Of a stretch of DNA of 64,000 nucleotides, positions 1 through 64,000 are shown in pieces. The notes beneath the pieces were generated by a model. That model made no database searches, was not told where the DNA came from, and saw only the letters and a list, made by a program, of their open reading frames with translations. Both the position numbers and the translations under genes were made by a program. Source of the stretch: Kovacikia minuta CCNUW1 (GTDB lineage: Bacteria > Cyanobacteriota > Cyanobacteriia > Leptolyngbyales > Leptolyngbyaceae); NCBI RefSeq assembly GCF_020091585.1, contig NZ_CP083582.1, forward strand, positions 1,116,001 through 1,180,000, in the 5' to 3' direction. The number at the start of each line of letters is the position of its first letter. Within the stretch, counting starts at the first letter, position 1.

Positions 1-1
1 T

Positions 2-934
2 GGGACGTTTACCTTCGTCAATCAAGCCTACTGCCGCTACTTTGGGCGTACCCCAGAAGAACTGATTGGGCATAGCTTCGTCCCAGTGATTTTCCCAGAT
101 GACCTGGACCACGTGGAGCAACAACTCGACACGCTTGGACCTGAAAACCCTGTTACCACAATTACGAACCGGGTCATGCGACCGGATGGCGAAATTCGCA
201 CCCATCAATGGACTAACCGGGCAATTCTGGATCAGCAGGATCATTTTGTTGAGTTTCAAGCAGTGGGGCGAGACATTACGGAACTTCAACAAACCCGCCA
301 AATTCAGGCGGCACTGAAGGAGAAAGAAGTGCTGCTCAAAGAAATTCACCATCGAGTTAAGAACAATTTACAAATCATTTATAGTTTGCTGCGCTTACAA
401 AGCAGACAAATTAAGGATCAACAAATGGCTCAATTTCTCCTGGATAGCCAGAACCGGGTAAAGTCGATCGCCCTGATTCACGAAAAACTCTATCGTTCTG
501 AAGATTTGGCAAAAATCAACTTAAAGCAGTACATTCCCAGTCTGGTATCCAACCTCTTTAGTTCCTATAAAATCAATAGTGATGTAGTTACCTTAGAAAC
601 CAAAATTGAAGACATATCGTTAGACATCGATACCGCTATTCCCTGTGGACTGATTATTAATGAATTAATCTCTAATTCTCTCAAACACGCCTTTCCAGAG
701 GGTCGAGGTGGTAAAATTCATGTTCGGCTTCATGGCAAGAAAAAGGGTTTAATTCGTTTGATCGTGGGTGACAGTGGGATTGGGATTCCGGATAAAATTG
801 ATCCTGCACGGGTGAAATCTTTGGGGTTAAGTTTAGTGAGAGATCTGGCAAGTCAACTCAAGGGGACGGTCAGAATTCATCGTCATCAGGGAACACTATT
901 TGTGGTTACATTCCCGGAGCGTAGTGAACCATGA
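2..934 (+). CDS. PAS sensor histidine kinase (HisKA_2 type), 5' end missing
   Basis: The reading frame is open from base 2, so the gene begins before the window. The visible N-terminus is the end of a PAS domain (FTFVNQAYCRYFGRTPEELIG) followed by a PAC-like segment. The dimerisation and phosphoacceptor region carries EIHHRVKNNLQII, typical of HisKA_2 kinases, with the His in HHRVKNN as phosphoacceptor. The ATPase domain has an N box (INELISNSLKHAF) and a G box (GDSGIGIP). No transmembrane segment is visible in this part. The stop codon overlaps the start of the next kinase by four bases (ATGA), which implies translational coupling. The signal sensed is unknown. Confidence 0.9.
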   Translation, partial: GTFTFVNQAYCRYFGRTPEELIGHSFVPVIFPDDLDHVEQQLDTLGPENPVTTITNRVMRPDGEIRTHQWTNRAILDQQDHFVEFQAVGRDITELQQTRQIQAALKEKEVLLKEIHHRVKNNLQIIYSLLRLQSRQIKDQQMAQFLLDSQNRVKSIALIHEKLYRSEDLAKINLKQYIPSLVSNLFSSYKINSDVVTLETKIEDISLDIDTAIPCGLIINELISNSLKHAFPEGRGGKIHVRLHGKKKGLIRLIVGDSGIGIPDKIDPARVKSLGLSLVRDLASQLKGTVRIHRHQGTLFVVTFPERSEP

Positions 935-2598
935 CTGGAATATCGCAGTCCCTATCTCGACCCAAAGGGCTTCAGATTCTAGTTGTTGAAGACGAAATCG
1001 TCATTGCCAGAGACATTGAAGGATGTTTGGAAAACCTGGGATATTCTGTCGCTGACATCGTAGCGTCTGGAACAGATGCCATTCACCGAGCTACGGAATT
1101 GCACCCAGATCTGGTTCTGATGGATATTCGGCTGGAAGGGGAGTTGGACGGTATTCAAGCGGCAGAACAAATCTGGGGTTGTCTTGAGATCCCAATCATT
1201 TATGTCACTGGTTTTTCTGATCGAAACACACTGGAACGGGCAAAAATTACCCAACCCTTTGGCTACATTCTCAAACCTGTGGAAGAGCAGGAATTGTTTG
1301 TAGCCATTGAAACGGCATTGCATCAGTATCGCGTCAATCGGAAGTTGCTGGATCGGGAACAGTGGTTAACCAGTGTCCTGCGAGATTTGGGAGACGGTGT
1401 AATCGTAATTGACACGGAGAAGAAAGTTAAATTTCTGAATTTGGTTGCCTCGGGGTTAACCGGTTGGTCTCAAGCAGAAGCCGTTGGGAAGGCGTTGCCA
1501 GAAATTTTTGCCCTGGTTCACGAAGACACGGGAGAACCCCTGCAAAATCCGGCGATCGCTGCGCTTGAGAACGGTCAGTTAAACTATCTTGCTGAACGTA
1601 CCCTCCTGATTTCAAAAAATGGCGTGATGATCCCCATTTCAGATAGTGGCGCACCCCTGCGGGATGAAACGGGTGCGATTACCGGAGCTGTCCTGATGTT
1701 TCGCGACGTGACCCAACGGCGGCTCGCGGAAGAACGGGAGAACGCGATTCAGCGGGCAAGTCAGCTAGAAGCCCAGATGGCAGAACTGGAAAGACTAAAC
1801 CAACTAAAAGATGACTTTTTGAATACGGTTTCACACGAGTTGCGAACTCCCCTGGCAAACATGAAGATGGCAATCCAAATATTAGAAGTTGGACTGAAGC
1901 AACAGGGTTTATTACAAACCCCCAATTCGGAAAGCAGCCGGATTACGCGATATTTCGACATTTTACGTAATCAATGTAACCAGGAACTGACGCTGGTCAA
2001 TGATTTGCTCAACCTCCAGCATCTTAACGCCAACACCTACGAACTAACCCCCAGTCTGATTGAACTCCAAACCTGGATTCCCTATGTGCTGGAAAATTTT
2101 CAGGGACGTGCCCAGGAGAACCAACAACAGTTACAGGTGATTGTGCCCCCCGATTTACAACCGATCATCTCAGACGAGCCTAGTCTGGTCAGGATTCTGT
2201 CAGAATTGCTGAATAATGCTTGCAAGTACACCCCATTGGGAGAAACGATTACGGTTGCTGCAACCCTTGTGAGACGGGAGCGCCCAAACCTAAGTGGTGA
2301 AACAGAACGTGTCTCTGTGCAACGCCCAACGTCTAACGCTCAACATACATCCGTTCAACTCAGCGTCACCAATACTGGAGTTGAGCTTTCGACGGAAGAA
2401 TGGTCGCGCATTTTTGACCCATTTTACCGGATTCCTCGATCGGATATTCATAATCAAGGGGGAACGGGTCTGGGGCTGGCACTGGTCAGAAAACTGGTTG
2501 ACCATCTGGAGGGATCAATTCAGGTCAGTAGTGGTTCAGGTCAAACCAGCTTTACGGTTGAGCTGCCATTGGAATTCCCAGACACGTTGGTTGGCTGA
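931..2598 (+). CDS. Hybrid response regulator / sensor histidine kinase (REC-PAS-HisKA-HATPase)
   Basis: A 555-residue cytoplasmic signalling protein. Residues about 15-130 form a receiver domain (ILVVEDE acidic pocket, phospho-Asp in LVLMDIRLEG, Lys in FGYILKP). A PAS domain follows (about 145-265), then a HisKA domain with SHELRTPLANMK and an ATPase domain with LNNACKYTP and GGTGLGLALV. About 30 residues rich in Arg, Gln and Thr lie between the N and G boxes and look like an added loop. It overlaps the upstream kinase by ATGA, so the HisKA_2 kinase probably phosphorylates this receiver; that pairing is inferred from position. No DNA-binding output domain is present. Confidence 0.92.
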   Translation: MTGISQSLSRPKGLQILVVEDEIVIARDIEGCLENLGYSVADIVASGTDAIHRATELHPDLVLMDIRLEGELDGIQAAEQIWGCLEIPIIYVTGFSDRNTLERAKITQPFGYILKPVEEQELFVAIETALHQYRVNRKLLDREQWLTSVLRDLGDGVIVIDTEKKVKFLNLVASGLTGWSQAEAVGKALPEIFALVHEDTGEPLQNPAIAALENGQLNYLAERTLLISKNGVMIPISDSGAPLRDETGAITGAVLMFRDVTQRRLAEERENAIQRASQLEAQMAELERLNQLKDDFLNTVSHELRTPLANMKMAIQILEVGLKQQGLLQTPNSESSRITRYFDILRNQCNQELTLVNDLLNLQHLNANTYELTPSLIELQTWIPYVLENFQGRAQENQQQLQVIVPPDLQPIISDEPSLVRILSELLNNACKYTPLGETITVAATLVRRERPNLSGETERVSVQRPTSNAQHTSVQLSVTNTGVELSTEEWSRIFDPFYRIPRSDIHNQGGTGLGLALVRKLVDHLEGSIQVSSGSGQTSFTVELPLEFPDTLVG

Positions 2599-2639
2599 AG
2601 CCCCCTCCCCCGATCGCTCTCTTCCCTAATTGCTATATA

Positions 2640-2682
2640 GTGCTCCATAGCAACTTCCACTGTTCAACATGCTATGGAGCGC
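2640..2682 (+). promoter_or_regulatory. Hairpin covering a start codon
   Basis: GCTCCATAGCA (2642-2652) pairs perfectly with TGCTATGGAGC (2670-2680), extendable to 13 bp with one G-U pair; the loop is 17 bases. The ATG at 2674 of the following GNAT-like gene lies inside the right arm. There is no T run after the stem, so it is a poor intrinsic terminator. It could hide the start codon in the transcript; that role is inferred only. Confidence 0.45.
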
Positions 2683-3984
2683 CCCCCTGTGAAACCATCT
2701 GTTGATACCCAAAATTCTCAATCCCTCCAATCTGCTGGCTTTCAAATTATTCCTGTCACTACTTCAGCCGAACAGGAGCTATTTTTGGAGGTTCCGGAGA
2801 TCGTCTACGCCAACGACCCTAACTGGGTTCCTCCCATCCGTAGCAGTATTGCCAAACAATTTGCCCCCACTAATCCGTTTTTTCAATACGGTCAGTTGCA
2901 GCAGTTTCTAGCGGTGAGATGTCAGGTGACAGGTGACAGGTGGCAGGGAGGGGAGGAGTCAGGAGCCAGGAGTCAGGAGCCAGAATCAATTCAAAATTCA
3001 AAATTCAAAATTCAAAATTCAAAACTCCTCTCCACACCCCACACCCCACACCCCACACCCCTTGGACGCATCGTTGCCGCAGTCAATCAACGGCTGTGCG
3101 ATCGCGAAGAACAAAAGATTGGCTTGTTTGGTTTTTTTGAGTGTGTGGATGATTTTGCCGTTGCCCAAGCACTGCTCAATGCTGCCTGCGACTGGTTGCG
3201 ATCGCAGGGAATAAACAGGGTTCGGGGACCGATCGATCTATCGACGCACAACAATTGTTTGTTTCTCGTCGATGGCTTCGACTCACCCCCGATGATGATG
3301 ATGCCCTACAATCCCCCCTACTACCCTCAGTTTATGGAGCAGGATGGGTGGCAGAAAGCAAAAGACGCCTATGCCTACGATTTTCGCCTGGATAAACCTC
3401 TTCCAGAAGAATTTGAGAAAGCCTACCGGATTGCGTCTAAATCGGGAGTAACCTTCCGTCCCCTGCGGACGAAGGGTGAAGGTTTTGAGCAGGACTGCAT
3501 CAGTCTCTATAACCTCTTTACCAAGGCGTTCTCCAATAACTGGAGTTCCACTCCCCGGACCCAGGAAGAATTTTTAGAAGAGGCAAAGGATCTACAAAGT
3601 CTGGTCGATCCGGATGTGTTTCCGATCGCCGAATACAACGGTGAAATGATCGGCTTCTGGATGGGATTACCGGACTACAACATCCCGCTGAAGCATGTGA
3701 ATGGCAAACTCAACCTGTGGGGCATCCTCAAATTCCTCTGGTATCGGCGACAAATCGACCAGGGGCGCGTAATTGCCATTTGCTCGCTGCCAGAATATCG
3801 CCGCAAAATGGTTCCTCTGGCGCTGATTTACCTGGGCATGATGGGTGGCATCAAAAAAGGCAAACCCTACAAACGGGCAGAACTCTCCTGGGTCTATGAA
3901 GATAACTTCCCTTCCCGCAAGCTGATCGAGGCATCCGGCGGCAAGATTTATAAGACCTACCGGATTTATGAGAAAGATCTGTAA
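2674..3984 (+). CDS. GNAT-like N-acetyltransferase domain protein with a repeat-derived insert
   Basis: A 436-residue protein resembling a conserved bacterial family with a GNAT-like C-terminal half; the N-terminal signature is YANDPNWVPPIR followed by NPFFQYG. Residues about 82-130 (nt 2917-3064) do not belong to the family: they are translated 7-base-period repeats, giving [12 protein letters not shown] and TPHTPHPTP. After the insert the family resumes with GRIVAAVNQR. The C-terminal region contains GRVIAICSLPEYRRKMVPLALI, the part expected to bind the acyl donor. No substrate can be assigned. The start at 2674 is the only ATG before the conserved region and lies within a hairpin. Confidence 0.75.
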   Translation: MERPPVKPSVDTQNSQSLQSAGFQIIPVTTSAEQELFLEVPEIVYANDPNWVPPIRSSIAKQFAPTNPFFQYGQLQQFLAVRCQVTGDRWQGGEESGARSQEPESIQNSKFKIQNSKLLSTPHTPHPTPLGRIVAAVNQRLCDREEQKIGLFGFFECVDDFAVAQALLNAACDWLRSQGINRVRGPIDLSTHNNCLFLVDGFDSPPMMMMPYNPPYYPQFMEQDGWQKAKDAYAYDFRLDKPLPEEFEKAYRIASKSGVTFRPLRTKGEGFEQDCISLYNLFTKAFSNNWSSTPRTQEEFLEEAKDLQSLVDPDVFPIAEYNGEMIGFWMGLPDYNIPLKHVNGKLNLWGILKFLWYRRQIDQGRVIAICSLPEYRRKMVPLALIYLGMMGGIKKGKPYKRAELSWVYEDNFPSRKLIEASGGKIYKTYRIYEKDL

Positions 3985-4029
3985 GGTTGAGCGAGCGGGA
4001 AGCGTTTTGAATTTTGAATTAAATCCGAG

Positions 4030-4072
4030 CCTCCTAGGTTAGGTTGAGTCTGCGAAACCCAACACCCACAGA
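4030..4072 (-). repeat. REP-type palindrome, copy 1
   Basis: Reverse-oriented copy of the local REP element: GGTTGAGTCTGCGAAACCCAAC, stem bases GTTGGGTT / AACC(T)AAC with loop TCGCAGACTC on the minus strand. It lies about 80 bases from a second copy in the opposite orientation (4150-4196), an arrangement like a REPIN. Confidence 0.7.
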
Positions 4073-4149
4073 CATTATAACGATCGGTGATTGTATGAAT
4101 CAGAGTGAAATTGTACAGTTGTATCACACTCTTTCGCGGGGTTGGTAAT

Positions 4150-4196
4150 GTTGGGTTTCCTGTCGTCAACCCAACCTACGCGAGGGGCGATCGCGC
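4150..4196 (+). repeat. REP-type palindrome, copy 2
   Basis: GTTGGGTT and AACCCAAC pair around the loop TCCTGTCGTC, followed by the conserved tail CCTACGCGAGGGGCGATCGCG. The same tail follows the copies beside the transposase at 5141-5684. Confidence 0.75.
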
Positions 4197-4219
4197 TGAT
4201 ATGAGGGGCGATCGCATTT

Positions 4220-4663
4220 CTATAATCTTTTTACTAGAAGAAATCCATTATTACAGTCTTCCTTATTATTGAGAATAACTTTATCAACTCTTTGAATGTC
4301 AATTACTTTCCATTGATTATTTTTCACTATAAAAATAGAATCTTTTTTTACTTCGATTTCATCAGCATCTTGAAGAATATTATCAATATGATATATAGCT
4401 AATTTAGTTGCCCATTCTGGCTTTCTAAGCCGGACGTTAATTTGATCAGTAGTTGATTTACTTATTTCATATATTCCATAGGATGAAATGATCATTCCCT
4501 CTCCCATCCAGTTCTTTTGTCCAGGACAAAGGACGCGAACTTTCCCAATATCCGCAGATTTAATCGTGATGTAGTGTTTTGTTTCAAATAATGAGGTACA
4601 TCCTGATGTGGTTGATAAACAAAGTAGACCAATGATAACTAACGGTAGTGTTCCTAAATTCAT
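4220..4663 (-). CDS. Small predicted lipoprotein, unknown function
   Basis: A 147-residue protein. Residues 1-22 form a signal peptide ending in a lipobox-like TSGC, so a lipid-anchored envelope protein is likely. The mature part is rich in beta-type segments and charged residues; no family is recognised. The gene is clearly more AT-rich than its neighbours, which suggests transfer. It starts 8 bases after the stop of the truncated gene at 4672-5154 and probably shares its transcript. A pair of REP palindromes lies just beyond its 3' end. Confidence 0.6.
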   Translation of the reverse strand: MNLGTLPLVIIGLLCLSTTSGCTSLFETKHYITIKSADIGKVRVLCPGQKNWMGEGMIISSYGIYEISKSTTDQINVRLRKPEWATKLAIYHIDNILQDADEIEVKKDSIFIVKNNQWKVIDIQRVDKVILNNKEDCNNGFLLVKRL

Positions 4664-4671
4664 AATAAAGC

Positions 4672-5154
4672 TCAGTAAATTTTCGGTTCTTCAGAAATAA
4701 AAGGTTTAGTTCGCCTAGAATTTAAATTTTTTGTAATCCATATAAAATCACAATACTTCCTGATTACTGATACGCTAAATGTTTTTGTTTTTCCATCTTG
4801 GGGATTGTACAAATCAACTGTTTTTTGTGAGTAATTAACTTTGATAGGCACAAAAGCGTGGTCATCTACTAGTCCTACCGTTCCTGATTGACTACCTTTC
4901 GGAGTACCTAGAACTACCGCCTGTTTTCTATTCAATGCATTCCCAATCTTTTCAAGCAAAGAATCCTCTGAAAACCCTCCAAAGAAGTATAGATTAGGCT
5001 GAATTTGAAGTTGATCAACTTCCAGCCTTGTAGGTTGAGTGCGATCGCCCCCTCTCGCGTAGGTTGGGTTGAGTCTGCGAAACCCAACACCCACAGGCAT
5101 CGCAACCATCAGCCATCGGTTCAGGCAATGAACCCAACACTTACTCTTTGCCAA
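4672..5154 (-). pseudogene. Truncated C2 (calpain-like) cysteine protease remnant
   Basis: The frame encodes 160 residues, but roughly the first 40 come from a REP element and its flank (5041-5154), giving the REP translation FRRLNPTYARGG. From about residue 45 a coherent sequence remains: VVLGTPKG, then LVDDHAFVPI and VDLYNPQDGKT. The DHAF His and the following NP segment resemble the His/Asn half of C2 peptidases (usually G-HAY then NPWG). The Cys half is absent. The simplest reading is loss of the N-terminal half by REP insertion or deletion. The family call is tentative. AT-rich like the lipoprotein gene downstream. Confidence 0.5.
5041..5088 (-). repeat. REP-type palindrome, copy 3
   Basis: Reverse-oriented copy: GCGATCGCCCC, CTCTCGCGTAGG tail, then GTTGGGTT and AACCCAAC around GAGTCTGCGA. 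It lies just downstream of the transposase gene and is read through by the truncated protease frame. Confidence 0.75.
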
Positions 5155-5684
5155 CCCAACCGGGAAACTCTATTTTCTCATTGGCTCCCCAATCCTCTGC
5201 ATAAATGCCAGCTTGTACAAACCGATGAAAACTGGAATATGCCCAATCTTTCGGTGCTGCAACCAATCCATGACTCACTGGATTGTAATGGATGTAATCC
5301 ACTTGGCGAATGTAATCAAATTCGTCTTGAATCCGATGCTCCCAAAAGCGTCGCTGCCAGATGGCTTGCTCTTTTTTGCTCAAGCGGGAGTTTGAGCGTT
5401 GTCGTTTGTATTGCTCAGGACAATGACGGCTGAATTCGCTTTTGATTAAGCGCCAGCGGGTAGAGAAGTCGGCATCTGCTTCAGGTAAAGTCCAGATGCA
5501 GTGTAAATGGGTCAGGAAGAACAACGATCGCATTAATGGTAAAAGGATGTTTGGCTTTGACGGTGCGAAAGGCGGTACGAAGTAAATCGATCGTTTGCGG
5601 GTCATGGAATAGGTGTTGCCGCTGGTAGGTGACCAGGGTGAAGAAGTAGGTAGCACCGGGAGTTTTGGCGCGGCGGTAGTGCAT
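5141..5684 (-). pseudogene. REP-associated tyrosine transposase (RAYT, Y1/HUH), frameshifted
   Basis: The N-terminal part (5684 to about 5512) reads MHYRRAKTPGATYFFTLVTY, typical of the IS200-like RAYT family. The HUH motif HLHCIWTLPE and the Tyr region YIHYNPVSHGLV are in another frame. One extra base in the GGG at 5509-5511 (coding strand GACCCATT, expected GACCATT) joins VVLPD to HLHCIW when removed, giving a protein of about 180 residues. The gene lies between REP copies in opposite orientation (5041-5088 and 5747-5793), the likely substrates of this enzyme family. As written it cannot make an active enzyme. Confidence 0.88.
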
Positions 5685-5746
5685 GGGTTGACCTGTAGCC
5701 GATGGGTTTAGAATGGGCTACAGGGGATTGAATGTAACGGGGAGTG

Positions 5747-5793
5747 GTTGGGTTTCCTGTCGTCAACCTAACCTACGCGAGGGGCGATCGCGC
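5747..5793 (+). repeat. REP-type palindrome, copy 4
   Basis: GTTGGGTTTCCTGTCGTCAACC then TAACCTACGCGAGGGGCGATCGCG. It matches copy 2 except for one base in the right arm. It sits about 60 bases upstream of the transposase start and is followed by CTCCCTACTCCCC heptamer repeats. Confidence 0.75.
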
Positions 5794-5882
5794 TCCCTAC
5801 TCCCCACTCCCCACCTTCCCGTGCAACTAGAATATGAAGATAGGTAAAATAAGTCTTCTCCCTTCTGGTAACTTCAGCAGTT

Positions 5883-8800
5883 ATGGCGCTTTCTTCCATC
5901 ACCCGTGCCCTGGGGCGATCGCCCCTGACCTCGGAACTGTTAAATAACCTGACAAAGCATCAACATCTACGGTTGAACGGTTTGGCGCGGCTACCCAAGG
6001 GATTGGTCAGTTCAGCCCTGGCCCAGGCACAATCCCGCCCTTTGTTGGTGGTTGCCGCCACCCTGGAAGAAGCGGGACGCTGGACTGCCCAACTCGAAAC
6101 AATGGGTTGGCAAACCGTTCATTTTTACCCCACCTCCGAAGCCTCTCCCTATGAACCCTTTGATCCCGAATCCGAGATGGTTTGGGGTCAGTTGCAGGTG
6201 CTGGCAGATCTGGTGAGAGAGGCAGAAGGTAGAGGGCAGAGGGCAGAAGGGAGAAGGGAGGAGCCAGGAGCCAGGAGCCAGGAGTCAGGAGAGGAGGACA
6301 GGGAGAAAGGGGGACAAGGGGACAAGGGGAATTTAATTCAAAACTCAAAATTCAAAATTCAAAATTCTTCCCCCACACCCCTCGCGATCGTTACCACCGA
6401 ACGTGCCCTCCAGCCCCATTTGCCCCCGCTGGAAGCACTAAAACCCTATTGCCTGACGTTAAATCGAGGCACAGAACTGGATCTGGAAACGCTGGCAAGG
6501 GAGTTGGCTCGGTTGGGTTACGAACGGGTGCCCCTGGTGGAAACCGAGGGGCAGTGGAGCCGTCGGGGTGACATTGTGGATGTGTTTCCAGTGGCATCGG
6601 AACTGCCGGTTCGGCTGGAGTTGTTTGGGGATGAGCTAGACCAGATTCGAGAGTTCGACCCTTCCACCCAGCGATCGCTGGATCGGGTTGACCAGATTGT
6701 GTTGACGCCGACCGATTTTGGTCCCATTGTGCGGGCGACTTTAAGCGCCGCGAAACTTGCCCAGGTGAAAGCCTACCTTTCCCCTGAAGAGCAGGAGAAG
6801 TTTGACGAAGGGCAAGTTTTGGAAGGATCTCGCCGTTTCCTGGGGATTGCCTTTGACCAACCCGCCTCCCTGCTAGACTATCTACCGGAAAATACCCTGA
6901 TCGCGATCGACGAACCGGATCAATGTCAGGCCCACGGCGATCGCTGGGTGGAGCATGTGGAAGAACACTGGCGCGAGGTGGGGAGTGGGGAGTGGGGAGT
7001 GGGGAGTGGGGAGTCGGAAGTTGAGGGAAAAGGGTCTGCATTACCCAAAATCCATCGATCGTTTAGTGAATCTCTGGCGGAGGTAGAGTGCTTCGATCGC
7101 CTCTACTTATCAGAACTGGCAGAAGAGATTATCAGGAGCCAGGAGCCAGAGGGCAGAGGGCAAAAGGCAGAAGACAGTCCTCAGTCCTTAGCTTCAACTC
7201 AAAACTCAAAACTCAAAACTCAAAACTCCTCCCCCACTCCCATTAACCTGGCGAGTCGTCCGGTTCCAGCAATTCCCCACCAGTTTGGGCGATTAGCGGA
7301 AACCCTGCGACAGGAACGCGATCGCAACTTCTCGATCTGGCTGGTTTCTGCCCAACCGTCCCGTTCGGTGGCGTTGCTTCAGGAACACGACTGTCCGGCT
7401 CAGTTCATTCCCAATCCGAGGGACTATCTGGCGATCGACAAGCTCCAGGTGCAGCATGTTCCCGTTGCCCTGAAATACTCCGGGTTGGCAGAGTTGGAAG
7501 GGTTTATTTTGCCAACCTTCCGCCTGGTGGTGGTGACCGATCGGGAGTTTTTTGGGCAGCATACCCTGGCAACTCCCAGCTATGTTCGCAAACGTCGCCG
7601 GGCTGCGTCTAAACAGGTTGACCCCAACAAGTTGCAACCGGGAGATTATGTGGTTCACCGCAGCCACGGCATTGGACGGTTTCTGAAGCTGGAAAGTTTG
7701 ACGCTCAACCATGAAACCCGCGAGTATCTGGTGATCCAGTACGCCGATGGGTTACTGCGTGTGTCTGCCGATCAGCTCAACGCCCTGTCGCGTTTTCGGG
7801 GAGGTGGGGAAACCGCGCCTGAGCTAAACAAAATGTCCAGTAAAGCCTGGGAGCGCACCAAGAGCAAAGTTCGCAAGGCAATCAAAAAAGTAGCGGTCGA
7901 TTTGCTTCAGCTTTATGCTCAACGTACCCATCAACAGGGATTTACCTATCCGGCTGATATGCCCTGGCAGGAAGAGATGGAGGATTCTTTCCCCTACCAG
8001 CCAACCCCCGATCAGTTAAAAGCGGTACAGGACGTGAAGCAGGATATGCAAAGCGATCGCCCGATGGATCGGCTTGTTTGTGGTGATGTAGGATTTGGGA
8101 AGACCGAAGTAGCAATTCGCGCCATTTTCAAAGCGATTACGGCTGGGAAACAGGTTGCCCTGCTGGCTCCCACCACCATCCTGACCCAGCAACACTACCA
8201 CACCCTAAAAGAGCGATTTGCGCCTTACCCGATTCAGGTAGGTTTGCTGAATCGTTTCCGCACTCCCGAAGAACGCCGCAACATCCTGCAACGGTTGGCT
8301 ACCGGCGAACTGGATGTGGTTGTTGGCACCCACCAATTGCTGGGCAAAGGTGTCCAATTCAAAGATTTGGGCTTACTGGTGGTGGATGAGGAACAGCGGT
8401 TTGGCGTGAACCAGAAGGAAAAGATCAAATCCCTCCGGACTCAAGTGGATGTTTTGACCCTGAGTGCCACCCCGATTCCCCGTACCCTCTATATGGCGCT
8501 CTCCGGGGTGCGGGAGATGAGCCTGATCACGACACCGCCGCCCTCCCGTCGCCCAATCAAAACCCATTTAGCGCCCTACGACCCGGAGATGGTGCGGGCA
8601 GCCATCCGTCAGGAGCTAGATCGGGGTGGGCAGGTCTTCTATGTGGTGCCCAGAGTAGAAGGGATTGAAGAGGTCGCAGGCAAAATTCGGGAAATGGTGC
8701 CGGGAGTACGGTTAGCGATCGCCCACGGTCAGATGCCAGAAGCAGAGTTGGAAAATACCATGCTGACCTTTAGTGAAGGCGAGGCGGATGTTCTGGTTTG

Positions 8801-9662
8801 TACCACTATCATCGAATCGGGGCTGGATATTCCCCGTGTGAATACCATTCTGATTGAAGATGCCCACCGCTTTGGGTTATCGCAACTTTATCAACTGCGG
8901 GGACGGGTTGGACGGGCAGGAATTCAAGCCCATGCCTGGTTGTTTTATCCCAAGTCTGGGGCAAACGGACGAGCAGCCCTGACGGATGCGGCGCGCCAGC
9001 GGTTACGGGCAATTCAGGAGTTTGCCCAGTTAGGCTCTGGATACCAGCTGGCAATGCGGGATATGGAAATCCGGGGGGTGGGGAATCTTCTGGGAGCCGA
9101 GCAGTCTGGACAGATGGACGCGATCGGCTTTGATCTGTATGTGGAAATGCTGGAGGAGGCAATTCGCGAAATTCGCGGGCAGGAAATTCCCCAGGTGGAC
9201 GATGCCCAAATTGATCTGAACCTGACTGCCTTCATCCCGGCAGATTACATTCCCGACCTGGATCAAAAAATGAGTGCCTATCGGGCGGTTGCCTCTGCCA
9301 GTTCAAAACAGGAGCTAGCCCAAATCGCAGCCGATTGGAGCGATCGCTATGGCCCAATTCCGGTGGCTGCTTCCCAACTGATCCGGGTGGTGGAATTGAA
9401 GCAAATCGCCAAGAAACTTGGTTTCTCCCGCATCAAACCGGAGGGCAACCAGCATATTACCCTGGAAACCCCAATGGAGGAACCTGCCTGGAGCTTGTTG
9501 AAGGCAAACCTGCCAGAACATCTGCACTCACGCTTTATCTACACCCCCGGTAAAGTGACCGTTCGCGGATTGGGCATTTTGAACGCGGATCAACAGCTCG
9601 AAAATCTGCTGAATTGGCTCAGCAAAATGCAGGGCGCACTACCGGAAATGGCGATCGTTTAA
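5883..9662 (+). CDS. mfd: Transcription-repair coupling factor Mfd
   Basis: Mfd removes RNA polymerase stalled at DNA damage and recruits UvrA. The 1259-residue protein has the UvrB-like N-terminal module, the CarD-like polymerase-interaction domain ([15 protein letters not shown], residue about 580), a RecG-like helicase core (Walker [12 protein letters not shown] about 733, DEEQRFG about 835, [14 protein letters not shown]) and the C-terminal TRCF domain. Three segments are foreign to the family: residues about 113-166, 365-381 and 417-453. They are translated 7-base-period repeats ([28 protein letters not shown]), all in frame and all in the N-terminal half. Motor and polymerase-binding parts are intact, so the gene is probably functional. 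A DUF3445 gene follows about 40 bases later. Confidence 0.97.
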
Positions 9663-9701
9663 CGCTTGTTTTGTTTGCTCTCTCCGATTGCTCACCAGGA
9701 A

Positions 9702-10634
9702 ATGCAACAACGCATCTATCTACCGTTCGTCGATCGTTCATCTCGTTTATCGATGAACCTCAAACCTCTATCTTTCGAAGATTGGATTGAAATTGATGAA
9801 AATTTTGCATTCTACCTCGATTGTAAAAGACAACTTCTGGAGCAGTGTTATGCAGAAGTTTTTGCAAGTCTACCGGAAACTCAAGTAGCACAAACAGAAG
9901 TGCTAGATCTATTGCTTGAGTATTTACTTGTTCATTTTCCGCAGCATTATTGTCAACGAGGAAATCAGATTGAAAATTTGATAACAAATGAAGTCTGGCG
10001 AATTGAGGATTTTTCAGAAAATCCTTTAGATCTGGCTGGAAGGCTGGTACAGGAAGATTTGTGCTTGCTGCAACTTAAATCCGGTAGATACCAATTAAAT
10101 GCAGCATCCCTGTGCTTCCCAAATCACTGGAGGCTGCACGATAAACTAGGCAAACCCCTGGCTCACATTCACGAGCCTGTACCCGGATACGCAAAAGATT
10201 TGGAGCAACCCGTCGATCACTTGTTCGATCGACTGAAATTTGATCATCCCGTTTACCGACTCAATTGGGGAATTGCAGATACTCCAGAATTATTTAGAGG
10301 TTACGTCCCAGACAAAACACAAAAACCGGACGTTTCAACCCTCACAGTAACCAACGCTGGAGAAAAACTCTGGCTCAGAATCGAACGGCAAACGCTCAGG
10401 AGATTGGAGAAAAGCAGAGATATTTTGTTTATGATTCGGACTTACCTTTATCCACTTGCTATTTTAGAAAATGACCCCATTGCCGCCCGGAATTTAGAGA
10501 AAGCGATTCAGCAGCTTTCCCCTGAAATGCAAGCCTACAAAAACATCCTACCTTTCCGGGAAATTCTGTTAAAGTACCTGGCGATCGCAACCTCTACTCC
10601 TGCGTCATCTTTTGTCCCTAAGGCTTCCTACTGA
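9702..10634 (+). CDS. DUF3445 protein (heme-dependent oxidative N-demethylase-like)
   Basis: About 310 residues matching the DUF3445 family: start region YLPF then LSMNLKPL, and the hallmark CFPNHWRLHDKLGKPLAHIH followed by EPVPGY. Characterised relatives include the heme-containing alpha subunit of an oxidative N-demethylase; the substrate here is unknown. The frame also reaches a TTG at 9666, but the ATG at 9702, with AGGA just before it, fits the usual family start (QRIYLPF). It lies directly downstream of mfd on the same strand. The beta and gamma demethylase subunits are not seen nearby. Confidence 0.8.
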   Translation: MQQRIYLPFVDRSSRLSMNLKPLSFEDWIEIDENFAFYLDCKRQLLEQCYAEVFASLPETQVAQTEVLDLLLEYLLVHFPQHYCQRGNQIENLITNEVWRIEDFSENPLDLAGRLVQEDLCLLQLKSGRYQLNAASLCFPNHWRLHDKLGKPLAHIHEPVPGYAKDLEQPVDHLFDRLKFDHPVYRLNWGIADTPELFRGYVPDKTQKPDVSTLTVTNAGEKLWLRIERQTLRRLEKSRDILFMIRTYLYPLAILENDPIAARNLEKAIQQLSPEMQAYKNILPFREILLKYLAIATSTPASSFVPKASY

Positions 10635-10681
10635 TATAAAATCCGGTTGATTAACGATCAACTATAAATTCGGAAATTGTC

Positions 10682-10709
10682 GTAGGGACGTGATTAATCG
10701 CGCCCCTAC
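10682..10709. repeat. Palindrome of the GTAGGG...CCCTAC type
   Basis: GTAGGGACGTGATTAATCGC followed by GCCCCTAC is a 28-base near-perfect palindrome with two G-T mismatches, in the gap between convergent genes. Similar palindromes recur at 21538-21603 and 49743-49774. It may act as a bidirectional terminator or be a dispersed repeat. Confidence 0.5.
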
Positions 10710-10766
10710 AAGATACGCATGTATACGGATTTGAGGTGATACCTGACCGCCAGCACCTGGCACTTG

Positions 10767-11435
10767 CTATTCACTAAGAGAATGTAGTCTTCTTGAGACA
10801 ATACCCTTCAGGATTTTAAGAATTGTTTTTGCTTCTAGCTTTTCACCATACTCCGGAGAAGATTCTAGTATCAAAAGGGGTTTATCGTTATCAATTTGGC
10901 TAACCTCGGCGCGAAAGAAAGTCCAGGTATCTGCAATCGTATAACAACCAAACATTTCTTGAGGAATTAGGCGATCGCTTTCCCAATTGAGTCGAGCAGA
11001 TGCCAAAAGTTGACCATACAGTTGAAACTGAGGATTTTGTGCTTCCAGCCCTCGTTTCGCTTCGACCACAACTAGATAGGGATTTTGGACATATCCTGCA
11101 ATGGAGTTCGCTAATACCCCATCTGCAATTCCTTCAATCTCAAATAGAGAATATTTTGCAGATAACGGAACCTGCGACCAGGCTTGAACTGGATGGTGTT
11201 CTGCTAGTAGTAAGAGTGGATAAATTGCGCGTGCCCAGATTGTTGCTTCATTCAGCAGATGGATCTTGAGATTCACCAACCGGGATTGAATCACCTGAAG
11301 TTGTTGTAGCTCTGACTCTGTTAATTCGATCGTATCAACCCGTAACCAATCATAATCCTGTATGCCCAACTCTTGAATGGTGACAAAGTTCTTCAGTTCT
11401 GCCAGTGAAATCTTGCCAAGGGTAAGTTGAACCAT
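10767..11435 (-). CDS. Predicted PD-(D/E)XK-superfamily nuclease
   Basis: A 222-residue protein. Residues 98-142 carry a nuclease-like signature: an acidic residue in FEIEG, D105 in GIADGVL, the E-x-K motif VVVEAKRG (E125, K127) and QFQLYGQLLA, resembling the N-terminal nuclease lobe of type I restriction subunits. No helicase or specificity domain is attached. AGGA seven bases before the ATG supports the start. It begins 12 bases after the stop of the coiled-coil gene at 11448-12530, so the two are probably co-transcribed. A role in defence or DNA processing is inferred from fold and context only. Confidence 0.6.
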   Translation of the reverse strand: MVQLTLGKISLAELKNFVTIQELGIQDYDWLRVDTIELTESELQQLQVIQSRLVNLKIHLLNEATIWARAIYPLLLLAEHHPVQAWSQVPLSAKYSLFEIEGIADGVLANSIAGYVQNPYLVVVEAKRGLEAQNPQFQLYGQLLASARLNWESDRLIPQEMFGCYTIADTWTFFRAEVSQIDNDKPLLILESSPEYGEKLEAKTILKILKGIVSRRLHSLSE

Positions 11436-11447
11436 ACTGGAATCCTC

Positions 11448-12530
11448 TTATAAAGCAAGCGGTTCAGAAGGAATGATATACATCAAGTTGGAGCCTTCCG
11501 GTTGAGGTTCCGTTGGAGCTAGCTTGAGCCAATCCTGAAAGCTCATCCCAAGTTGGAAAATTGCCTTCACCTCTGTTGCGTAAGCTTCAAACCGATTACA
11601 ATTTTCAATGATCAATTCCATTGTACGCATCTTTTTTAGAAGCTCATCTTTGCTAAGAAGTACCAGGGGTGAATAACCTGATGATAAAATCCTGAGAGCT
11701 TTAATACCAACTGAGTCCTGCATAATGCTCAAATCTCGAGCCAGATTGAATAGATTTTCTCGTTGAGCATTAAATACCGAGTTTTCATCAAATTCTGGAT
11801 TAATCCATTGATAAATTTGAGTCAATCTCCGCAAATTAATTTGGTCTTTGAGTTTGGGCTGTAGATAAACTGCTGGATTTGAGGTTAGCAGTAATTCGAT
11901 AGATTTCCTGGTTTGACAAAGAAGACGATCTACGCCTTCTTGAAAACGGCGCTGTGCTGTATCTAATTCTTCTAGTTCCAGGTAGCAACGGATTTCAGCA
12001 ATGTAAGACAACGATAGAGTTAGGAGATACTCTGCGGCGATTTCACTACCTTGCTCTAGCAATCGATCGGTGTAACTGCTATAAAAATGCTCGGCTTCTA
12101 AAAAGCGATTGATAGCTTGTAATGCACTACTCCTACGGTTTTCGAGATGGCTCATCCTGAAGGCATTAATTGCTAAATCCAGTGCAGCACGAAAATTAGC
12201 ATAGAAACCAAGCTCGATTTTTTCATCAATTTTCTCAACTTGTTTTTGTAATTTTTGTAGGCGTTTTTCTAATTCTCCAAGACGCTGTATGACGAATCCA
12301 AATCCTACGGTTGAGATACCGAGACTCAGTACAGTTTGAGCAGGAAGAATTTGTGAAATCTTCGACAGAGATGCTCCTTGCGGGACAGTTGAACTCAACT
12401 CACGTAGCCAAGCAATAACCTGTTTGCTGGCGACTTCTCGAATCACACCTCCGATCCGTTCAAACTTGCCGCTAGATAGTCCTTCATCAATTTCCGTAGG
12501 AAGTTCAAAGGTTATATTCAGCGGGGGCAT
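11448..12530 (-). CDS. Unknown protein with hydrophobic segment and coiled coil, paired with nuclease
   Basis: A 360-residue protein of no recognised family. Residues about 66-84 (TVLSLGISTVGFGFVIQRL) form a hydrophobic segment that could insert in a membrane. A strong coiled coil follows (LEKRLQKLQKQVEKIDEKIE, about 86-106), then a long helical domain. GGAGA five bases before the ATG supports the start. It is the first gene of a pair with the predicted nuclease 12 bases downstream, a layout seen in two-gene defence modules (sensor or membrane partner plus nuclease). That interpretation is a guess. It may simply be a conserved cyanobacterial hypothetical protein. Confidence 0.55.
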   Translation of the reverse strand: MPPLNITFELPTEIDEGLSSGKFERIGGVIREVASKQVIAWLRELSSTVPQGASLSKISQILPAQTVLSLGISTVGFGFVIQRLGELEKRLQKLQKQVEKIDEKIELGFYANFRAALDLAINAFRMSHLENRRSSALQAINRFLEAEHFYSSYTDRLLEQGSEIAAEYLLTLSLSYIAEIRCYLELEELDTAQRRFQEGVDRLLCQTRKSIELLLTSNPAVYLQPKLKDQINLRRLTQIYQWINPEFDENSVFNAQRENLFNLARDLSIMQDSVGIKALRILSSGYSPLVLLSKDELLKKMRTMELIIENCNRFEAYATEVKAIFQLGMSFQDWLKLAPTEPQPEGSNLMYIIPSEPLAL

Positions 12531-12623
12531 GGGCTTCTCCTAAGGTGTTTCAGCGATCGCAGGTTTCATTTCCACGTCATTTCCTAGTTAACCCACTTCG
12601 ACAATCTGCCCAACACTGAGAGA

Positions 12624-13295
12624 TTACTTGTGCAGTAATTCCTGCTGAATGTAAGTGCGAAGAGATTTGCTGGCTTGCACTTCACTGGTGCGGCATTGTT
12701 CTAGAAATTCATAGAGACGGAACTTGGGCACAACGGCAAAGGTGGGGCTGTTTTCTACCTCAACGTATTTCTGATTTTGAAGCTGATAAATTCGCAAAAC
12801 CTTTCCATTAAAACGCCAGAATTCGGGGACACCAATGCTGGCATAAAAACGATTTTTGTTGATATCGGTATGGGTAATATCGACTTCTACAACAATGTCA
12901 GGGGGCGGATCTGCGGCAAAATTGACCTTCCTGCCTTTGACCTGGGGCTGATTTTGAATGTAGAAGGCTTCATCGGGTTCGGCTCCTTTATCCAGGTCAG
13001 GATAGTCCATTGTGGTTGAACCCATTGTTTTGATCTCAAAACCCAGTTGCTCACCCAATTCTTCAATCAGTGTCCAGATGAAGCGTCCAATCATACGCGA
13101 AAAAAAATCGTGGTCTTCACCCGGCATGGTTATCTCCAACGTTCCCTGGTCATAAATTAAACGGGCACGACGGTTATCTGGGAGGGCTGTGAGAATTTGT
13201 TGGTAAGACTGCCAGGTTAAGCCGTGAATCACCACCCGTTGTTCTCCCTTCAATTCAAGGGTTGGACTGGTGGATTGGGGAGAAGTCGCAACCAT
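12624..13295 (-). CDS. Uma2 family endonuclease-like protein (DUF820)
   Basis: About 223 residues of the Uma2/DUF820 family, very abundant in cyanobacteria, with a PD-(D/E)XK fold. Diagnostic parts are MPGEDHDFFSRMIGRFI, PDLDKGAEPDEAFY and PPDIVVEVDIT, the last carrying the acidic catalytic positions. Its cellular role is unknown; many copies sit near mobile elements. GGAGG five bases before the ATG at 13295 decides the start over an upstream TTG at 13307. Same strand as the nuclease pair downstream, 93 bases away. Confidence 0.85.
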   Translation of the reverse strand: MVATSPQSTSPTLELKGEQRVVIHGLTWQSYQQILTALPDNRRARLIYDQGTLEITMPGEDHDFFSRMIGRFIWTLIEELGEQLGFEIKTMGSTTMDYPDLDKGAEPDEAFYIQNQPQVKGRKVNFAADPPPDIVVEVDITHTDINKNRFYASIGVPEFWRFNGKVLRIYQLQNQKYVEVENSPTFAVVPKFRLYEFLEQCRTSEVQASKSLRTYIQQELLHK

Positions 13296-13706
13296 TGCAG
13301 CCTCCAAAAGCAGAGTTATAGCAGGTGTTAGGTGTCAGGTGTCAGGGAAGAATTAGCCAGAAAGGATTTCACTGACAGATGTCCTAACTCTCATGGTATG
13401 CCTATAGCTTGGGGTAAGAACTGGGACTTTGACCTGGTGTGGATCCAAGCCCTGTTCAGAGATTGTATCAATTGCAAGCAGTTGACTGTTGGTGGCGATG
13501 AATTTGTGATCTTTAGCAGCACTGCCAGATCCCCGACTTTTTGGAAAAGTCGGGGATCTGAAAAGCCGGGGATCTCAGTTGGCTTACTTCAGTATCATGC
13601 AGCGATAAGTGGACAAGGTAACGCATCTGCTAAGAAGCTAACTGGTGAAATTGAAACCCTTTGCCACCAGCAACGGATTTCCCTGACACCTATCACCTGA
13701 CACCTA
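13296..13706. other. Intergenic region with palindromic repeats
   Basis: About 400 bases. A frame of 122 residues crosses it but has no family features and runs through repeats, so it is not called. The notable part is 13527-13576, where AGATCCCCGACTTTT pairs with AAAAGTCGGGGATCT, and a third related arm (AAAGCCGGGGATCT) follows. Both ends carry 7-base-period repeats (GGTGTCAGGTGTCAGG and CACCTATCACCTGACACC). Confidence 0.55.
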
Positions 13707-14432
13707 TCACCTACCACCTGCGATTCCTCCAAACACTGCCAGTTCAAACCATTTGAAGTAGCAGTCTACCTGCTGAAAGCCGATCGCCCGCAGCCATTCG
13801 CATTGCACCTCCACAGGAGCGAGGATATTTGCCTGCTTGTCCTCTCTGTAGACAAAGCGCCTGGCGACCTCCTCCCGTGAGGATGTGCCCCCCTGTTCCT
13901 GGTGCCAGGTATAGAGCGAATCGACCAGCGACTCATTAAATAAATGCTCAACCCAGGGCGAGGTGGACGCCACGTGTTCAATATTCAGGAATCCGCCTCC
14001 CGGTGTCAGCAGGTTGTAAATTTCGCGGTAGAGTTCGCGTTTGCGATCGTCCGGCAGGTGATGGATACAATAGCCCGATAGGATCGCATCAAATGGCTCC
14101 AGACCCGTCTGCCAGTCGGGAGTGTAAAGGTCTGCCTGGATGAATTCAACCCGTTCGGCAAAGGGCTGAAGCCGCTGCTTTGCCCGGTTCAACATGGGTT
14201 CAGAAAAATCGATCGCGTAGACCTGGGCTTCGGGGTAATGGTTCAGCACAACCTGGGCGATCGTGCCATCTCCACAACCTAAATCTGCGACTCGCCGCAG
14301 CGGAGTTCCCGTCTGATCCAGAACTCGCAAGGCGATGTTGATTTGATCCATTGCGTAGGGAATGGCCCCCCGCACACCCGTCAAGAAGTTTTCGACAAGT
14401 GTTTGATTTTGCCATACGGTATCGGTTCTCAT
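13707..14432 (-). CDS. Class I SAM-dependent methyltransferase
   Basis: A 241-residue protein with the SAM-binding glycine loop VADLGCGDGTIAQV, the acidic strand-2 end (VYAIDFSEPML) and motif ILSGYCIHHLPD. It looks like a small-molecule methyltransferase of the Methyltransf_25 type; the substrate is unknown. It starts 11 bases after the stop of a ribbon-helix-helix-like gene and is probably co-transcribed with it. Its stop lies in repeat DNA. Confidence 0.85.
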   Translation of the reverse strand: MRTDTVWQNQTLVENFLTGVRGAIPYAMDQINIALRVLDQTGTPLRRVADLGCGDGTIAQVVLNHYPEAQVYAIDFSEPMLNRAKQRLQPFAERVEFIQADLYTPDWQTGLEPFDAILSGYCIHHLPDDRKRELYREIYNLLTPGGGFLNIEHVASTSPWVEHLFNESLVDSLYTWHQEQGGTSSREEVARRFVYREDKQANILAPVEVQCEWLRAIGFQQVDCYFKWFELAVFGGIAGGR

Positions 14433-14443
14433 GTCAGGTATCC

Positions 14444-14776
14444 CTATTTCAAGCTGTCTGGACTGAGGGGAACCATGACTCCTGTGATTGTTAGCCCCAA
14501 TAACATGGGTTCATCGGGTCGAATCAGCTTGCCGGTTAAGGCGCAGTGTTCTTCCTGTTGGGCGGTGGCGGCGATCGTGGCGCGTATTTCGTTCTGCGAA
14601 ACCTGGGGCGTAAAGTCTCCCGACTTTTGCCGCACATAGTTCCACAGAATATCTCGAATAAGTGCCTGATAGCCCTGACTACCCGATAAATCTTTGAGCC
14701 GCTCCTTGAGTTCCCGCTCCAGGCGAATGCTGGTCACTTCCATTTCGGTGGTTGAGGTGCGGGTTAGTGTATGCAT
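14444..14776 (-). CDS. Ribbon-helix-helix-like small protein, likely DNA-binding
   Basis: About 110 residues. The N-terminal half (EVTSIRLERELKERLKDLSG) fits a ribbon-helix-helix fold: a short strand then two helices. The C-terminal half has no known family. The start at 14776 is chosen because GGAGGA lies five bases upstream; a longer frame to 14851 has an unlikely N-terminus. Two tandem copies of an 11-base motif (14815-14834) sit 39-58 bases upstream of the start, where an autoregulatory operator would be, and RHH proteins of the Arc/MetJ type bind tandem sites. The first gene of a pair with the methyltransferase. Confidence 0.65.
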   Translation of the reverse strand: MHTLTRTSTTEMEVTSIRLERELKERLKDLSGSQGYQALIRDILWNYVRQKSGDFTPQVSQNEIRATIAATAQQEEHCALTGKLIRPDEPMLLGLTITGVMVPLSPDSLK

Positions 14777-15174
14777 GGTGTTCCTCCGTAAAATAGAAAA
14801 AAGGTAGACAGAGTTGTAATACAAGTGTAGTATGTAGATCGAATTATTCAAGTAATTTTTTGATTTCTTTTGTCATGAAACCTCTTCGGTTCCCCTCCAC
14901 CCGGTTCGCTGGCAACGGCTACTCCGGAATGTCTGACATCGCGTTGGTAGAACACTGAGCGCCAGATATTCGCCACACAACCGCGATCGGAGTAAAAAAA
15001 TGCCGACTGATCGAAAAGAAAAAGCTTAGCAAGACCGTTCTCAGTTCAATCTCAGTTCAATCTCAGTTCAAAAATTCTGTCCGTCCCAATCCCGTTTCTC
15101 AATTAGGAGGAGCGGGGACGTTTTTGTCGCTATCCCGATAATCACCTGGAATTAAAACAGGAGAAACCAGGATC
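14777..15174. other. Divergent intergenic region with triple 11-mer and hairpin
   Basis: No gene recognised. It holds the promoter side of the minus-strand RHH gene, three perfect tandem copies of TCTCAGTTCAA (15039-15071), and CGTCCC (15082-15087) facing GGGACG (15115-15120) followed by TTTTT. The last could be a leader terminator about 50 bases before the gene at 15175. AGGA precedes that gene's ATG. Confidence 0.45.
14815..14834. promoter_or_regulatory. Tandem 11-base operator-like site A
   Basis: TGTAATACAAG is followed directly by TGTAGTATG. The same arrangement (TGTAGTATTAG then TGTAGTACG) occurs at 15636-15655. The consensus is two copies of TGTARTAnnAG. Its position upstream of the RHH gene suggests autoregulation; binding is not shown. 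Confidence 0.4.
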
Positions 15175-15561
15175 ATGCTGAAATTTACCTACACCGAATC
15201 GGGGATTCATCTGGAACATTTGACCCAATCTTTGGAGGAATTAATCGCCTTACGAACCGTTCTGGCAATGCGCATAGGTGAACGTTTAATTGCGGAACCG
15301 GGTACGGCTTCATTTTTGTTGCCTGCCAATCTACCGTTGTTGCACAGACTAAGCACGATCGCCCGTTCCGAGAAAAACCTGGCATCACCCTATTTCGTTG
15401 ATGCCGAGTTTGTAGAAATTTGCTTGCATGGAACCTGGCTTTCTTCAAATACGGTCTGCGCTGAGGGGCTTTTCTTTGCCGAATTAGGGGAATACGCGGA
15501 ACGGTTGCTATTAGAGGTCTGGCAGACATACTTTTCCCTCCAATCATTCTTGATGCGTTAA
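15175..15561 (+). CDS. Conserved-looking hypothetical protein
   Basis: A 128-residue acidic protein with no signal peptide or membrane segment; family not recognised. The N-terminal half reads like strands and helices (FTYTESGIHLE, then SLEELIALRTVLAMRIGE). A good ribosome site (AGGAGAAACCAGGA) precedes the ATG. A perfect 11-bp inverted repeat lies about 105 bases downstream, and an operator-like tandem site shared with the RHH gene lies between. Codon use resembles the neighbours, so it is probably a real gene. Confidence 0.6.
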   Translation: MLKFTYTESGIHLEHLTQSLEELIALRTVLAMRIGERLIAEPGTASFLLPANLPLLHRLSTIARSEKNLASPYFVDAEFVEICLHGTWLSSNTVCAEGLFFAELGEYAERLLLEVWQTYFSLQSFLMR

Positions 15562-15635
15562 GACAGCAGGCAGAGTTTCAGCGATTATCCCCATCTAACC
15601 CACGGTTACTTTTTCAGGAATCGCAGAAATATACT

Positions 15636-15655
15636 TGTAGTATTAGTGTAGTACG
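15636..15655. promoter_or_regulatory. Tandem 11-base operator-like site B
   Basis: TGTAGTATTAG then TGTAGTACG, matching site A at 14815-14834 in spacing and most bases. It lies downstream of the gene at 15175 and about 195 bases upstream of the small gene at 15852. Confidence 0.4.
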
Positions 15656-15666
15656 TCAAACTCATT

Positions 15667-15704
15667 CCCTTTCCTGAGTTGATTCCTGCCAATTCAGGAA
15701 AGGG
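15667..15704 (+). terminator. Inverted repeat, possible terminator
   Basis: CCCTTTCCTGA (15667-15677) and TCAGGAAAGGG (15694-15704) are perfect 11-bp arms around a 16-base loop. Only GTTTCC follows, so the T tail is weak. It probably ends the transcript of the gene at 15175-15561. Confidence 0.4.
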
Positions 15705-15851
15705 GTTTCCTAAAATAACTTCCCGCAAACTCATCCTATTAGCAAGCGCAACGCTTGAGGCAATCATCCAATATCAGATTTTCTCCAGTTGCGGAATAGC
15801 AGGATTATCGGCTGAAGCTAGAAAAGTCCCTCAAACCAGGAGGCGAAGATC

Positions 15852-16046
15852 GTGGTAGTACTCTACTTCCAATTATTTAAACCCAAACAGACCTCCGCCA
15901 AAACTGATGAAAAACCTGAACAGTTTAGCCACTCCAAACTTCCCTTAGATGAAACTGTTCCCAACCCAAATCATCAGAACAAAGCGGTTGAAATCACGCA
16001 AAAACTAAAACAAACCTACCACCTGGAACGGCGCACGTTCCTGTAA
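15852..16046 (+). CDS. Small hypothetical protein with GTG start
   Basis: A 64-residue hydrophilic protein without a recognised family. The GTG at 15852 is preceded by a full AGGAGG (15838-15843) at eight bases, which is the main argument for translation. The C-terminal part (AVEITQKLKQTYHLERRTFL) is predicted helical and basic. It lies about 195 bases downstream of operator-like site B. Confidence 0.5.
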   Translation: MVVLYFQLFKPKQTSAKTDEKPEQFSHSKLPLDETVPNPNHQNKAVEITQKLKQTYHLERRTFL

Positions 16047-16086
16047 TCATTGCACACTGCAATGGGTTGAAACGAGTTAGGGGACA

Positions 16087-16110
16087 GGTGGTAGGTGGTA
16101 GGTGGTAGGT
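16087..16110. repeat. GGTGGTA heptamer repeat
   Basis: Over three tandem copies of the 7-mer GGTGGTA. The same motif recurs at 26568-26597 and, as its complement, at 30120-30150. Confidence 0.85.
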
Positions 16111-16154
16111 AAAGAATAAGGATAAAACTCATCACCCTATCACTCTATCATCTC

Positions 16155-16254
16155 CCCTACTCCCCACTCCCCACTCCCCACTCCCCTTACCTTCCCCATC
16201 CTCCCATGAAACTCTCTCCCCCACTCCCCACTCCCCACTCCCCACTCCCTACTC
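16155..16254. repeat. CCCCACT heptamer repeats running into a coding region
   Basis: Two blocks of the 7-mer CCCCACT separated by CCTTACCTTCCCC. The second block lies inside the start of the GNAT gene at 16206 and is translated as [12 protein letters not shown]. Confidence 0.85.
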
Positions 16255-17201
16255 TCTGGCGTCCCTACCGGGGAGAGGCCGATCTACCCGCGATCGCTGA
16301 CTTGCTCAACACCTGCGAAGCTGTCGATCGCCTGGAAGAATGGACATCCGTTGACAAACTCCGAGTTGACTTGAATGAACCTGACCTGGATCAATCAAGA
16401 GATCTGCGCCTCTGGGAGGACGTAAGCGGTACTCTAATCGGTTTTGCCCAAATGTGGATTCCAGAACCCGACGAAATTCAGGATGGTTTTCTCTATTTCA
16501 GGGTTCTGCCTGCTGCGCGCAATCAAGGCTTGGAAACCGAAATGCTTACCTGGGGGGCAGCCTTGGTACGCCAGTTAGGTCAGGAACGGGGAGTTCCAGC
16601 CAAACTGCGATCGGGGGCGAATGATACATCAAGTGACCGAATTGCTTTTCTGGAAGGTAATGGATTCCAGGCGGTGCGACACTTCTACAGGATGGAGCGA
16701 TCGCTCACCCTTCCCATTCCCGCACCCAAACTTCCGTCTGGATTCATCCTGCGTCTGGTGAACGGTGCAAACGAAGCTCAGGCTTGGGTTGATTTATTCA
16801 ACCAGTCCTTCGTTGACCACTGGAACCACCACGAATTGAAGCTAGATGATCACCTCTACTGGCTGAATGCGCCCACCTACCAACCCGAACTGGATCTGGT
16901 TGCGATCGCCCCCGATGGCACCCTTGCCGCATTCTGCTACAGCGAAATTAACCCCGAATACAACCAGCGCACCGGACGCAAGTTAGGTCATGTGCATCTA
17001 CTAGGAACCCGGCGAGGATTTCGGCGCATGGGTTTAGGACGGGCAATTTTGCTAGAAAGCCTGCATCGGTTTAAAGCAGCCGGAATGGAAACCGCCAGAT
17101 TAGGGGTTGATACCCAGAATCCATCCGGTGCAAGACGACTGTACGAATCGATCGGATTCTCTCCTGTCAAGACTGGGATTGCCTTCGAAAAGCTGGTTTG
17201 A
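16206..17201 (+). CDS. Double-domain GNAT acetyltransferase
   Basis: A 331-residue protein with two tandem GNAT folds, as in mycothiol-synthase-like enzymes. The C-terminal domain has the acyl-CoA-binding stretch LGTRRGFRRMGLGRAI and the typical end LGVDTQNPSGARRLYESIGF. The N-terminal domain (about 20-165) is less conserved. Residues 2-16 are translated CCCCACT repeats, and no ribosome site is visible, so the true start may be changed by the repeat. Substrate unknown. Flanked by repeat-filled gaps on both sides, so probably its own transcription unit. Confidence 0.85.
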   Translation: MKLSPPLPTPHSPLPTLWRPYRGEADLPAIADLLNTCEAVDRLEEWTSVDKLRVDLNEPDLDQSRDLRLWEDVSGTLIGFAQMWIPEPDEIQDGFLYFRVLPAARNQGLETEMLTWGAALVRQLGQERGVPAKLRSGANDTSSDRIAFLEGNGFQAVRHFYRMERSLTLPIPAPKLPSGFILRLVNGANEAQAWVDLFNQSFVDHWNHHELKLDDHLYWLNAPTYQPELDLVAIAPDGTLAAFCYSEINPEYNQRTGRKLGHVHLLGTRRGFRRMGLGRAILLESLHRFKAAGMETARLGVDTQNPSGARRLYESIGFSPVKTGIAFEKLV

Positions 17202-17524
17202 GCAGGTGGTAGGGGGTAGGTGTCAGAAGGTTACTACCGTTATGGCTCCTAGCTCCTAGTTCCTAGCTCCTAGTTCCTGGCTCCTAGTTCCTGATACCGA
17301 TTTAAACAGACTTCACAACAGATCAATCCTTTGTAAGGGCGCATGGCGATGCGCCCCTACCCAGATCTGCAACGTTTACAGTTCAAATTGGTATGACTCC
17401 TGAATTCGATTGATGAATTGCCGGAAGGGACTGAATCAGGAAGTAAAGAGTACGGGAAACCTAAAGGGCATGGGTTCATCCTGTGGCTCTATTCCCCTGC
17501 CACCTACCACCTACCACCTATTCC
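17202..17524. other. Repeat-filled gap
   Basis: About 320 bases without a gene. TAGTTCC/TAGCTCC heptamers fill 17245-17292. A short palindrome-like element follows (GTAAGGGCGCATGGCGATGC then GCCCCTAC, 17333-17359). CACCTAC heptamers lie directly before the MFS gene. Confidence 0.7.
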
Positions 17525-18754
17525 ATGAGGAAACTGCCTGCAACAACTGTCTACCTGATTCTGACGGCTGCCTCGACGCTATTTAATTATTCGGTTTTTA
17601 CCGTCAGTGCTATCTATCGGGTCAATGTGGCAGGGTTGAATCCCTTGCAATTGGTGTTGGTGGGAACTGTGATGGAAGCCACGGTGTTTCTGTGTGAAAT
17701 TCCCACAGGGGTTTTGGCAGATGTGTATAGCCGTCGTTGGTCGATCGTCATTGGGACATTTTTGGTTGGGGCAGCGTTCATATTAGAGGGAACCTGCCCC
17801 ATTTCTAGCTGCATATTGCTGGCACAGGTGCTCTGGGGAATTGGCTATACCTTCATGAGTGGTGCAGAACAAGCCTGGATTGCGGATGAAGTGGGTGAGG
17901 AAAGGGTGCAGCAAGTTTATTTGCGAGCTGCCCAAATCAGCTACGTCGGTGGGCTGTTTGGTACTTTTTTGAGTGTTGGACTTGCCAGCCTGCGGTTGGG
18001 GTTGCCGATCGTTATGGGCGGCTGTTGCTTTATTGGGTTGGGTGTCTTTTTGGCGCTATTCATGCCCGAACAGGGGTTTGAACACAAAACTTCAGGAGAT
18101 CAAACTTCCTGGGGGGCGATGACTCAGACGTTGCAGAGTGGTATTTGTCTCATTTATCGACAACCAATGTTGCTCCTGATTTTGGGGATTGGGGCGTTTC
18201 ATGGGCTTGCCAGCGAGGGACTCGATCGCCTGTGGGAATGGCATTTTCTGGAAAACTTTACCTTTCCTGACCTGGGGCAGTTGCAACCCATTGTTTGGTT
18301 TGGAATCATTCATGCGATCGCCAACCTGTTAAACATTCTGGGCGTGGAAATTGTGCGGCAACCCTCCATCCAACGATTTGCAGCCGCCAGAATTTTATTT
18401 GTGATGGATAGCTTGCTCGTTGCCAGCCTGATTACATTTGGGTTGGCACACAGCTTTGAACTGGCGCTTGCTGCTTGCTGGTCAACCGATCTGCTGCGGG
18501 CGGTTCACCATCCTCTGTATACCGTCTGGATTAATCAGAAGCTTGATTCAGCAACGCGGGCAACAGTCTTTTCCCTCAGTAGTCAGGTGAATGCGATCGG
18601 GCAAATCTTGGGCGGTCCTCTGGTTGGCGTGATTGGAAATCACTTTTCAGTCCGTGCGGCGATCGCCACCTCCGGGATTATGCTCGTGCCCGTGCTGCTT
18701 TTATATTTTCAAGCGTTTAGGCTAAATAGGAAGGTGGTAACGGATAGGGATTAG
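17525..18754 (+). CDS. Major facilitator superfamily transporter
   Basis: About 409 residues with 10-12 hydrophobic segments. The loop GVLADVYSRRWSI between the second and third helices matches the MFS GxLaDrxgrr motif. ETCPI-like and GTFLSVGLASL segments fit a drug or metabolite exporter of the MFS_1 type; the substrate is unknown. The ATG at 17525 is chosen because the upstream extension to 17483 is encoded by CACCTAC repeats. A hydrolase gene follows across a repeat-filled gap of about 110 bases. Confidence 0.88.
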   Translation: MRKLPATTVYLILTAASTLFNYSVFTVSAIYRVNVAGLNPLQLVLVGTVMEATVFLCEIPTGVLADVYSRRWSIVIGTFLVGAAFILEGTCPISSCILLAQVLWGIGYTFMSGAEQAWIADEVGEERVQQVYLRAAQISYVGGLFGTFLSVGLASLRLGLPIVMGGCCFIGLGVFLALFMPEQGFEHKTSGDQTSWGAMTQTLQSGICLIYRQPMLLLILGIGAFHGLASEGLDRLWEWHFLENFTFPDLGQLQPIVWFGIIHAIANLLNILGVEIVRQPSIQRFAAARILFVMDSLLVASLITFGLAHSFELALAACWSTDLLRAVHHPLYTVWINQKLDSATRATVFSLSSQVNAIGQILGGPLVGVIGNHFSVRAAIATSGIMLVPVLLLYFQAFRLNRKVVTDRD

Positions 18755-18862
18755 GAGCTAGGAATTAGGATTTAGAAATGAGTCCTCATCTATTTCCTAA
18801 CCCCTAGCCCCTAGTTCCTAGCCCCTAGTTCCTAGCCCCTAGTTCCTAGCGGAGATGAGCAA
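18755..18862. repeat. TAGTTCC/TAGCCCC heptamer repeats
   Basis: Mixed 7-base repeats (CCTAGCC, CCTAGTT) fill most of the gap between the transporter and the hydrolase gene. Confidence 0.8.
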
Positions 18863-19780
18863 ATGCTGGTTTGGTTTATGCATGGTGCTTCAGTGCGGCG
18901 CGTTGAGTATGCAGATCCGTTGCGATCGAGCTTAATTGAAGCATTTTTCGATCGGGGGTTGGCATCACCCGAATTTTATTCCTGCTTTTGGGGAGATGTG
19001 TTGGGGAATACCCACCAGCTTTGGGATTGGGTGCAGCAAGATTTGGAAGCGTTTAAGTGGGAGCATCCCCAAATTGATACGGATGACATCTTTCACTACC
19101 GACAGCGGCGGGAACAACTCATTTCCGGGTTCTTCAATGACATTTTCTGTTACCTGAATAGCAACCAGGGACGGGAAGTGCGCCGCATCATTGCGGTTCA
19201 GTTTCTCAACTTCTTAAAAGAAGCTCCCTTTGAAGATGACCTGCACATTGTTGCCCACTCCCTCGGCAGCGTCATTCTCTGGGATATCCTGTTCTCCGAT
19301 AACTTTGCTCCCAATGATCCAGCATTTTATATCCGCAATGTGATCAAGGGACTGAGTGAACCAGGACCGGGGCGAAAAGTCAGACTCAGAAGCATTACAA
19401 CCCTGGGATCTCCCCTGTTGTTTTTTAATCGCGTTCTCAATGTGGATACTCAACGGCTGAAACAGTTTGCTAGCCGATATAAGGGTGAGCCACTCCGCTG
19501 GATTAACATCATCCATGCGTCAGATATCTTCGCCTACCCCATCCGAGCCAGTCTTGAATTGGAGGACTCTAAACTTTACATGCAAGACATCTACCTGGGC
19601 GATCGTAACTTTTTCAAAAAAAGTATGGGAGATGTAACGATGGCACTGGGATTAGTCGCCGACCATAGCGGCTACTGGCGTCGTAGTCGGGTTGCCCGTC
19701 TTGTCATCGCAAACCTGCTAAACGAAACTAACCTGTTAGAGCAAAGTGACCTGATCCTGGAATTTGGCGAAGAGGATTAG
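18863..19780 (+). CDS. Alpha/beta-hydrolase-like protein
   Basis: A 305-residue protein. HGASVRRVEYA near the N-terminus fits an oxyanion region, and LHIVAHSLGSVILWDIL carries the nucleophile elbow (A-H-S-L-G, Ser nucleophile), as in lipases and thioesterases. No signal peptide, so probably cytoplasmic. A lipid kinase gene follows about 190 bases downstream on the same strand. Substrate unknown; a lipid-related role is inferred from motif and neighbour only. Confidence 0.7.
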   Translation: MLVWFMHGASVRRVEYADPLRSSLIEAFFDRGLASPEFYSCFWGDVLGNTHQLWDWVQQDLEAFKWEHPQIDTDDIFHYRQRREQLISGFFNDIFCYLNSNQGREVRRIIAVQFLNFLKEAPFEDDLHIVAHSLGSVILWDILFSDNFAPNDPAFYIRNVIKGLSEPGPGRKVRLRSITTLGSPLLFFNRVLNVDTQRLKQFASRYKGEPLRWINIIHASDIFAYPIRASLELEDSKLYMQDIYLGDRNFFKKSMGDVTMALGLVADHSGYWRRSRVARLVIANLLNETNLLEQSDLILEFGEED

Positions 19781-19846
19781 GAGCTACGAATTAGTAGGGG
19801 CTAGGAATTAGGAGCTAGGGGCTAGACAATATATGAGGACTTTCGC

Positions 19847-19924
19847 TAACTCCTAACTCCTAACTCCTAACTCCTAACTCCTAACTCCTAACTCCTAACT
19901 CCTAACTCCTAACTCCTAACTCCT
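19847..19924. repeat. TAACTCC heptamer array, about 11 copies
   Basis: An uninterrupted run of the 7-mer TAACTCC, 78 bases long, the purest such array in the window. It lies between the hydrolase and the lipid kinase genes. Confidence 0.97.
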
Positions 19925-19970
19925 GATACCTGACACTTACCACCTGCTACAGAAAATCCATCACAAATAA

Positions 19971-21029
19971 ATGGGAAAGGTCATGAAGCGTGCCCGTCTA
20001 ATTATGAATCCCGTCTCCGGTGTTGATGAGCCAAATCCGATGAAGCTGCCTGAAATTATTGAGGCACTGGAAGCGGAAAACATTCGCGCGGAACTGGCAT
20101 TTACCAAACCCGATGAGTCACCCAGGGTGATTGCTCAGCAAGCAGTGCAGGAAGGCTACGATCTGGTCATTGTAGGAGGTGGAGATGGGACGGTCAGCGA
20201 AGTCGCAAAGGGACTACTGGATGCGCCCATTCCCCTTGGTATCGTGCCCTTTGGCACTTACAACAACATTGCCCGCAGTCTTGATTTGCCGATCGACATC
20301 AAAGAGGCTTGCCAGGTTTTATCCCAGGGGCAGATCAAGCAGATTGACGTTGGACTGGCAAACGATGAACACTACTTTTTTGAAGCGGCTGGGGTAGGAC
20401 TGGATGCGATACTCTTTCCATTGGGTGAAGAAATAAAAGGGGGGCGCTGGGGACGATTGTTTCAGGCATTTCAGTTAGCCGCAGGCTACCGACCCCAGCC
20501 CATGCAGCTTCGGTTAGACCGTCCCCTGGCTGAGGCACGCACCCGCCCAATCCCCCGCAGACAATTTTTACAACGCCGAATCGCCAATCGTAGCCAGATT
20601 CAGATTCAAGCGTTGCTGGTGGTGATTGCGAACGGACCCTATTACGGAACAGGATTTATGGTCGCTCCAGATGCGGTTTTGGATGATGGGCTGTTAACCG
20701 TTACGATTTACCGGGGATTTAGTAAGTGGGAATTGGTGCGGCATTTCTGGTCGATTAGCCGGGGACAATACCACTACAACCCCAAAATTGAGACTTACCA
20801 GGTTGCGACAATTTCCCTCACCGCAAAAGCCAGATTACCGGTGCATGCTGATGGTCAGTCGATCGGCGAGGTTCCGGTTACGTTTAAGGTTGCGAAACAG
20901 GCATTGAAAGTGATGGTTCCCGCGATCGCCACCCCTACCTATCAGCTTCGCGATGATCCCAATCCCCCTGTGGCACTCCCAGTGGATTCAGATAATCCTC
21001 CTTTAGGTAGAGGTGACAACGACGTTTAG
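19971..21029 (+). CDS. Diacylglycerol kinase family lipid kinase (YegS/DagK-like)
   Basis: A 352-residue protein with the family's N-terminal strand (RARLIMNPVSG), the nucleotide-binding GGGDGTVSEVAKG, and GTYNNIARSLDLP in place of the usual GTxNDFARxL. LLVVIANGPYYGTGFMVAPDA belongs to the C-terminal domain. It should phosphorylate a lipid alcohol such as diacylglycerol using ATP. An in-frame ATG at 19983 with GGAAAGG three bases before it is an alternative start. About 90 residues between the two domains include a basic loop (ARTRPIPRRQFLQRR). Soluble, membrane-associated. Confidence 0.9.
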   Translation: MGKVMKRARLIMNPVSGVDEPNPMKLPEIIEALEAENIRAELAFTKPDESPRVIAQQAVQEGYDLVIVGGGDGTVSEVAKGLLDAPIPLGIVPFGTYNNIARSLDLPIDIKEACQVLSQGQIKQIDVGLANDEHYFFEAAGVGLDAILFPLGEEIKGGRWGRLFQAFQLAAGYRPQPMQLRLDRPLAEARTRPIPRRQFLQRRIANRSQIQIQALLVVIANGPYYGTGFMVAPDAVLDDGLLTVTIYRGFSKWELVRHFWSISRGQYHYNPKIETYQVATISLTAKARLPVHADGQSIGEVPVTFKVAKQALKVMVPAIATPTYQLRDDPNPPVALPVDSDNPPLGRGDNDV

Positions 21030-21640
21030 CCTATCAAAATACTGAGGTTTATTTGGAGGAGAAGTCTGGGTTTATCCCTAAAGTATTAGGAAAAGCAGGT
21101 GATAAAATTCTGAGCCTTACAACTGAGTTCAGAATTTCGTGATATCGTCCTATTCCCTCCTAATTAATGTTTCGACTGAGGATTCGCGCCCATGCAATTG
21201 ATCAGATGCATCTCCATTGTTGGCAGCTCTCTCTGCTGCCTGTCATTAATTTCTGCCGCAAACTCTAACCAGGACACCGAATTTATCCGACACGCTAACT
21301 TTGAACAGCCCGTCAGAAAACTCATACTCGAAATGCCAATTAGCAACCGATTTCATCAGTTCGACCTTGCAAGACGCGGAATCCCCAGGCGGAAGGAGGG
21401 GGGAGGCACTCGTTTGAGTTTTCCGGGTTGGGTTTATCAGTTTGTGTAGGTAGGCAATAGAAAAGGGGAGTAGGGAGTAGGGAACGAAGAGTTGGAAATT
21501 AGGCTTAGAAATGGGAATTCAATAAGTCCGACATCTGGTAGGGGCGGGTTTTACCATCAAATCGATTGTAGGGTGCAGATTAGGCTGCTAAACCCGCCCC
21601 TACAGTTTGCGGATTGATTCAATCCACGATCCTTAGGCAG
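21030..21640. other. Gap with large inverted repeat
   Basis: Apart from the doubtful frame at 21192, no gene is visible. GTAGGGGCGGGTTT (21538-21551) and AAACCCGCCCCTAC (21590-21603) are perfect 14-bp arms around 38 bases, a dispersed-repeat or MITE-like element. GGGAGTA heptamers lie at about 21463-21482. Confidence 0.6.
21192..21449 (+). CDS. Possible small secreted protein, doubtful
   Basis: A frame of 85 residues whose first 23 residues look like a signal peptide (ISIVGSSLCCLSLISAANS). The rest has no recognised family and ends in a low-complexity region. No clear ribosome site. It may be a chance frame in a 600-base gap. Confidence 0.25.
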   Translation: MQLIRCISIVGSSLCCLSLISAANSNQDTEFIRHANFEQPVRKLILEMPISNRFHQFDLARRGIPRRKEGGGTRLSFPGWVYQFV

Positions 21641-22588
21641 TCAATTCTGGCTTCTGGCTTCTGGTTCCTGACCCCTGACGAATAAAACGGATTTAACCGA
21701 TCGCTCGACCCGCTCCCCCGCTTGATTTACCTTTCCATAGACGGTTTTACCCTCGTAATAGAAAGAGGATGAACTGCCTCCATCCAGGTTGATTGCCTCT
21801 TTTACACCCAACGTTTTCATAAAATTTGCCAGTTCTGGCAGGGACATTCCAGAATCGGTAGGGTCCTCTGTTTTTTGGGCAACCATAACCCAAACCACGC
21901 TGCCATCAGAAGTAATGCCGATCGCACTTCTGGCGTTGGGCTGCTGGCTACCCAGAGAATCGCGAAGGACGACACCATTTGCCTCATCTAAAAAGCCCTC
22001 TTGTACCGCAGTCATGGTTGGGAGCAGTTGGGGACCAGCCCCCAGCGCATCCACAAGCTGGCATCCCTCTGGCAGCGGGGCATTGTGACGGGCGATCGCA
22101 TACCGAAAATCCTGCCCACAGCGATAACGGCGGAACTCGGAACGATCAAAAATCTGGTTCAAATAGGGAGTCAGATCAGGGTTGTTGACCAGTCTTTCGT
22201 TGAGTTTGGGATCGGCGACCTGCTTCCCCTGCTGCATCACATAGGAAGTCGATTTCTGGTTCATCGGGTCAAAGAAGCCACCATTAATCACCGCGATCGC
22301 TCCATTTTTGTGAGCAAAATTCTCCAATCTGTCTACGTTCTGCGATAGGGCAGGAACGACCTGAAATTGACCATGAGCCGGAATCTGCAAGGTATACACC
22401 ACACTTTTGGGTAAGGTATACACCTGGTAGTGAAGGGGTTGCTTTTGCATCGGTCGATCGGGTGCGGGGGAAGCCGTTGAAGAAGATCCGGTGGGCGATC
22501 CACCCCGAACCGTTAACAACCCTATCCCCCCCAAAATGCTTCCCAGAGCGAGGAAGAGAATACCAAATCGCCAGTTTTTTTTTGTCAT
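21641..22588 (-). CDS. Phosphodiester glycosidase (NAGPA) domain protein
   Basis: A 315-residue protein with an N-terminal membrane anchor or signal (residues 8-27), so it acts in the periplasm or at the membrane. Family motifs: IAVINGGFFDP, ARSAIGITSDGSVVWVM and EAINLDGGSSSSFYYEGK. Relatives remove GlcNAc from phosphodiester-linked sugars or act on exopolysaccharide; the substrate here is not known. The last residues (GQEPEARSQN) are translated repeat DNA, showing that repeat insertion changed the C-terminus. Confidence 0.88.
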   Translation of the reverse strand: MTKKNWRFGILFLALGSILGGIGLLTVRGGSPTGSSSTASPAPDRPMQKQPLHYQVYTLPKSVVYTLQIPAHGQFQVVPALSQNVDRLENFAHKNGAIAVINGGFFDPMNQKSTSYVMQQGKQVADPKLNERLVNNPDLTPYLNQIFDRSEFRRYRCGQDFRYAIARHNAPLPEGCQLVDALGAGPQLLPTMTAVQEGFLDEANGVVLRDSLGSQQPNARSAIGITSDGSVVWVMVAQKTEDPTDSGMSLPELANFMKTLGVKEAINLDGGSSSSFYYEGKTVYGKVNQAGERVERSVKSVLFVRGQEPEARSQN

Positions 22589-22675
22589 TTGTCATTTGTT
22601 ATTTGTCATGGGTGACCGATATCTGGCATCTACTCCCTTAGGAACAAGAACAAAATAAAATCGGTAATTTGTAGA

Positions 22676-22737
22676 GGCTTAGCATTCGGTCAGAAACCTT
22701 TGCCATAGCCGAAAACGCTTTTGCCGAATGCTAAGCC
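22676..22737. repeat. Inverted repeat, 14-bp arms
   Basis: GGCTTAGCATTCGG (22676-22689) and CCGAATGCTAAGCC (22724-22737) are perfect arms around 34 bases. It lies between two minus-strand genes and has no T tail. A member of the window's set of long-looped inverted repeats. Confidence 0.7.
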
Positions 22738-22812
22738 CTTACGACTGGAATTGCCGATATTGTTTAATTCGCAATCCTTAGTTCCTAGCTCCTACCTCCT
22801 AACTCCTGGCGA

Positions 22813-25591
22813 TTAGTTATGGGTGTTGGCAATCATAGGGCCACGGGTGACACCCAGTTGATTTTGTAACTTGAGTTCTCGCCACAATTGAGAACCGGTT
22901 ATTTCTCCACCAAGCAATTTCTGGTATTTCTGGATAGTCTGCCTGACCTGTTCTGGAGTTTCATCCACAAATTCAATTCGGAAGTGGCGTAAGCCAAGGT
23001 TCAGCAGAGGTTGGGCATATTCTGCCCCCGTTTGAGCCGTGCCATTAAACAGGGTATTGCGGCAGCCCGCATCGGCTTTTAGCGAGTGTTCAGCCCCAAC
23101 CCGATCGCGCAATTTCACCCTGTGGTTTTCGCAGGGACGCCCACAGTTGGTATAGTCCGTTCCATCCGAGAGAAAAGCGCAAAAGACACAATGCTCCATG
23201 TGGAACATCGGCATATGTTGATGAATCGTTACCTCAAACCATTCCGGCGGACAACTGCCAAGCAAATCGCCCAGTTGATGAATATTCAGATCATAGGAGG
23301 CAGTGAGCCGTTCCAGCCCAAACTGCTGCTTGAAAAAGTCTGCGCTCAAGGGGTTTGCCACATTCAAGGAGAAGTCCCCAATGCAGCGATCGCCGGCAAA
23401 AAACTGAAGCTGGTCATAGTTGCGGACAAGATAACCATCCGCATCGCACGCCCGTACCTGCTGCAAGATCCAGGTTTCACCCGGCTTGGTAATCCGAGGT
23501 GGAGCGACCCAAATAGAGGGTGTGGGGTGTGGGGTGTGGAGTGTGGGGGAGGAGTTTTGAGTTTTAAGTTTTGAGTTTTGAATTGCAGGAGAGGGTGTGG
23601 GGTGTGGGGTGTGGGGTGTGGGGATTGCAGATTGCAGATTGGGGATTGCAGATTGACGTGTCCCCGTGTCCCCGTGTCCCCGCATCCCTGCGTCTTCCCC
23701 ACCTTCCCCACCTTCCCCATCTCCCCCATCTCCCTCTCCTTCTGCCTTCTGCCCTCTGCCTTCTGCCTTCTGTCCCCTGCCCTCCTTCACCAAACTCACC
23801 GCTTCTCGATAGGCACGGGGATCTTCAAATTCGCAGTAGAGGGTTTCGATGCCGGATTGTAAGGCGGCATGGAGTTGATCGAGATTTCGTACCAGGACGA
23901 GCAGTTGAGGGGATGGTAAGGGCGCAGGGTTGGGGGTTGCCCCAGGAGTGGGTAACAGGTCAGATAGCGAGGCAGCCGATCGCAGTTGCCAACGGGGCGG
24001 TTGCGCTCTCAATGTTTCTAATTGGGAAACAATTTCTCGGCGTAAACGGTTGAGTTCGCTAATCGGCAACAGAACACCACCTTGTAGATGATTGACCAAT
24101 TTCTCTAACTTGAACGGCGTATTGCCCAATCGCCCCAACTGTTCCTGTAACCGCTCGTGGGTCAGGGGTTGGGTGCGGGCTTCGACCAAAGGGAGGGTGG
24201 ATTCTACCCGAACCAGATGCCCTGACTGATCACGGGCGATCGCCGTCAAGGGCAACCCCACCTCTCCGTATATCTCTACCTGAATCGGGCGCTGGAACTG
24301 GGGCGTTTCTCCCGCAAAGCTCTGACCGCAGTTGGCGATCCAGCTCTGGATCGCTGGTTTTCCAAACTTTATCGCCTATTTGTACCCGCTTAAGATTCAG
24401 GTCGTGCCGTCCAAAGGTTAATCTGACTTCCTGCCCCCGGTGTTCAACCGCATCAATCCGTCCTCCTTCTTCCTTGGCTGCGGGATGTCCCGCATCAAAG
24501 ACAACGCCATCCCCAGGTTTAACGGGAGCTTGGGGACGCACAATCACCTGCTGCTGACGAATATCGACCACCTCTCCCAGGTAAACGCCGCGCTTTTTAC
24601 CAAACCGGGCGTGAACCAATTCCTGATTGTTGCTCCCACGAAACCAACCTGTGTAGAGTCCGCGTGAGAATGCCATCTCCAGATTGTAGCGATCCTGGGG
24701 AGTGGGGAGTGGGGAGTGGGGAGTGGGAGAGATCACCCGCTCCAGGGCTTGCCGATACACACGAGTTACGTTGGCAACGTATTCAGGGGTTTTCAGGCGA
24801 CCTTCAATTTTCAGGCAGGTTACTCCTGTTTTAATCAGGTCAGGGAGAATTTCCAGTCCTGCCAGATCCTGGGGGCTGAGGAGGTATTTGCGATCGCCCA
24901 ACTCCACTAACTTGCCATCCGCAATTAAGTCGTAGGGCATGCGGCAAGCCTGGGCACACTCACCCCGGTTGGCAGAACGGCCCCCCAGTGCCTCGCTGGT
25001 CAGGCATTGCCCAGAGTAAGCCACACACAACGCACCATGCACAAAAACTTCCAGGGGGAACGAAATTCCCTGTTCGCTGATCTGCTGCTGAATTTTATTG
25101 ATATCCTTGAGCGAACACTCCCGCGCCAGCACCACCAATTGACAGCCCAGCGATTTTGCAAATTGCACGCCTGCCGCGCTCGTAACGGTCATCTGGGTAG
25201 AGGCGTGGATCGGAAAATCGGGTGAGAGGTAGCGGATTAAGCGACAAATGCCCACATCCTGCACAATCACCGCATCCACGCCTGCGGCAATGATGGTTCG
25301 TAGATACTGGTCTGCCTCTGGCAATTCTGTAGGAAAAATGAGGGTATTCAGGGTGACGTAGCCCTTCACCCCCCGTCGATGCAGAAACGCCATTAATTCA
25401 GGCAGGTCGGCTTCTGTAAAATTCTCTGCCCGCATCCGGGCATTAAACCGATCGAGTCCGAAGTAAATGGCGTCCGCTCCATTCTCTACCGCTGCTCTGG
25501 CACAGTCCCAGTTTCCTGCGGGTGCAAGCAACTCAGGTTGATGAGTGCCAGGTCGGTCAGTGGGGAAGGTTGGTTGGGGAAGGGAACTCAC
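22813..25591 (-). pseudogene. U32 family peptidase (RlhA-like), split by a one-base frameshift
   Basis: The N-terminal part (25591 to about 24330) has the U32 barrel: LLAPAGNWDCARAAVENGAD, ASTQMTVT, VFVHGALCVAYSGQC and the Cys cluster GECAQACRMPYDL. The C-terminal part (to 22813) has FHMEHCVFCAFLS, NCGRPCENH and DAGCRNT. They join as LRQSFAGETPQF if one T (24325 on the plus strand) is removed; as written the first frame ends at 24230. E. coli RlhA of this family hydroxylates 23S rRNA; the same role is possible. Two repeat-derived inserts are present: CCCCACT repeats about residue 300 and about 90 residues of mixed repeats at nt 23520-23790 ([27 protein letters not shown]). The intact length would be near 925 residues. 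Confidence 0.9.
23516..23790. repeat. Composite block of 7-base-period repeats inside the U32 gene
   Basis: Successive blocks on the plus strand: GGTGTGG, TTTGAGT/TTTAAGT, GGTGTGG again, GATTGCA, then 8- and 9-base variants (GTGTCCCC, CCTTCCCCA) and CTGCCTT. All are translated in the U32 reading frame without a stop. Confidence 0.9.
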
Positions 25592-25826
25592 GTTTAATGC
25601 TGAAGGGTAACGGCTCAGCTTCTATTGTGGGATAAATCAGCATTCTCTGGGGCAGCACAGCAATGCGAAGGGGGGGCGATCGCGCGATATTTCCCCTCCA
25701 GATCAACTTTTCTTACCTTTTTTTAAGGTTTGAGAGTTACCCTCCACGGGATTTCACAGGTTTTCAGGGAACTATAGAACCAGCCTCATTCCGATGGCAA
25801 TATTGTCCATTTACATCTATTTTCCT
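25592..25826. other. Divergent promoter region
   Basis: The gap between the minus-strand U32 gene and plus-strand gvpF. It contains a HIP1 site (25678-25685) and a T/A-rich stretch (CTTTTCTTACCTTTTTTTAAGG) about 100 bases before gvpF. No clear -35/-10 pair can be assigned. Confidence 0.35.
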
Positions 25827-26570
25827 ATGAGCCATGGACTTTACCTATACGGGATCTTTCCCGCTCCCGGTCCTCAAGATTGCAGCCTGGAAGGACTCGA
25901 TAAACAACCTGTACAAACTCAAGTAATAGATGGATTTGCCTTTCTATGTTCTGAAGCCCAACAGGAGCGTTACCTGGCAAGTCGGCGTAATCTGTTGGGG
26001 CATGAAAAAGTACTAGAACAGGCAATGCAGGCAGGATATCACACTGTATTGCCCCTTCAGTTTGGTCTAATTGTCGAAAGTTGGGATACGGTCACTAAAC
26101 AATTAACGAAACCGCACGGTTTTAGATTGGAACAACTGTTTGCCAAGTTGGATGGACAACGGGAAGTTGGAATTAAACTGTTTTGGGAGCAGGACCGTGA
26201 ACTGCAAACATTGCTGGACGAGAATCAAACCCTCAGACAGCAGCGAGATAGCCTGGAAGGGAAAAATCTCAGAATGGATGAGGTCGTATCGATCGGGCAG
26301 GCGATCGAACGGGCAATGGAGGCTCGCAAACAGGACATTATTGAAGCTTTCCGGGCGGCGTTGAATCCATTTGCAACAGAACTCGTAGAAAACGATACCC
26401 TGACGGAATCCATGATCTACAACGCGGCATACCTGATTCCGTGGGATGCAGAACCTGCCTTTAGTCAGCAAGTCGAATTGCTCGACCAACAATTCGAGCA
26501 GCGCTTAAAAATCCGCTATAACAACCTGACCGCTCCATACAATTTCGCTCAGTTCGATCGCGTGGAGTAG
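25827..26570 (+). CDS. gvpF: Gas vesicle protein GvpF/GvpL family
   Basis: About 247 residues of the GvpL/GvpF family: start SHGLYLYGIFPAP, the segment ASRRNLLGHEKVLEQAM, and TVLPLQFGLIVES, ending with a conserved RYNNLTAPYNFAQF. These proteins are minor components needed early in gas vesicle assembly and interact with GvpA. The start at 25827 is favoured over 25794 because SHGLY is the usual N-terminus. gvpG follows about 180 bases downstream across repeat DNA. GvpF and GvpL are hard to separate by sequence alone. Confidence 0.9.
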   Translation: MSHGLYLYGIFPAPGPQDCSLEGLDKQPVQTQVIDGFAFLCSEAQQERYLASRRNLLGHEKVLEQAMQAGYHTVLPLQFGLIVESWDTVTKQLTKPHGFRLEQLFAKLDGQREVGIKLFWEQDRELQTLLDENQTLRQQRDSLEGKNLRMDEVVSIGQAIERAMEARKQDIIEAFRAALNPFATELVENDTLTESMIYNAAYLIPWDAEPAFSQQVELLDQQFEQRLKIRYNNLTAPYNFAQFDRVE

Positions 26571-26749
26571 GTGGTAGGTGGTAGGTGGTAGGTGGTAGGA
26601 AAAGGATAAAGGATAAAGGATAAAAAGTTTTACTCCTCACTCCACACCCCACACCCCACACCCCACACCCCACACCCCACACCCCACACCCCACACCCAC
26701 ACCCTTTCATCCTTCATCCTTCATCCCCCATCCCTCACCCCTTCCCCTT
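26568..26749. repeat. Three heptamer arrays between gvpF and gvpG
   Basis: GGTGGTA (26568-26597), AAAGGAT (26600-26623) and CCCACAC (26642-26697) arrays follow each other, each with a 7-base period but unrelated sequence. They separate two genes that are normally adjacent. Confidence 0.95.
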
Positions 26750-27016
26750 ATGCTTATCGATTTCCTCCTCTCCCCCCTCACTGGACTGACCTGGATTGCG
26801 GAACAAATTCAGGAGCGGGCAGAGGCGGAATTAGATAATCAGGAAAATTTGCATAAGCGACTGCTGGCGCTCCAGATTGCAGTTGATATGGGCGAAATTT
26901 CTGAGGAGGAGTTTGAGGAGCAGGAGGAGGCGTTGTTGCTGGCAATTCAGGCGATCGAAGATCGGCAGCGCCAGGAAGCTGCGATCGCAGCAGAAATAGA
27001 AGCAGAGTATGAATAG
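26750..27016 (+). CDS. gvpG: Gas vesicle protein GvpG
   Basis: An 88-residue protein with the GvpG pattern: MLIDFLLSPLTGLTWIAEQI followed by an acidic amphipathic helix (ISEEEFEEQEEALL). GvpG is a small accessory assembly protein. No gvpA, gvpN, gvpK or gvpJ is present in the window, so structural gas vesicle genes must lie elsewhere or be absent. Confidence 0.9.
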   Translation: MLIDFLLSPLTGLTWIAEQIQERAEAELDNQENLHKRLLALQIAVDMGEISEEEFEEQEEALLLAIQAIEDRQRQEAAIAAEIEAEYE

Positions 27017-27412
27017 AAGCTTAAATTGCTTCATCTCTGCTCGAAAGTATTATCCAATGAGGTTTGAGGGTGATTAGAAATAATTCTGTCCCTTCAAATT
27101 ATGCAGGCAATTTACAAAGCGATAAGTAAAATTACAAACTAACCAGTAAACTCCTGCAAAACTTGCTTTGAGAAAGTTTTTCAAGTGCTTTAATTGAAAG
27201 ATATAAGTGCTTGATTTCGGGCTATTTCTGGCGCTTGAAACGCCTAACTACTAGCGTTTCAAGGGTCTGGCATAGCGGTATTTCTGTATTTGAAAAACCT
27301 TACCCTCAACATTTGTTGTTCTTTATTTGCAAAGTCAGCTTTGAAATACTGCCAAACCAATGCTGGTAACCTTTTAGCTTTGCAAAACCGCCTATAAGAA
27401 TCAGGAGATAAC
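27017..27412 (+). promoter_or_regulatory. Upstream region of the PTS locus with inverted repeat
   Basis: An AT-rich 396-base gap. CTTGAAACGC (27234-27243) and GCGTTTCAAG (27254-27263) are perfect 10-bp arms around 10 bases, about 150 bases before the PTS start, suited to an operator or the gvpG terminator. AAGTGCTT occurs twice (27184, 27206). AGGAG seven bases before the ATG at 27413 is the ribosome site. No promoter can be fixed. Confidence 0.4.
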
Positions 27413-29982
27413 ATGAACGATAGTCCAACATCGGTGCAAACCGATTCCACCATCCTTCTACGGGCACCGCTATCTGGGCATCTGGTTCCGATCGAGCAGG
27501 TCCCTGATCCGGTCTTCGCGCAGAAAATGGTGGGCGACGGAATTTCGATCGACCCCATCAGTCAGACGTTGGTTGCCCCCTGTGATGGGGAAGTGATTCA
27601 ACTTCATCCAGCAAATCATGCCGTTACCTTGAAAACCGGTGAAGGGTTGGAAGTGCTGATGCACATTGGATTGGATACGGTGGCGCTGAAGGGGCAGGGA
27701 TTTACACCCAAGGTTAAGATGGGCGATCGGGTTCAGTCTGGGGATGCCCTGATTGAATTTGACGCCGACTACGTGGCGCTGCATGGCCCGTAGCCTGTTG
27801 ACCCAAATTGTGATTACCAACAGTGACCAGGTTGCTGCCTTTGCTCCCCACACGGGCAACGTGACCGTAGGGCAGGATGCTGTGCTAGACCTGACCCTGG
27901 CTGATGGTGCGTCTAGCGTGAAACCTGCTACCGAATCTGGGGATGCCATTATTTCAGAATCGATTACAGTGCCAAACCCAACTGGGTTGCATGCTCGACC
28001 AGCGGCGGTACTAGCAAACCTGGCGAAAAAATACAAATCTGACATCCGCTTACGCCGGGGTAAGGATCGTGCCAATGTCCGCAGTGTGGTTGGGATTATG
28101 GGTTTACAGGTCGAACATGGGGATACGGTTCAACTGGTGGCAAATGGTCCCGATGCGAAGGCGGCGATCGCCGAACTAACCGCAGCCCTGCGTTCTGGCT
28201 TGGGTGAAGAAGGATCGGTTCCGGTTGCTGCCCCTGCCAGCGTTGCCCTCGCCGATATTTCTCGCTCCGGCTCCCCGACCCCGCTCGGACGATCCAAATG
28301 TGTTGTTGGGAGTTGCCGCTTCGCCGGGTGTGGCAGTGCGCAGTACCTATCGCATTCAGCATCAGGAAATTGTTGTTTCAGAAATTGCCAAAAGTCCAAA
28401 CGAGGAACGGCGCAGGTTAGAGCAGGCGATCGCCCAATCAAAGTTAGAAATCGAAGCGCTGCGAGCCAAGGTGCATGGGCAGGCAGATGCGGGTAAAGCC
28501 GCCATTCTTGCAGCCCATCTGGAACTCCTGGAAGACCCGGAGTTGGTCGAGACTGCGGTCAGTGCCATTGATAAAGGGAAGAGTGCTGCCTCTGCCTGGC
28601 AACAAACCTATACCTCCCAGGCACAACAGCTTTCTCGATTGCAAAATGAATTGCTGGCAGCCCGCGCCAATGACCTGAGGGATATGGGTGGGCGGGTGTT
28701 GCGCATCCTCACCGGCGCAACGCTAGAGGCGAAAACCTACCCTGACAATACGATTCTGATTGCGGAAGACTTAACCCCCTCCGACACAGCAACGATGGAT
28801 CGCTCCAAAGTCCTGGGGTTTTGTACCGTGGGGGGCGGAGCAACCTCCCACGTTTCCATCCTGGCAAGGTCGATGGATATTCCAGCGATCGCGGGCACCG
28901 AACCCCGAGTTCTCGATTTGCCCGACGGGACCCCGGTCATTTTGGATGGCAGCAAGGGTACCCTTCGGCTCAATCCCTCACCGGAGGAAATGGAAAAAGT
29001 CAGGCGGTTACAAGCCCGTCTGAAGCAAAAACGGCAGATTGACCTGGCGGCGGCGAACGATCCGGCGATTACGACCGATGGCTACCGCCTGGAAATTGTG
29101 GCAAATATCGGCAGCAAAGCCGATGCCGAAAAGTCGGTTGACCTGGGCGGAGAAGGGGTCGGGCTACTGCGATCGGAATTTATCTTCATGGAACGCGATA
29201 GTGCCCCCAGTGAAGCGGAGCAAACGGAAATCTACTCCAGCATTGCAAAGGTTCTGGGGCCAGACCGATCCTTGATTATCCGCACCCTGGATGTGGGGGG
29301 TGACAAGCCCCTCCCCTACTTGCCCATTCCCCACGAAGAAAACCCCTTCCTGGGAGAACGCGGCGTCCGCATCGGGTTCGATCGCCCCGAAATCTTGCGG
29401 ACACAACTGCGGGCAATTCTCCAGGCATCCCAGTCCGGTAAGGTATCTGTCATGTTTCCCATGATCGCCCGTCTGGAAGAATTCCGAATGGCAAAAGCGA
29501 TGCTGGAAGAAGAACGCCAAAAGCTGGGGATTGCCCCGATTCCCGTTGGCATCATGGTCGAAATTCCCGCTGCTGCTGTGATGGCTCATCAATTTGCCGC
29601 AGAAGCCGATTTCTTCTCGATCGGCACCAATGACTTGACCCAATACACCCTGGCAATGGATCGGGGGCATCCCAAACTGGCTCCCTACGTCGATGGACTC
29701 AACCCAGCAGTGCTGAGTCTAATCGGGATGGCAGCCAAAGCCGCCAACGACCACGGCAAGTGGTGCGGCATCTGCGGTGGAATTGGCAGTGATCCACAGG
29801 CAGTCCCCCTGTTAATGGGTCTGGGCATTAAGGAACTCAGCGTCAGCGTCCCCACCATTCCCAGTATCAAAGCTCAGGTTCGGGAACTCAGCTTTGCAGA
29901 ATGCCAAAAACTCGCAGAAAAAGCACTCACCCTGAATACCGCAGCAGAGGTGAGAGCGTTGTGCCCGTTGCCAGAAGAGTAG
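27413..29982 (+). pseudogene. PTS multiphosphoryl transfer protein EIIA-HPr-EI, two frameshifts
   Basis: Domains in order: glucose-type EIIA (phospho-His in VLMHIGLDTV), HPr (NPTGLHARPAAVL) and enzyme I (GGATSHVSILARS with the phospho-His, LLRSEFIFM, CGGIGSDP). The layout matches NagF-type fusions that pass phosphate from phosphoenolpyruvate to an EIICB sugar transporter. The frame changes twice: one extra G at 27785-27786 (removal gives YVALHARSLLTQI), and one extra base somewhere in the C-rich linker 28250-28295 between HPr and EI. Corrected length is about 856 residues. The EIIC-EIIB gene follows. The protein is cytoplasmic. As written only fragments could be made, but all catalytic residues are conserved, which argues for recent damage or a sequence error. 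Confidence 0.9.
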
Positions 29983-30059
29983 AGGGGGAAGGGATGATGA
30001 ATGATGGATTACGAATTTTGAATGATGGATTTTGACTGAAACCTCGGAGTCACTAAAGG

Positions 30060-30156
30060 CAGAGGGCAGAAGGAAAAGCCTTCCTAACTCTCAATTCTTA
30101 ATTCTCAATTTCCCTAACCCCTACCACCTACCACCTACCACCTACCACCTACACAC
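30060..30156. repeat. Mixed heptamer repeats before the EIIC gene
   Basis: GGCAGAG/GGCAGAA, CTCAATT and CACCTAC 7-base-period repeats fill the gap between the EI fusion and the transporter gene. A frame from 30032 translates them, but the transporter's real start is the ATG at 30158. Confidence 0.85.
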
Positions 30157-30157
30157 C

Positions 30158-32020
30158 ATGTGGAAAAAATCTTTTGCCTTATTGCAACAGATGGGGAAGT
30201 CTTTGATGCTTCCCGTGTCTGTGCTACCGATCGCCGGACTGTTGCTCGGTTTGGGGAGTGCCCGCACCATCGAACTGGAAAATGTGAAAAAAGGCATTAT
30301 CTCCAGTGAAGCGTTTTGGTGGTTGCCTGAGTGGCTGGCAACCATTATGAAGCAATCGGGGGATTCTATCTTTGCTAACCTGCCCCTGATTTTTGCGGTT
30401 TCAGTGGCGATCGGCTATACCGCCAATGATGGGGTTTCTGCCCTGGCGGCAACCGTGGGCTTTGCCGTGTTCGTGGCATCGCTGGGGGCTGCTTCCACCC
30501 AACTTTGGGGCGTTGATCCCAAAGATTTGAAGACGGTGATGGGCATTTCCACCCTGGATACAGGGGTGTTTGGCGGCTTAATCATGGGATGTATTGCTGC
30601 CTACATGTTCAACCGATTTTTCCGGATCAAACTTCCCCAATATCTTGGATTTTTTGCTGGAAAGCGGTTTGTCCCCATCATCACGGGGTTGACGGCGATC
30701 GCCGTTGGGATTGCCATGAGTGTTATCTGGCCCCCGATCGGAAACGCCATCAATGTGGGGGCAAATGCCGCTGCATCGGGTGGAAATGTTGCCCTCACAG
30801 CCGCCATTTATGGGGTTGTAGAGCGGGCACTGCTCCCCTTTGGTCTGCATCACATTTGGAACGTTCCCTTCTTCTTCCAGATCGGCTCCTATACGGATTC
30901 GGCAGGCAAGGTGGTTCATGGAGATATTACGCGCTTCTTTGCGGGGGACAAGACTGCCGGAATTCTGGGAGGTGCCTACTGGTTCAAAATGTTTGGGCTG
31001 CCCGCAGCAGCGATCGCCATCTGGCATTCCGCCAAACCCAAAAACCGTAAGATAACAGGCGGTATCATGCTTTCTGCCGCCTTTACCTCCTTCCTGACCG
31101 GAATTACGGAACCGATCGAGTTCTCCTTTCTGTTCGTGGCACCCATCCTCTACGTGATCCATGCCCTTATGGCAGGATTTGGCAACTTTTTGTTTGTCAG
31201 CTTGGGAGGGCGCATGGGATTTACTTTTTCCCAGGGGTTTATTGATTTCTTCCTGTTTAACCGCTTGGGCAGTCCTGGGGTCTGGAAACTGATCATCGGC
31301 GGCGGCATTGTGGTGGCAGCCGTTTACTACTTCGTTTTCCGGTTTGCTATCCGCTTTTTTGACCTGAAAACACCGGGGCGCGAAGACGATGACGGAGAAA
31401 CCGCTGGCGAAGTCGCTCCTGCGCTCTCTGGCAGCGCTTCTGACATGGCACGAGAACTGGTGCGAGCCTTTGGTGGACGCAGCAACATCGCCACCCTTGA
31501 TGCCTGTATCACGCGGCTCCGGATTACCGTGCAAAACAAGAGTCGGGTCAGCAAAGCGAGACTCAAATCCCTCGGCGCTTCGGGTGTTCTGGAAGTGGGT
31601 GATAGTGTGCAGGCAATTTTTGGTCCCCGTTCCGAGAACCTCAAAACCGACATGGTGGAGTATCTCAAAACCGCTGGGGCAGAAGCCGACGAAGCCTATG
31701 CCCCCGCTCCCACGGAAGAAGTTGCCGCCGCTGCTGAATCCGTGGAACTAGAAATTCCCTCCGATCCCGCTGCAACCGATAAAGTCCGGGCAATTGTTAG
31801 CGCGCTGGGAGGCAGTAAAAACATCCAGCGGGTAGACTCGGCTGCCCTGACCCGTCTTCGCCTGGAAGTTAGGGATGATACAGCGGTCGATCCCGATCGT
31901 CTGCGATCGGCAGGCGTTGATGGGATCATGCAATTACCTGACCATAAGCTCCATCTCATCGTGGGACTGCATGCGGAACAATACGAACAGGAGATGAAAA
32001 AACAACTAACAAAAGTCTGA
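30158..32020 (+). CDS. PTS sugar transporter EIIC-EIIB-EIIB' (glucose/GlcNAc type)
   Basis: About 620 residues. The EIIC domain (about 1-400) starts MWKKSFALLQQMGKSLMLPV and has multiple membrane segments plus the conserved GITEPIEFSFLFVAP. A first EIIB domain has the phospho-Cys motif DACITRLRI. A second EIIB-like domain at the C-terminus reads AALTRLRL, with Ala in place of the Cys, so it cannot carry phosphate. The arrangement resembles NagE of the GlcNAc PTS; glucose is also possible. It lies downstream of the EIIA-HPr-EI fusion on the same strand, so together they could form a full phosphorelay. No nagA or nagB is nearby. Confidence 0.92.
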   Translation: MWKKSFALLQQMGKSLMLPVSVLPIAGLLLGLGSARTIELENVKKGIISSEAFWWLPEWLATIMKQSGDSIFANLPLIFAVSVAIGYTANDGVSALAATVGFAVFVASLGAASTQLWGVDPKDLKTVMGISTLDTGVFGGLIMGCIAAYMFNRFFRIKLPQYLGFFAGKRFVPIITGLTAIAVGIAMSVIWPPIGNAINVGANAAASGGNVALTAAIYGVVERALLPFGLHHIWNVPFFFQIGSYTDSAGKVVHGDITRFFAGDKTAGILGGAYWFKMFGLPAAAIAIWHSAKPKNRKITGGIMLSAAFTSFLTGITEPIEFSFLFVAPILYVIHALMAGFGNFLFVSLGGRMGFTFSQGFIDFFLFNRLGSPGVWKLIIGGGIVVAAVYYFVFRFAIRFFDLKTPGREDDDGETAGEVAPALSGSASDMARELVRAFGGRSNIATLDACITRLRITVQNKSRVSKARLKSLGASGVLEVGDSVQAIFGPRSENLKTDMVEYLKTAGAEADEAYAPAPTEEVAAAAESVELEIPSDPAATDKVRAIVSALGGSKNIQRVDSAALTRLRLEVRDDTAVDPDRLRSAGVDGIMQLPDHKLHLIVGLHAEQYEQEMKKQLTKV

Positions 32021-32454
32021 GAGAAGTAGGGAGCAGGGGCAGGGGGCAGGGAAAGGCTCAAGGCTCAAGGCTAAACGGTGTCAGGGATTACCAGTTTTCA
32101 GTTTTCAGGTTGCTCACTGCTTGCTGTTCACTGTTCATTCACGCCTGCCCCCACTCCACCCTCCACTCCACCCGCCCACCCCCCCCTCTTCCCTTCCCCA
32201 TCTCCCAGCCTGCCTTCTACCTTCCCCTTTCACCCGATTGTTAGCATTCCCTTATATCTGACGGCTTTGGTTCGGTTATCTCCCAATGTAAGGGGTGATT
32301 TTCTGGAAGTACTTGCCACGACGTTGGAGTATGCTAATATCAATAGCTGGAAAAGCTGCTTCCTTCTCGATTGCGTTTACCTACACATTTCTGAGACAAC
32401 CTTTGGAAGCTTCTTGCAGAATTATTTGTAAAACTCAACATGACCAAGGACGGT
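32021..32454. other. Gap without a supported gene
   Basis: About 430 bases. It begins with GGGGCAGGGGGCAGG and GGCTCAA repeats, then pyrimidine-rich CCACTCCACC repeats to about 32230. A frame of 117 residues crosses it but is a translation of these repeats. Confidence 0.6.
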
Positions 32455-32676
32455 ATGAGCCAGCAGGTTATTCAACCAATGGTTAAATTGCAGCGTCAGG
32501 TGCGAAAGTTGGTCGATTCAAAATTGCTGAAACCAACGGATAGCATCTGGAAAATTGCGCTTCTTTATGGGGATGATTGGTCCTACTGGAAGCAAGAGTT
32601 GCTTGCCTATGACTTCACCATGCAAGACCCGGTCAGTGATTTACTTGCCGTAGACAGCTGGGAAGATGAGGAATAG
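32455..32676 (+). CDS. Small cyanobacterial protein, DUF4327-like
   Basis: A 73-residue acidic protein. The pattern KLQRQVRKLVDSK, IWKIALLYGDDWSYWKQEL and ISDLL-type end (DPVSDLLAVDSWEDEE) resembles DUF4327, a short cyanobacterial family of unknown function. AAGGA four bases before the ATG at 32455 supports this start over 32440. Convergent with the kinase gene. Confidence 0.65.
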   Translation: MSQQVIQPMVKLQRQVRKLVDSKLLKPTDSIWKIALLYGDDWSYWKQELLAYDFTMQDPVSDLLAVDSWEDEE

Positions 32677-32734
32677 GAAAGGTTGAAGGTTAAGGGACGA
32701 AAATTTATCCTTTAGCCTTTATCCTTCAGCCTTT

Positions 32735-34037
32735 TTAAAGACATTGTGCCAGGGCTTGAGCGAGTTCTCTGGCAGTCTGGTAGCGATCGCCCGCATAGGG
32801 TTCGGTCGTGCGCTCAATTACCTTTCTAACTGGAAGGGGAATTGCCGCAACCCCTTCCAACAGAAATTTTTGGACGGGACCGCGCCGCTTCAGGAAACGG
32901 AGGGGCGCTTCTCCAGTTAACAAAAACACCAGGCTGGGGCCGATCGCATACAAATCCGATTGGGTCACCGGTCTTCCCTGATTTTGTTCTGGAGCACTGT
33001 ATCCCTCAGCACCGATGCGCGTTCTGGACGGCATCCCGGCAGCTTTGACCGCACCAAAGTCCAGCACGACAATGCGATGGGTCAAATTTTGAACCAGCAA
33101 ATTGCCAGGTTTGATATCGCGGTGAATAATAGGCATCTCGCGATGGTGCAAATACTCCAGAATTTCACAGGTCTGGATCATCCAGGCGATCGCCTGCCCC
33201 ACCTGGACGGGGCCATTTCGGCGCACCCACTTTTCCAGGTCCTGCCCGTGTAATAGTTCCATCACCAGATACTTGTTACCCCGCTCAACAAAAAAGTCGT
33301 AAAACCGGGGAATCCCTGGATGATTCAGGGTTTTGAGGGTGCTGGCTTCCCGCTCAAATAATTCGCGAGCTTTTGGGATGCGTACCATGTCCGCGTTCAT
33401 TTCCTTGAGCACCTGCAATCCCGCTCTTGGAACTGCGGCATTTGTAATCTCCGGATTCCACACCAGGTAAGTCGTTCCCATCCCACCCCTGCCCAGGATT
33501 CGCAAAACCTGGTACTGGCGGATGGTTTGCTCGACTCTAACCGGTTGACCACAGCGCACACAAAACAGATTTCCGGGAGCATTGCCCGCATGGGTACATA
33601 CGGGTGTTTTTTCTGAAATAGCAGGAGAAACTACTCCAATTTCAGGAAGAACAGGTAACAGGGGGGATTGGGGTGGGTTGCCTGTGGTTGATCTGGATAC
33701 GATCGAGGCTGTTAGCACCTGAAATTGCAGCACAGGTCCACCCTGAGCAAGCTGGATAGTCGCACCATCCGGCAGAATGCCCTGGGACATCACATAACCA
33801 TCGACAAAAGTGCCATTCGAACTGTGGTTAATCAGGTGCCATTGAACGATTCGACCTGACTGGCTTCCTGCCAGCTCCACCCTTCGAAGCTCCAGGTGAA
33901 ATCGGGAAACCAGCAAATCTTCCAGAATGACATGGTTTTCCGCGGCACGCCCAATTCTGATCAGAGACTCGTCTTCAAACCGCCACTGCTTTAAGGGAGT
34001 TCGTTGCTGAGGATGGAGGAGAGTCAGGAGTAACCAT
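32735..34037 (-). CDS. FHA domain Ser/Thr protein kinase, N-terminus frameshifted
   Basis: Order: FHA domain (RIGRAAENHVI, SRFHLE, NHSSNGTFVDG), a zinc-ribbon-like segment (NLFCVRCGQPV), then a Hanks-type kinase (GRGGMGTTYLV, Lys in LQVLKEM, HRDIKPGNLL, DFGAVKA, APEQ). Read directly, the frame has no ATG upstream of the FHA; it runs on to a TAA. The expected start, M-V-T-L-T-L-L-H-P, appears at 34037 if one C is removed from CTCC at 34027-34028. So the intact protein would have about 433 residues. No membrane segment. A PP2C phosphatase gene lies 114 bases upstream on the same strand and is the likely antagonist. Confidence 0.85.
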
Positions 34038-34151
34038 TGCCAGGGAAAAAAGTGCTGAGTGCTGCGGGCTGGGTGCTGAGTGCCGAACCTATCTACCTTG
34101 CTCAGTCCTTAGTCCTCAGTCCTCTGCCCTAAAACCTACCACCTGCCACCT
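34038..34151. repeat. Heptamer-like repeats between phosphatase and kinase genes
   Basis: GTGCTGA/GGTGCTGAG units and CAGTCCT repeats (34100-34125), then ACCTACC/ACCTGCC repeats, in the 114-base gap. Confidence 0.75.
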
Positions 34152-36218
34152 CTATCGAAGATGCTCTAAATTAGGACGAACTTTGGCACGGATGGCGATC
34201 GCCGTGATATTGTCATGTCCATTGTATTGGTTTGCCAGGTCAATCAATTGGCTGACCCCCTGCTCCAGATTTGCCTGGGAACTTAATAAAGGTTCCAGAT
34301 GGGTTTTATAGTGCTTTTCCAGCAAGTCATTATCTGAAAGTCCATCCGAGCAAAGCAGCAATAACGCATCTTCGTTGAGTTCCAGATACTGCACATCGGG
34401 TTTGATGAAGTGTTCATCACGAGGACCCAGTGCCTGGGTTAACTGATAAGCATCGGGTCGGGCATAGGCAATATCGGGTTCGACTCCCCGCTGAATTTCG
34501 CGCTGACCGACTTCGTGATCGATCGTAATTTGTTCCAGGCCCCGCTTGCGCGTGTAACGGTAGAGACGGCTGTCACCCACATGGGCAATCGCCACTTCTG
34601 TATCTTGAACTAACAACATCACCAGCGTTGTCCCCATCCGCCCACTGCCAGAGCGGGCATTTTGCTGATTTACATCGTAGATGGCTTTGTTGGCAAGTTG
34701 AACGGCTTCAGTGAGCACATCTGGTCCGGGAAGCTTATTGGAACCGGTCAGGAAGGGGTCATTTTGCCACTTTTCTTGAAAGAATTGGCGCAGGGTATCC
34801 ACTGCCAGGGCACTGGCAACTTCCCCGCCCGCATGCCCCCCCATACCATCGCAGAGGACATATAGATTACGGGCATGGACCGTTTTACCAGAGGGGCTTT
34901 CTAATCGGGCAACCTGGGTTTCGATGCCAAAATAGTCTTCGTTGTGGTCCCGCTGGCGACCAATATCGGTTCGACCGGCATCTTCCAGATTAAACAACTG
35001 CATGGGTAGAACAACCGTTGGCAAATCATCACTGTCAAGCTCGCCATCATCATCTACCAAAGTGGAAACATCTTCAGGGGGGATTTCCAGGCGGGTAGGC
35101 GCAACCGAGGCACTGACATCAGCGGTATCCATAGTCGTAGCTTCTGTTTCAGTGGAACGGGCATTGATTGGGAGGTCAGCAGATTTCATAGTCTCAAGTT
35201 CAGGGGTTGTTTCAACATCCAGCTGATTGGTCTGAAGTTCGTGGGCGATCGCCTCGATATAGGAGCGCAAGTCCGTTACAGTGTTCAACTGTCCCGCTTC
35301 TAGCTCAGCCAGGAGCAAGGAAATTGAACCAAATTGGGTTCGTTTGGATTGGGTGAACAACTGTTGCCAAAACCGTCCCAGATCTTGAAGGGTTAGAGGG
35401 GTAGCGGCTGAGTTTGCCCACAGACGTTGCAGGCAAATTGCCTGATCTTCATCCACGTGCAGGTTTGTGGTTTCTAGCAAACTTTGTTGATAGTTCAAAG
35501 GCTCCAGCAAATTCCACAGTTCCACCATTTCATAGAGCCAATGCAAAACCTGAAGTTGCGGCAGTTCTAAATCTTCGTTGAGCCAGAGATCAAGCAATAG
35601 GGGAAATTGGGAACGATCCTCCAGGAGTAAAATTTGCTGCCCCTCCTGTTGCCAGGCGTCATGCAGAACGGGGAGTGCATGGCAATATTTCTCTTGCAAT
35701 GCCAGGTAAGGTTGGGCGATCGCAGTTGGAATCATTGCTGTTACCGAAGTCACTGGATTGGAAGTGACCAACGGATTACTGGCAAAATCGGGCGAATTGG
35801 GTAGTTCGGGTGATGGTGCGGTTTCTTCCTGTTTCGTCAAGGTCTCTAACAAAGAGAGTTGAAAAGGCTGACAATCCAAAACTCTGAACTGGTTTTCCAG
35901 GCTCAAATCTTGTTTAGCGGACAGGGCTTCTAAAATCTGGTACCGCTTCTGGGCGTCTAACCACGACGTGACAGTCAGAACTTCTCCTGCAACTGAAGTC
36001 TCTGAATAAAGCGGCTTACCCGCTGACGCTGGAGTTCCAACCAAGATTGCCCACCAGGTGACGCCAGAGATCGTCCCACAGGCCTGGCAGTTCACCGCGT
36101 TAAAGGGAACTAGACGATTGCATTCAGGGCAGGTGTTCTGAGTCAGCGAGGTGCCACACTCCTGACAAAACTTGTTGATATTGGGATTTTCGAACTGACA
36201 TTGGGGACAGACAAGCAT
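34152..36218 (-). CDS. Zinc-ribbon PP2C-type protein phosphatase
   Basis: About 688 residues. The N-terminus holds two zinc ribbons (CPQCQFENPNINKFCQECG and CPECNRLVPFNAVNCQACG). A long acidic middle part has no known domain. The C-terminal third is a PPM/PP2C domain: GRQRDHNEDYFG, LYVLCDGMGGHAGGEVAS, IAHVGDSRLYR and CSDGLSDND, with all metal-binding Asp residues. It should dephosphorylate Ser/Thr, probably substrates of the FHA kinase encoded directly downstream. The start at 36218 (LVCPQC) is the usual one; an ATG at 36233 adds five residues. Confidence 0.9.
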   Translation of the reverse strand: MLVCPQCQFENPNINKFCQECGTSLTQNTCPECNRLVPFNAVNCQACGTISGVTWWAILVGTPASAGKPLYSETSVAGEVLTVTSWLDAQKRYQILEALSAKQDLSLENQFRVLDCQPFQLSLLETLTKQEETAPSPELPNSPDFASNPLVTSNPVTSVTAMIPTAIAQPYLALQEKYCHALPVLHDAWQQEGQQILLLEDRSQFPLLLDLWLNEDLELPQLQVLHWLYEMVELWNLLEPLNYQQSLLETTNLHVDEDQAICLQRLWANSAATPLTLQDLGRFWQQLFTQSKRTQFGSISLLLAELEAGQLNTVTDLRSYIEAIAHELQTNQLDVETTPELETMKSADLPINARSTETEATTMDTADVSASVAPTRLEIPPEDVSTLVDDDGELDSDDLPTVVLPMQLFNLEDAGRTDIGRQRDHNEDYFGIETQVARLESPSGKTVHARNLYVLCDGMGGHAGGEVASALAVDTLRQFFQEKWQNDPFLTGSNKLPGPDVLTEAVQLANKAIYDVNQQNARSGSGRMGTTLVMLLVQDTEVAIAHVGDSRLYRYTRKRGLEQITIDHEVGQREIQRGVEPDIAYARPDAYQLTQALGPRDEHFIKPDVQYLELNEDALLLLCSDGLSDNDLLEKHYKTHLEPLLSSQANLEQGVSQLIDLANQYNGHDNITAIAIRAKVRPNLEHLR

Positions 36219-36705
36219 GATGGGATTCCTCAATTCCCGCAGGGGAAACTCAGATTCAGAGCGGCTAACTAGAAATTGACACGAACAAACAGCCCCTTAG
36301 ACAACAATTAACTCATAGAAATCCAGACTGTAGCCTATTTAAGCAGAATTCCCAAAACTGTCCCCCTGTGTACAGGTTCTCTGAATGTTTCTGTATCCAG
36401 CACTTTTACAGTACTATAGCGATTCTCCCGTCCTGTCGCCTTCACATCTCTTTGTTAAATATTCTTTTTGGGCATTTCGAATCTGTTCTATTTCGAATTG
36501 GTCCAATTTAGATTGGACTGACGCAAGCCTTGGAGGTTTTAAGCCAAAACTTGCACTTCAGAACCCATATTGGTGCCTGAACTCCGAGGTTTTACCAAAA
36601 TCCTAAGTCCCGGTCAAGAAAGAGGTGATTTCTGCCGGATAAAAATTCATGCAGACTGAAAGGTGCTGCCAACAATTTGAATACGCCGACAAGATTTTCG
36701 AAAAC
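36219..36705. other. Gap upstream of the phosphatase gene
   Basis: About 490 bases, AT-rich. A small inverted repeat GTCCAAT-TTAG-ATTGGAC lies at 36501-36518. A frame of 73 residues (36385-36606) lacks a ribosome site and any family features, so it is not called. Probably holds the phosphatase promoter on the minus strand. Confidence 0.45.
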
Positions 36706-36776
36706 TGGGACGCTAGGATTCGAACCTAGGAATGGCGGGACCAAAACCCGCTGCCTTACCACTTGGCGACGTCCCA
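36706..36776 (-). tRNA. tRNA-Gln (anticodon TTG)
   Basis: On the minus strand the acceptor arms TGGGACG and CGTCCCA pair. The D arm is GCC/GGC. The anticodon stem GCGGG/CCCGC encloses TTTTGGT with anticodon TTG. The T arm CTAGG-TTCGAAT-CCTAG is standard. 71 bases; CCA is not encoded. Confidence 0.96.
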
Positions 36777-36869
36777 ATAACATGACCTTGTTTATCTTAG
36801 CAGCTTCCGTCCTGGACCTGTCAAGAAGCTAAGCCGCGCGAATTCAATTCCATCACGATTAATTCTGTA

Positions 36870-36934
36870 CGGGCGAAGCATGCGATCCCAGATCCTGGAA
36901 CCCTTTCACAGATTTTGCCCGCATGCTTCGCCCG
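36870..36934. repeat. Inverted repeat, 15-bp arms
   Basis: CGGGCGAAGCATGCG (36870-36884) and CGCATGCTTCGCCCG (36920-36934) are perfect arms around 35 bases. It lies between tRNA-Gln and the gene at 37001. A dispersed-repeat type element. Confidence 0.75.
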
Positions 36935-37000
36935 ACCCAAGCTCGAACTGATTTAATTTCCATTCCTAAATTGCATTCCCTCTTCATCTCCTATCTCCTT

Positions 37001-37588
37001 TTAAGAGTGGTTGACGGAAAGCAGTTGATGATTCAGGAACATGACTAGATCTTCGATGGTGGAAAGGGTTTGGGGATCAAAGCGATTGCTGAGGTCAACA
37101 CCAAAAAGCTGTTCAAAGTCATTGCAGAAGGAGAGTTGCCAGTCAAACCAGCAAACCGCAGGAATATGGAGGTCTTCACTCAGGCGATCGGTCGGTCGAA
37201 TGCGCGCCAATTCCAGACCTGTATATTTCTGAAAATAGACATAAACAAATTCTGCAAGCTGTTTCGAGATTGCTTTAGATTCCCAGAACTGTTCGAACCA
37301 CTCTTTTGCGCTGAGGGCAGGGCGTGAACGCAAGAACTGATTCACACGACGTCGAGTCCTGATGTCGGGGCTGAGGTCAGCGTAAGTTCTGAAACTGTCA
37401 AAAATATTCCTGAGCCGTCGCCACATGCGCCTAATGGGTTGCTGAACCTTGCTTAAGTATTCCCATTGCCTCAGGGATATCTCATCCCATTTTAGATTCC
37501 AGGATTTTGGGGTGCAGTTTTTGAAAACACTGACAGACAAACCATACAGGAAATTATTTAACCGAAATGCCAATTCTGCCACCATCAA
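37001..37588 (-). CDS. Hypothetical protein with ACP-like C-terminal domain
   Basis: A 195-residue basic protein. The C-terminal 70 residues (RPTDRLSEDLHIP, FEQLFGVDLSN, TIEDLVMFLNHQL) follow the acyl-carrier-like pattern of DUF1493: DxL.eDLgi, then F..FgvD and TI.DLv. The Ser that would carry phosphopantetheine is not visible (the region reads CWFDWQL). The N-terminal half has no known family. The assignment is from pattern only. Confidence 0.55.
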   Translation of the reverse strand: MMVAELAFRLNNFLYGLSVSVFKNCTPKSWNLKWDEISLRQWEYLSKVQQPIRRMWRRLRNIFDSFRTYADLSPDIRTRRRVNQFLRSRPALSAKEWFEQFWESKAISKQLAEFVYVYFQKYTGLELARIRPTDRLSEDLHIPAVCWFDWQLSFCNDFEQLFGVDLSNRFDPQTLSTIEDLVMFLNHQLLSVNHS

Positions 37589-37900
37589 ATTTCTGCTAAA
37601 AGTATCAAATTCTTGTCAAAGCCTTTAGGGTAGTGCCCTGAAGGGAAGGAGGGTGAGAGGGTGGGAGGGGCGAAATGCCCCCATTCTCACCTTCCCACCA
37701 TTGCTCTCTTAAGCTCTAACCTTTTCAAAATTAAACAGGTTTGAAAAATTTTATAGACTATTTAGATTTACTAGCTCAGGCTCGAAAGATTACATCCCCC
37801 CTGAGGTATACTTAGCAAAATCTCTTTGCCAAAGTACACAGCGGGTAAAACTTTCGTGCAACAATTTACTCATCTGAGCCTGGAACAGGAAATCTCAAAA
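37589..37900. other. Gap with imperfect hairpin
   Basis: No gene seen. GGGAAGGAGGGTGAGA (from 37643) and TCTCACCTTCCCA (to 37698) form an imperfect hairpin around a G-rich loop. The rest is AT-rich and probably promoter for the gene at 37901. Confidence 0.4.
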
Positions 37901-38225
37901 ATGGTTTATGGCATGATGTCTCGCAATACCATGATTGGTAGAGACTTAATTGCCGACCTGGGCGATCGATTCTTGCTTGAGGATGTGGCAGGTATTCTCC
38001 TAATTAGCCTGGAACGGCTGATATGGTTTGATACGGATGCGTTCACATGGGCGATCGCCCATGTGATCCCGGGCTGATGTGATGAGCGAAATTCGACGGA
38101 TTATTTCCCATACCGTTAGTATCCGCCTCATTGACCAGGGGTTAGTGCCAGGAAAAGACTTTAGTGTGAACTCGATGGGCAACCTGCTGGTAAGTGGTCA
38201 GGTCAAATCCAATGTTTTTACCTGA
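37901..38225 (+). pseudogene. Small conserved-looking gene broken by one extra base
   Basis: Two short frames abut: 37901-38077 (MVYGMMSRNTMIGRDLIADL to AHVIPG) and 38082-38225 (MSEIRRIISHTVSIRLIDQG to SNVFT). Dropping one T at about 38075 joins them as VIPG-DVMSEIRRII, giving about 107 residues with uniform codon use. AGGA lies ten bases before the ATG at 37901. The family is not recognised by name; no membrane segment or metal motif is seen. The join is my inference from reading both frames. Confidence 0.6.
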
Positions 38226-38239
38226 CGCCTGACACCTAC

Positions 38240-39604
38240 CTACCCTTTTTCGCCTTGTGCCTTGTGCCTGCTGTCTTCCAAAAGATCAAATATTTCCCCA
38301 GCAGCCCGATCGCAGACTCCTGGTGCGCCCAGTGCTTGTTGCATTTGTTGGTATTCTGCCAGCATTTTTTGGCGGCGATTGGGGTTGAGCAATAGTTCCA
38401 GAGATTCCTGAGCGATCGCCTCTGGAGTTGCTTGAAATTGCAGAAACTCTTTGACGATTGGCTTCATTTCAACCAGGTTGGTGGGAGAAATAAAGGGAAC
38501 ATAGAACCGCAGAAGACGGTGGACAATCCAGCCTGTGAAGGGGTTGAGTTTGTATAGAACAACCTGGGGAATGTTGAGTAGGGCAATTTCCAGGTTGACG
38601 GTGCCAGATTTTGTAATGGCCAGGTCGGCAGCAGCGATCGCTTGCAAAGCCGCAGCGGTGTCTGGTTCATTACCGTTAGTTGGGCGTTCAAGGGCATCGG
38701 TTAGCAAGGTAGCCTGTAACCCATACTGCTGAACTGCCTGCTGAATCGGTTGGCGATATTTTTCTAATGCCAGCGGAATCCAGAAGTGAACCTGAGGGAG
38801 CTTGGCTTGAATTTGTTGCGCTGCTTCAAACATGGCAGGCATGAGATATTTGATTTCTTGCTGACGCGACGCTGGAAACAAAACCACTGCCGTTTGCTCT
38901 GCTGGAATGCCTAATGCGGCACGGGCACGTTCTCGATCGGGGGCAGTTTGCATCCGGTCAATCAGCGGATGCCCGACCCATGTCACCTTGCCGCCCTTTC
39001 GCTGGTAATACTTAAATTCTTCTGGAAAAATTGCCAGGATGCGATCCACCGAGTTGATGATGCGATCGGACTTAAACAGCCGCACGCCCCATTTCCATTG
39101 GTCGCCCCAAACCCAATCTTGGGGGGAGATGTAGTAAACCAACGGAATTTGAGGAAAGTGTTGCGACAGATATTCACAGAAGGGAATGTTGGGTCCCATG
39201 TAATCGATCAGAACCACCAGATCGGGAGGATGTTGCTTCAAAGATTGCTTTGCCAGCCGTTGCACTTTCAGGGTAGGAAGCACGAATGGGAGTGATTCTA
39301 GGATTCCCATCGAGCCGATCGCGCTGGTGTCTGCCAAAATTTCTGCTCCCGCAGCCGCCATGCGATCGCCCCCTAAACCGAGGACTTCCACATCCAGCGC
39401 GCTTTTCTCCGCTTGCCGCTTGAGTGCTGCGATTAGTAAGGAGCCTTGCAGGTCACCAGAGACTTCACCCGTACTGATAAAGATGCGGATAGACTTTCGA
39501 GAAGAGTTTTGAGTTTTAAGTTTTGAGTTTTGAATTGAACCGGGGTTCTCTGCCTCTCGGTGTTGCTGCGCCTTCTCGTCTGCTTCGACTCCCTCGCTCC
39601 CCAT
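38240..39604 (-). CDS. lpxB: Lipid-A-disaccharide synthase LpxB
   Basis: A glycosyltransferase (GT19) joining UDP-diacylglucosamine and lipid X on the way to lipid A; acts at the inner membrane. Motifs: RIFISTGEVSGDLQGSLL, VVLIDYMGPNIPF, YISPQDWVWG and the C-terminal TKSGTVNLEIALL. The first 37 or so residues (up to SSRKS) are translated repeats ([11 protein letters not shown]), and no other start lies between them and the conserved RIFIST, so translation appears to begin in repeat DNA. The C-terminal HKAQGEKG is also repeat-derived. Last gene of the bamA-lpxC-fabZ-lpxA-lpxB cluster. Confidence 0.95.
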   Translation of the reverse strand: MGSEGVEADEKAQQHREAENPGSIQNSKLKTQNSSRKSIRIFISTGEVSGDLQGSLLIAALKRQAEKSALDVEVLGLGGDRMAAAGAEILADTSAIGSMGILESLPFVLPTLKVQRLAKQSLKQHPPDLVVLIDYMGPNIPFCEYLSQHFPQIPLVYYISPQDWVWGDQWKWGVRLFKSDRIINSVDRILAIFPEEFKYYQRKGGKVTWVGHPLIDRMQTAPDRERARAALGIPAEQTAVVLFPASRQQEIKYLMPAMFEAAQQIQAKLPQVHFWIPLALEKYRQPIQQAVQQYGLQATLLTDALERPTNGNEPDTAAALQAIAAADLAITKSGTVNLEIALLNIPQVVLYKLNPFTGWIVHRLLRFYVPFISPTNLVEMKPIVKEFLQFQATPEAIAQESLELLLNPNRRQKMLAEYQQMQQALGAPGVCDRAAGEIFDLLEDSRHKAQGEKG

Positions 39605-39648
39605 TGCCTCACCCTTTATCCCTTATCCCTTATCCCTCAGCCTTGATC

Positions 39649-40485
39649 TCATCCCTCATCCCTTTCCCCTACTCCGCCCAAGTGCTTCCCTGGAATCGGT
39701 CCGCGCCTTCCTTGCTGTTGGGACAGGTACAAAAATTGATGCAGGTGTTTCAGGTATTCATTCTCAGGAAGCAACTCTATTTTTTCCAAGGCTTCGTTAA
39801 GGGTCAACCCAGAGCGATAGATCAGACGAAATGCTTTTTTTAGGGTCTGGTAAATCTGCCCATCCTCAGCATTAATCATGCCTGCCCGTCTCAAACCAAC
39901 CAGGTTAAGCGATCGCACCCTTGCCGGATGGCCTTCGACCAGCATATAGGGGGGCACATCCCGATCGATCCGCCCCATTGCCCCAATCATCGCCATTCGC
40001 CCCACATGGACAAACTGGTGAATGCCAACCATGCCACCAATTCTTGCCTTTGATTCAACCCAAACATGGCCTGCTAGGGAGGCAGCGTTGGTAATCACCA
40101 CTTGATTCTCGATGACGCAGTTATGAGCAATGTGGACATAGGCCAGAAGCCAGTTACCGTTTCCAATCAGGGTGGCTTCTCCTTCCCCGGTGGCACGGTT
40201 GATGGTGACATACTCACGAATGTAATTATCGTCCCCAATTCTGACCAGGCTTTCAGAACCATCGTACTTTTGATCCTGGGGCTCCAGTCCGATCGCAGCG
40301 CCGGGAAAAATTTGATTTCGTGCCCCAATCTCTGTCCAACCCTCCAGGATGACATGATGCCCGATGGTCGTTCCTGGACCCACTTTCACTTTTGCCCCAA
40401 TTACGGCATAGGCTCCGACTTGCACGGTAGGATGCAGTTCTGCTTCGGGATGAATGACAGCCGTTGGATGAATCAGGGTGGTCAT
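39649..40485 (-). CDS. lpxA: UDP-N-acetylglucosamine acyltransferase LpxA
   Basis: First enzyme of lipid A synthesis: transfers a hydroxyacyl chain from acyl-ACP to UDP-GlcNAc. 278 residues with the left-handed beta-helix hexapeptide repeats (IHPTAVIHPEAELHPTVQVG) and the catalytic His in YVHIAHNCVIENQV. The C-terminal helical domain contains GLRRAGM. The usual length is about 260-280. The last residues GGVGERDEG come from repeat DNA before lpxB. Confidence 0.96.
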   Translation of the reverse strand: MTTLIHPTAVIHPEAELHPTVQVGAYAVIGAKVKVGPGTTIGHHVILEGWTEIGARNQIFPGAAIGLEPQDQKYDGSESLVRIGDDNYIREYVTINRATGEGEATLIGNGNWLLAYVHIAHNCVIENQVVITNAASLAGHVWVESKARIGGMVGIHQFVHVGRMAMIGAMGRIDRDVPPYMLVEGHPARVRSLNLVGLRRAGMINAEDGQIYQTLKKAFRLIYRSGLTLNEALEKIELLPENEYLKHLHQFLYLSQQQGRRGPIPGKHLGGVGERDEG

Positions 40486-40574
40486 AGAAGTGATGAGGGA
40501 TAAATGATGAGTTTTGAGTGATGAAAAGCAAGTTTGTTCGAGTGATAAGTCAACTAACTCAAAACTCAGAAAAG

Positions 40575-41124
40575 TCAGTCTACCAGAGAAAACATCAGCT
40601 CACCTTCCGAAACCAGTTGTCCATCGACCTCTGCCCGTCCCTGCATCTTTCCAAACCGACGTTTCTTGACCCACAGCAGTTCCACGCTCATAATTAATTG
40701 GTCTCCAGGCACCACTGGACGGCGGAATCGCACCTTATCAATTCCGGCAAACATAAATAGTCCTTCCTGAACATCAGTCATTTGGGTCAGCACCACACCG
40801 CCCACCTGTGCCATAGCTTCCACAACTCAGCACCCCTGGCATAATCGGTCTGCCAGGGAAGTGTCCCTGAAAATGGGGTTCGTTGAAAGTGACGTTTTTA
40901 ATTCCAACCGCGCGCTTGCCGGGAACGTATTCGATAATCCGATCTACCAGTGAGAATGGATAGCGATGGGGTAAAAGCTGATGAATTTCTTCGATCGATA
41001 AAACCATAGGGGTATCCGCATGGGAATGCTTGGATGTTAAGTTTTCTGCCTCTCCAGGCGCTTCCACATGGCTAGGAAGAGCATTGGTTTCATTGACATC
41101 AGTTCGATCAGTGAGGATGGACAT
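40575..41124 (-). pseudogene. fabZ: 3-hydroxyacyl-ACP dehydratase FabZ, frameshifted
   Basis: FabZ dehydrates 3-hydroxyacyl-ACP in fatty acid elongation and shares its substrate pool with LpxA. The first part (41124 to about 40830) holds the catalytic His (LLPHRYPF) and [13 protein letters not shown]. The second part holds the catalytic Glu ([10 protein letters not shown]) and the rest of the hot-dog fold. They join as PGVL-VVEAMA if the base at 40827 (coding A in CTGAGTTG) is dropped; as written the first frame ends at 40774 after PND. A roughly 45-residue N-terminal extension precedes the domain. Because FabZ should be essential, sequence error is likely. Lies 4 bases downstream of lpxC. 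Confidence 0.92.
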
Positions 41125-41128
41125 GGGG

Positions 41129-42061
41129 CTAGATTTTCAATAAATGTGCGGACAAAGATTTGAGCGATCGCGCCAGTTGCGTATGCAGGTTATGGCTGGC
41201 TTTGTACGCCAGAAAGTGAGCGGTGGGAACTTCCCCTAATAAACTTAAGTCTCCCACTAAGTCTAAAAGTTTATGACGCGCTGGCTCATTTGCAAATCTC
41301 AACGGTGGATTCAACCAGCCATCCGATCCACAAACCAGGGCATTATCCAGACTGCCCCCTTTGATTAAGCCTTGCTGCCGCAGGTAATCAATTTGATGCA
41401 GGAGACCAAAGGTGCGTGCTGGGGCAATTTCTGTTTCAAAAGTTGCCTGACCAGTAGGAGACCAACTATGCCACTGATTTCCGATCGCAGGCAACTCAAA
41501 ATCAATTCCATAGGTAAATCGGGTTTCTGTTGCTGGCAGGGCAGCAACAAATGCATCCTGATCCCGAATCCAGACAGGCTGATGGATGGTGCGGAGTGGG
41601 CGCAGTTCTGTTTGGGGAAGAATTCCAGCTTGGGCGATCGCCTCCACCCATTCCTTGGCAGACCCATCCAACAGCGGCACCTCAGGGCCATCTAACTCAA
41701 TCCGAGCATTATCGACCCCCATTCCCGTCAGGGCAGCCAGTAAATGTTCCACCGTGCGTACCCGTGCTTCTCCCTGGGTCAACTCTGTGGAAAGGGCTGT
41801 TTGGCTAACTGCTTCGATAGAAGCGGGAATCTCTGGGGTCTCTGGCAAATCAACCCGCACGAAATAGCGTCCTCGCCCCACAGGAGCAGGCAAAATCCGC
41901 ACTTGAACTGACGCCCCTGTATGCAGCCCAACCCCTGAACAGACAAATTCCCGTTCTAGAGTCTGTTGAAACTGCCCCAAAGCCCCTTTTAGTTCCTGAC
42001 TCTCGGCTTCCGACTCCTGACTCCTAACTCCTGGCTGCTGACCCCTGACTTCTACCTCCAT
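41129..42061 (-). CDS. lpxC: UDP-3-O-acyl-N-acetylglucosamine deacetylase LpxC
   Basis: Zinc enzyme for the committed step of lipid A synthesis. 310 residues: [14 protein letters not shown], the zinc-ligand region [30 protein letters not shown], and [15 protein letters not shown], with the late His in [10 protein letters not shown]. Residues 1-26 ([20 protein letters not shown]) are repeat-derived, an N-terminal tail not seen in the family. The ATG overlaps the bamA stop by one base (TGATG). fabZ follows four bases downstream. Confidence 0.96.
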
Positions 42062-44337
42062 CAGAACCGCTCTCCAATCCCAAAGTGTATGCGGCTGTCG
42101 CCCTCGTCATTGATACCATAATCGATCCGAATTGGACCGAGGGGAGACTGAACCCGCACGCCAATTCCATAGCCAAACCCACTTCCGGGTTTGCCCCGCA
42201 CTCCCCCCGGATTACCCGGTACATCACCCTGGGTGCCAAAGTCTGTCGCAGCATCAAAAAATACGGCTCCCGAAATGATGGAAAAGATTGGGAATCGGTA
42301 CTCGATCGTTCCCTGGATAAAGCTACGGGCAGCCGCCAGATCCCCTTCATCGTAGCCGCGTACCGAGTTGCTGCCGCCCAGCGCGAAAGCTTCATAGGGA
42401 GGTAAGTCACCAAGAACAGTGCCACCCTGAAGGTTAAACGCAATGGTTTGAGGGCAATCTGCGCCAGTCGGGTTTTTCTTCCGGCATCCCGGCGTGAACT
42501 GAATAAACTGGGCAGGAATGTAGTAACTGTAGCCCGCTCTTAAACGATTGCCCAGGATACTACCAGATCCCAGGGGCAGCCATTGTTCAGTTCCAATCCG
42601 GAGCAGAGAACCTCGTGTGGGGCGGAGTGGGTCATCTCGTTGATCACGGACGACACCAAACTGGAGACTAAACAGGTCGTCATCCCCTTCGCCACTGAAG
42701 CTGAGATTGTTTCCCAGTTCATCGACTCTAACATCGTTGCCATCGGCATCCGTCAGCTGAACGTGCTGGTACTGTAAGCCTACCGAAGCTGCCCATTCCG
42801 ATCGCCGATAGGGGTTTCCGTTTAATGGGCGGGAGAAACTGATGCCTCCCCCAGTCCGAACAACGCGAGGGCGATCGCCATTTGCCAACCGCACCTCATC
42901 CGGCCCTCCATCAAAAATGAGGGAAATGGTTTGGCGACGGAACAGATTAACGGTGTAGGAAGTCCGGAAGGGGTCGCCCCCGATCCAGGGATCGGTAAAG
43001 CTGAGGTCAAACAGCAATTCCCGTTCCCCAATTTGGACTTCGGCACCGAGCTTCTGGTTATTTCCGCCGATATTTTGTTGCTGATAGCTAACTGTCCCAA
43101 ACAGACCACTTGCAGAACTTATCCCGGCACCAGCGGCGATTGAACCCGTGTTTTTCTCAACCACATTGGCGACTACAACCACTTTGCGCGGATCTTCCCC
43201 AGGATTCAGGGACAACTTGACATCATCAAAAATGCCCAGCCCATACACCCGTTGCAGGTCCCGCTCGACCGTCGCCCGGTTAAACACATCCCCTGGTTTT
43301 AGCTCAAACTCACGGGTAACGATAAATGGGCGGGTTTTGCCTCGAATTGGATTCCCCTTCGCATCCTTATCATCCCCTTCCTTATTCACAAAGCGGACCT
43401 GGATATTTTCAACAACGCCTTCCGCTACTTCCAGCGTAACGACCCCATCCGGAGAAACCTTGGGTGCATCAACAACCTGTGCCAGAACATAGCCATTATC
43501 CTGGTACCACTTGTTTACCTTCTTAATGCCATCCTGGAGCTGAACCAGGTTCAACACATTCCCGTATTGGTCGCTAAAGGCATCCTGAACAACCTGGTCA
43601 GGTAAGACTTTCTTCCCTTCTATCTGAACCGACTTCAGAACCGGGTTAAGCTGCACCACAAACGTAACGCGCACCCCTAACGGGGTGTCTTCTGGCACCG
43701 CCTGCACATTTGAGAAGTAGCCCGTTGCAAAGATGGCGTTAATGTCTTCCTGCAATTGCGATCGTGTTGTTGTCCGTCCCGGCTGGGTCCGAATTGCCCG
43801 ATAGACTTCCTCCTGATAAGTTCCTTCCACCCCACTGACTAGCACTTCGGCAACCAATACCCGTGGTTCCGGAGCGGTTGTCTGATCGGGCGTAGTGGGT
43901 GCGGGTTGTCCTTCTGGGGTCGCTCCAGGTGGTGCCGTGGGCGCGGGTTGTCCTTCTGGCGCAGTTCCAGGAGCAGTGGGTGCCGCTGGTTCGGGTGTGG
44001 GGGTGGGCGGTACTGATTGCTCAGGCGTAGGCGTAGTCGGTGTCTCCTCCTGGGGAGCAGTAGTAGGTGCCGGTGTAGGCTTAGCCTCAGGCGGAATGGT
44101 CAGCGTTGGGGGAGGAGAAGCAGGTGTTGGAGTTAACTGAATTTGATCAGGGGTTGCTTGAATTGGCGTTGACTGATCTCCAGGGGAAAGGGGTTGTGGG
44201 GTTCCCAATCCTTGAGCGAGAAGGGTGCCATTAGCGGTTTGCCCTTTGACAGAAGTGGACAAACCAAACGTTGCTGAGGTGGCAAGAAATACCACCAGAA
44301 CCGGGGATAAACGCATGATGTTCAATTTCGTAGGCAT
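42061..44337 (-). CDS. bamA: Outer membrane assembly protein BamA / Omp85
   Basis: Inserts beta-barrel proteins into the outer membrane. A signal peptide ([20 protein letters not shown]) is followed by about 110 residues of Pro/Thr-rich linker ([20 protein letters not shown] and similar), then three POTRA domains (first [14 protein letters not shown]) and a C-terminal barrel ending in HFGIGERF with a terminal aromatic residue. Three POTRAs and the Pro-rich linker are usual for cyanobacterial Omp85. Start alternatives are 44367, 44337 (GGAG directly before it) and 44316. purC lies upstream on the same strand; lpxC overlaps its stop. Confidence 0.95.
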
Positions 44338-44532
44338 CTCCACACACCACGCCCTACCTGAAGGCATGTCCAGTAATAAATAAGATCAGGCAGCAATGTA
44401 ACTTAAGGTAAACCTTGAGATTCTACCTCATTGGCTGGTACTGATATCTCAGTACAGGATTTTCAGTCCAGGATTTATGAATTGTCCTTAATTCGTCGGT
44501 AACCAATTAACTGAAATTGAGCAGGCACAAAT

Positions 44533-45261
44533 TTATAACTTGGCCTTAAGAACACGCTCCATCACTTGTTGATAGGCGGATTCGACGTTGCCAAGATCAA
44601 GCCGGAAGCGGTCCTTATCCATCACCCGTCGCTGCGGGTCTTTTTCTGCTTGATTCCACAGACGGCAGGTGTCTGGGCTAATTTCGTCTGCCAAAATCAA
44701 TTGCTGATTCCGATCTAGCCCAAATTCTAGTTTGAAATCGACCAGAGTAATACCGCAGCCCTCAAAGAATTCGCTCAACATTTGATTGATTTGAAGTGCC
44801 ATTGTTTGTAATTGCTCCACCTGCTCAGGAGTTGCCAGTTCTAGCAGCAGCAGGCGATCGCGGGTTAATAGCGGGTCGCCCAAGCCATCGTTCTTGTAAT
44901 AGAACTCCACCAGAGGACGCTTCAAAACCGTCCCTAGTTCCAAACCTGTTTCCCGACAGAGGCTACCTGCTGCAATATTTCTGACAACCACCTCCAGGGG
45001 CACAATTGTGACTGCCCGAACTCGCATTTCATTGGCACTGGGCTGATCAATAAAATGAGTCGGAACCCCCCTTGCTGCAAGCTGCTGAAACAAGTGGCTG
45101 GAAATCGCGCAATTAACCGCTCCCTTACCCTGAATGCTGCCTTTTTTCTGGGCATTAAATGCCGTCGCATCATCCTTGAAATAGGTCAGCAGTACATCCG
45201 GATCGTCAGTGGCGTAAAGAATCTTTGCTTTACCTTCGTAAAGCTTTTGATAAATAGTCAT
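44533..45261 (-). CDS. purC: SAICAR synthetase PurC
   Basis: Phosphoribosylaminoimidazole-succinocarboxamide synthase of purine synthesis, converting CAIR and aspartate to SAICAR with ATP. 242 residues, normal length. Motifs: LYEGKAKILYATDDPD, the VEVVVRNIAAGSL-type segment and DEISPDTCRLW. First gene on the minus strand before bamA; the gap of about 195 bases leaves room for a separate bamA promoter. Confidence 0.97.
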   Translation of the reverse strand: MTIYQKLYEGKAKILYATDDPDVLLTYFKDDATAFNAQKKGSIQGKGAVNCAISSHLFQQLAARGVPTHFIDQPSANEMRVRAVTIVPLEVVVRNIAAGSLCRETGLELGTVLKRPLVEFYYKNDGLGDPLLTRDRLLLLELATPEQVEQLQTMALQINQMLSEFFEGCGITLVDFKLEFGLDRNQQLILADEISPDTCRLWNQAEKDPQRRVMDKDRFRLDLGNVESAYQQVMERVLKAKL

Positions 45262-45453
45262 GAAGAAATATGTGAAGGGCTTGTTTTCTAGAGTATCTAT
45301 CTTTCGGGACTATTTAGTATGGGGTGAAGCAAGAACGGTTTATCTGCATTCTCGCTTCTGTTGGAAAATAGAACCCAGGAGCCAGGAGTCAGAATCTAGA
45401 ATGATGGATTTCTTCTCACTCCTCACTCCCCACTCCTTAGCAACCAACCTCGG

Positions 45454-46533
45454 ATGAAATCTTCATACCTAACAATCGCCTTGTTTGCTGGTATTTCCCT
45501 GCTGGGAGGTTGTTCCCTGATTCATTCGTCCCTGTTTGCTCAATCATCTCAAGATTCTACCGCCGCTCAGTCTCAATCAGCCTCAGACGCCCTCACAGCA
45601 GCCCGCCAGCTTGCCTGGGATGCCGCTGTTATTGTGCAGAAGCCTCCCCATCCCGTGCAAACCTGGCAACAGGCAAAACTGAAGTTACAGCAAGCGATCG
45701 CCCTTCTGGAAACTGCCTCCAAAGACGCCACCCTGGCAACCCAAGTTAGCGAAAAGTTATCCCTTTATCGGACAAACTACACCGCTATCGATCGCCGCCT
45801 CACAACCGAGCAAACGGCTACAAATAACCTGCAAAAAGCTCAGGACATCGCCTGGCAGGCGTCTGTGGCTGTCCAAAACCCTCCCCACCCGCTTCAGGTT
45901 TGGCAAACCGTCAGCCATCAATGGCAGGACGCGATCGCCCTTCTAGAAAAAATCCCCAAGACCACGTCTGTATTTAGCAAAAGCCGGGAGAAACTGGCAA
46001 CTTACCGGAACAATTACGCTACCATCAACCAGCGAGTTGAAACCGAAACCAATGCCCTGGTAACACTCAAACAATTTTCTGAAACCGCAGTTCAATTCAA
46101 TCAGTGGATGACCCATCGGGTCACGAACTCGGCCCCAGATTCGGTTGGCTTGAGCTATCAGGATTACGATCGCACCGTTCAACAGATGGAAGCGTCCCTG
46201 AACCAATTTGCCAGCCAGCCAGAAATTCGGAAACATCTGATTTATTCAGAATTAGCAGAAACAGTAGAAGACCACAAACTCGCCCGAAAACTTTGGCAGG
46301 CTTACTTAAACTTTCAACAAAATACTCAGGGTTCTGGCGAAAATCCCTCCGCTCAACTCTTTCCCGTATCCTTTCAGGAAAGTAATCTGCTGATTCGGAA
46401 ATACGGCGTCAGAACCTATGGCAATGGCACACAAATTTCCCTCAAACACACCCTCTGGTCAATCTGGCAACACGCAAATCAACAGATTCGCCAGGCACAG
46501 CAAAAAATGTTGAGTCTAAAGCAAGAAGGTTAA
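45454..46533 (+). CDS. Lipoprotein with two internal repeats
   Basis: A 359-residue protein with a lipobox (LLGGC, Cys20), so probably envelope-anchored. Residues about 52-112 and 130-190 are repeats of one unit: AWDAAVIVQKPPHPVQTW then AIALLE and YRTNYTAI, and AWQASVAVQNPPHPLQVW then AIALLE and YRNNYATI. The predicted fold is helical. The C-terminal third has no known family. It diverges from purC. Start ATG follows heptamer repeats. Function unknown. Confidence 0.8.
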   Translation: MKSSYLTIALFAGISLLGGCSLIHSSLFAQSSQDSTAAQSQSASDALTAARQLAWDAAVIVQKPPHPVQTWQQAKLKLQQAIALLETASKDATLATQVSEKLSLYRTNYTAIDRRLTTEQTATNNLQKAQDIAWQASVAVQNPPHPLQVWQTVSHQWQDAIALLEKIPKTTSVFSKSREKLATYRNNYATINQRVETETNALVTLKQFSETAVQFNQWMTHRVTNSAPDSVGLSYQDYDRTVQQMEASLNQFASQPEIRKHLIYSELAETVEDHKLARKLWQAYLNFQQNTQGSGENPSAQLFPVSFQESNLLIRKYGVRTYGNGTQISLKHTLWSIWQHANQQIRQAQQKMLSLKQEG

Positions 46534-46728
46534 GGAGTAAGGGGTAAGGGAGATGGAGAAGATAAGGGAGATGGAGAAAATAGGGGAGTTTTGAGTTGAT
46601 AAAGAAGTGGGGGTGAGGGGTTAGATGGGGAGACATTTCGAATTCTTGATTCTTCCCTATTCGCCACTCCCCCCCCCCCTCCCTATCTCCTACTATAAAA
46701 TCGTCTCTAAACCCCTCCCGATCCCCCT
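46534..46728. repeat. Repeat-filled gap
   Basis: Purine-rich GGGAGATGGAGAA-type repeats up to about 46590 and a pyrimidine-rich tract (CCCCCCCCCTCCC at 46670-46683) before ubiA. No gene seen. Confidence 0.6.
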
Positions 46729-47634
46729 ATGTCAACTCAGTCTGAGCGCCCCGAATCTACCGGGATGAAAATTGTGCGGTTGTTACGCTGGGACAAGCCC
46801 GAAGGACGGCTGATCCTGATGATTCCGGCTCTTTGGGCAGTTTTCTTGGCAGCACGGGGAAATCCTCCATTTCCCCTGGTTGGGGTCATTGTCCTGGGTA
46901 CCCTTGCCACCAGCGCAGCGGGTTGTGTGGTCAACGACCTCTGGGATCGGGATATTGACCCTAAAGTTCAGCGCACCCGCGATCGCCCCCTGGCATCCCG
47001 CGCCCTTTCAGTGAAAGTAGGATTGGTAGTTGTTCTGGTGGCATTTATCTGTGCGCTAATCCTGGCACTTTATCTCAACCCTTTGACGTTCTGGCTTTGT
47101 GTCGCAGCAGTTCCAGTTATTATTCTTTACCCATCAGCAAAACGTGTGTTTCCCGTTCCCCAACTGGTGTTGGCGATCGCCTGGGGTTTTGCTGTCCTGA
47201 TTAGCTGGAGTGCGGTCAGTTGTGCGGCAATTACCGCCCCAACACGCTGTCTGGAGCCTGCCACCTGGTTACTCTGGGGTGCAACCCTGGTGTGGACTTT
47301 AGGGTTCGATACAATTTATGCGATGTCCGATCGGGAAGACGATCGCCGTATCGGAATTAATTCCAGTGCCCTGTTCTTTGGTGATTATGCTGCTCAAGCT
47401 GTCGGTATATTCCTTGCCGCAACAACATTTCTTTTGGCAATTCTGGGAGTCGTGATGCAGCTTCGTTTCGGCTTCTGGCTCACTTTGGGAGCCGCTGCGA
47501 TTGCCTGGATCTGGCAGTATTACCGACTGAACCAACCCTCAATCCCTCGCAGTACCTATGCTCATCTTTTTAAGCAAAATGTCTGGATTGGCTTCGTACT
47601 CCTGCTGGGGATGATTTTGGGAGTTAGAGGCTGA
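46729..47634 (+). CDS. ubiA: UbiA-type 4-hydroxybenzoate polyprenyltransferase
   Basis: Membrane enzyme attaching a polyprenyl (solanesyl in cyanobacteria) chain to 4-hydroxybenzoate for plastoquinone synthesis. 301 residues, about eight membrane segments. Two Asp-rich motifs: NDLWDRDIDPKVQRTRDRP and DTIYAMSDREDDRRIG. Convergent with sigF; a terminator lies between. The cyanobacterial gene is also called plqA. Confidence 0.93.
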   Translation: MSTQSERPESTGMKIVRLLRWDKPEGRLILMIPALWAVFLAARGNPPFPLVGVIVLGTLATSAAGCVVNDLWDRDIDPKVQRTRDRPLASRALSVKVGLVVVLVAFICALILALYLNPLTFWLCVAAVPVIILYPSAKRVFPVPQLVLAIAWGFAVLISWSAVSCAAITAPTRCLEPATWLLWGATLVWTLGFDTIYAMSDREDDRRIGINSSALFFGDYAAQAVGIFLAATTFLLAILGVVMQLRFGFWLTLGAAAIAWIWQYYRLNQPSIPRSTYAHLFKQNVWIGFVLLLGMILGVRG

Positions 47635-47651
47635 GGGGGAGTTGTAAAAAA

Positions 47652-47678
47652 AGCTGGGTTGGCAATGCCAACCCAGCT
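47652..47678 (-). terminator. Intrinsic terminator of sigF
   Basis: AGCTGGGTTGGC and GCCAACCCAGCT form a perfect 12-bp stem with a 3-base loop. On the minus strand it is followed by seven Ts (plus-strand AAAAAAA at 47646-47652). The plus-strand side has no T tail, so it mainly serves the sigma factor gene. Confidence 0.9.
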
Positions 47679-47730
47679 AACCATGCCAGACGCAGAGTGA
47701 AAAGTAACAAGAGATGAAAAGCTGTGAGTT

Positions 47731-48609
47731 TTAACTCAATGAAGCAGCAGTGACTACATTGATTTGATCGGTAGTCCGAGTCTTCAAGCTAAAATTCAAA
47801 ATCGATTTCCCTGCCAGGGAGGTTACGGATCGGTTTGCAGTACTGTGGGTTGTAGCAGCGAAACCATCTGTTGAATCCCTCGAGTGGGTGCGGCGAGTGA
47901 CGGTCATGGGGCTAACTCCAATCTGCTCAGCCACTTCCTTGCGGGAGAGGTCATTCAGAAACACAAACTCGATCGCCTGCCGGGTCTTGTCTTCCAATTG
48001 GTTGAGTGCTCGCTGAAGTTGCTGCCGATCTTCTTCCAGATTTTGTAGCGCCTGGTAGTGGGCATCGGGCAGCGTATCACCCAACGTCATTGGCGAATCA
48101 ATTTGTTGGCAAACGGTGGCATCCAGACTCAGCGGCAGGCGATTTTTGGTTGCCAGTTTGCTTTCCCGCCATTCATTTACCGATACACCCAGTTTTTCTG
48201 CGATTTCATCATCGGTGGGTTGGCGACCAAACGCTTCAGTCAGCGACTCCCGAACTTTTTGCCCTTCTTTGTTGAGTTGTTGCCAACGGCGGGGAATTTT
48301 AACAGTACCACTGCGATCGCGGAGAAAATGCAGCATCTCACCGCGGATGTAGGGCACGGCGAAGGAACTAAAAGCACACCCTTGATTGGGGTTGAAGCGT
48401 TCAATCGCGCGAATCAGTCCCAGGTAGCCAATTTGTTCCAGATCTTCATAAGGCTCGGCGCACTGATGGCTGACCCGGTGAGCAATCTTTCTAACTAAAC
48501 CAGCATTTAACTGAACCAGTTGGTTGCGAACCTTAACGGAGGGATTCTGTTGGTAGGAAACGAGAAGTTCCATTCCACGAGAGCGAAGCGAGGGTTGAGT
48601 AGCCATCAT
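47731..48609 (-). CDS. sigF: SigF-type sigma factor with altered C-terminus
   Basis: Group 3 sigma factor (SigF/B/G type). Region 2 has YEDLEQIGYLGLIRAIERF and FSSFAVPYIRGEMLHFLRD; region 3 KIPRRWQQLNKEG; region 4 ends RKEVAEQIGVSPMTVTRR. After this the frame changes: the expected helix RGIQQMVSLLQP is in another frame and would stop at 47823, if one base at about 47883 is removed. As written the protein carries about 50 unrelated residues up to 47731. SigF in cyanobacteria controls pilus and motility genes. The ATG at 48609 is favoured over a GTG at 48621. A perfect terminator follows. Confidence 0.9.
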   Translation of the reverse strand: MMATQPSLRSRGMELLVSYQQNPSVKVRNQLVQLNAGLVRKIAHRVSHQCAEPYEDLEQIGYLGLIRAIERFNPNQGCAFSSFAVPYIRGEMLHFLRDRSGTVKIPRRWQQLNKEGQKVRESLTEAFGRQPTDDEIAEKLGVSVNEWRESKLATKNRLPLSLDATVCQQIDSPMTLGDTLPDAHYQALQNLEEDRQQLQRALNQLEDKTRQAIEFVFLNDLSRKEVAEQIGVSPMTVTRRTHSRDSTDGFAATTHSTANRSVTSLAGKSILNFSLKTRTTDQINVVTAASLS

Positions 48610-48621
48610 CTTGCGGGTCAC

Positions 48622-48979
48622 CTTTCACATCAGAGATGAGCCTATTCTCTACAGAGATGATGGGCAAAACCATCGTCGATCCACGGTACTGATCAGGGGT
48701 GTCCTTCTGAGTACTCGGCATAAACACGGAAGATTTTTAGTGAATCGACTGATTTTGTTCAACTTTTCTTAAGCAGATAAACCTCCGAATCCCCGGAAGC
48801 CCCTAGAACGCCGGTACAGAAACCGGGTTTCTGCTGTGAGATGCTCAATTTTCGCTGAATATCCTCACCAGAAACCCGGTTTCTCGAAATACTGTACCGA
48901 TGCTCTAGCCGATTCCTGCATTCCGCGTGAAAATGGGGGAAATACTCTTTGAAGTTTCACCTAAACGAGAGGAAGTCCC
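48622..48979. other. Gap with long inverted repeat
   Basis: Between divergent sigF and the Bax-inhibitor-like gene. CGGTACAG (48811-48818) and CTGTACCG (48892-48899) enclose two copies of AGAAACC.GGTTTCT-type palindromes (AGAAACCGGGTTTCT at 48818-48832, AGAAACCCGGTTTCT near 48869). No gene seen. Confidence 0.6.
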
Positions 48980-49708
48980 GTGAGTAATACCAGTAACTTC
49001 CGTCAAGCGATTTCCGATGCGAGAAATCAAGCTTTGATTGGTCCTAATGTCATTGCCAATGCCCTTCCCTGGTTGGGAGGGGGGCTGATTTTAACGGCGA
49101 TCGGTACCTATGGTGGGTTGCAAGTCCTGGCGAATAACCCAGGCATCTTCATGCCAACGTTCTGGGTTGCTCTGATTGCCAGTTTTATTCTTTTCTTCGT
49201 CGCCAACTCCGTTGCCCAGAGTGGAAAGAACAGCGTTGCCCTCCCTCTACTCGCAACTTACAGCTTGCTAACGGGGTACACCCTGACAGGAATTGTTGCC
49301 GTTGCCCTGGGAACGGAAGGCGTTGGTTTCCAGGGAATTGGAATTGCTGCTCTGGGTTGTGGTGTTGCCTTTATTGCTGGTAGACAGATTGGCTCAAATT
49401 TGAGCGATCGCGACGGCATGGCCCTTGCCCAAACGGTTCGGCTCGGCATCATCGCCCTGGTTGTGGTGATGGTGGCTCAACTCCTGTTTGCCCTGTTTGG
49501 GGTTGGCACTCCCTCATTCCTGGAAATTGCCATCTCAGGCATTGGCGTTCTGCTATTTTGTGGAGCTGCGGTTGTAGACTTTTATATCCTGCCCCGCACC
49601 TACAAGGATGATCAGTACTTGCCCGCGGCGTTGTCCATGTACCTGACCTACATCAACCTGTTTATCTTTATTCTGCGGTTGATGATTGCCATTTTTGGTC
49701 GGGATTAA
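48980..49708 (+). CDS. Bax inhibitor-1 / YccA-like membrane protein
   Basis: A 242-residue protein with seven hydrophobic segments and the family end VVDFYILPRTYKDDQYLPAAL then LYINLFIFILRLM-type helix. Relatives are membrane proteins linked to stress and FtsH control; the role here is not known. GTG start at 48980 with AGAGGAAG upstream. Soluble N-terminus of about 28 residues. Confidence 0.85.
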   Translation: MSNTSNFRQAISDARNQALIGPNVIANALPWLGGGLILTAIGTYGGLQVLANNPGIFMPTFWVALIASFILFFVANSVAQSGKNSVALPLLATYSLLTGYTLTGIVAVALGTEGVGFQGIGIAALGCGVAFIAGRQIGSNLSDRDGMALAQTVRLGIIALVVVMVAQLLFALFGVGTPSFLEIAISGIGVLLFCGAAVVDFYILPRTYKDDQYLPAALSMYLTYINLFIFILRLMIAIFGRD

Positions 49709-49742
49709 TTTCCGTCTAAAAATTTATCCGCTGCTTCAATCC

Positions 49743-49774
49743 TGTAGAGACGTTCCCCCCGGAACGTCTCTACA
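49743..49774. repeat. Perfect palindrome, possible terminator
   Basis: TGTAGAGACGTTCC and GGAACGTCTCTACA (14 bp) around CCCC. It lies 35 bases after the Bax-inhibitor-like gene and 40 bases before prfB. No T tail, so more likely a dispersed cyanobacterial palindrome that may also stop transcription. Confidence 0.65.
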
Positions 49775-49813
49775 ATATTATTATTGGTATGAAATTTCGT
49801 TTGCTGGATAACG

Positions 49814-50927
49814 ATGGAAACCTTAGAGATTAAACGCGAAGTCGAATTGCTGTCTGACCGCCTGGGTAAAACCCAGGACTATCTTTGACGTACCTGCCCT
49901 GACTGCCAGGATTCAAGACTTAGAGCAAATTGCTGCCCAACCTGATTTTTGGAACGACCAGAATAGCGCCCAGCAGACGCTTCAGGAATTGAATGACCTG
50001 AAATCCCATCTGCAACAGTTTGAGCAGTGGAAAACAAGTCTGGAGGATGCCAGAGCTGTGCTGGAACTGTTGGAATTGGAAGCGGACGAATCCCTGCTTG
50101 AGGAAGCCAATTCTAACGTTACCCAACTCAGTCGTGAACTCGACCAATGGGAGCTTCAGCAGTTGCTATCTGGTCCCTATGATTCAAAAGGGGCAGTATT
50201 GACGATTAATGCTGGCGCGGGTGGTACGGATGCTCAGGATTGGGCAGAGATGCTGCTCAGAATGTATACCCGCTGGGCGGAGGATCATCGCTATAAGGTT
50301 CACATGGCTGAATTATCCGAAGGGGATGAAGCGGGGATTAAGTCGGCAACTTTGGAAATTGATGGGCGTTATGCCTACGGTTACTTGAAAGCAGAAAAGG
50401 GGACTCACCGTCTGGTCAGAATTTCGCCATTTAATGCCAATGGGAAACGGCAGACCAGTTTTGCCGGGGTGGAAGTGATGCCGTTGATTGACAATACAGT
50501 GCAACTTGAAATCCCAGACAAGGATTTGGAGATTACTACGTCTCGCGCTGGTGGAAAAGGAGGACAGAACGTCAACAAAGTAGAAACGGCAGTACGGATT
50601 CTGCACATCCCAACGGGTCTCTTTGTTCGCTGTACCGAGGAGCGATCGCAGTTGCAAAACAAAGAAAAAGCCCTGGCAATCCTGAAAGCCAAACTGCTAA
50701 TTATTGCACAGGAACAAAAAGCGAAGGAAATTGCGGATATTCGAGGCGATATGGTAGAGGCTTCCTGGGGCAACCAGATTCGCAACTATGTGTTTCACCC
50801 CTATCAAATGGTGAAGGATTTACGGACAGGAACAGAAACAACTGCGATTACCGATATTATGAATGGCGATCTAGACTCCTTCATTCAGGCTTACCTGCGC
50901 CAGGAAGCGCAATTGGTTGATGTTTAG
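49814..50927 (+). CDS. prfB: Peptide chain release factor 2 with programmed +1 frameshift
   Basis: RF2 reads UAA and UGA. The ATG at 49814 starts a 24-codon frame ([20 protein letters not shown] then QDYL) that stops at TGA 49886-49888 in the classic context TAT CTT TGA C. A +1 shift at CTT gives [14 protein letters not shown] and continues to 50927. AGGA lies a few bases before the slippery codon and could act as the internal SD. The mature domain has [14 protein letters not shown] (GGQ catalytic loop). This is autoregulation known for prfB in many bacteria, not a defect. Confidence 0.96.
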
Positions 50928-50947
50928 CAGGTCAAATAGCGATGGGG

Positions 50948-51205
50948 ATGCCCTGTACCGTTAATAGCATCTTGAAACTCAAACTGAATGAGGGGTACCC
51001 CGAAACCTTAAATTTGGGTCTGAGCTACCAAGCCCGCAAGCAAGGGTACAGGATCATCCCGATCGATGTTCCCGTACAGCTTGTAGATGAAACCTGGACT
51101 GCTTATGCCGAAGTCATTATCCACAAATTAACTTGGGAAGCCCAAACGACCCTGATGGAATTTAAGCTTTCGAAAATTTATGAGTTTCCTCTGAAGCTGA
51201 AATAA
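50948..51205 (+). CDS. DUF2584 family protein
   Basis: About 85 residues with the cyanobacterial DUF2584 pattern: MPCTVNSILKLKLNEGYP, RIIPIDVPVQLVDE and AYAEVIIHKLTWE. Function unknown. Start at 50948 (PCTVNS) fits the family better than 50942. It lies 20 bases after prfB and is probably in the same transcript. Confidence 0.8.
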   Translation: MPCTVNSILKLKLNEGYPETLNLGLSYQARKQGYRIIPIDVPVQLVDETWTAYAEVIIHKLTWEAQTTLMEFKLSKIYEFPLKLK

Positions 51206-51292
51206 GCTCAGAGACGCATTATCTAGAGTTAAAGTACATCTGTTCATTGTTAAGCTAACTTAAGATTAGATCACCGATGACAGGTCTGTGCG

Positions 51293-51511
51293 ATGGAAAT
51301 GCAAGATTCAGCTTCTGAAACGGTTGCAGGTTCTGAGGCAACTCAAACGGTTGCAGGTTCTGATGCGACCCCAACCGAACCCCAACCCAGCTACGTCAAG
51401 CTCGCAATGAGGAACATGGTACGCAAGCGGGGCACCTCGCTCAAGCACTTTGTTCTGACCACCCTTGGGTTACTGGGGATTCTGATTGGTCTTTCCTATT
51501 TAACGCGGTGA
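51293..51511 (+). CDS. DUF3285 family small membrane protein
   Basis: 72 residues: an acidic, Thr/Ala-rich N-terminus with a short repeat (ETVAGSEATQTVAGSDAT), then PSYVKLAMRNMVRKRGTSL and one membrane helix (FVLTTLGLLGILIGLSYLTR). The second half is the conserved cyanobacterial DUF3285 signature. ybeY follows about 115 bases downstream; this order is consistent with a shared transcript. Confidence 0.8.
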   Translation: MEMQDSASETVAGSEATQTVAGSDATPTEPQPSYVKLAMRNMVRKRGTSLKHFVLTTLGLLGILIGLSYLTR

Positions 51512-51626
51512 AAGGATAAGGAACAGCGGTGAAAGGCTAACTCCCATCTTGCAGCAGTGGCAGAAACCGGGGTTCTCAAGGCTGGTTGAGAAGGGTGCAA
51601 GATTTAAGCTAAAGGATAAAAAAGCT

Positions 51627-52163
51627 GTGCAGGTTGAAGTGTGCGTGCAGGATTGGGAGGATGGGTTTGCTGAGGAGTCCGGTGGGCAATCTCATTCCCC
51701 CGTTCGCTCGCGTCCTGCGGTTGCAACAGAAACCTGGGAGGGATGGTTCCAGAAATGGCTGAATTTGCTACAACCAAATTTGTCTCCCATCCAGGCCTAT
51801 GAGTTGAGCTTGCGGTTGACGGGCGATCGGGAAATTCAGTCCCTTAACCACCAGTATCGGCAGCAGGACAAACCAACGGATGTGCTTGCGTTTGCTGCTC
51901 TGGAAACGAGCGCACCGGCTCCACTAGAAATTTTGCAGTCCCAGCCGTTATACCTGGGAGACATTGTGATTTCGATCGAGACGGCCCAGCGGCAAGCCGA
52001 AGCGCAGGGACATCCCTTAGAGACAGAACTTGCCTGGTTGGCGGCGCACGGGTTGCTGCACCTGTTGGGCTGGGATCATCCTGATGAAGCCAGCCTGGTT
52101 CAAATGTTAAATCAACAGCAAGTCTTACTTTGTACGGTTGGTCTTACCATCCAGACCAGTTAA
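51627..52163 (+). CDS. ybeY: rRNA maturation endonuclease YbeY
   Basis: A metal-dependent RNase for 16S rRNA 3'-end processing. Motifs: QVEVCVQDWEDGF start region, RLTGDREIQSLNHQYRQQDK, PTDVLAFA and the zinc-binding HGLLHLLGWDH. The GTG at 51627 with AGGA ten bases upstream fits the family start; a longer frame goes back to a TTG at 51549. The loop EESGGQSHSPVRSRPAVATE is not conserved. dgkA follows 170 bases downstream. Confidence 0.9.
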   Translation: MQVEVCVQDWEDGFAEESGGQSHSPVRSRPAVATETWEGWFQKWLNLLQPNLSPIQAYELSLRLTGDREIQSLNHQYRQQDKPTDVLAFAALETSAPAPLEILQSQPLYLGDIVISIETAQRQAEAQGHPLETELAWLAAHGLLHLLGWDHPDEASLVQMLNQQQVLLCTVGLTIQTS

Positions 52164-52334
52164 AATCTTGCTGTCTGTAATGCAGGTTATATTATCTGTT
52201 TAGCTTCAAGGACATAATGAGTCGTCTTCTCTGGAATTTAGCCCAACGCTGATGAAATTGTTGGAATCAGCAATTACAGTACATTTATTGCCTAGCCTCC
52301 AACGTTGGTTTCTGTCCCCTTAGTCCTCCGGTTT

Positions 52335-52793
52335 ATGCCTTCTGAACTCTCAACTGAAACCTCTGAACATGCCAATGGCAAAGTGTTGCACCTCACGAAG
52401 TTGAACCGGGATTTGTCGTGGCAGGTGGCTCCTACTTTGCTAATCAGCTTTAAGTACGCCTGGACAGGGATTGCCTATACATTTCAAACCCAGCGTAATT
52501 TTCGGATTCATGTCTTCGTCGGTACTTTGGCGATCGGTCTGGGTATTTTTTTGCAGCTGAATGCGGTTGAGATGGCAGTGGTAGGGCTAACCGTGGGAGC
52601 TGTACTGACGATGGAACTTCTAAATACAGCGATCGAGTCAGTCGTTGATTTAACGGTCAAGCAAAATTACCACGACCTTGCCAAGATTGCCAAGGATTGT
52701 TCAGCAGCAGCGGTTCTCATTTCTGCTCTGGCGGCGATTGGCGTTGCCGGTTCGTTGATGTTGCCGAAGTTGTGGGTCTTAGTTTTGCGATGA
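52335..52793 (+). CDS. dgkA: Diacylglycerol/undecaprenol kinase DgkA
   Basis: About 152 residues: a soluble N-terminus of about 45 residues, then a small membrane kinase: SFKYAWTGIAYTFQTQRNFRIH, ELLNTAIESVVDL and KDCSAAAVLISALAAI. The conserved ENTAIE-type motif reads LNTAIE. It should phosphorylate undecaprenol or diacylglycerol with ATP. The ATG at 52335 is chosen; the frame extends to a TTG at 52305. Its stop overlaps the pabA start by four bases (ATGA). Confidence 0.92.
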   Translation: MPSELSTETSEHANGKVLHLTKLNRDLSWQVAPTLLISFKYAWTGIAYTFQTQRNFRIHVFVGTLAIGLGIFLQLNAVEMAVVGLTVGAVLTMELLNTAIESVVDLTVKQNYHDLAKIAKDCSAAAVLISALAAIGVAGSLMLPKLWVLVLR

Positions 52794-53386
52794 TTCTTGT
52801 TATTGATAACTACGACAGTTTTACTTATAACCTGGTTCAATATTTGGGAGAACTGGGAGCTGAATTTGCGATCGCAGGAGAAATTCAGGTGCATCGGAAT
52901 GACCAGATCACCCTGGAACAGGTCCGGCAACTTCAACCCGATGCAATTGTCATTTCTCCCGGTCCAGGACGCCCTGAGGATGCTGGGATTTCGCTGGAAT
53001 TGATTCAGCAGATGGGACCAGAGATGCCGATTTTGGGCGTTTGCCTGGGGCATCAAAGTATTGGGCAGGTGTTTGGTGGCAAAATTGTTTCTGCTCCAGT
53101 TCTGATGCATGGCAAAACGTCTCAGGTTAGCCATACGGAAATTGGAGTTTTTCAGGGATTGGAAAATCCATTGACCGCAACCCGGTATCATAGTCTGGTG
53201 ATTGATCCGCAGGGTTTTCCTGAGGTGCTGGAAATTACTGCCTGGGTTGATGACGGCACAATTATGGGGGTGCGTCATCGGCACTACCCCCACATTCAAG
53301 GGGTGCAGTTTCACCCAGAAAGTGTTTTAACCGCATCGGGCAAACAACTGTTGAGGAACTTTTTAGCATCAATCAGCAACAGATAG
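52790..53386 (+). CDS. pabA: Glutamine amidotransferase, anthranilate/aminodeoxychorismate synthase component II
   Basis: A 198-residue class I glutamine amidotransferase supplying ammonia for p-aminobenzoate (folate) or anthranilate (Trp). Motifs: ILVIDNYDSFTYNLVQYL, VISPGPGRPEDAG, the Cys nucleophile in LGVCLGHQSIGQ, and GVQFHPESVL with His-Glu of the triad. PabA and TrpG cannot be separated from sequence alone. Overlaps dgkA by ATGA, so translation is coupled. Confidence 0.92.
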   Translation: MILVIDNYDSFTYNLVQYLGELGAEFAIAGEIQVHRNDQITLEQVRQLQPDAIVISPGPGRPEDAGISLELIQQMGPEMPILGVCLGHQSIGQVFGGKIVSAPVLMHGKTSQVSHTEIGVFQGLENPLTATRYHSLVIDPQGFPEVLEITAWVDDGTIMGVRHRHYPHIQGVQFHPESVLTASGKQLLRNFLASISNR

Positions 53387-53470
53387 GGAGTAGGGAGTGG
53401 GGAGTGGGGTTGAAGAAAGGCGAAAGTAATTGTTTTATCCTTGATCCTTCATCCTTTATCCTTTTCCCTG
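53387..53470. repeat. GGGAGTG and ATCCTTT heptamer repeats
   Basis: GGGAGTAGGGAGTGGGGAGT at 53387 and ATCCTTG/ATCCTTC/ATCCTTT units at 53439-53465, between pabA and the MBL-fold gene. Confidence 0.85.
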
Positions 53471-53489
53471 TACCCTAGAGTGGTTTGGT

Positions 53490-54275
53490 GTGAGGGAAAT
53501 TATGAGACGGCGGCGATTGATGCGCTATGCAAGCGCGAGTTTATTGTCAGCGGTAGGGATGGGAATCGCCTCTCGGTTAGAACCATCCCAGGCTCAGACG
53601 GCAGGGGTTTCGATTCGATGGTTTGGACATACCAGTTTCCTGTTTACAGGAAGTGGTGTGCGCATATTGGTAAATCCGTTTCGATCGGTCGGCTGCACTG
53701 CTGGCTATCGTCCGCCTAAGGTTGCAACGGACCTGGTTATGATTAGCAGCCAACTCCTGGATGAAGGTGCGGTAGAAATTGTGCCGGGAAATCCTCGCTT
53801 ACTTTACGAACCAGGGGTTTATCAGGTTGGCAAACTGCGGATCGAAGGGATTCGGACTGATCACGATCGCCTGGGTGGACGTAGGTTTGGAATCAACGTG
53901 GCTTGGAAATGGAATCAGGGAGGCATCAATCTCCTGCACCTGGGTGGTGCGGCGGCACCAATCTCCGTAGAGCAAAAAATTCTCATGGGTCGCCCAGATG
54001 TGCTATTGGTTCCCGTGGGGAATGGACCCAAGGCTTATACCCCTGAGGAAGCAAAACAGGCAATTGAAACCCTGAATCCGAAACTTGTGATTCCCACCCA
54101 TTTCCGTACCAAAGCAGCCGCTAAAGAAGGATGTGATCTGGTTTCCGTCGATCAATTTCTGTCCTTGATGAGTGGGACTCCTATCCGTCGAGGAGGGGAT
54201 GTGCTGAATCTTAGCAGAGGGGATCTGCCCGCAAAGGGAATGGCGATTCAGGTTATGAGCTATCGGTTTTCTTAG
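53490..54275 (+). CDS. MBL-fold hydrolase-like protein with degenerate metal site
   Basis: A 261-residue protein. The N-terminus RRRRLMRYASASLLSAVGMG looks like a Tat- or Sec-type signal, so export is likely. The first MBL strand is seen (IRWFGHTSFLF), and NLLHLGGAAA and VLLVPVGNG later. The HxHxDH motif is absent: the corresponding stretch reads MISSQLLDEGAV. So it is probably not a normal two-metal hydrolase. IPTHFRTK near the end keeps a His. An in-frame ATG at 53502 is a second start option. Confidence 0.75.
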   Translation: MREIMRRRRLMRYASASLLSAVGMGIASRLEPSQAQTAGVSIRWFGHTSFLFTGSGVRILVNPFRSVGCTAGYRPPKVATDLVMISSQLLDEGAVEIVPGNPRLLYEPGVYQVGKLRIEGIRTDHDRLGGRRFGINVAWKWNQGGINLLHLGGAAAPISVEQKILMGRPDVLLVPVGNGPKAYTPEEAKQAIETLNPKLVIPTHFRTKAAAKEGCDLVSVDQFLSLMSGTPIRRGGDVLNLSRGDLPAKGMAIQVMSYRFS

Positions 54276-54464
54276 GACGCGGGAGATGGGGGATGCGGGA
54301 TCGGTCTCAGGTATCGGGTTCAGGTGCCAGTATTCAGCAGCTAACCCGTGATGTCTAACAACCCATGACTCCTGACCGATACGAAGCTCAAAATTCAAAC
54401 CGCTCAAAGTCTCGTTCGCCCGTTAAGATTGCTGTATCCAGGTTAGCAAGGGCAAGGTAGGGGG
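54276..54464. other. Gap between MBL and ATP-grasp genes
   Basis: No gene supported. Heptamer-like GGGATGCGGGA, CAGGTATCGGGTTCAGGT units up to 54340. Confidence 0.4.
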
Positions 54465-56069
54465 ATGATCGGACAAGAGGATATTTCTCCCTTTCAGATG
54501 GCAGAGCAGTTTCGACGCCTTCAGGCGAAGTTGCGCGATCGCTGGCAGACCGTTGAACTGTTTGATAGCAGTGACGCGGATATTGTGGTTGTTCCTTCGC
54601 TCAGCCTCGATCAACGGGAACTATTAAAAATAGAGGGATTTCACCACTACGAAGAACGGCTGTTGTTCTCTCTAATTCGGTTACGTAATCCCCGCACTCG
54701 CCTGGTCTATATCACTTCCCAACCGTTGCATCCCAGCGTCATTGACTACTATTTGCAACTGTTGCCGGGTATTCCCTTCTCCCATGCCCGCGACCGTCTG
54801 CTGCTGCTGTCAACCTACGATTCTTCGCTCAGCCCCCTGAGCCAGAAGGTGTTAGACCGTCCCCGCTTAATTGAGCGGATTCGACAGGCGGTTGCCCACG
54901 ATCGCTCCTACATGATTTGCTATAACTCAACTCCGGCAGAACGGGAATTATCAGTGCAATTGGATATTCCCCTCTATGCCTTAGATCCGGAACTGTTGCA
55001 GTGGGGCACCAAGAGTGGTAGCCGTCAGATCTTTGCTGAAGCAAGTGTTCCCTGCCCAGACGGAAGCAATGATATCTGGACTGTGGATGATCTGGCGATC
55101 GCTGCCGCCGAGCTTTGGGAACGGCAGTCAACCCTGAAGCGGATTGTCGTCAAACTAAACGAAGGGTTTTCTGGCGAAGGGAATGCCCTGCTGGATCTGC
55201 GTCCGATCCAGAAATTTGCGCCGGATGCTGCCTCTCACCGGGAACGGGTTCAAGGGCTGAAAGATCAATTTGAGCATCTGAACTTTGAATCGAAGAGTGA
55301 AACCTGGGAGCGCTTTGGCAGCCGTGTGCCAGAGTTGGGGGCGATCGTGGAAGCCTTTGTGGAGGGTCAGGAGAAGCGATCTCCCAGCGTGCAGGGGCGT
55401 ATTACCCCCATGGGAGATGTCGAAATTCTCTCGACCCACGATCAGATTTTGGGTGGTCCCAGTGGGCAAATTTACCTGGGATGTCGTTTTCCAGCAGATG
55501 AGGCCTACCGTCTGCGCCTACAGGAATGGGGGCTACGAATCGGCAAAAACCTGGCGGAAAAAGGCGCAATGGAACGATTCGGAGTGGACTTCATTGCGGT
55601 TCACCAACCAGGCCAACCTGAAAAACCAGAATGGGATTTGCAGGCGATCGAAATCAACCTGCGGAAGGGCGGTACTACCCATCCGTTTATGACGCTGAAG
55701 TTTTTGACCAATGGACGCTATGACCTTTCCAGTGGGTTGTTTTACAGTCAGCAGGGACGGGCAAAGTACTATATTGCGACGGATAACCTGCAAAAAGATC
55801 GTTACCGGGGGCTACTGCCCAACGACCTGATGGACATTATTGCCCTGCATCAGCTTCATTTCGACACCAGCACCGAAACGGGTACGGTCTTTCATCTCAT
55901 GGGTTGTCTGTCGGAGTTCGGCAAATTGGGATTAACCAGCATCGGCAACTCTCCTCAACAGGCAGAGGAAATGTACCAGCGGTTAACGAGAGCACTGGAT
56001 GAAGAAACTCGCCCTGTACCTGAGGAAATTCGGTCAAGTCAGGTCTTTAGTATGCCGATGGGGTGGTAA
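54465..56069 (+). CDS. PGM1-type peptide ligase-related ATP-grasp protein
   Basis: A 534-residue cytoplasmic protein of the ATP-grasp group related to PGM1 peptide ligase: N-terminal VVVPSLSLDQRELLKIEG and HYEERLLFSLIRLRNP, central VVKLNEGFSGEGNALLDL (ATP-binding), and QAIEINLRKGGTTHPF (metal-binding and Gly-rich loop). Such enzymes join a carboxylate to an amine. The substrate here is unknown. A well-conserved protein in many cyanobacteria, often annotated as carboxylate-amine ligase. GGGGG lies just before the ATG. Confidence 0.85.
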   Translation: MIGQEDISPFQMAEQFRRLQAKLRDRWQTVELFDSSDADIVVVPSLSLDQRELLKIEGFHHYEERLLFSLIRLRNPRTRLVYITSQPLHPSVIDYYLQLLPGIPFSHARDRLLLLSTYDSSLSPLSQKVLDRPRLIERIRQAVAHDRSYMICYNSTPAERELSVQLDIPLYALDPELLQWGTKSGSRQIFAEASVPCPDGSNDIWTVDDLAIAAAELWERQSTLKRIVVKLNEGFSGEGNALLDLRPIQKFAPDAASHRERVQGLKDQFEHLNFESKSETWERFGSRVPELGAIVEAFVEGQEKRSPSVQGRITPMGDVEILSTHDQILGGPSGQIYLGCRFPADEAYRLRLQEWGLRIGKNLAEKGAMERFGVDFIAVHQPGQPEKPEWDLQAIEINLRKGGTTHPFMTLKFLTNGRYDLSSGLFYSQQGRAKYYIATDNLQKDRYRGLLPNDLMDIIALHQLHFDTSTETGTVFHLMGCLSEFGKLGLTSIGNSPQQAEEMYQRLTRALDEETRPVPEEIRSSQVFSMPMGW

Positions 56070-56196
56070 GCAGGTGGTAGGTGTCAGGTGTCAGGTGTCA
56101 GGGAATAAATTCCAGTAGCAGAAGGTTTCATTGCTCTAGATGCGATGAATTACGGGGGGTGGCGCACCATTCTGGATTCTGGCTCCTGGATTCTAT

Positions 56197-57276
56197 TTAT
56201 TCATCAGCGTTTTTAGAGTGACTGCGTTCCAATCCTAATTGAACGAGTTGATCAACCAGTTCGGGGAAGGAAATGCCGCTGGCAGCCCAGAGTTGGGGGT
56301 ACATGCTGGTGGCTGTAAATCCTGGCATCGTGTTGATTTCATTAATAAATACCTCGCCCGTCGCCTCGACATAGAAGAAATCGACCCGTGCCAGCCCGGC
56401 GGCATCAACGGTCGAAAATGCCTGGATTGCCATTTCCCGAATTTGCTGGCTAATGGCTTCTGGGATGGGGGCGGGGATCAGCAGATCAGCTTTACCCTCG
56501 GTATATTTGGTTTCATAGTCGTAAAAATCGCTCTGGTAGGTAATTTCGCCCACTACAGAGGCTTTTGGATGGTCATTTCCCAGGACGGAACATTCCACCT
56601 CTCTGGCAACCACGCCAGCTTCCACAATCAGGCGACGATCGTAGCTGGCGGCATTGTCTAAAGCCGTTTCTAGCTGAGCCCGATTGCGTACCTTGGCAAT
56701 GCCAACGGAGGAACCCAGGTTCGCAGGCTTGACAAAACAGGGATAACCCAGTGCTGCTTCAATCTCATCACACAGTTTGGGATAGATACAGGGATTCGAC
56801 CAAACCTGGGAGCGGTTGATCGCTTGATATTTCACCTGGGGCAGCCCTGCCTGGGCAAATGCTGTTTTCATCGCAATCTTATCCATCCCGATCGCCGATC
56901 CCAACACCCCAGATCCGACAAAAGGAATTTGCATCAATGACAGCAATCCCTGAATGGTTCCATCTTCCCCATTAGGACCATGCAAAATCGGGAACCAGAT
57001 ATCGACTGCTGCTGCCCCAGAAGGAAATTGCCAGCGGGATACCCCCTGGGAGGAAGGTTGATCAATAAGCAGTGCCTGACCGGATTGCAAAACCTGATGA
57101 GCGATTGCTTCGCCCTGCCAGTGACCATCTTTCTGAATATAGAACGGCAAGAGTTCGTACTTAGTTTGATTCGCCCCTTCTGAGAATGCCTGGGCGATCG
57201 CCCGCGCCGACGAAATCGAAACCTCGTGTTCTCCAGAACATCCTCCAAACAACAGCCCCACCCTTTGCTTTGTCAT
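56197..57276 (-). CDS. ddl: D-alanine--D-alanine ligase
   Basis: Makes D-Ala-D-Ala for peptidoglycan. 359 residues, normal length. Motifs: [52 protein letters not shown] and [13 protein letters not shown]. Minus strand, convergent with the ATP-grasp gene. The last residues [10 protein letters not shown] are variable in the family. Confidence 0.97.
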
Positions 57277-57754
57277 GAACTTATCGCCTCAAAATTTACA
57301 CAACTTAATGAAATGGAATCCAGAAGTTAGCATCCAGAATAGCTGACTGGCAATCGGGAGCGGCAAGAGGGGAAGAGTTTTGAGTTTTGAGTTGAAGAGT
57401 TCCCAGCGTCTCTCATTCCTGTGCCTCCAGGTTTCCGCGTCCCTCTGTCCTTCTGCCCTTCTGCCCTCTACCCTCTGCCTCCTGTGTTTTTCCTTAACAA
57501 AAAGATTGGAAAAGCCACTATTCTAAACCGCCACTTTTGCAAGTGGAACAGTTCAATGTGTCAATATGGGAAAGGTTCATATAGTATTTAACTGGCTAAT
57601 TTAGAGAAGCTTACAATACCCGTTCGCAATCTGCTCGGGTTTTAGAGTTTGAAGTTTGATCAGGTTCCTTGTGGTGGCTCTACCAGTTTCTGCAATGTGA
57701 GTGTTTGCCCTATCCAAGAGCAGTAATCGCAGATTCGGTACAAATGAACGTTGA
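57277..57754. other. Divergent gap between ddl and a TPR gene
   Basis: About 480 bases. TTTGAGT (57378-57398) and CTGCCCT/CTGCCTC (57450-57485) heptamer repeats fill 57360-57485. The rest to 57754 is AT-rich with no gene seen and probably holds both promoters. Confidence 0.55.
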
Positions 57755-58324
57755 ATGTTCGCTACCTGGATGATTATGAAACAGCAACTGTTAGCCGCAA
57801 CCCAATCTTTTCAAGTGCAAGCGAATCAGGTCAGGTCACAGAATCACCAAGATTTATTGCTTCTAGACGAAAAACGTTACCAGGAAGCGCTTGATCTTTA
57901 TAACTTGTCAATTCAGGTTCAACCAGATAATTATCATGCCTGGTATGGACGGGGAGATGCGTTGGCTAACCTGGGACGCTATGAGGATGCCATACGAAGC
58001 TTTGAGCGAGTGACTGAATTAAATCCAGAGCATGCCGAAGCCTGGAGCTTTCGAGGAGTAATGTTGATTTATCTGGAGCGCTATCAGGAAGCCCTGGAGA
58101 GTTGCGATCGCGCTCTTGCAATTAATCCCCAAGATCAGGAAGCCTGGACTTTTCGGGGTGCCGCACTCCAGCGATTGGGGCGTTATAAAGATGCCTATTC
58201 CAGTTATGATCGCGCCACCAATATGCAGCGAAACTCGATCGGTCAGAAATTGGCTCAGCTTTTTACAAAGCTTTTTAACCCCTCTCAATCCCAACAAATT
58301 CGCTCTGGTAGTGGACCAGACTAA
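57755..58324 (+). CDS. TPR repeat protein
   Basis: A 189-residue protein with about three tetratricopeptide repeats (YHAWYGRGDALANLGRYEDA, EAWSFRGVMLIYLERYQEAL, EAWTFRGAALQRLGRYKDAY). No catalytic domain. It probably acts as a protein-binding scaffold. The first 30 residues are variable; an in-frame ATG at 57776 is another start. A bestrophin gene follows 90 bases downstream. Confidence 0.85.
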   Translation: MFATWMIMKQQLLAATQSFQVQANQVRSQNHQDLLLLDEKRYQEALDLYNLSIQVQPDNYHAWYGRGDALANLGRYEDAIRSFERVTELNPEHAEAWSFRGVMLIYLERYQEALESCDRALAINPQDQEAWTFRGAALQRLGRYKDAYSSYDRATNMQRNSIGQKLAQLFTKLFNPSQSQQIRSGSGPD

Positions 58325-58414
58325 CGTCGTTACCCCCCCACGCTCCATTCCCCATTCTTGTGTCTGACTTGTTAGGATATTTCCCGTAAATCACTATTTG
58401 CTGGTTTGAACTGC

Positions 58415-59359
58415 ATGGGTTCCGAGCATAAACGCTGGTTTCGAGTTGCGCTCCAGCTAGAGGGATCAGTTGTTCCAGCAGTCTTTGGGCGAACAGTCTT
58501 TTGCGGTATTTTTGGCGTGCTGGTTTCAGTTTTGGCGCACTTCCAGGTGCCTGTAGCAATGCCCGTACTGGCAAGTTTGATTCCCAACATTGTGCTGGGG
58601 TTGCTGCTGGTTTTTCGAACCAATACGGCCTACGATCGATTTTGGGAAGGGCGCAAGAGCTGGGGAACGCTGGTCAATACGGTACGTAATTTGGCGCGTC
58701 AAATTTGGATTGCGATTGAAGTCAAAGAAGCGGGCGATCGGGAACAAAAAATTGTTACCCTCCGGATGCTGGTGGCTTTCTGCGTTGCCACCAAACTACA
58801 CCTGCGGCAAGAACCCGTCAACGAAGAACTGAAAGCCCTCCTGCCTCCTGCCCAATTTCTCAAACTTCAAGGCATGAACCACCCGCCCCTGGAAATTGCC
58901 TTTTGGATTGGTGATTATTTGCAACAGCAGCACGAACGGAAATTGCTTGGCTCCTATCAACTCACGGCGATGCATCGGTTGCTTGATCTAATGGTAGATG
59001 CGTTGGGCATCTGCGAACGGATTTTGAAAACCCCCATGCCCCTTGCCTATGCCATTCATCTCAAGCAATTGCTGCTCCTGTACGGTCTTTCCCTCCCTTT
59101 CCAAATTGTGGGCAATTCCGGCTGGTGGACGGGGCCGATCGTGGCGCTGATTAGCTTCACCCTGTTTGGGATTGAAGAAATTGGAATTGAAATCGAAAAT
59201 CCCTTTGGGCGCGATCCAAACGACCTTCCCCTGGATGCCATTTGTGCCACGATGCTACGCAATCTCGAAGATTTGATTAGCCTCACCCCCAATTCTGAGA
59301 CTTACTCCTATGGGTATGGGAAGGATAGCGGGAGTAGGGAAAAGATAGCTGAAGGATAA
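58415..59359 (+). CDS. Bestrophin family anion channel-like protein
   Basis: About 314 residues matching the bestrophin/UPF0187 family: VVPAVFGRTVFCGIFGVLVS, the highly conserved RTNTAYDRFWEGRKSWG, NLARQIWIA, and ISFTLFGIEEIGIEIENPFG with DLPLD. These form ion channels in membranes; cyanobacterial members are thought to act in anion transport. The ATG at 58415 is chosen over the TTG at 58406. The C-terminal end (SGSREKIAEG) runs into repeats. Confidence 0.9.
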   Translation: MGSEHKRWFRVALQLEGSVVPAVFGRTVFCGIFGVLVSVLAHFQVPVAMPVLASLIPNIVLGLLLVFRTNTAYDRFWEGRKSWGTLVNTVRNLARQIWIAIEVKEAGDREQKIVTLRMLVAFCVATKLHLRQEPVNEELKALLPPAQFLKLQGMNHPPLEIAFWIGDYLQQQHERKLLGSYQLTAMHRLLDLMVDALGICERILKTPMPLAYAIHLKQLLLLYGLSLPFQIVGNSGWWTGPIVALISFTLFGIEEIGIEIENPFGRDPNDLPLDAICATMLRNLEDLISLTPNSETYSYGYGKDSGSREKIAEG

Positions 59360-59419
59360 AAAAGGCAGAGGGCAGTTGGTGGCAGTTGGTGGGCAATGAT
59401 CAGGAGCGTCAGGCTTAAA

Positions 59420-59448
59420 ACCTCGGAGATTTTGAAAACCTCCGAGGT
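59420..59448 (+). terminator. Stem-loop after the bestrophin gene
   Basis: ACCTCGGAG (59420-59428) and CTCCGAGGT (59440-59448), perfect 9-bp arms around 11 bases. A T run is not seen directly after it. It lies 60 bases beyond the stop and may end the transcript. Confidence 0.45.
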
Positions 59449-59519
59449 CCACGAGGCTTTAAGTTTACAAACGAGTCAGAATCTTTTGATTTTTTGGAAA
59501 GCTGATCAGTCAAGACTTT

Positions 59520-59548
59520 CACAATCTGCAATCTGCAATCTGCAATCT
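59520..59548. repeat. CAATCTG heptamer repeat
   Basis: Four tandem copies of CAATCTG just before prfC. The complement GATTGCA also occurs inside the U32 gene (23620-23655). Confidence 0.9.
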
Positions 59549-59629
59549 AAAATAGGATGAGGATTGCGATTTTCTTTCCCTTTCATCTACTTCCACTCCC
59601 AAAAGCCTCAACTACCAGGTACTCGATGC

Positions 59630-61258
59630 ATGTCCACTGAATTCCAGGCTGAATTGCAAACAGCGGTCGAACGGCGACGCAATTTTGCCATTATTTCTCA
59701 CCCGGATGCTGGAAAAACAACCCTGACTGAAAAACTGCTGTTGTATGGAGGTGCGATTCACCAGGCAGGTGCAGTCAAGGCGCGGCGGGCACAGCGGCAT
59801 GCCACTTCCGACTGGATGGAGATGGAGCAACAACGGGGAATTTCAATTACCTCCACGGTTTTGCAGTTTGCCTATCAGGATTGTCAAATTAACCTGCTGG
59901 ATACGCCTGGACACCAGGATTTTAGTGAGGATACGTACCGGACGCTGGCGGCGGCAGATAACGCGGTGATGCTGATTGATGCCGCCAAGGGTTTGGAACC
60001 CCAAACGCGCAAGCTGTTTGAGGTTTGTCGAATGCGGGGGTTACCAATCTTTACCTTCGTCAACAAGCTCGATCGCCCTGGGCGGGAACCCCTGGAACTG
60101 CTGGACGAGATTGAACAGGAACTGGGCTTGCAGACCTATGCGGTTAACTGGCCAATTGGCATGGGCGATCGCTTTAAAGGCGTGTTTGACCGTCGTTCTC
60201 GCCAGGTGCATTTATTTGAACGCAGTGCCCACGGGCAGCGGGAGGCGATCGATACCGTCGTTGAACTGGGCGACTCGCGAATTGAAGAATTGCTGGAACA
60301 AGAGCTTTTCTACCAGTTCAAGGATGACCTGGAACTTTTAGAAGGGCTGGGACCAGAGCTAGATCTGGAACTGGTTCATCAAGGCAAAATGACGCCTGTG
60401 TTCTTTGGCAGTGCCATGACCAACTTTGGTGTCGAGCTATTTCTCAATGCCTTTCTGGACTATGCCCTTAAGCCTGGTTCCCACGCCAGCAGCCAGGGTG
60501 AAATTTCCCCAACCTATCCAGAGTTTTCTGGATTTGTGTTCAAGCTTCAGGCAAATATGGACCCAAAGCACCGGGATCGGGTGGCTTTCATCCGAATTTG
60601 CTCTGGCAAATTTGAAAAGGATATGACCGTTAACCATGCTCGCACGGGCAAGATTGTGCGTCTGTCCCGTCCCCAAAAACTGTTTGCTCAAGACCGAGAA
60701 GTGATTGATGAAGCCTATCCGGGAGATGTCATCGGGTTGAATAATCCGGGTGTGTTTGCGATCGGCGACACCATCTATGTAGGTCAAAAACTGGAGTATG
60801 AGGGAATTCCTTACTTCTCGCCAGAACTTTTTGCCTATCTCAGAAATCCCAATCCCTCCAAATTCAAACAGTTTCGCAAGGGGGTTTCGGAGTTACAGGA
60901 AGAGGGCGCGGTACAAATTATGTATTCCGCTGATGAGTCCAAGCGTGATCCAATTCTGGCAGCGGTGGGGCAACTCCAGTTTGAGGTGGTGCAGTTCCGG
61001 TTGCAAAACGAGTACGGGGTAGAAACCCAACTTGACCTGTTGCCCTATAGCGTTGCCCGTTGGGTAGAGGATGGTTGGGAAGCCCTGGAAAAGGTTGGGC
61101 GTCTGTTTAATACTGTGACGGTTAAAGATGGCTGGAACCGTCCCGTGTTGCTATTTCGTAACGAATGGAACCTGAATCAGATGCAGGCAGACCACCCGGA
61201 GTTAAAACTAAATGCGATCGCCCCCGTAGTTTCTGGGAGAGAACCTGTCTCTTTATGA
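59630..61258 (+). CDS. prfC: Peptide chain release factor 3
   Basis: A translation GTPase that recycles RF1/RF2. About 542 residues: [15 protein letters not shown] (G1), [25 protein letters not shown] (G3), [10 protein letters not shown] (G4), and RF3-specific C-terminal domains ending [16 protein letters not shown]. The ATG at 59630 (STEFQ) fits the family start; the upstream frame to 59564 has no support. Normal length. Flanked by CAATCTG repeats. Confidence 0.97.
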
Positions 61259-61406
61259 AGTTATCCTAGAGAGGCTTTAATTGGATCTTGGACTTTGGCT
61301 CTTAGATTTTGAATCAGAAAAATTGTAGTCTTTGGTTCGACCGCAATCTGAAGAGTTCACGGTCTGAGTCAGTCGTCCGAGATCCCTTCTGAGTGGAGAT
61401 CTACCT

Positions 61407-64000
61407 ATGCCTCCGGTTCCCAATTCGTCACCGTCTAACCCCAGTTCCAGAGCGATCGCAGATGTGGAAGCGGGGTTGACTGCCCTTAAACAGGGCGATT
61501 ATCCACGGGCGATCGCGCTCCTGGAAACCACCCCACTGCCGCCTGAACATCCCCTTTTTGTTAAGGCTCAGATGGGGTTAGTGCTTGCCTATGTCCGCAA
61601 CGGAAACCCCCAACAAGCCAGCGCTCTGGGGCAATCTCTGTATCAAAACAAAAATCCCCAGGTCAAGGAGTGGGTCCTTCGAACCCTGCAAAGTTTGGCA
61701 AAACGCTATCCGCAACTTCCGGGTTTAACCGAATTTTTGCAACAAGCAGAGCGGGTAGCAGCGGAATCTACGGCAGGAGTCGGTAATCATACGGAGAGGG
61801 AAGAGGAGCACCTGAAGCGTGAGGGTGAGGCTGCCACCAGGATGCAGGGACGTGGAGACGCGGAGGCTGGGGAGGCATCTGGATTCATAGAACATGAGGA
61901 TGACCTGACCGGTTTTGTTCCGTTTGATGCATCGACTCAACCCGAAGCAGAAGTTGATTTAACCGGGTTTGCTCCATTTCGTCCTTCTGAGATAAATGAA
62001 GAATATAGGGCAGCGGGCAGTGGACAGCAGGCAGAAGGAAAGAGCCAGGAGCCAAGAAAAGAAAGGAGTGGGGAAGATAGGGAAGGTGGGAAAGATGGGG
62101 AGACGCGGGGACACGGCGACATGGGGAATCGTCAATCTGCAATCGCTCGTCTGCAATCTCCAATTTCCGCCCAACCTCAGTCTGAGCCAGCTTCTCCTTA
62201 CCGACCGACCTGGCGACAGGCAGAACGGGCAAAAAGTTGGAAGTCGGTGGGCAGGGTGGATCTTGCCCCAATTCTGCTGATTCAGGCAGTGACAGCGATC
62301 GCCCTCTTTTGGGTAGTGCAGCAGATGATTTATCTGTTCATGGTGACTCCGGGTCGGGTCATGGGTGCGATTCCCTTTTTGCATTACCGCCATGTCCTGT
62401 TTAATCCACCGGTCTGGTCAATCTTGATTCTGCTGGTGTGCCTGTTTGTCGCCTCGCGCTGGATACTGGATGCTTTACTGAAAGCCCTGTATGGGTTAAA
62501 GCCCCTCTCGCTGAACCAGCTTGGGATCTACAGCCCAGAAACAGTCCAGTCCCTGAACCGCTTCTGCCGTCAGCGACGGTTGCCCATGCCTGCGCTTGGT
62601 ATGTTACCAACGGCTGCACCTGTAGCGTTTAGCTATGGGTGTTTGCCCCATGTGACGCGACTTGTGGTCAGTCAGGGGCTTCTGGATCAACTAGCAGACG
62701 ACGAAATTGCGGCTGTCTATGCCAGTGAAATTGGGCATATCGGCTACTGGGATGTGCCATTGATGTCTCTGCTGATGGTAGTCCTGCAAATTCCCTATAT
62801 GGTTTATCGGTTGGTTGCAGAGTGGGGAAATCGGCAGACAGCAGCTGTCCTACGGGTTTTGTCAAGCTGGTTGGCAGCCTTAAGCTATGGGTTGTACTGG
62901 CTACTGCGTTGGGTTGGGCTGTGGCTCTCCCGGCAACGGGTTTACAACAGCGATCGGGTTGCCGCCAACCTGACTGGCAACCCCAACGGCTTCACCCGCG
63001 CCCTGCTCAAAATTGCCATTGGTACCGCAAAGGAGGTGGAGCAACAGGGTCAGACTAGCTACCTGCTGGAAGGATTTGATCTGCTGGCTCCCCTGGGGCA
63101 TCAACTGGCGACACCTTTGGGTAGTGTCTATCCCTATGTACCTCTGGAAGCCGTTTTAGAGTGGGATTTGACCAATCCTTACCGACACTGGCTGTCGATC
63201 AGCAACTCCCATCCCCCGACGGGCGATCGACTGCATCGATTAGCAACCTGTGCCCGCCAGTGGAAATTGGACACGGAGTTGGATTTGGGAGCTGCTTCCC
63301 CTAACGGCACTGCCCGTCATCGCAAATCGGTGCTGACTACCCAACAATGGCACACCCTCCTGCTACAGGGGGCACCCTTTTTTGGCTTGGCATTTGGGCT
63401 GGGGCTGGCATTTGTCCTGTCCATTGTGGGATGGGTGGGCCTGCGCTTGAACGCTAACCAGATCTCCTGGTTGTACGGCGATCCTACTGTTCTTCGAGGA
63501 TTGCCACTGATTGGGTTTAGCCTCGGCACCTTTATTCGGATCAACCCGTTCTTTCCCGACATCAAATTTTCCGGTGCTGGGGCTACCGAAGCTTCTGCCC
63601 CGGTGGTGGGATTGTTGAAAGATCCAACTCTGGTTCCGGTCGATAGTTTGCCGGTGCGGTTAGAGGGCAAACTACTGGGTCGCTCTGGTATCAGCAATCT
63701 TCTGAGTCAGGATCTGCTGCTGCAAACCCCAACTGGACTTGTGCGGTTGCATTGTTTTTCTCCCCTGGGTCCGATCGGCAACCTTTTACCGCAGGAGATT
63801 CGGTTTACCGATTTGCTCCAGCAGGATGTGACTGCAACGGGTTGGTTTCGTCGCGGAGCCACCCCCTGGATTGACATCGACACCTTGCGAACAGCAGGAG
63901 GGCGCACCAGTCGTAGCAATCATCCCCTCTGGTCTACCCTCCTCGCTTTGCCTAACCGCAACGTTGGGCATCTACACGATTTTTCGTGGGGGAACTTGAA
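61407..64000 (+). CDS. M48-like peptidase with degenerate zinc motif, 3' end missing
   Basis: The frame is open from ATG 61407 to the window end (864 residues seen). The first about 115 residues are a TPR-like helical part (GLTALKQGDYPRAIALLE), then a linker with a duplicated DLTGF.PF motif and, at residues about 140-255, translated repeats (GSGQQAEGKSQEPRKERSG, QSAIARLQS). A membrane helix (ILLIQAVTAIALFWVVQQMI) and an M48-like domain follow, with several more membrane helices. The zinc motif HEXXH reads SEIGHI (DDEIAAVYASEIGHIGYWD), so the first His is Ser. Likely inactive as a protease or altered in metal binding. GGAG lies nine bases before the start. Confidence 0.8.
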   Translation, partial: MPPVPNSSPSNPSSRAIADVEAGLTALKQGDYPRAIALLETTPLPPEHPLFVKAQMGLVLAYVRNGNPQQASALGQSLYQNKNPQVKEWVLRTLQSLAKRYPQLPGLTEFLQQAERVAAESTAGVGNHTEREEEHLKREGEAATRMQGRGDAEAGEASGFIEHEDDLTGFVPFDASTQPEAEVDLTGFAPFRPSEINEEYRAAGSGQQAEGKSQEPRKERSGEDREGGKDGETRGHGDMGNRQSAIARLQSPISAQPQSEPASPYRPTWRQAERAKSWKSVGRVDLAPILLIQAVTAIALFWVVQQMIYLFMVTPGRVMGAIPFLHYRHVLFNPPVWSILILLVCLFVASRWILDALLKALYGLKPLSLNQLGIYSPETVQSLNRFCRQRRLPMPALGMLPTAAPVAFSYGCLPHVTRLVVSQGLLDQLADDEIAAVYASEIGHIGYWDVPLMSLLMVVLQIPYMVYRLVAEWGNRQTAAVLRVLSSWLAALSYGLYWLLRWVGLWLSRQRVYNSDRVAANLTGNPNGFTRALLKIAIGTAKEVEQQGQTSYLLEGFDLLAPLGHQLATPLGSVYPYVPLEAVLEWDLTNPYRHWLSISNSHPPTGDRLHRLATCARQWKLDTELDLGAASPNGTARHRKSVLTTQQWHTLLLQGAPFFGLAFGLGLAFVLSIVGWVGLRLNANQISWLYGDPTVLRGLPLIGFSLGTFIRINPFFPDIKFSGAGATEASAPVVGLLKDPTLVPVDSLPVRLEGKLLGRSGISNLLSQDLLLQTPTGLVRLHCFSPLGPIGNLLPQEIRFTDLLQQDVTATGWFRRGATPWIDIDTLRTAGGRTSRSNHPLWSTLLALPNRNVGHLHDFSWGNL

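Follow-up and report, generated by a model that had tools for sequence, protein, structure and literature searches.

Do a nuclease-like gene and the gene for a putative membrane protein that ends 12 bases before it form a defence system, or did the two come to lie together in some other way? The question is raised by a block of three genes in the cyanobacterium Kovacikia minuta CCNUW1. The block lies within a stretch of 64,000 nucleotides (contig NZ_CP083582.1, positions 1,116,001 to 1,180,000 of the forward strand), which is referred to here as the window. The genes, called P1, P2 and Uma2, are listed with their surroundings in Table 1.

Table 1. Positions in the window of the genes of the block, the dnaE relic and the flanking features
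Feature	Position	Strand	Remarks
P1	10767..11435	-	222 aa, ATG start; by profile and conserved residues an orphan PD-(D/E)xK-type nuclease family protein
P2	11448..12530	-	360 aa, ATG start; JukB-family protein by sequence profile
Uma2 (PF05685) nuclease-family gene	12624..13295 from internal ATG; ORF from TTG at 13307	-	groups with dnaE-gap copies
Relic of the 3' end of dnaE-N/intein-N	13416..13520	-	same orientation as Uma2, a short way upstream of it
Palindromic repeat	13526..13560		touches the broken end of the intein-N relic
Haem-dependent oxidative N-demethylase alpha-like (PF11927)	9666..10634	+	flanking, outside the block
Class I SAM methyltransferase, small-molecule type	13707..14432	-	flanking, outside the block
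Small ORF upstream of the methyltransferase	14444-14851

The open reading frames bear out what the first-pass annotation had said of the pair: both genes lie where it placed them, on one strand and separated by a 12-base spacer (11436-11447), and ribosome sites were recognized by eye before both starts (TAGGAG for P2 and GAGG for P1). The hydrophobic segment ascribed to P2 was located by eye at about residues 66-82, and a helix spans residues 77-98 of its structural model. The upstream gene named Uma2 scores 71 bits with Pfam PF05685, whose cut-off is 27. A methyltransferase with an RHH regulator had been placed about 0.4 kb beyond Uma2. The methyltransferase is indeed present at that distance, with Methyltransf_25 as its top Pfam family and no DNA-methylase family, but the small ORF next to it gave only sub-cut-off matches (BrnA, 13.1 bits against 26.1; VapB, 15.5 against 60) and the regulator is not retained. 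Nor do the surroundings have the character of a defence island, as had been proposed. The neighbours are mfd, which adjoins the block and was assigned by its ORF, the haem-dependent N-demethylase and the small-molecule-type methyltransferase.

P1 and P2 had been read as a defence pair, and conservation of the neighbourhood had been named as a check; rarity of the two side by side in other genomes was to count against the pair, and this is how the check turned out. Genome surveys, two of which scored the best 5 and the best 7 candidates per genome, yielded clear relatives of P1 in 12 other genomes and of P2 in 26, with no genome in common, and P1 was present at none of the 80 named P2 loci. Elsewhere, P1 occurs without P2 and beside unrelated genes. 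Distant P1-like matches (below 41 bits, about 80-130 aa) were detected in some P2-bearing genomes (e.g. G074, G119, G216 and G383), never adjoining P2, and adjacency of the two genes was seen only in the window; the genome-wide search for P1 and P2 left out G469 and G449. Since the clear relatives share no genome and none of the 80 P2 loci carries P1, the two genes are unrelated neighbours and not a system. What survives of the proposal is the nuclease profile of P1 and the family of P2, JukB, which is known from defence, although no JukA partner was recognized.

The other check that had been suggested, a profile search of both proteins, led to a PD-(D/E)xK profile for P1 and to the JukB family for P2. 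The predicted EAK motif of P1 is found as VVVEAKRG (E125 and K127). Conserved in the family are NEATxW, D105, E125-x-K127, QLY and FGCYTIAD; in the alignment, D105 and E125 are present in all 15 rows and K127 in 14, with G042 having a T instead. The window protein matches the PADLOC PD_DExK profile (PDLC01472) with E=2e-8, as do 9/9 aligned members. No Pfam family was found for the three P1 proteins scanned, no relative among PDB sequences with the single sequence or with a profile, nothing in NCBIfam and nothing credible in PHROGs; the single-sequence AlphaFold model (pLDDT 34.9) is too low in confidence to show the fold. By profile and conserved residues, P1 is an orphan nuclease of the PD-(D/E)xK type. 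Its dN/dS is 0.071 against the G008 copy, at a dS of 1.52 that is near saturation.

P2 consists of a beta-rich N-terminus, a hydrophobic/coiled-coil helix and a helical body (AlphaFold pLDDT 84.9, pTM 0.84). The PADLOC JukB profile (PDLC04114) matches 48 of 49 aligned members of its family, at best with 1.9e-13; the match of the window protein is modest (E=7.9e-5) and confined to residues 12-117. A P2 paralogue in the same genome, which adjoins a type I restriction fragment, matches the JukB profile with 9.5e-22 and aligns with P2 in hhalign at 98.5% (E=1.8e-15). JukB (9jht) is also the first solved fold matched by the P2 model; by itself this Foldseek match is weak (E=0.011, TM 0.28), and in VIA-align JukB, at Z 11.4, scores level with unrelated helical proteins. 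VIA-align returned many helical-repeat matches of P2 tied near Z 9-11, and no function was read from them. Neither the single sequence nor the 49-member profile gave anything credible among PDB sequences, where JukB was absent from the matches; NCBIfam gave nothing and PHROGs nothing credible. Five ORFs around P2, scanned together with it, gave no match at E<=1 to a model named JukA, in a library that may contain none. The 80 named loci are mostly cyanobacterial, with some of Anaerolineae type and one KSB1 record; the genes are widely spread without a conserved neighbour and are also found with toxin-antitoxin-like genes near chlN. At the level of sequence profiles P2 belongs to the JukB family, which makes a role as a pore-forming defence effector plausible.

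A trace of another origin lies a short way upstream of Uma2. The end of the genome's own dnaE-N gave one strong match in the window (13512-13417, on the Uma2 strand), with 76% identity over 96 nt (E=1.8e-14) and, in translation, 63% over 35 aa (E=3.7e-9). Its score of 70.7 bits compares with 31.0 bits for the best of 100 shuffled windows, in which two-base blocks were permuted and which are not strict dinucleotide shuffles. The relic belongs to the cyanobacterial split DnaE intein of the Ssp/Npu DnaE type. The genome's own dnaE halves are open and lie elsewhere, about 4 Mb apart (dnaE-C at C1:3097083), and relics of P1, P2 or Uma2 were not found beside them at E<=1. The window contains no credible match to intein-C, including on the P1 side, so that the old gap can be recognized on one flank only, by a degraded intein-N end. 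Among 129 other P1, P2 and Uma2 loci, a count that includes some places fetched twice, intein matches were found only at those located at dnaE. A stretch similar to the palindromic repeat that touches the relic occurs also in L146. The relic lay beyond the view of the first-pass annotation and suggests how the block arrived.

Phylogenies connect two of the three genes to split dnaE. Against 17 genomes, the window Uma2 gave 159 matches (1 to 18 per genome), and its six best matches outside its own genome are all copies from dnaE gaps (63-77%); the seventh, G008:C327 (63%), comes from another location. Within the window's own genome, the next copy is 42% identical. In a tree of 20 rows, the window gene groups with the gap copies of G012 and G032 and with a G008 copy located after dnaE-N (support 100/99). 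The non-gap rows of this tree were selected by hand, two of them sit on very long branches, and two G008 rows were trimmed. Gap copies are clustered in it (2 changes, against a shuffled mean of 6.3), and they fall on one side of a branch in just 4% of bootstrap trees. The dN/dS of Uma2 against G032 is 0.107, at a dS of 1.84, again near saturation. For P2 (24 rows, two short remnants omitted), the window copy is sister to a G010 copy located after dnaE-N (98/97), and gap copies do not fall together (4 changes, no improvement on labels placed at random by shuffling). The G012 gap carries Uma2 and P2 in the order of the window, and the G032 and G433 gaps carry Uma2 with a P2 remnant. In the P1 tree, which omitted the partial matches of G037, G009:C74 and G033 and all weak ones, the window gene groups with the G008 copy (82%, support 100/99). 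As the G008 copy is not at dnaE and the P1 genes in the gaps of G260 and G469 fall in a clade of their own, P1 may have been added later; its membership in an ancestral gap block is unsupported by the P1 tree.

The content of dnaE gaps was then read more widely. Intein-C is present in 104 of 386 genomes, and upstream DNA was read for 60 of them, seven stretches being short at contig ends (L256, L266, L271, L273, L288, L293 and L301). As to the remainder, six had already been read with the 144 relatives, in 13 the halves are known to be separated or to sit on two contigs, and 25 genomes, every one from family f28, were left out; adjacent-split dnaE may be undercounted because of the short stretches and the f28 rows. 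L255 was not used. A nuclease-type gene was found in 15 of the 21 adjacent-split gaps read (Uma2 in 9, P1 in 2, LAGLIDADG in 4), always on the dnaE strand; six gaps have none (G051, G055, G252, G009, G001 and G445). In the 14 nuclease-bearing gaps tabulated, the nuclease gene is co-directional, and the distance between the dnaE-N stop and the start of the first gap ORF is -25 to +33 nt. LAGLIDADG is the classical homing family, and all four of these proteins exceed the Pfam cut-off. Other contents are a MazE-like gene (Pfam) accompanied by a PIN-like one that was recognized by eye, DUF2513 and a D12-class methyltransferase, as well as kinase-like and further large ORFs, again recognized by eye. 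Such a layout would be expected if the nucleases were homing endonucleases that stand free of the split intein they serve.

Together, the placement of Uma2 in its tree, the intein-N relic upstream and the position of the genome's own dnaE halves elsewhere make at least Uma2-P2 appear to be displaced dnaE-gap cargo. Our preferred reading, to which we give a probability of about 0.7, is that the block represents the displaced contents of a split dnaE gap whose nucleases served homing and in which P2 was a passenger. Uma2 and P2 would once have lain between dnaE-N/intein-N and intein-C/dnaE-C, in ancestors of this strain or in an organism that donated the segment. A rearrangement or transfer would have placed the gap segment, with about the last 35 codons of intein-N, beside mfd; today the intein piece is degraded and the nuclease-type and JukB-like genes are still open. 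P1, another type of gene that enters dnaE gaps and the last in the block, may have been acquired either earlier than the move or later. Where the gap first lay, its nucleases were most likely free-standing homing endonucleases of the split intein: cutting of an intein-free dnaE allele would be followed by repair that copies the intein halves together with the gap. P2 would be carried along, most likely as a membrane-perforating JukB-like effector acting alone or with an unlinked sensor.

The gap might instead be merely a permissive landing place for Uma2, P1, P2, toxin-antitoxin and DUF genes, with no homing and with the block removed by chance. Its mixed contents fit this idea, as do the gathering of P2 with toxin-antitoxin-like genes near chlN and the size and dispersal of the Uma2 family. 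Against it stand the frequency of nuclease-type genes in the gaps, their common direction and tight spacing to dnaE-N, and the LAGLIDADG proteins. In addition, about nine detected Uma2 genes per genome, among presumably several thousand genes, would predict many fewer gaps with Uma2 than the 9 of 21 observed; close kin among the gap loci reduce the count of independent events. We give the permissive gap a little less than an even chance.

We give an even chance to the idea that P2 serves defence in cyanobacteria and Chloroflexota as a stand-alone effector of JukB type, whose sensor is unlinked and whose link to dnaE is incidental; this is compatible with the displaced-gap reading. The JukB profile throughout its family, the solved fold, the paralogue beside a restriction fragment and the broad spread without a conserved neighbour argue for it; the lack of a recognized JukA nearby and the modest, N-terminal match of the window protein argue against. 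That P2 as membrane protein and P1 as nuclease cooperate, with or without Uma2, as a novel defence system of two or three genes would agree with their shared strand, close spacing and JukB-like and nuclease-like families. This is very improbable given the separate distributions of P1 and P2 and the occurrence of P1 next to unrelated genes.

We suggest tentatively, with the odds rather against it, that the cyanobacterial split DnaE intein is a present or recent homing element in several lineages, of which the window would be a fossil whose cargo outlived the intein. If so, free-standing nucleases (LAGLIDADG, Uma2, P1) would be recruited to the gap interchangeably, in some cases along with a JukB-like effector or a DNA methylase, and defence-like cargo would be anchored between the two halves of an essential gene. 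How the DnaE intein became split, and whether it ever homed, is an old question about a widely used intein; adjacent halves with open, replaceable nuclease genes, together with a decaying relic, make it accessible to direct cutting assays. Some members of the Uma2 family, of which cyanobacteria have many and about which little is understood, would gain a natural role as well. The JukB family, for its part, is extended to genes with no recognized partner in cyanobacteria and Anaerolineae-type bacteria. No paper linking Uma2 to the dnaE gap was found by title or abstract, which is weak evidence of novelty as most subscription papers were out of scope. Uma2 expansions and split inteins are treated separately in PMC9403480; the literature compared also included PMC13282480 and PMC12571901.

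Compared with the Jumbo phage killer system (Juk), P2 resembles JukB in its N-terminal profile, a GGVIR-type motif, the hydrophobic helix, the coiled coil and the first solved-structure match, and long paralogues provide the family link. It differs in that the profile match does not extend over its helical body, no recognized JukA lies beside it and its relatives are mostly cyanobacterial, with no conserved neighbour. P1 shares a profile with the CRISPR-associated accessory nuclease PD_DExK but falls outside any Pfam family in the proteins scanned. The window Uma2 is a clear member of its family of putative restriction endonucleases and differs in grouping with copies at dnaE gaps. The relic corresponds to the C-terminal end of intein-N of the split DnaE intein, whose open halves lie elsewhere in the genome, whereas the window copy is truncated and degraded. 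A close parallel to the gaps is found in the fractured genes reportedly described by Dassa et al. in 2009, in which split inteins have a free-standing endonuclease gene in the gap: there, as in the dnaE gaps, the halves of a host gene with a split intein surround a small co-directional endonuclease gene. Here, however, the host is cyanobacterial dnaE, Uma2 and P1 occur among the gap nucleases in addition to LAGLIDADG, and the block in the window appears to have left its host gene, keeping only the intein-N relic.

The predicted nuclease gene P1 and the coiled-coil gene P2 are separated by 12 bases and preceded by a gene of the Uma2 nuclease family (PF05685). On one side the block is flanked by a gene for a haem-dependent N-demethylase and by mfd (identified from its ORF), on the other by a small-molecule-type methyltransferase gene and a small ORF to which family profile scans could assign no regulator family. 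ORFs, spacing and neighbours are as described in the first-pass annotation; its RHH label for the small ORF is unproved.

Features of the P1-P2-Uma2 block and its upstream end (window positions)
Feature	Position	Strand	Remarks
P1	10767-11435	minus	ORF, 222 aa
P2	11448-12530	minus	ORF, 360 aa
Uma2	12624-13295/13307	minus	upstream of P2, 93 bases away; Pfam family member
Degraded intein-N end	13520-13416	minus	DNA comparison
Palindromic repeat	13526-13560		abuts broken end of relic

The same annotation had proposed P1 and P2 as a defence pair, which the surveys refute. Clear relatives of P1 (identity of roughly 50% or higher, or a profile score above 300 bits) occur in 12 genomes besides the one under study: G003, G008, G009, G031, G034, G037 (two pieces) and G042 among 58 genomes, G103, G260, G278 and G411 among 386 phylum genomes, and G469, from a dnaE gap. 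Those of P2 (at least 200 bits) occur in 26, namely G010, G012, G017, G041, G049, G051 and G053 among the 58 and 19 further genomes of the 386, some copies being broken. No genome of the 58 and 386 surveyed is common to both lists, and P1 was found near P2 (E<=1e-5, within the fetched flank) in none of 80 named P2 loci. Only distant relatives overlap: G411 and G042 encode P2-like proteins scoring below 50 bits, while several genomes that bear P2 have P1-like matches below 41 bits, either on a different contig or hundreds of kilobases off. The P1 loci that were read have unrelated neighbours, and no conserved neighbour of P2 was found in the neighbourhoods compared. In two P1 loci (L142 of G103 and L143 of G278) another Uma2 lies upstream, and the gene preceding P1 resembles, by eye, Rubisco accumulation factor 1. 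Genes named by eye as chlN, DUF5331 and chlL lie within 11 of 29 fetched P2 neighbourhoods (L106-L134), with toxin-antitoxin-like genes around. P2 is convergent to chlN (named by eye) in L114, L123, L124, L125 and others, often with such genes, as though P2 also accumulated at the chl locus.

All three gene types of the block were met in the gap between the dnaE-N/intein-N and intein-C/dnaE-C halves of split-intein dnaE genes: Uma2-P2 in G012, P1 in G260, and Uma2 plus a P2 remnant in G032. Both halves were located in 144 relatives, in 16 of them on one contig within 7 kb; a P2 remnant shared by two contig ends of G433 implies the same layout there, giving 17 adjacent loci. The phylum set held 104 genomes with intein-C; upstream DNA was read for 60, and dnaE-N lay nearby in five, one of them an unsplit intein. 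In total, 21 adjacent-split loci were read. A nuclease-type ORF is present in 15 of these 21 gaps, a count that covers dnaE gaps alone: Uma2 in G012, G032, G033, G050 (two copies), G057, G433, G449, G466 and G474, P1 in G260 and G469, and LAGLIDADG in G039, G091, G379 and G397. None was present in the other six (G051, G055, G252, G009, G001 and G445). The four LAGLIDADG proteins are Pfam-confirmed (38-44 bits against a cut-off of 22.5), as is Uma2 of G033, G057, G449 and G466; the remaining Uma2 and P1 calls rest on similarity to the window genes, and that of G474 on by-eye likeness to G466. Across the 20 loci that were tabulated, all but G433, there are 28 gap ORFs of at least 60 aa; 25 of them are co-directional with dnaE, every nuclease ORF included. 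Independent events are fewer than loci because some genomes are close kin (same-genus sets G466/G474, G032/G433 and, in g49, G091/G379/G397). A further locus, found by P2 search and so outside the 21, carries between its intein halves P2 and a D12-class N6-adenine DNA methyltransferase (L234, Filamentous cyanobacterium CCP2). L261 (G206) has an unsplit dnaE intein that reads as a single uninterrupted frame and might be contrasted with the split loci.

In the genome under study (8.56 Mb, three contigs) about 4 Mb separate the dnaE halves (C1:7181410 and C1:3097083), and both lie outside the window (C1:1116001-1180000). The degraded intein-N end in the window matches the genome's own gene at 76% over 96 nt (E=1.8e-14) and, translated, at 63% over 35 aa (E=3.7e-9), scoring 70.7 bits versus 31.0 for the best among 100 block-shuffled windows. 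Some 120 bases separate it from the Uma2 ATG, and its order and orientation are those of dnaE gaps; sequence comparison revealed no intein-C relic on the P1 side of the block. A dispersed repeat of about 92 nt at 48802-48893, 89% identical to a copy directly downstream of the genome's own dnaE-N, could mediate rearrangement.

Against 17 genomes picked for their dnaE loci, within which the Uma2 copies were not picked, window Uma2 gave 159 matches (1 to 18 per genome). Its best six matches outside its own genome are all gap copies (77, 72, 65, 64, 65 and 63%); in seventh place comes a G008 copy from outside a gap (63%). Within its own genome the next copy is 42% identical. In a maximum-likelihood tree of 20 rows, some outgroup rows of which sit on very long branches and are unsurely placed, window Uma2 groups with the gap copies of G012 and G032 and the G008 copy following dnaE-N (100/99). 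The gap label requires 2 changes on this tree versus a shuffled mean of 6.3 (0 of 500 shuffles as low); a single branch sets the gap copies apart from all other rows in only 4% of bootstrap trees. Window P2 is sister to the G010 P2 that follows dnaE-N (98/97), and gap P2 genes as a whole form no single group in the tree. Together with the intein-N relic, these relationships indicate that the block, at least Uma2-P2, was probably derived from a dnaE gap of the surveyed kind. Window P1 is sister to a non-gap P1 of G008, so that P1 may have joined the block separately.

Window P2 itself matches the PADLOC JukB profile modestly (E=7.9e-5), but 48 of 49 aligned members of its family match it, the best at 1.9e-13. 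The same genome encodes a 406-aa protein that matches JukB at 9.5e-22; its alignment to the P2 profile spans 313 columns (98.5%, E=1.8e-15). An AlphaFold model of P2 from 49 sequences (pLDDT 84.9, pTM 0.84) has JukB (9jht) as its first solved-structure match (Foldseek probability 0.99, E=0.011); VIA-align gives Z 11.4 (177 residues, rmsd 3.5), a score that other helical proteins equal, and JukB was not listed in a P2 profile search of PDB sequences. Since family profile, paralogue link and modelled fold agree, P2 is assigned to the JukB family. A review describes JukB as a protein that JukA recruits to the early phage vesicle, where it forms tetrameric pores (PMC13282480); by analogy, P2 may form pores too. 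The closest JukB-like paralogue in the genome adjoins a type I restriction enzyme fragment (L319:4498-5715 and 6009-7526). In L321-L324 (G192, G411, G149, G237) genes for a large dynamin-like GTPase and a small, variable ORF precede that of a long JukB-like protein (420-462 aa); the GTPases of L321-L323 match PADLOC LeoA at about 1e-10, those of L321 and L323 Pfam Dynamin_N, and that of L324 was named by eye. This recurring operon could be a membrane-acting defence system.

P1 is assigned, with profile support, to a putative PD-(D/E)xK-type family, D105 and E125 being conserved in 15/15 rows and K127 in 14/15. A co-directional nuclease gene in a split-intein gap at dnaE has the layout typical of free-standing homing endonucleases; this reading is natural because LAGLIDADG proteins occur in gaps, and we infer a homing role for gap Uma2 and P1. 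In the window this link is broken: the intein piece has decayed, while the nuclease genes persist. Their dN/dS versus relatives is low (P1 0.071, dS 1.5; Uma2 0.107, dS 1.8), so that both seem to be kept, or to keep themselves, without the intein. P2 may serve in defence, and the nucleases in defence or in their own spread. Neither Uma2- or P1-type nucleases at cyanobacterial dnaE nor a displaced gap block with an intein relic was found in the literature searched; free-standing endonucleases in split-intein gaps are themselves of a known kind.
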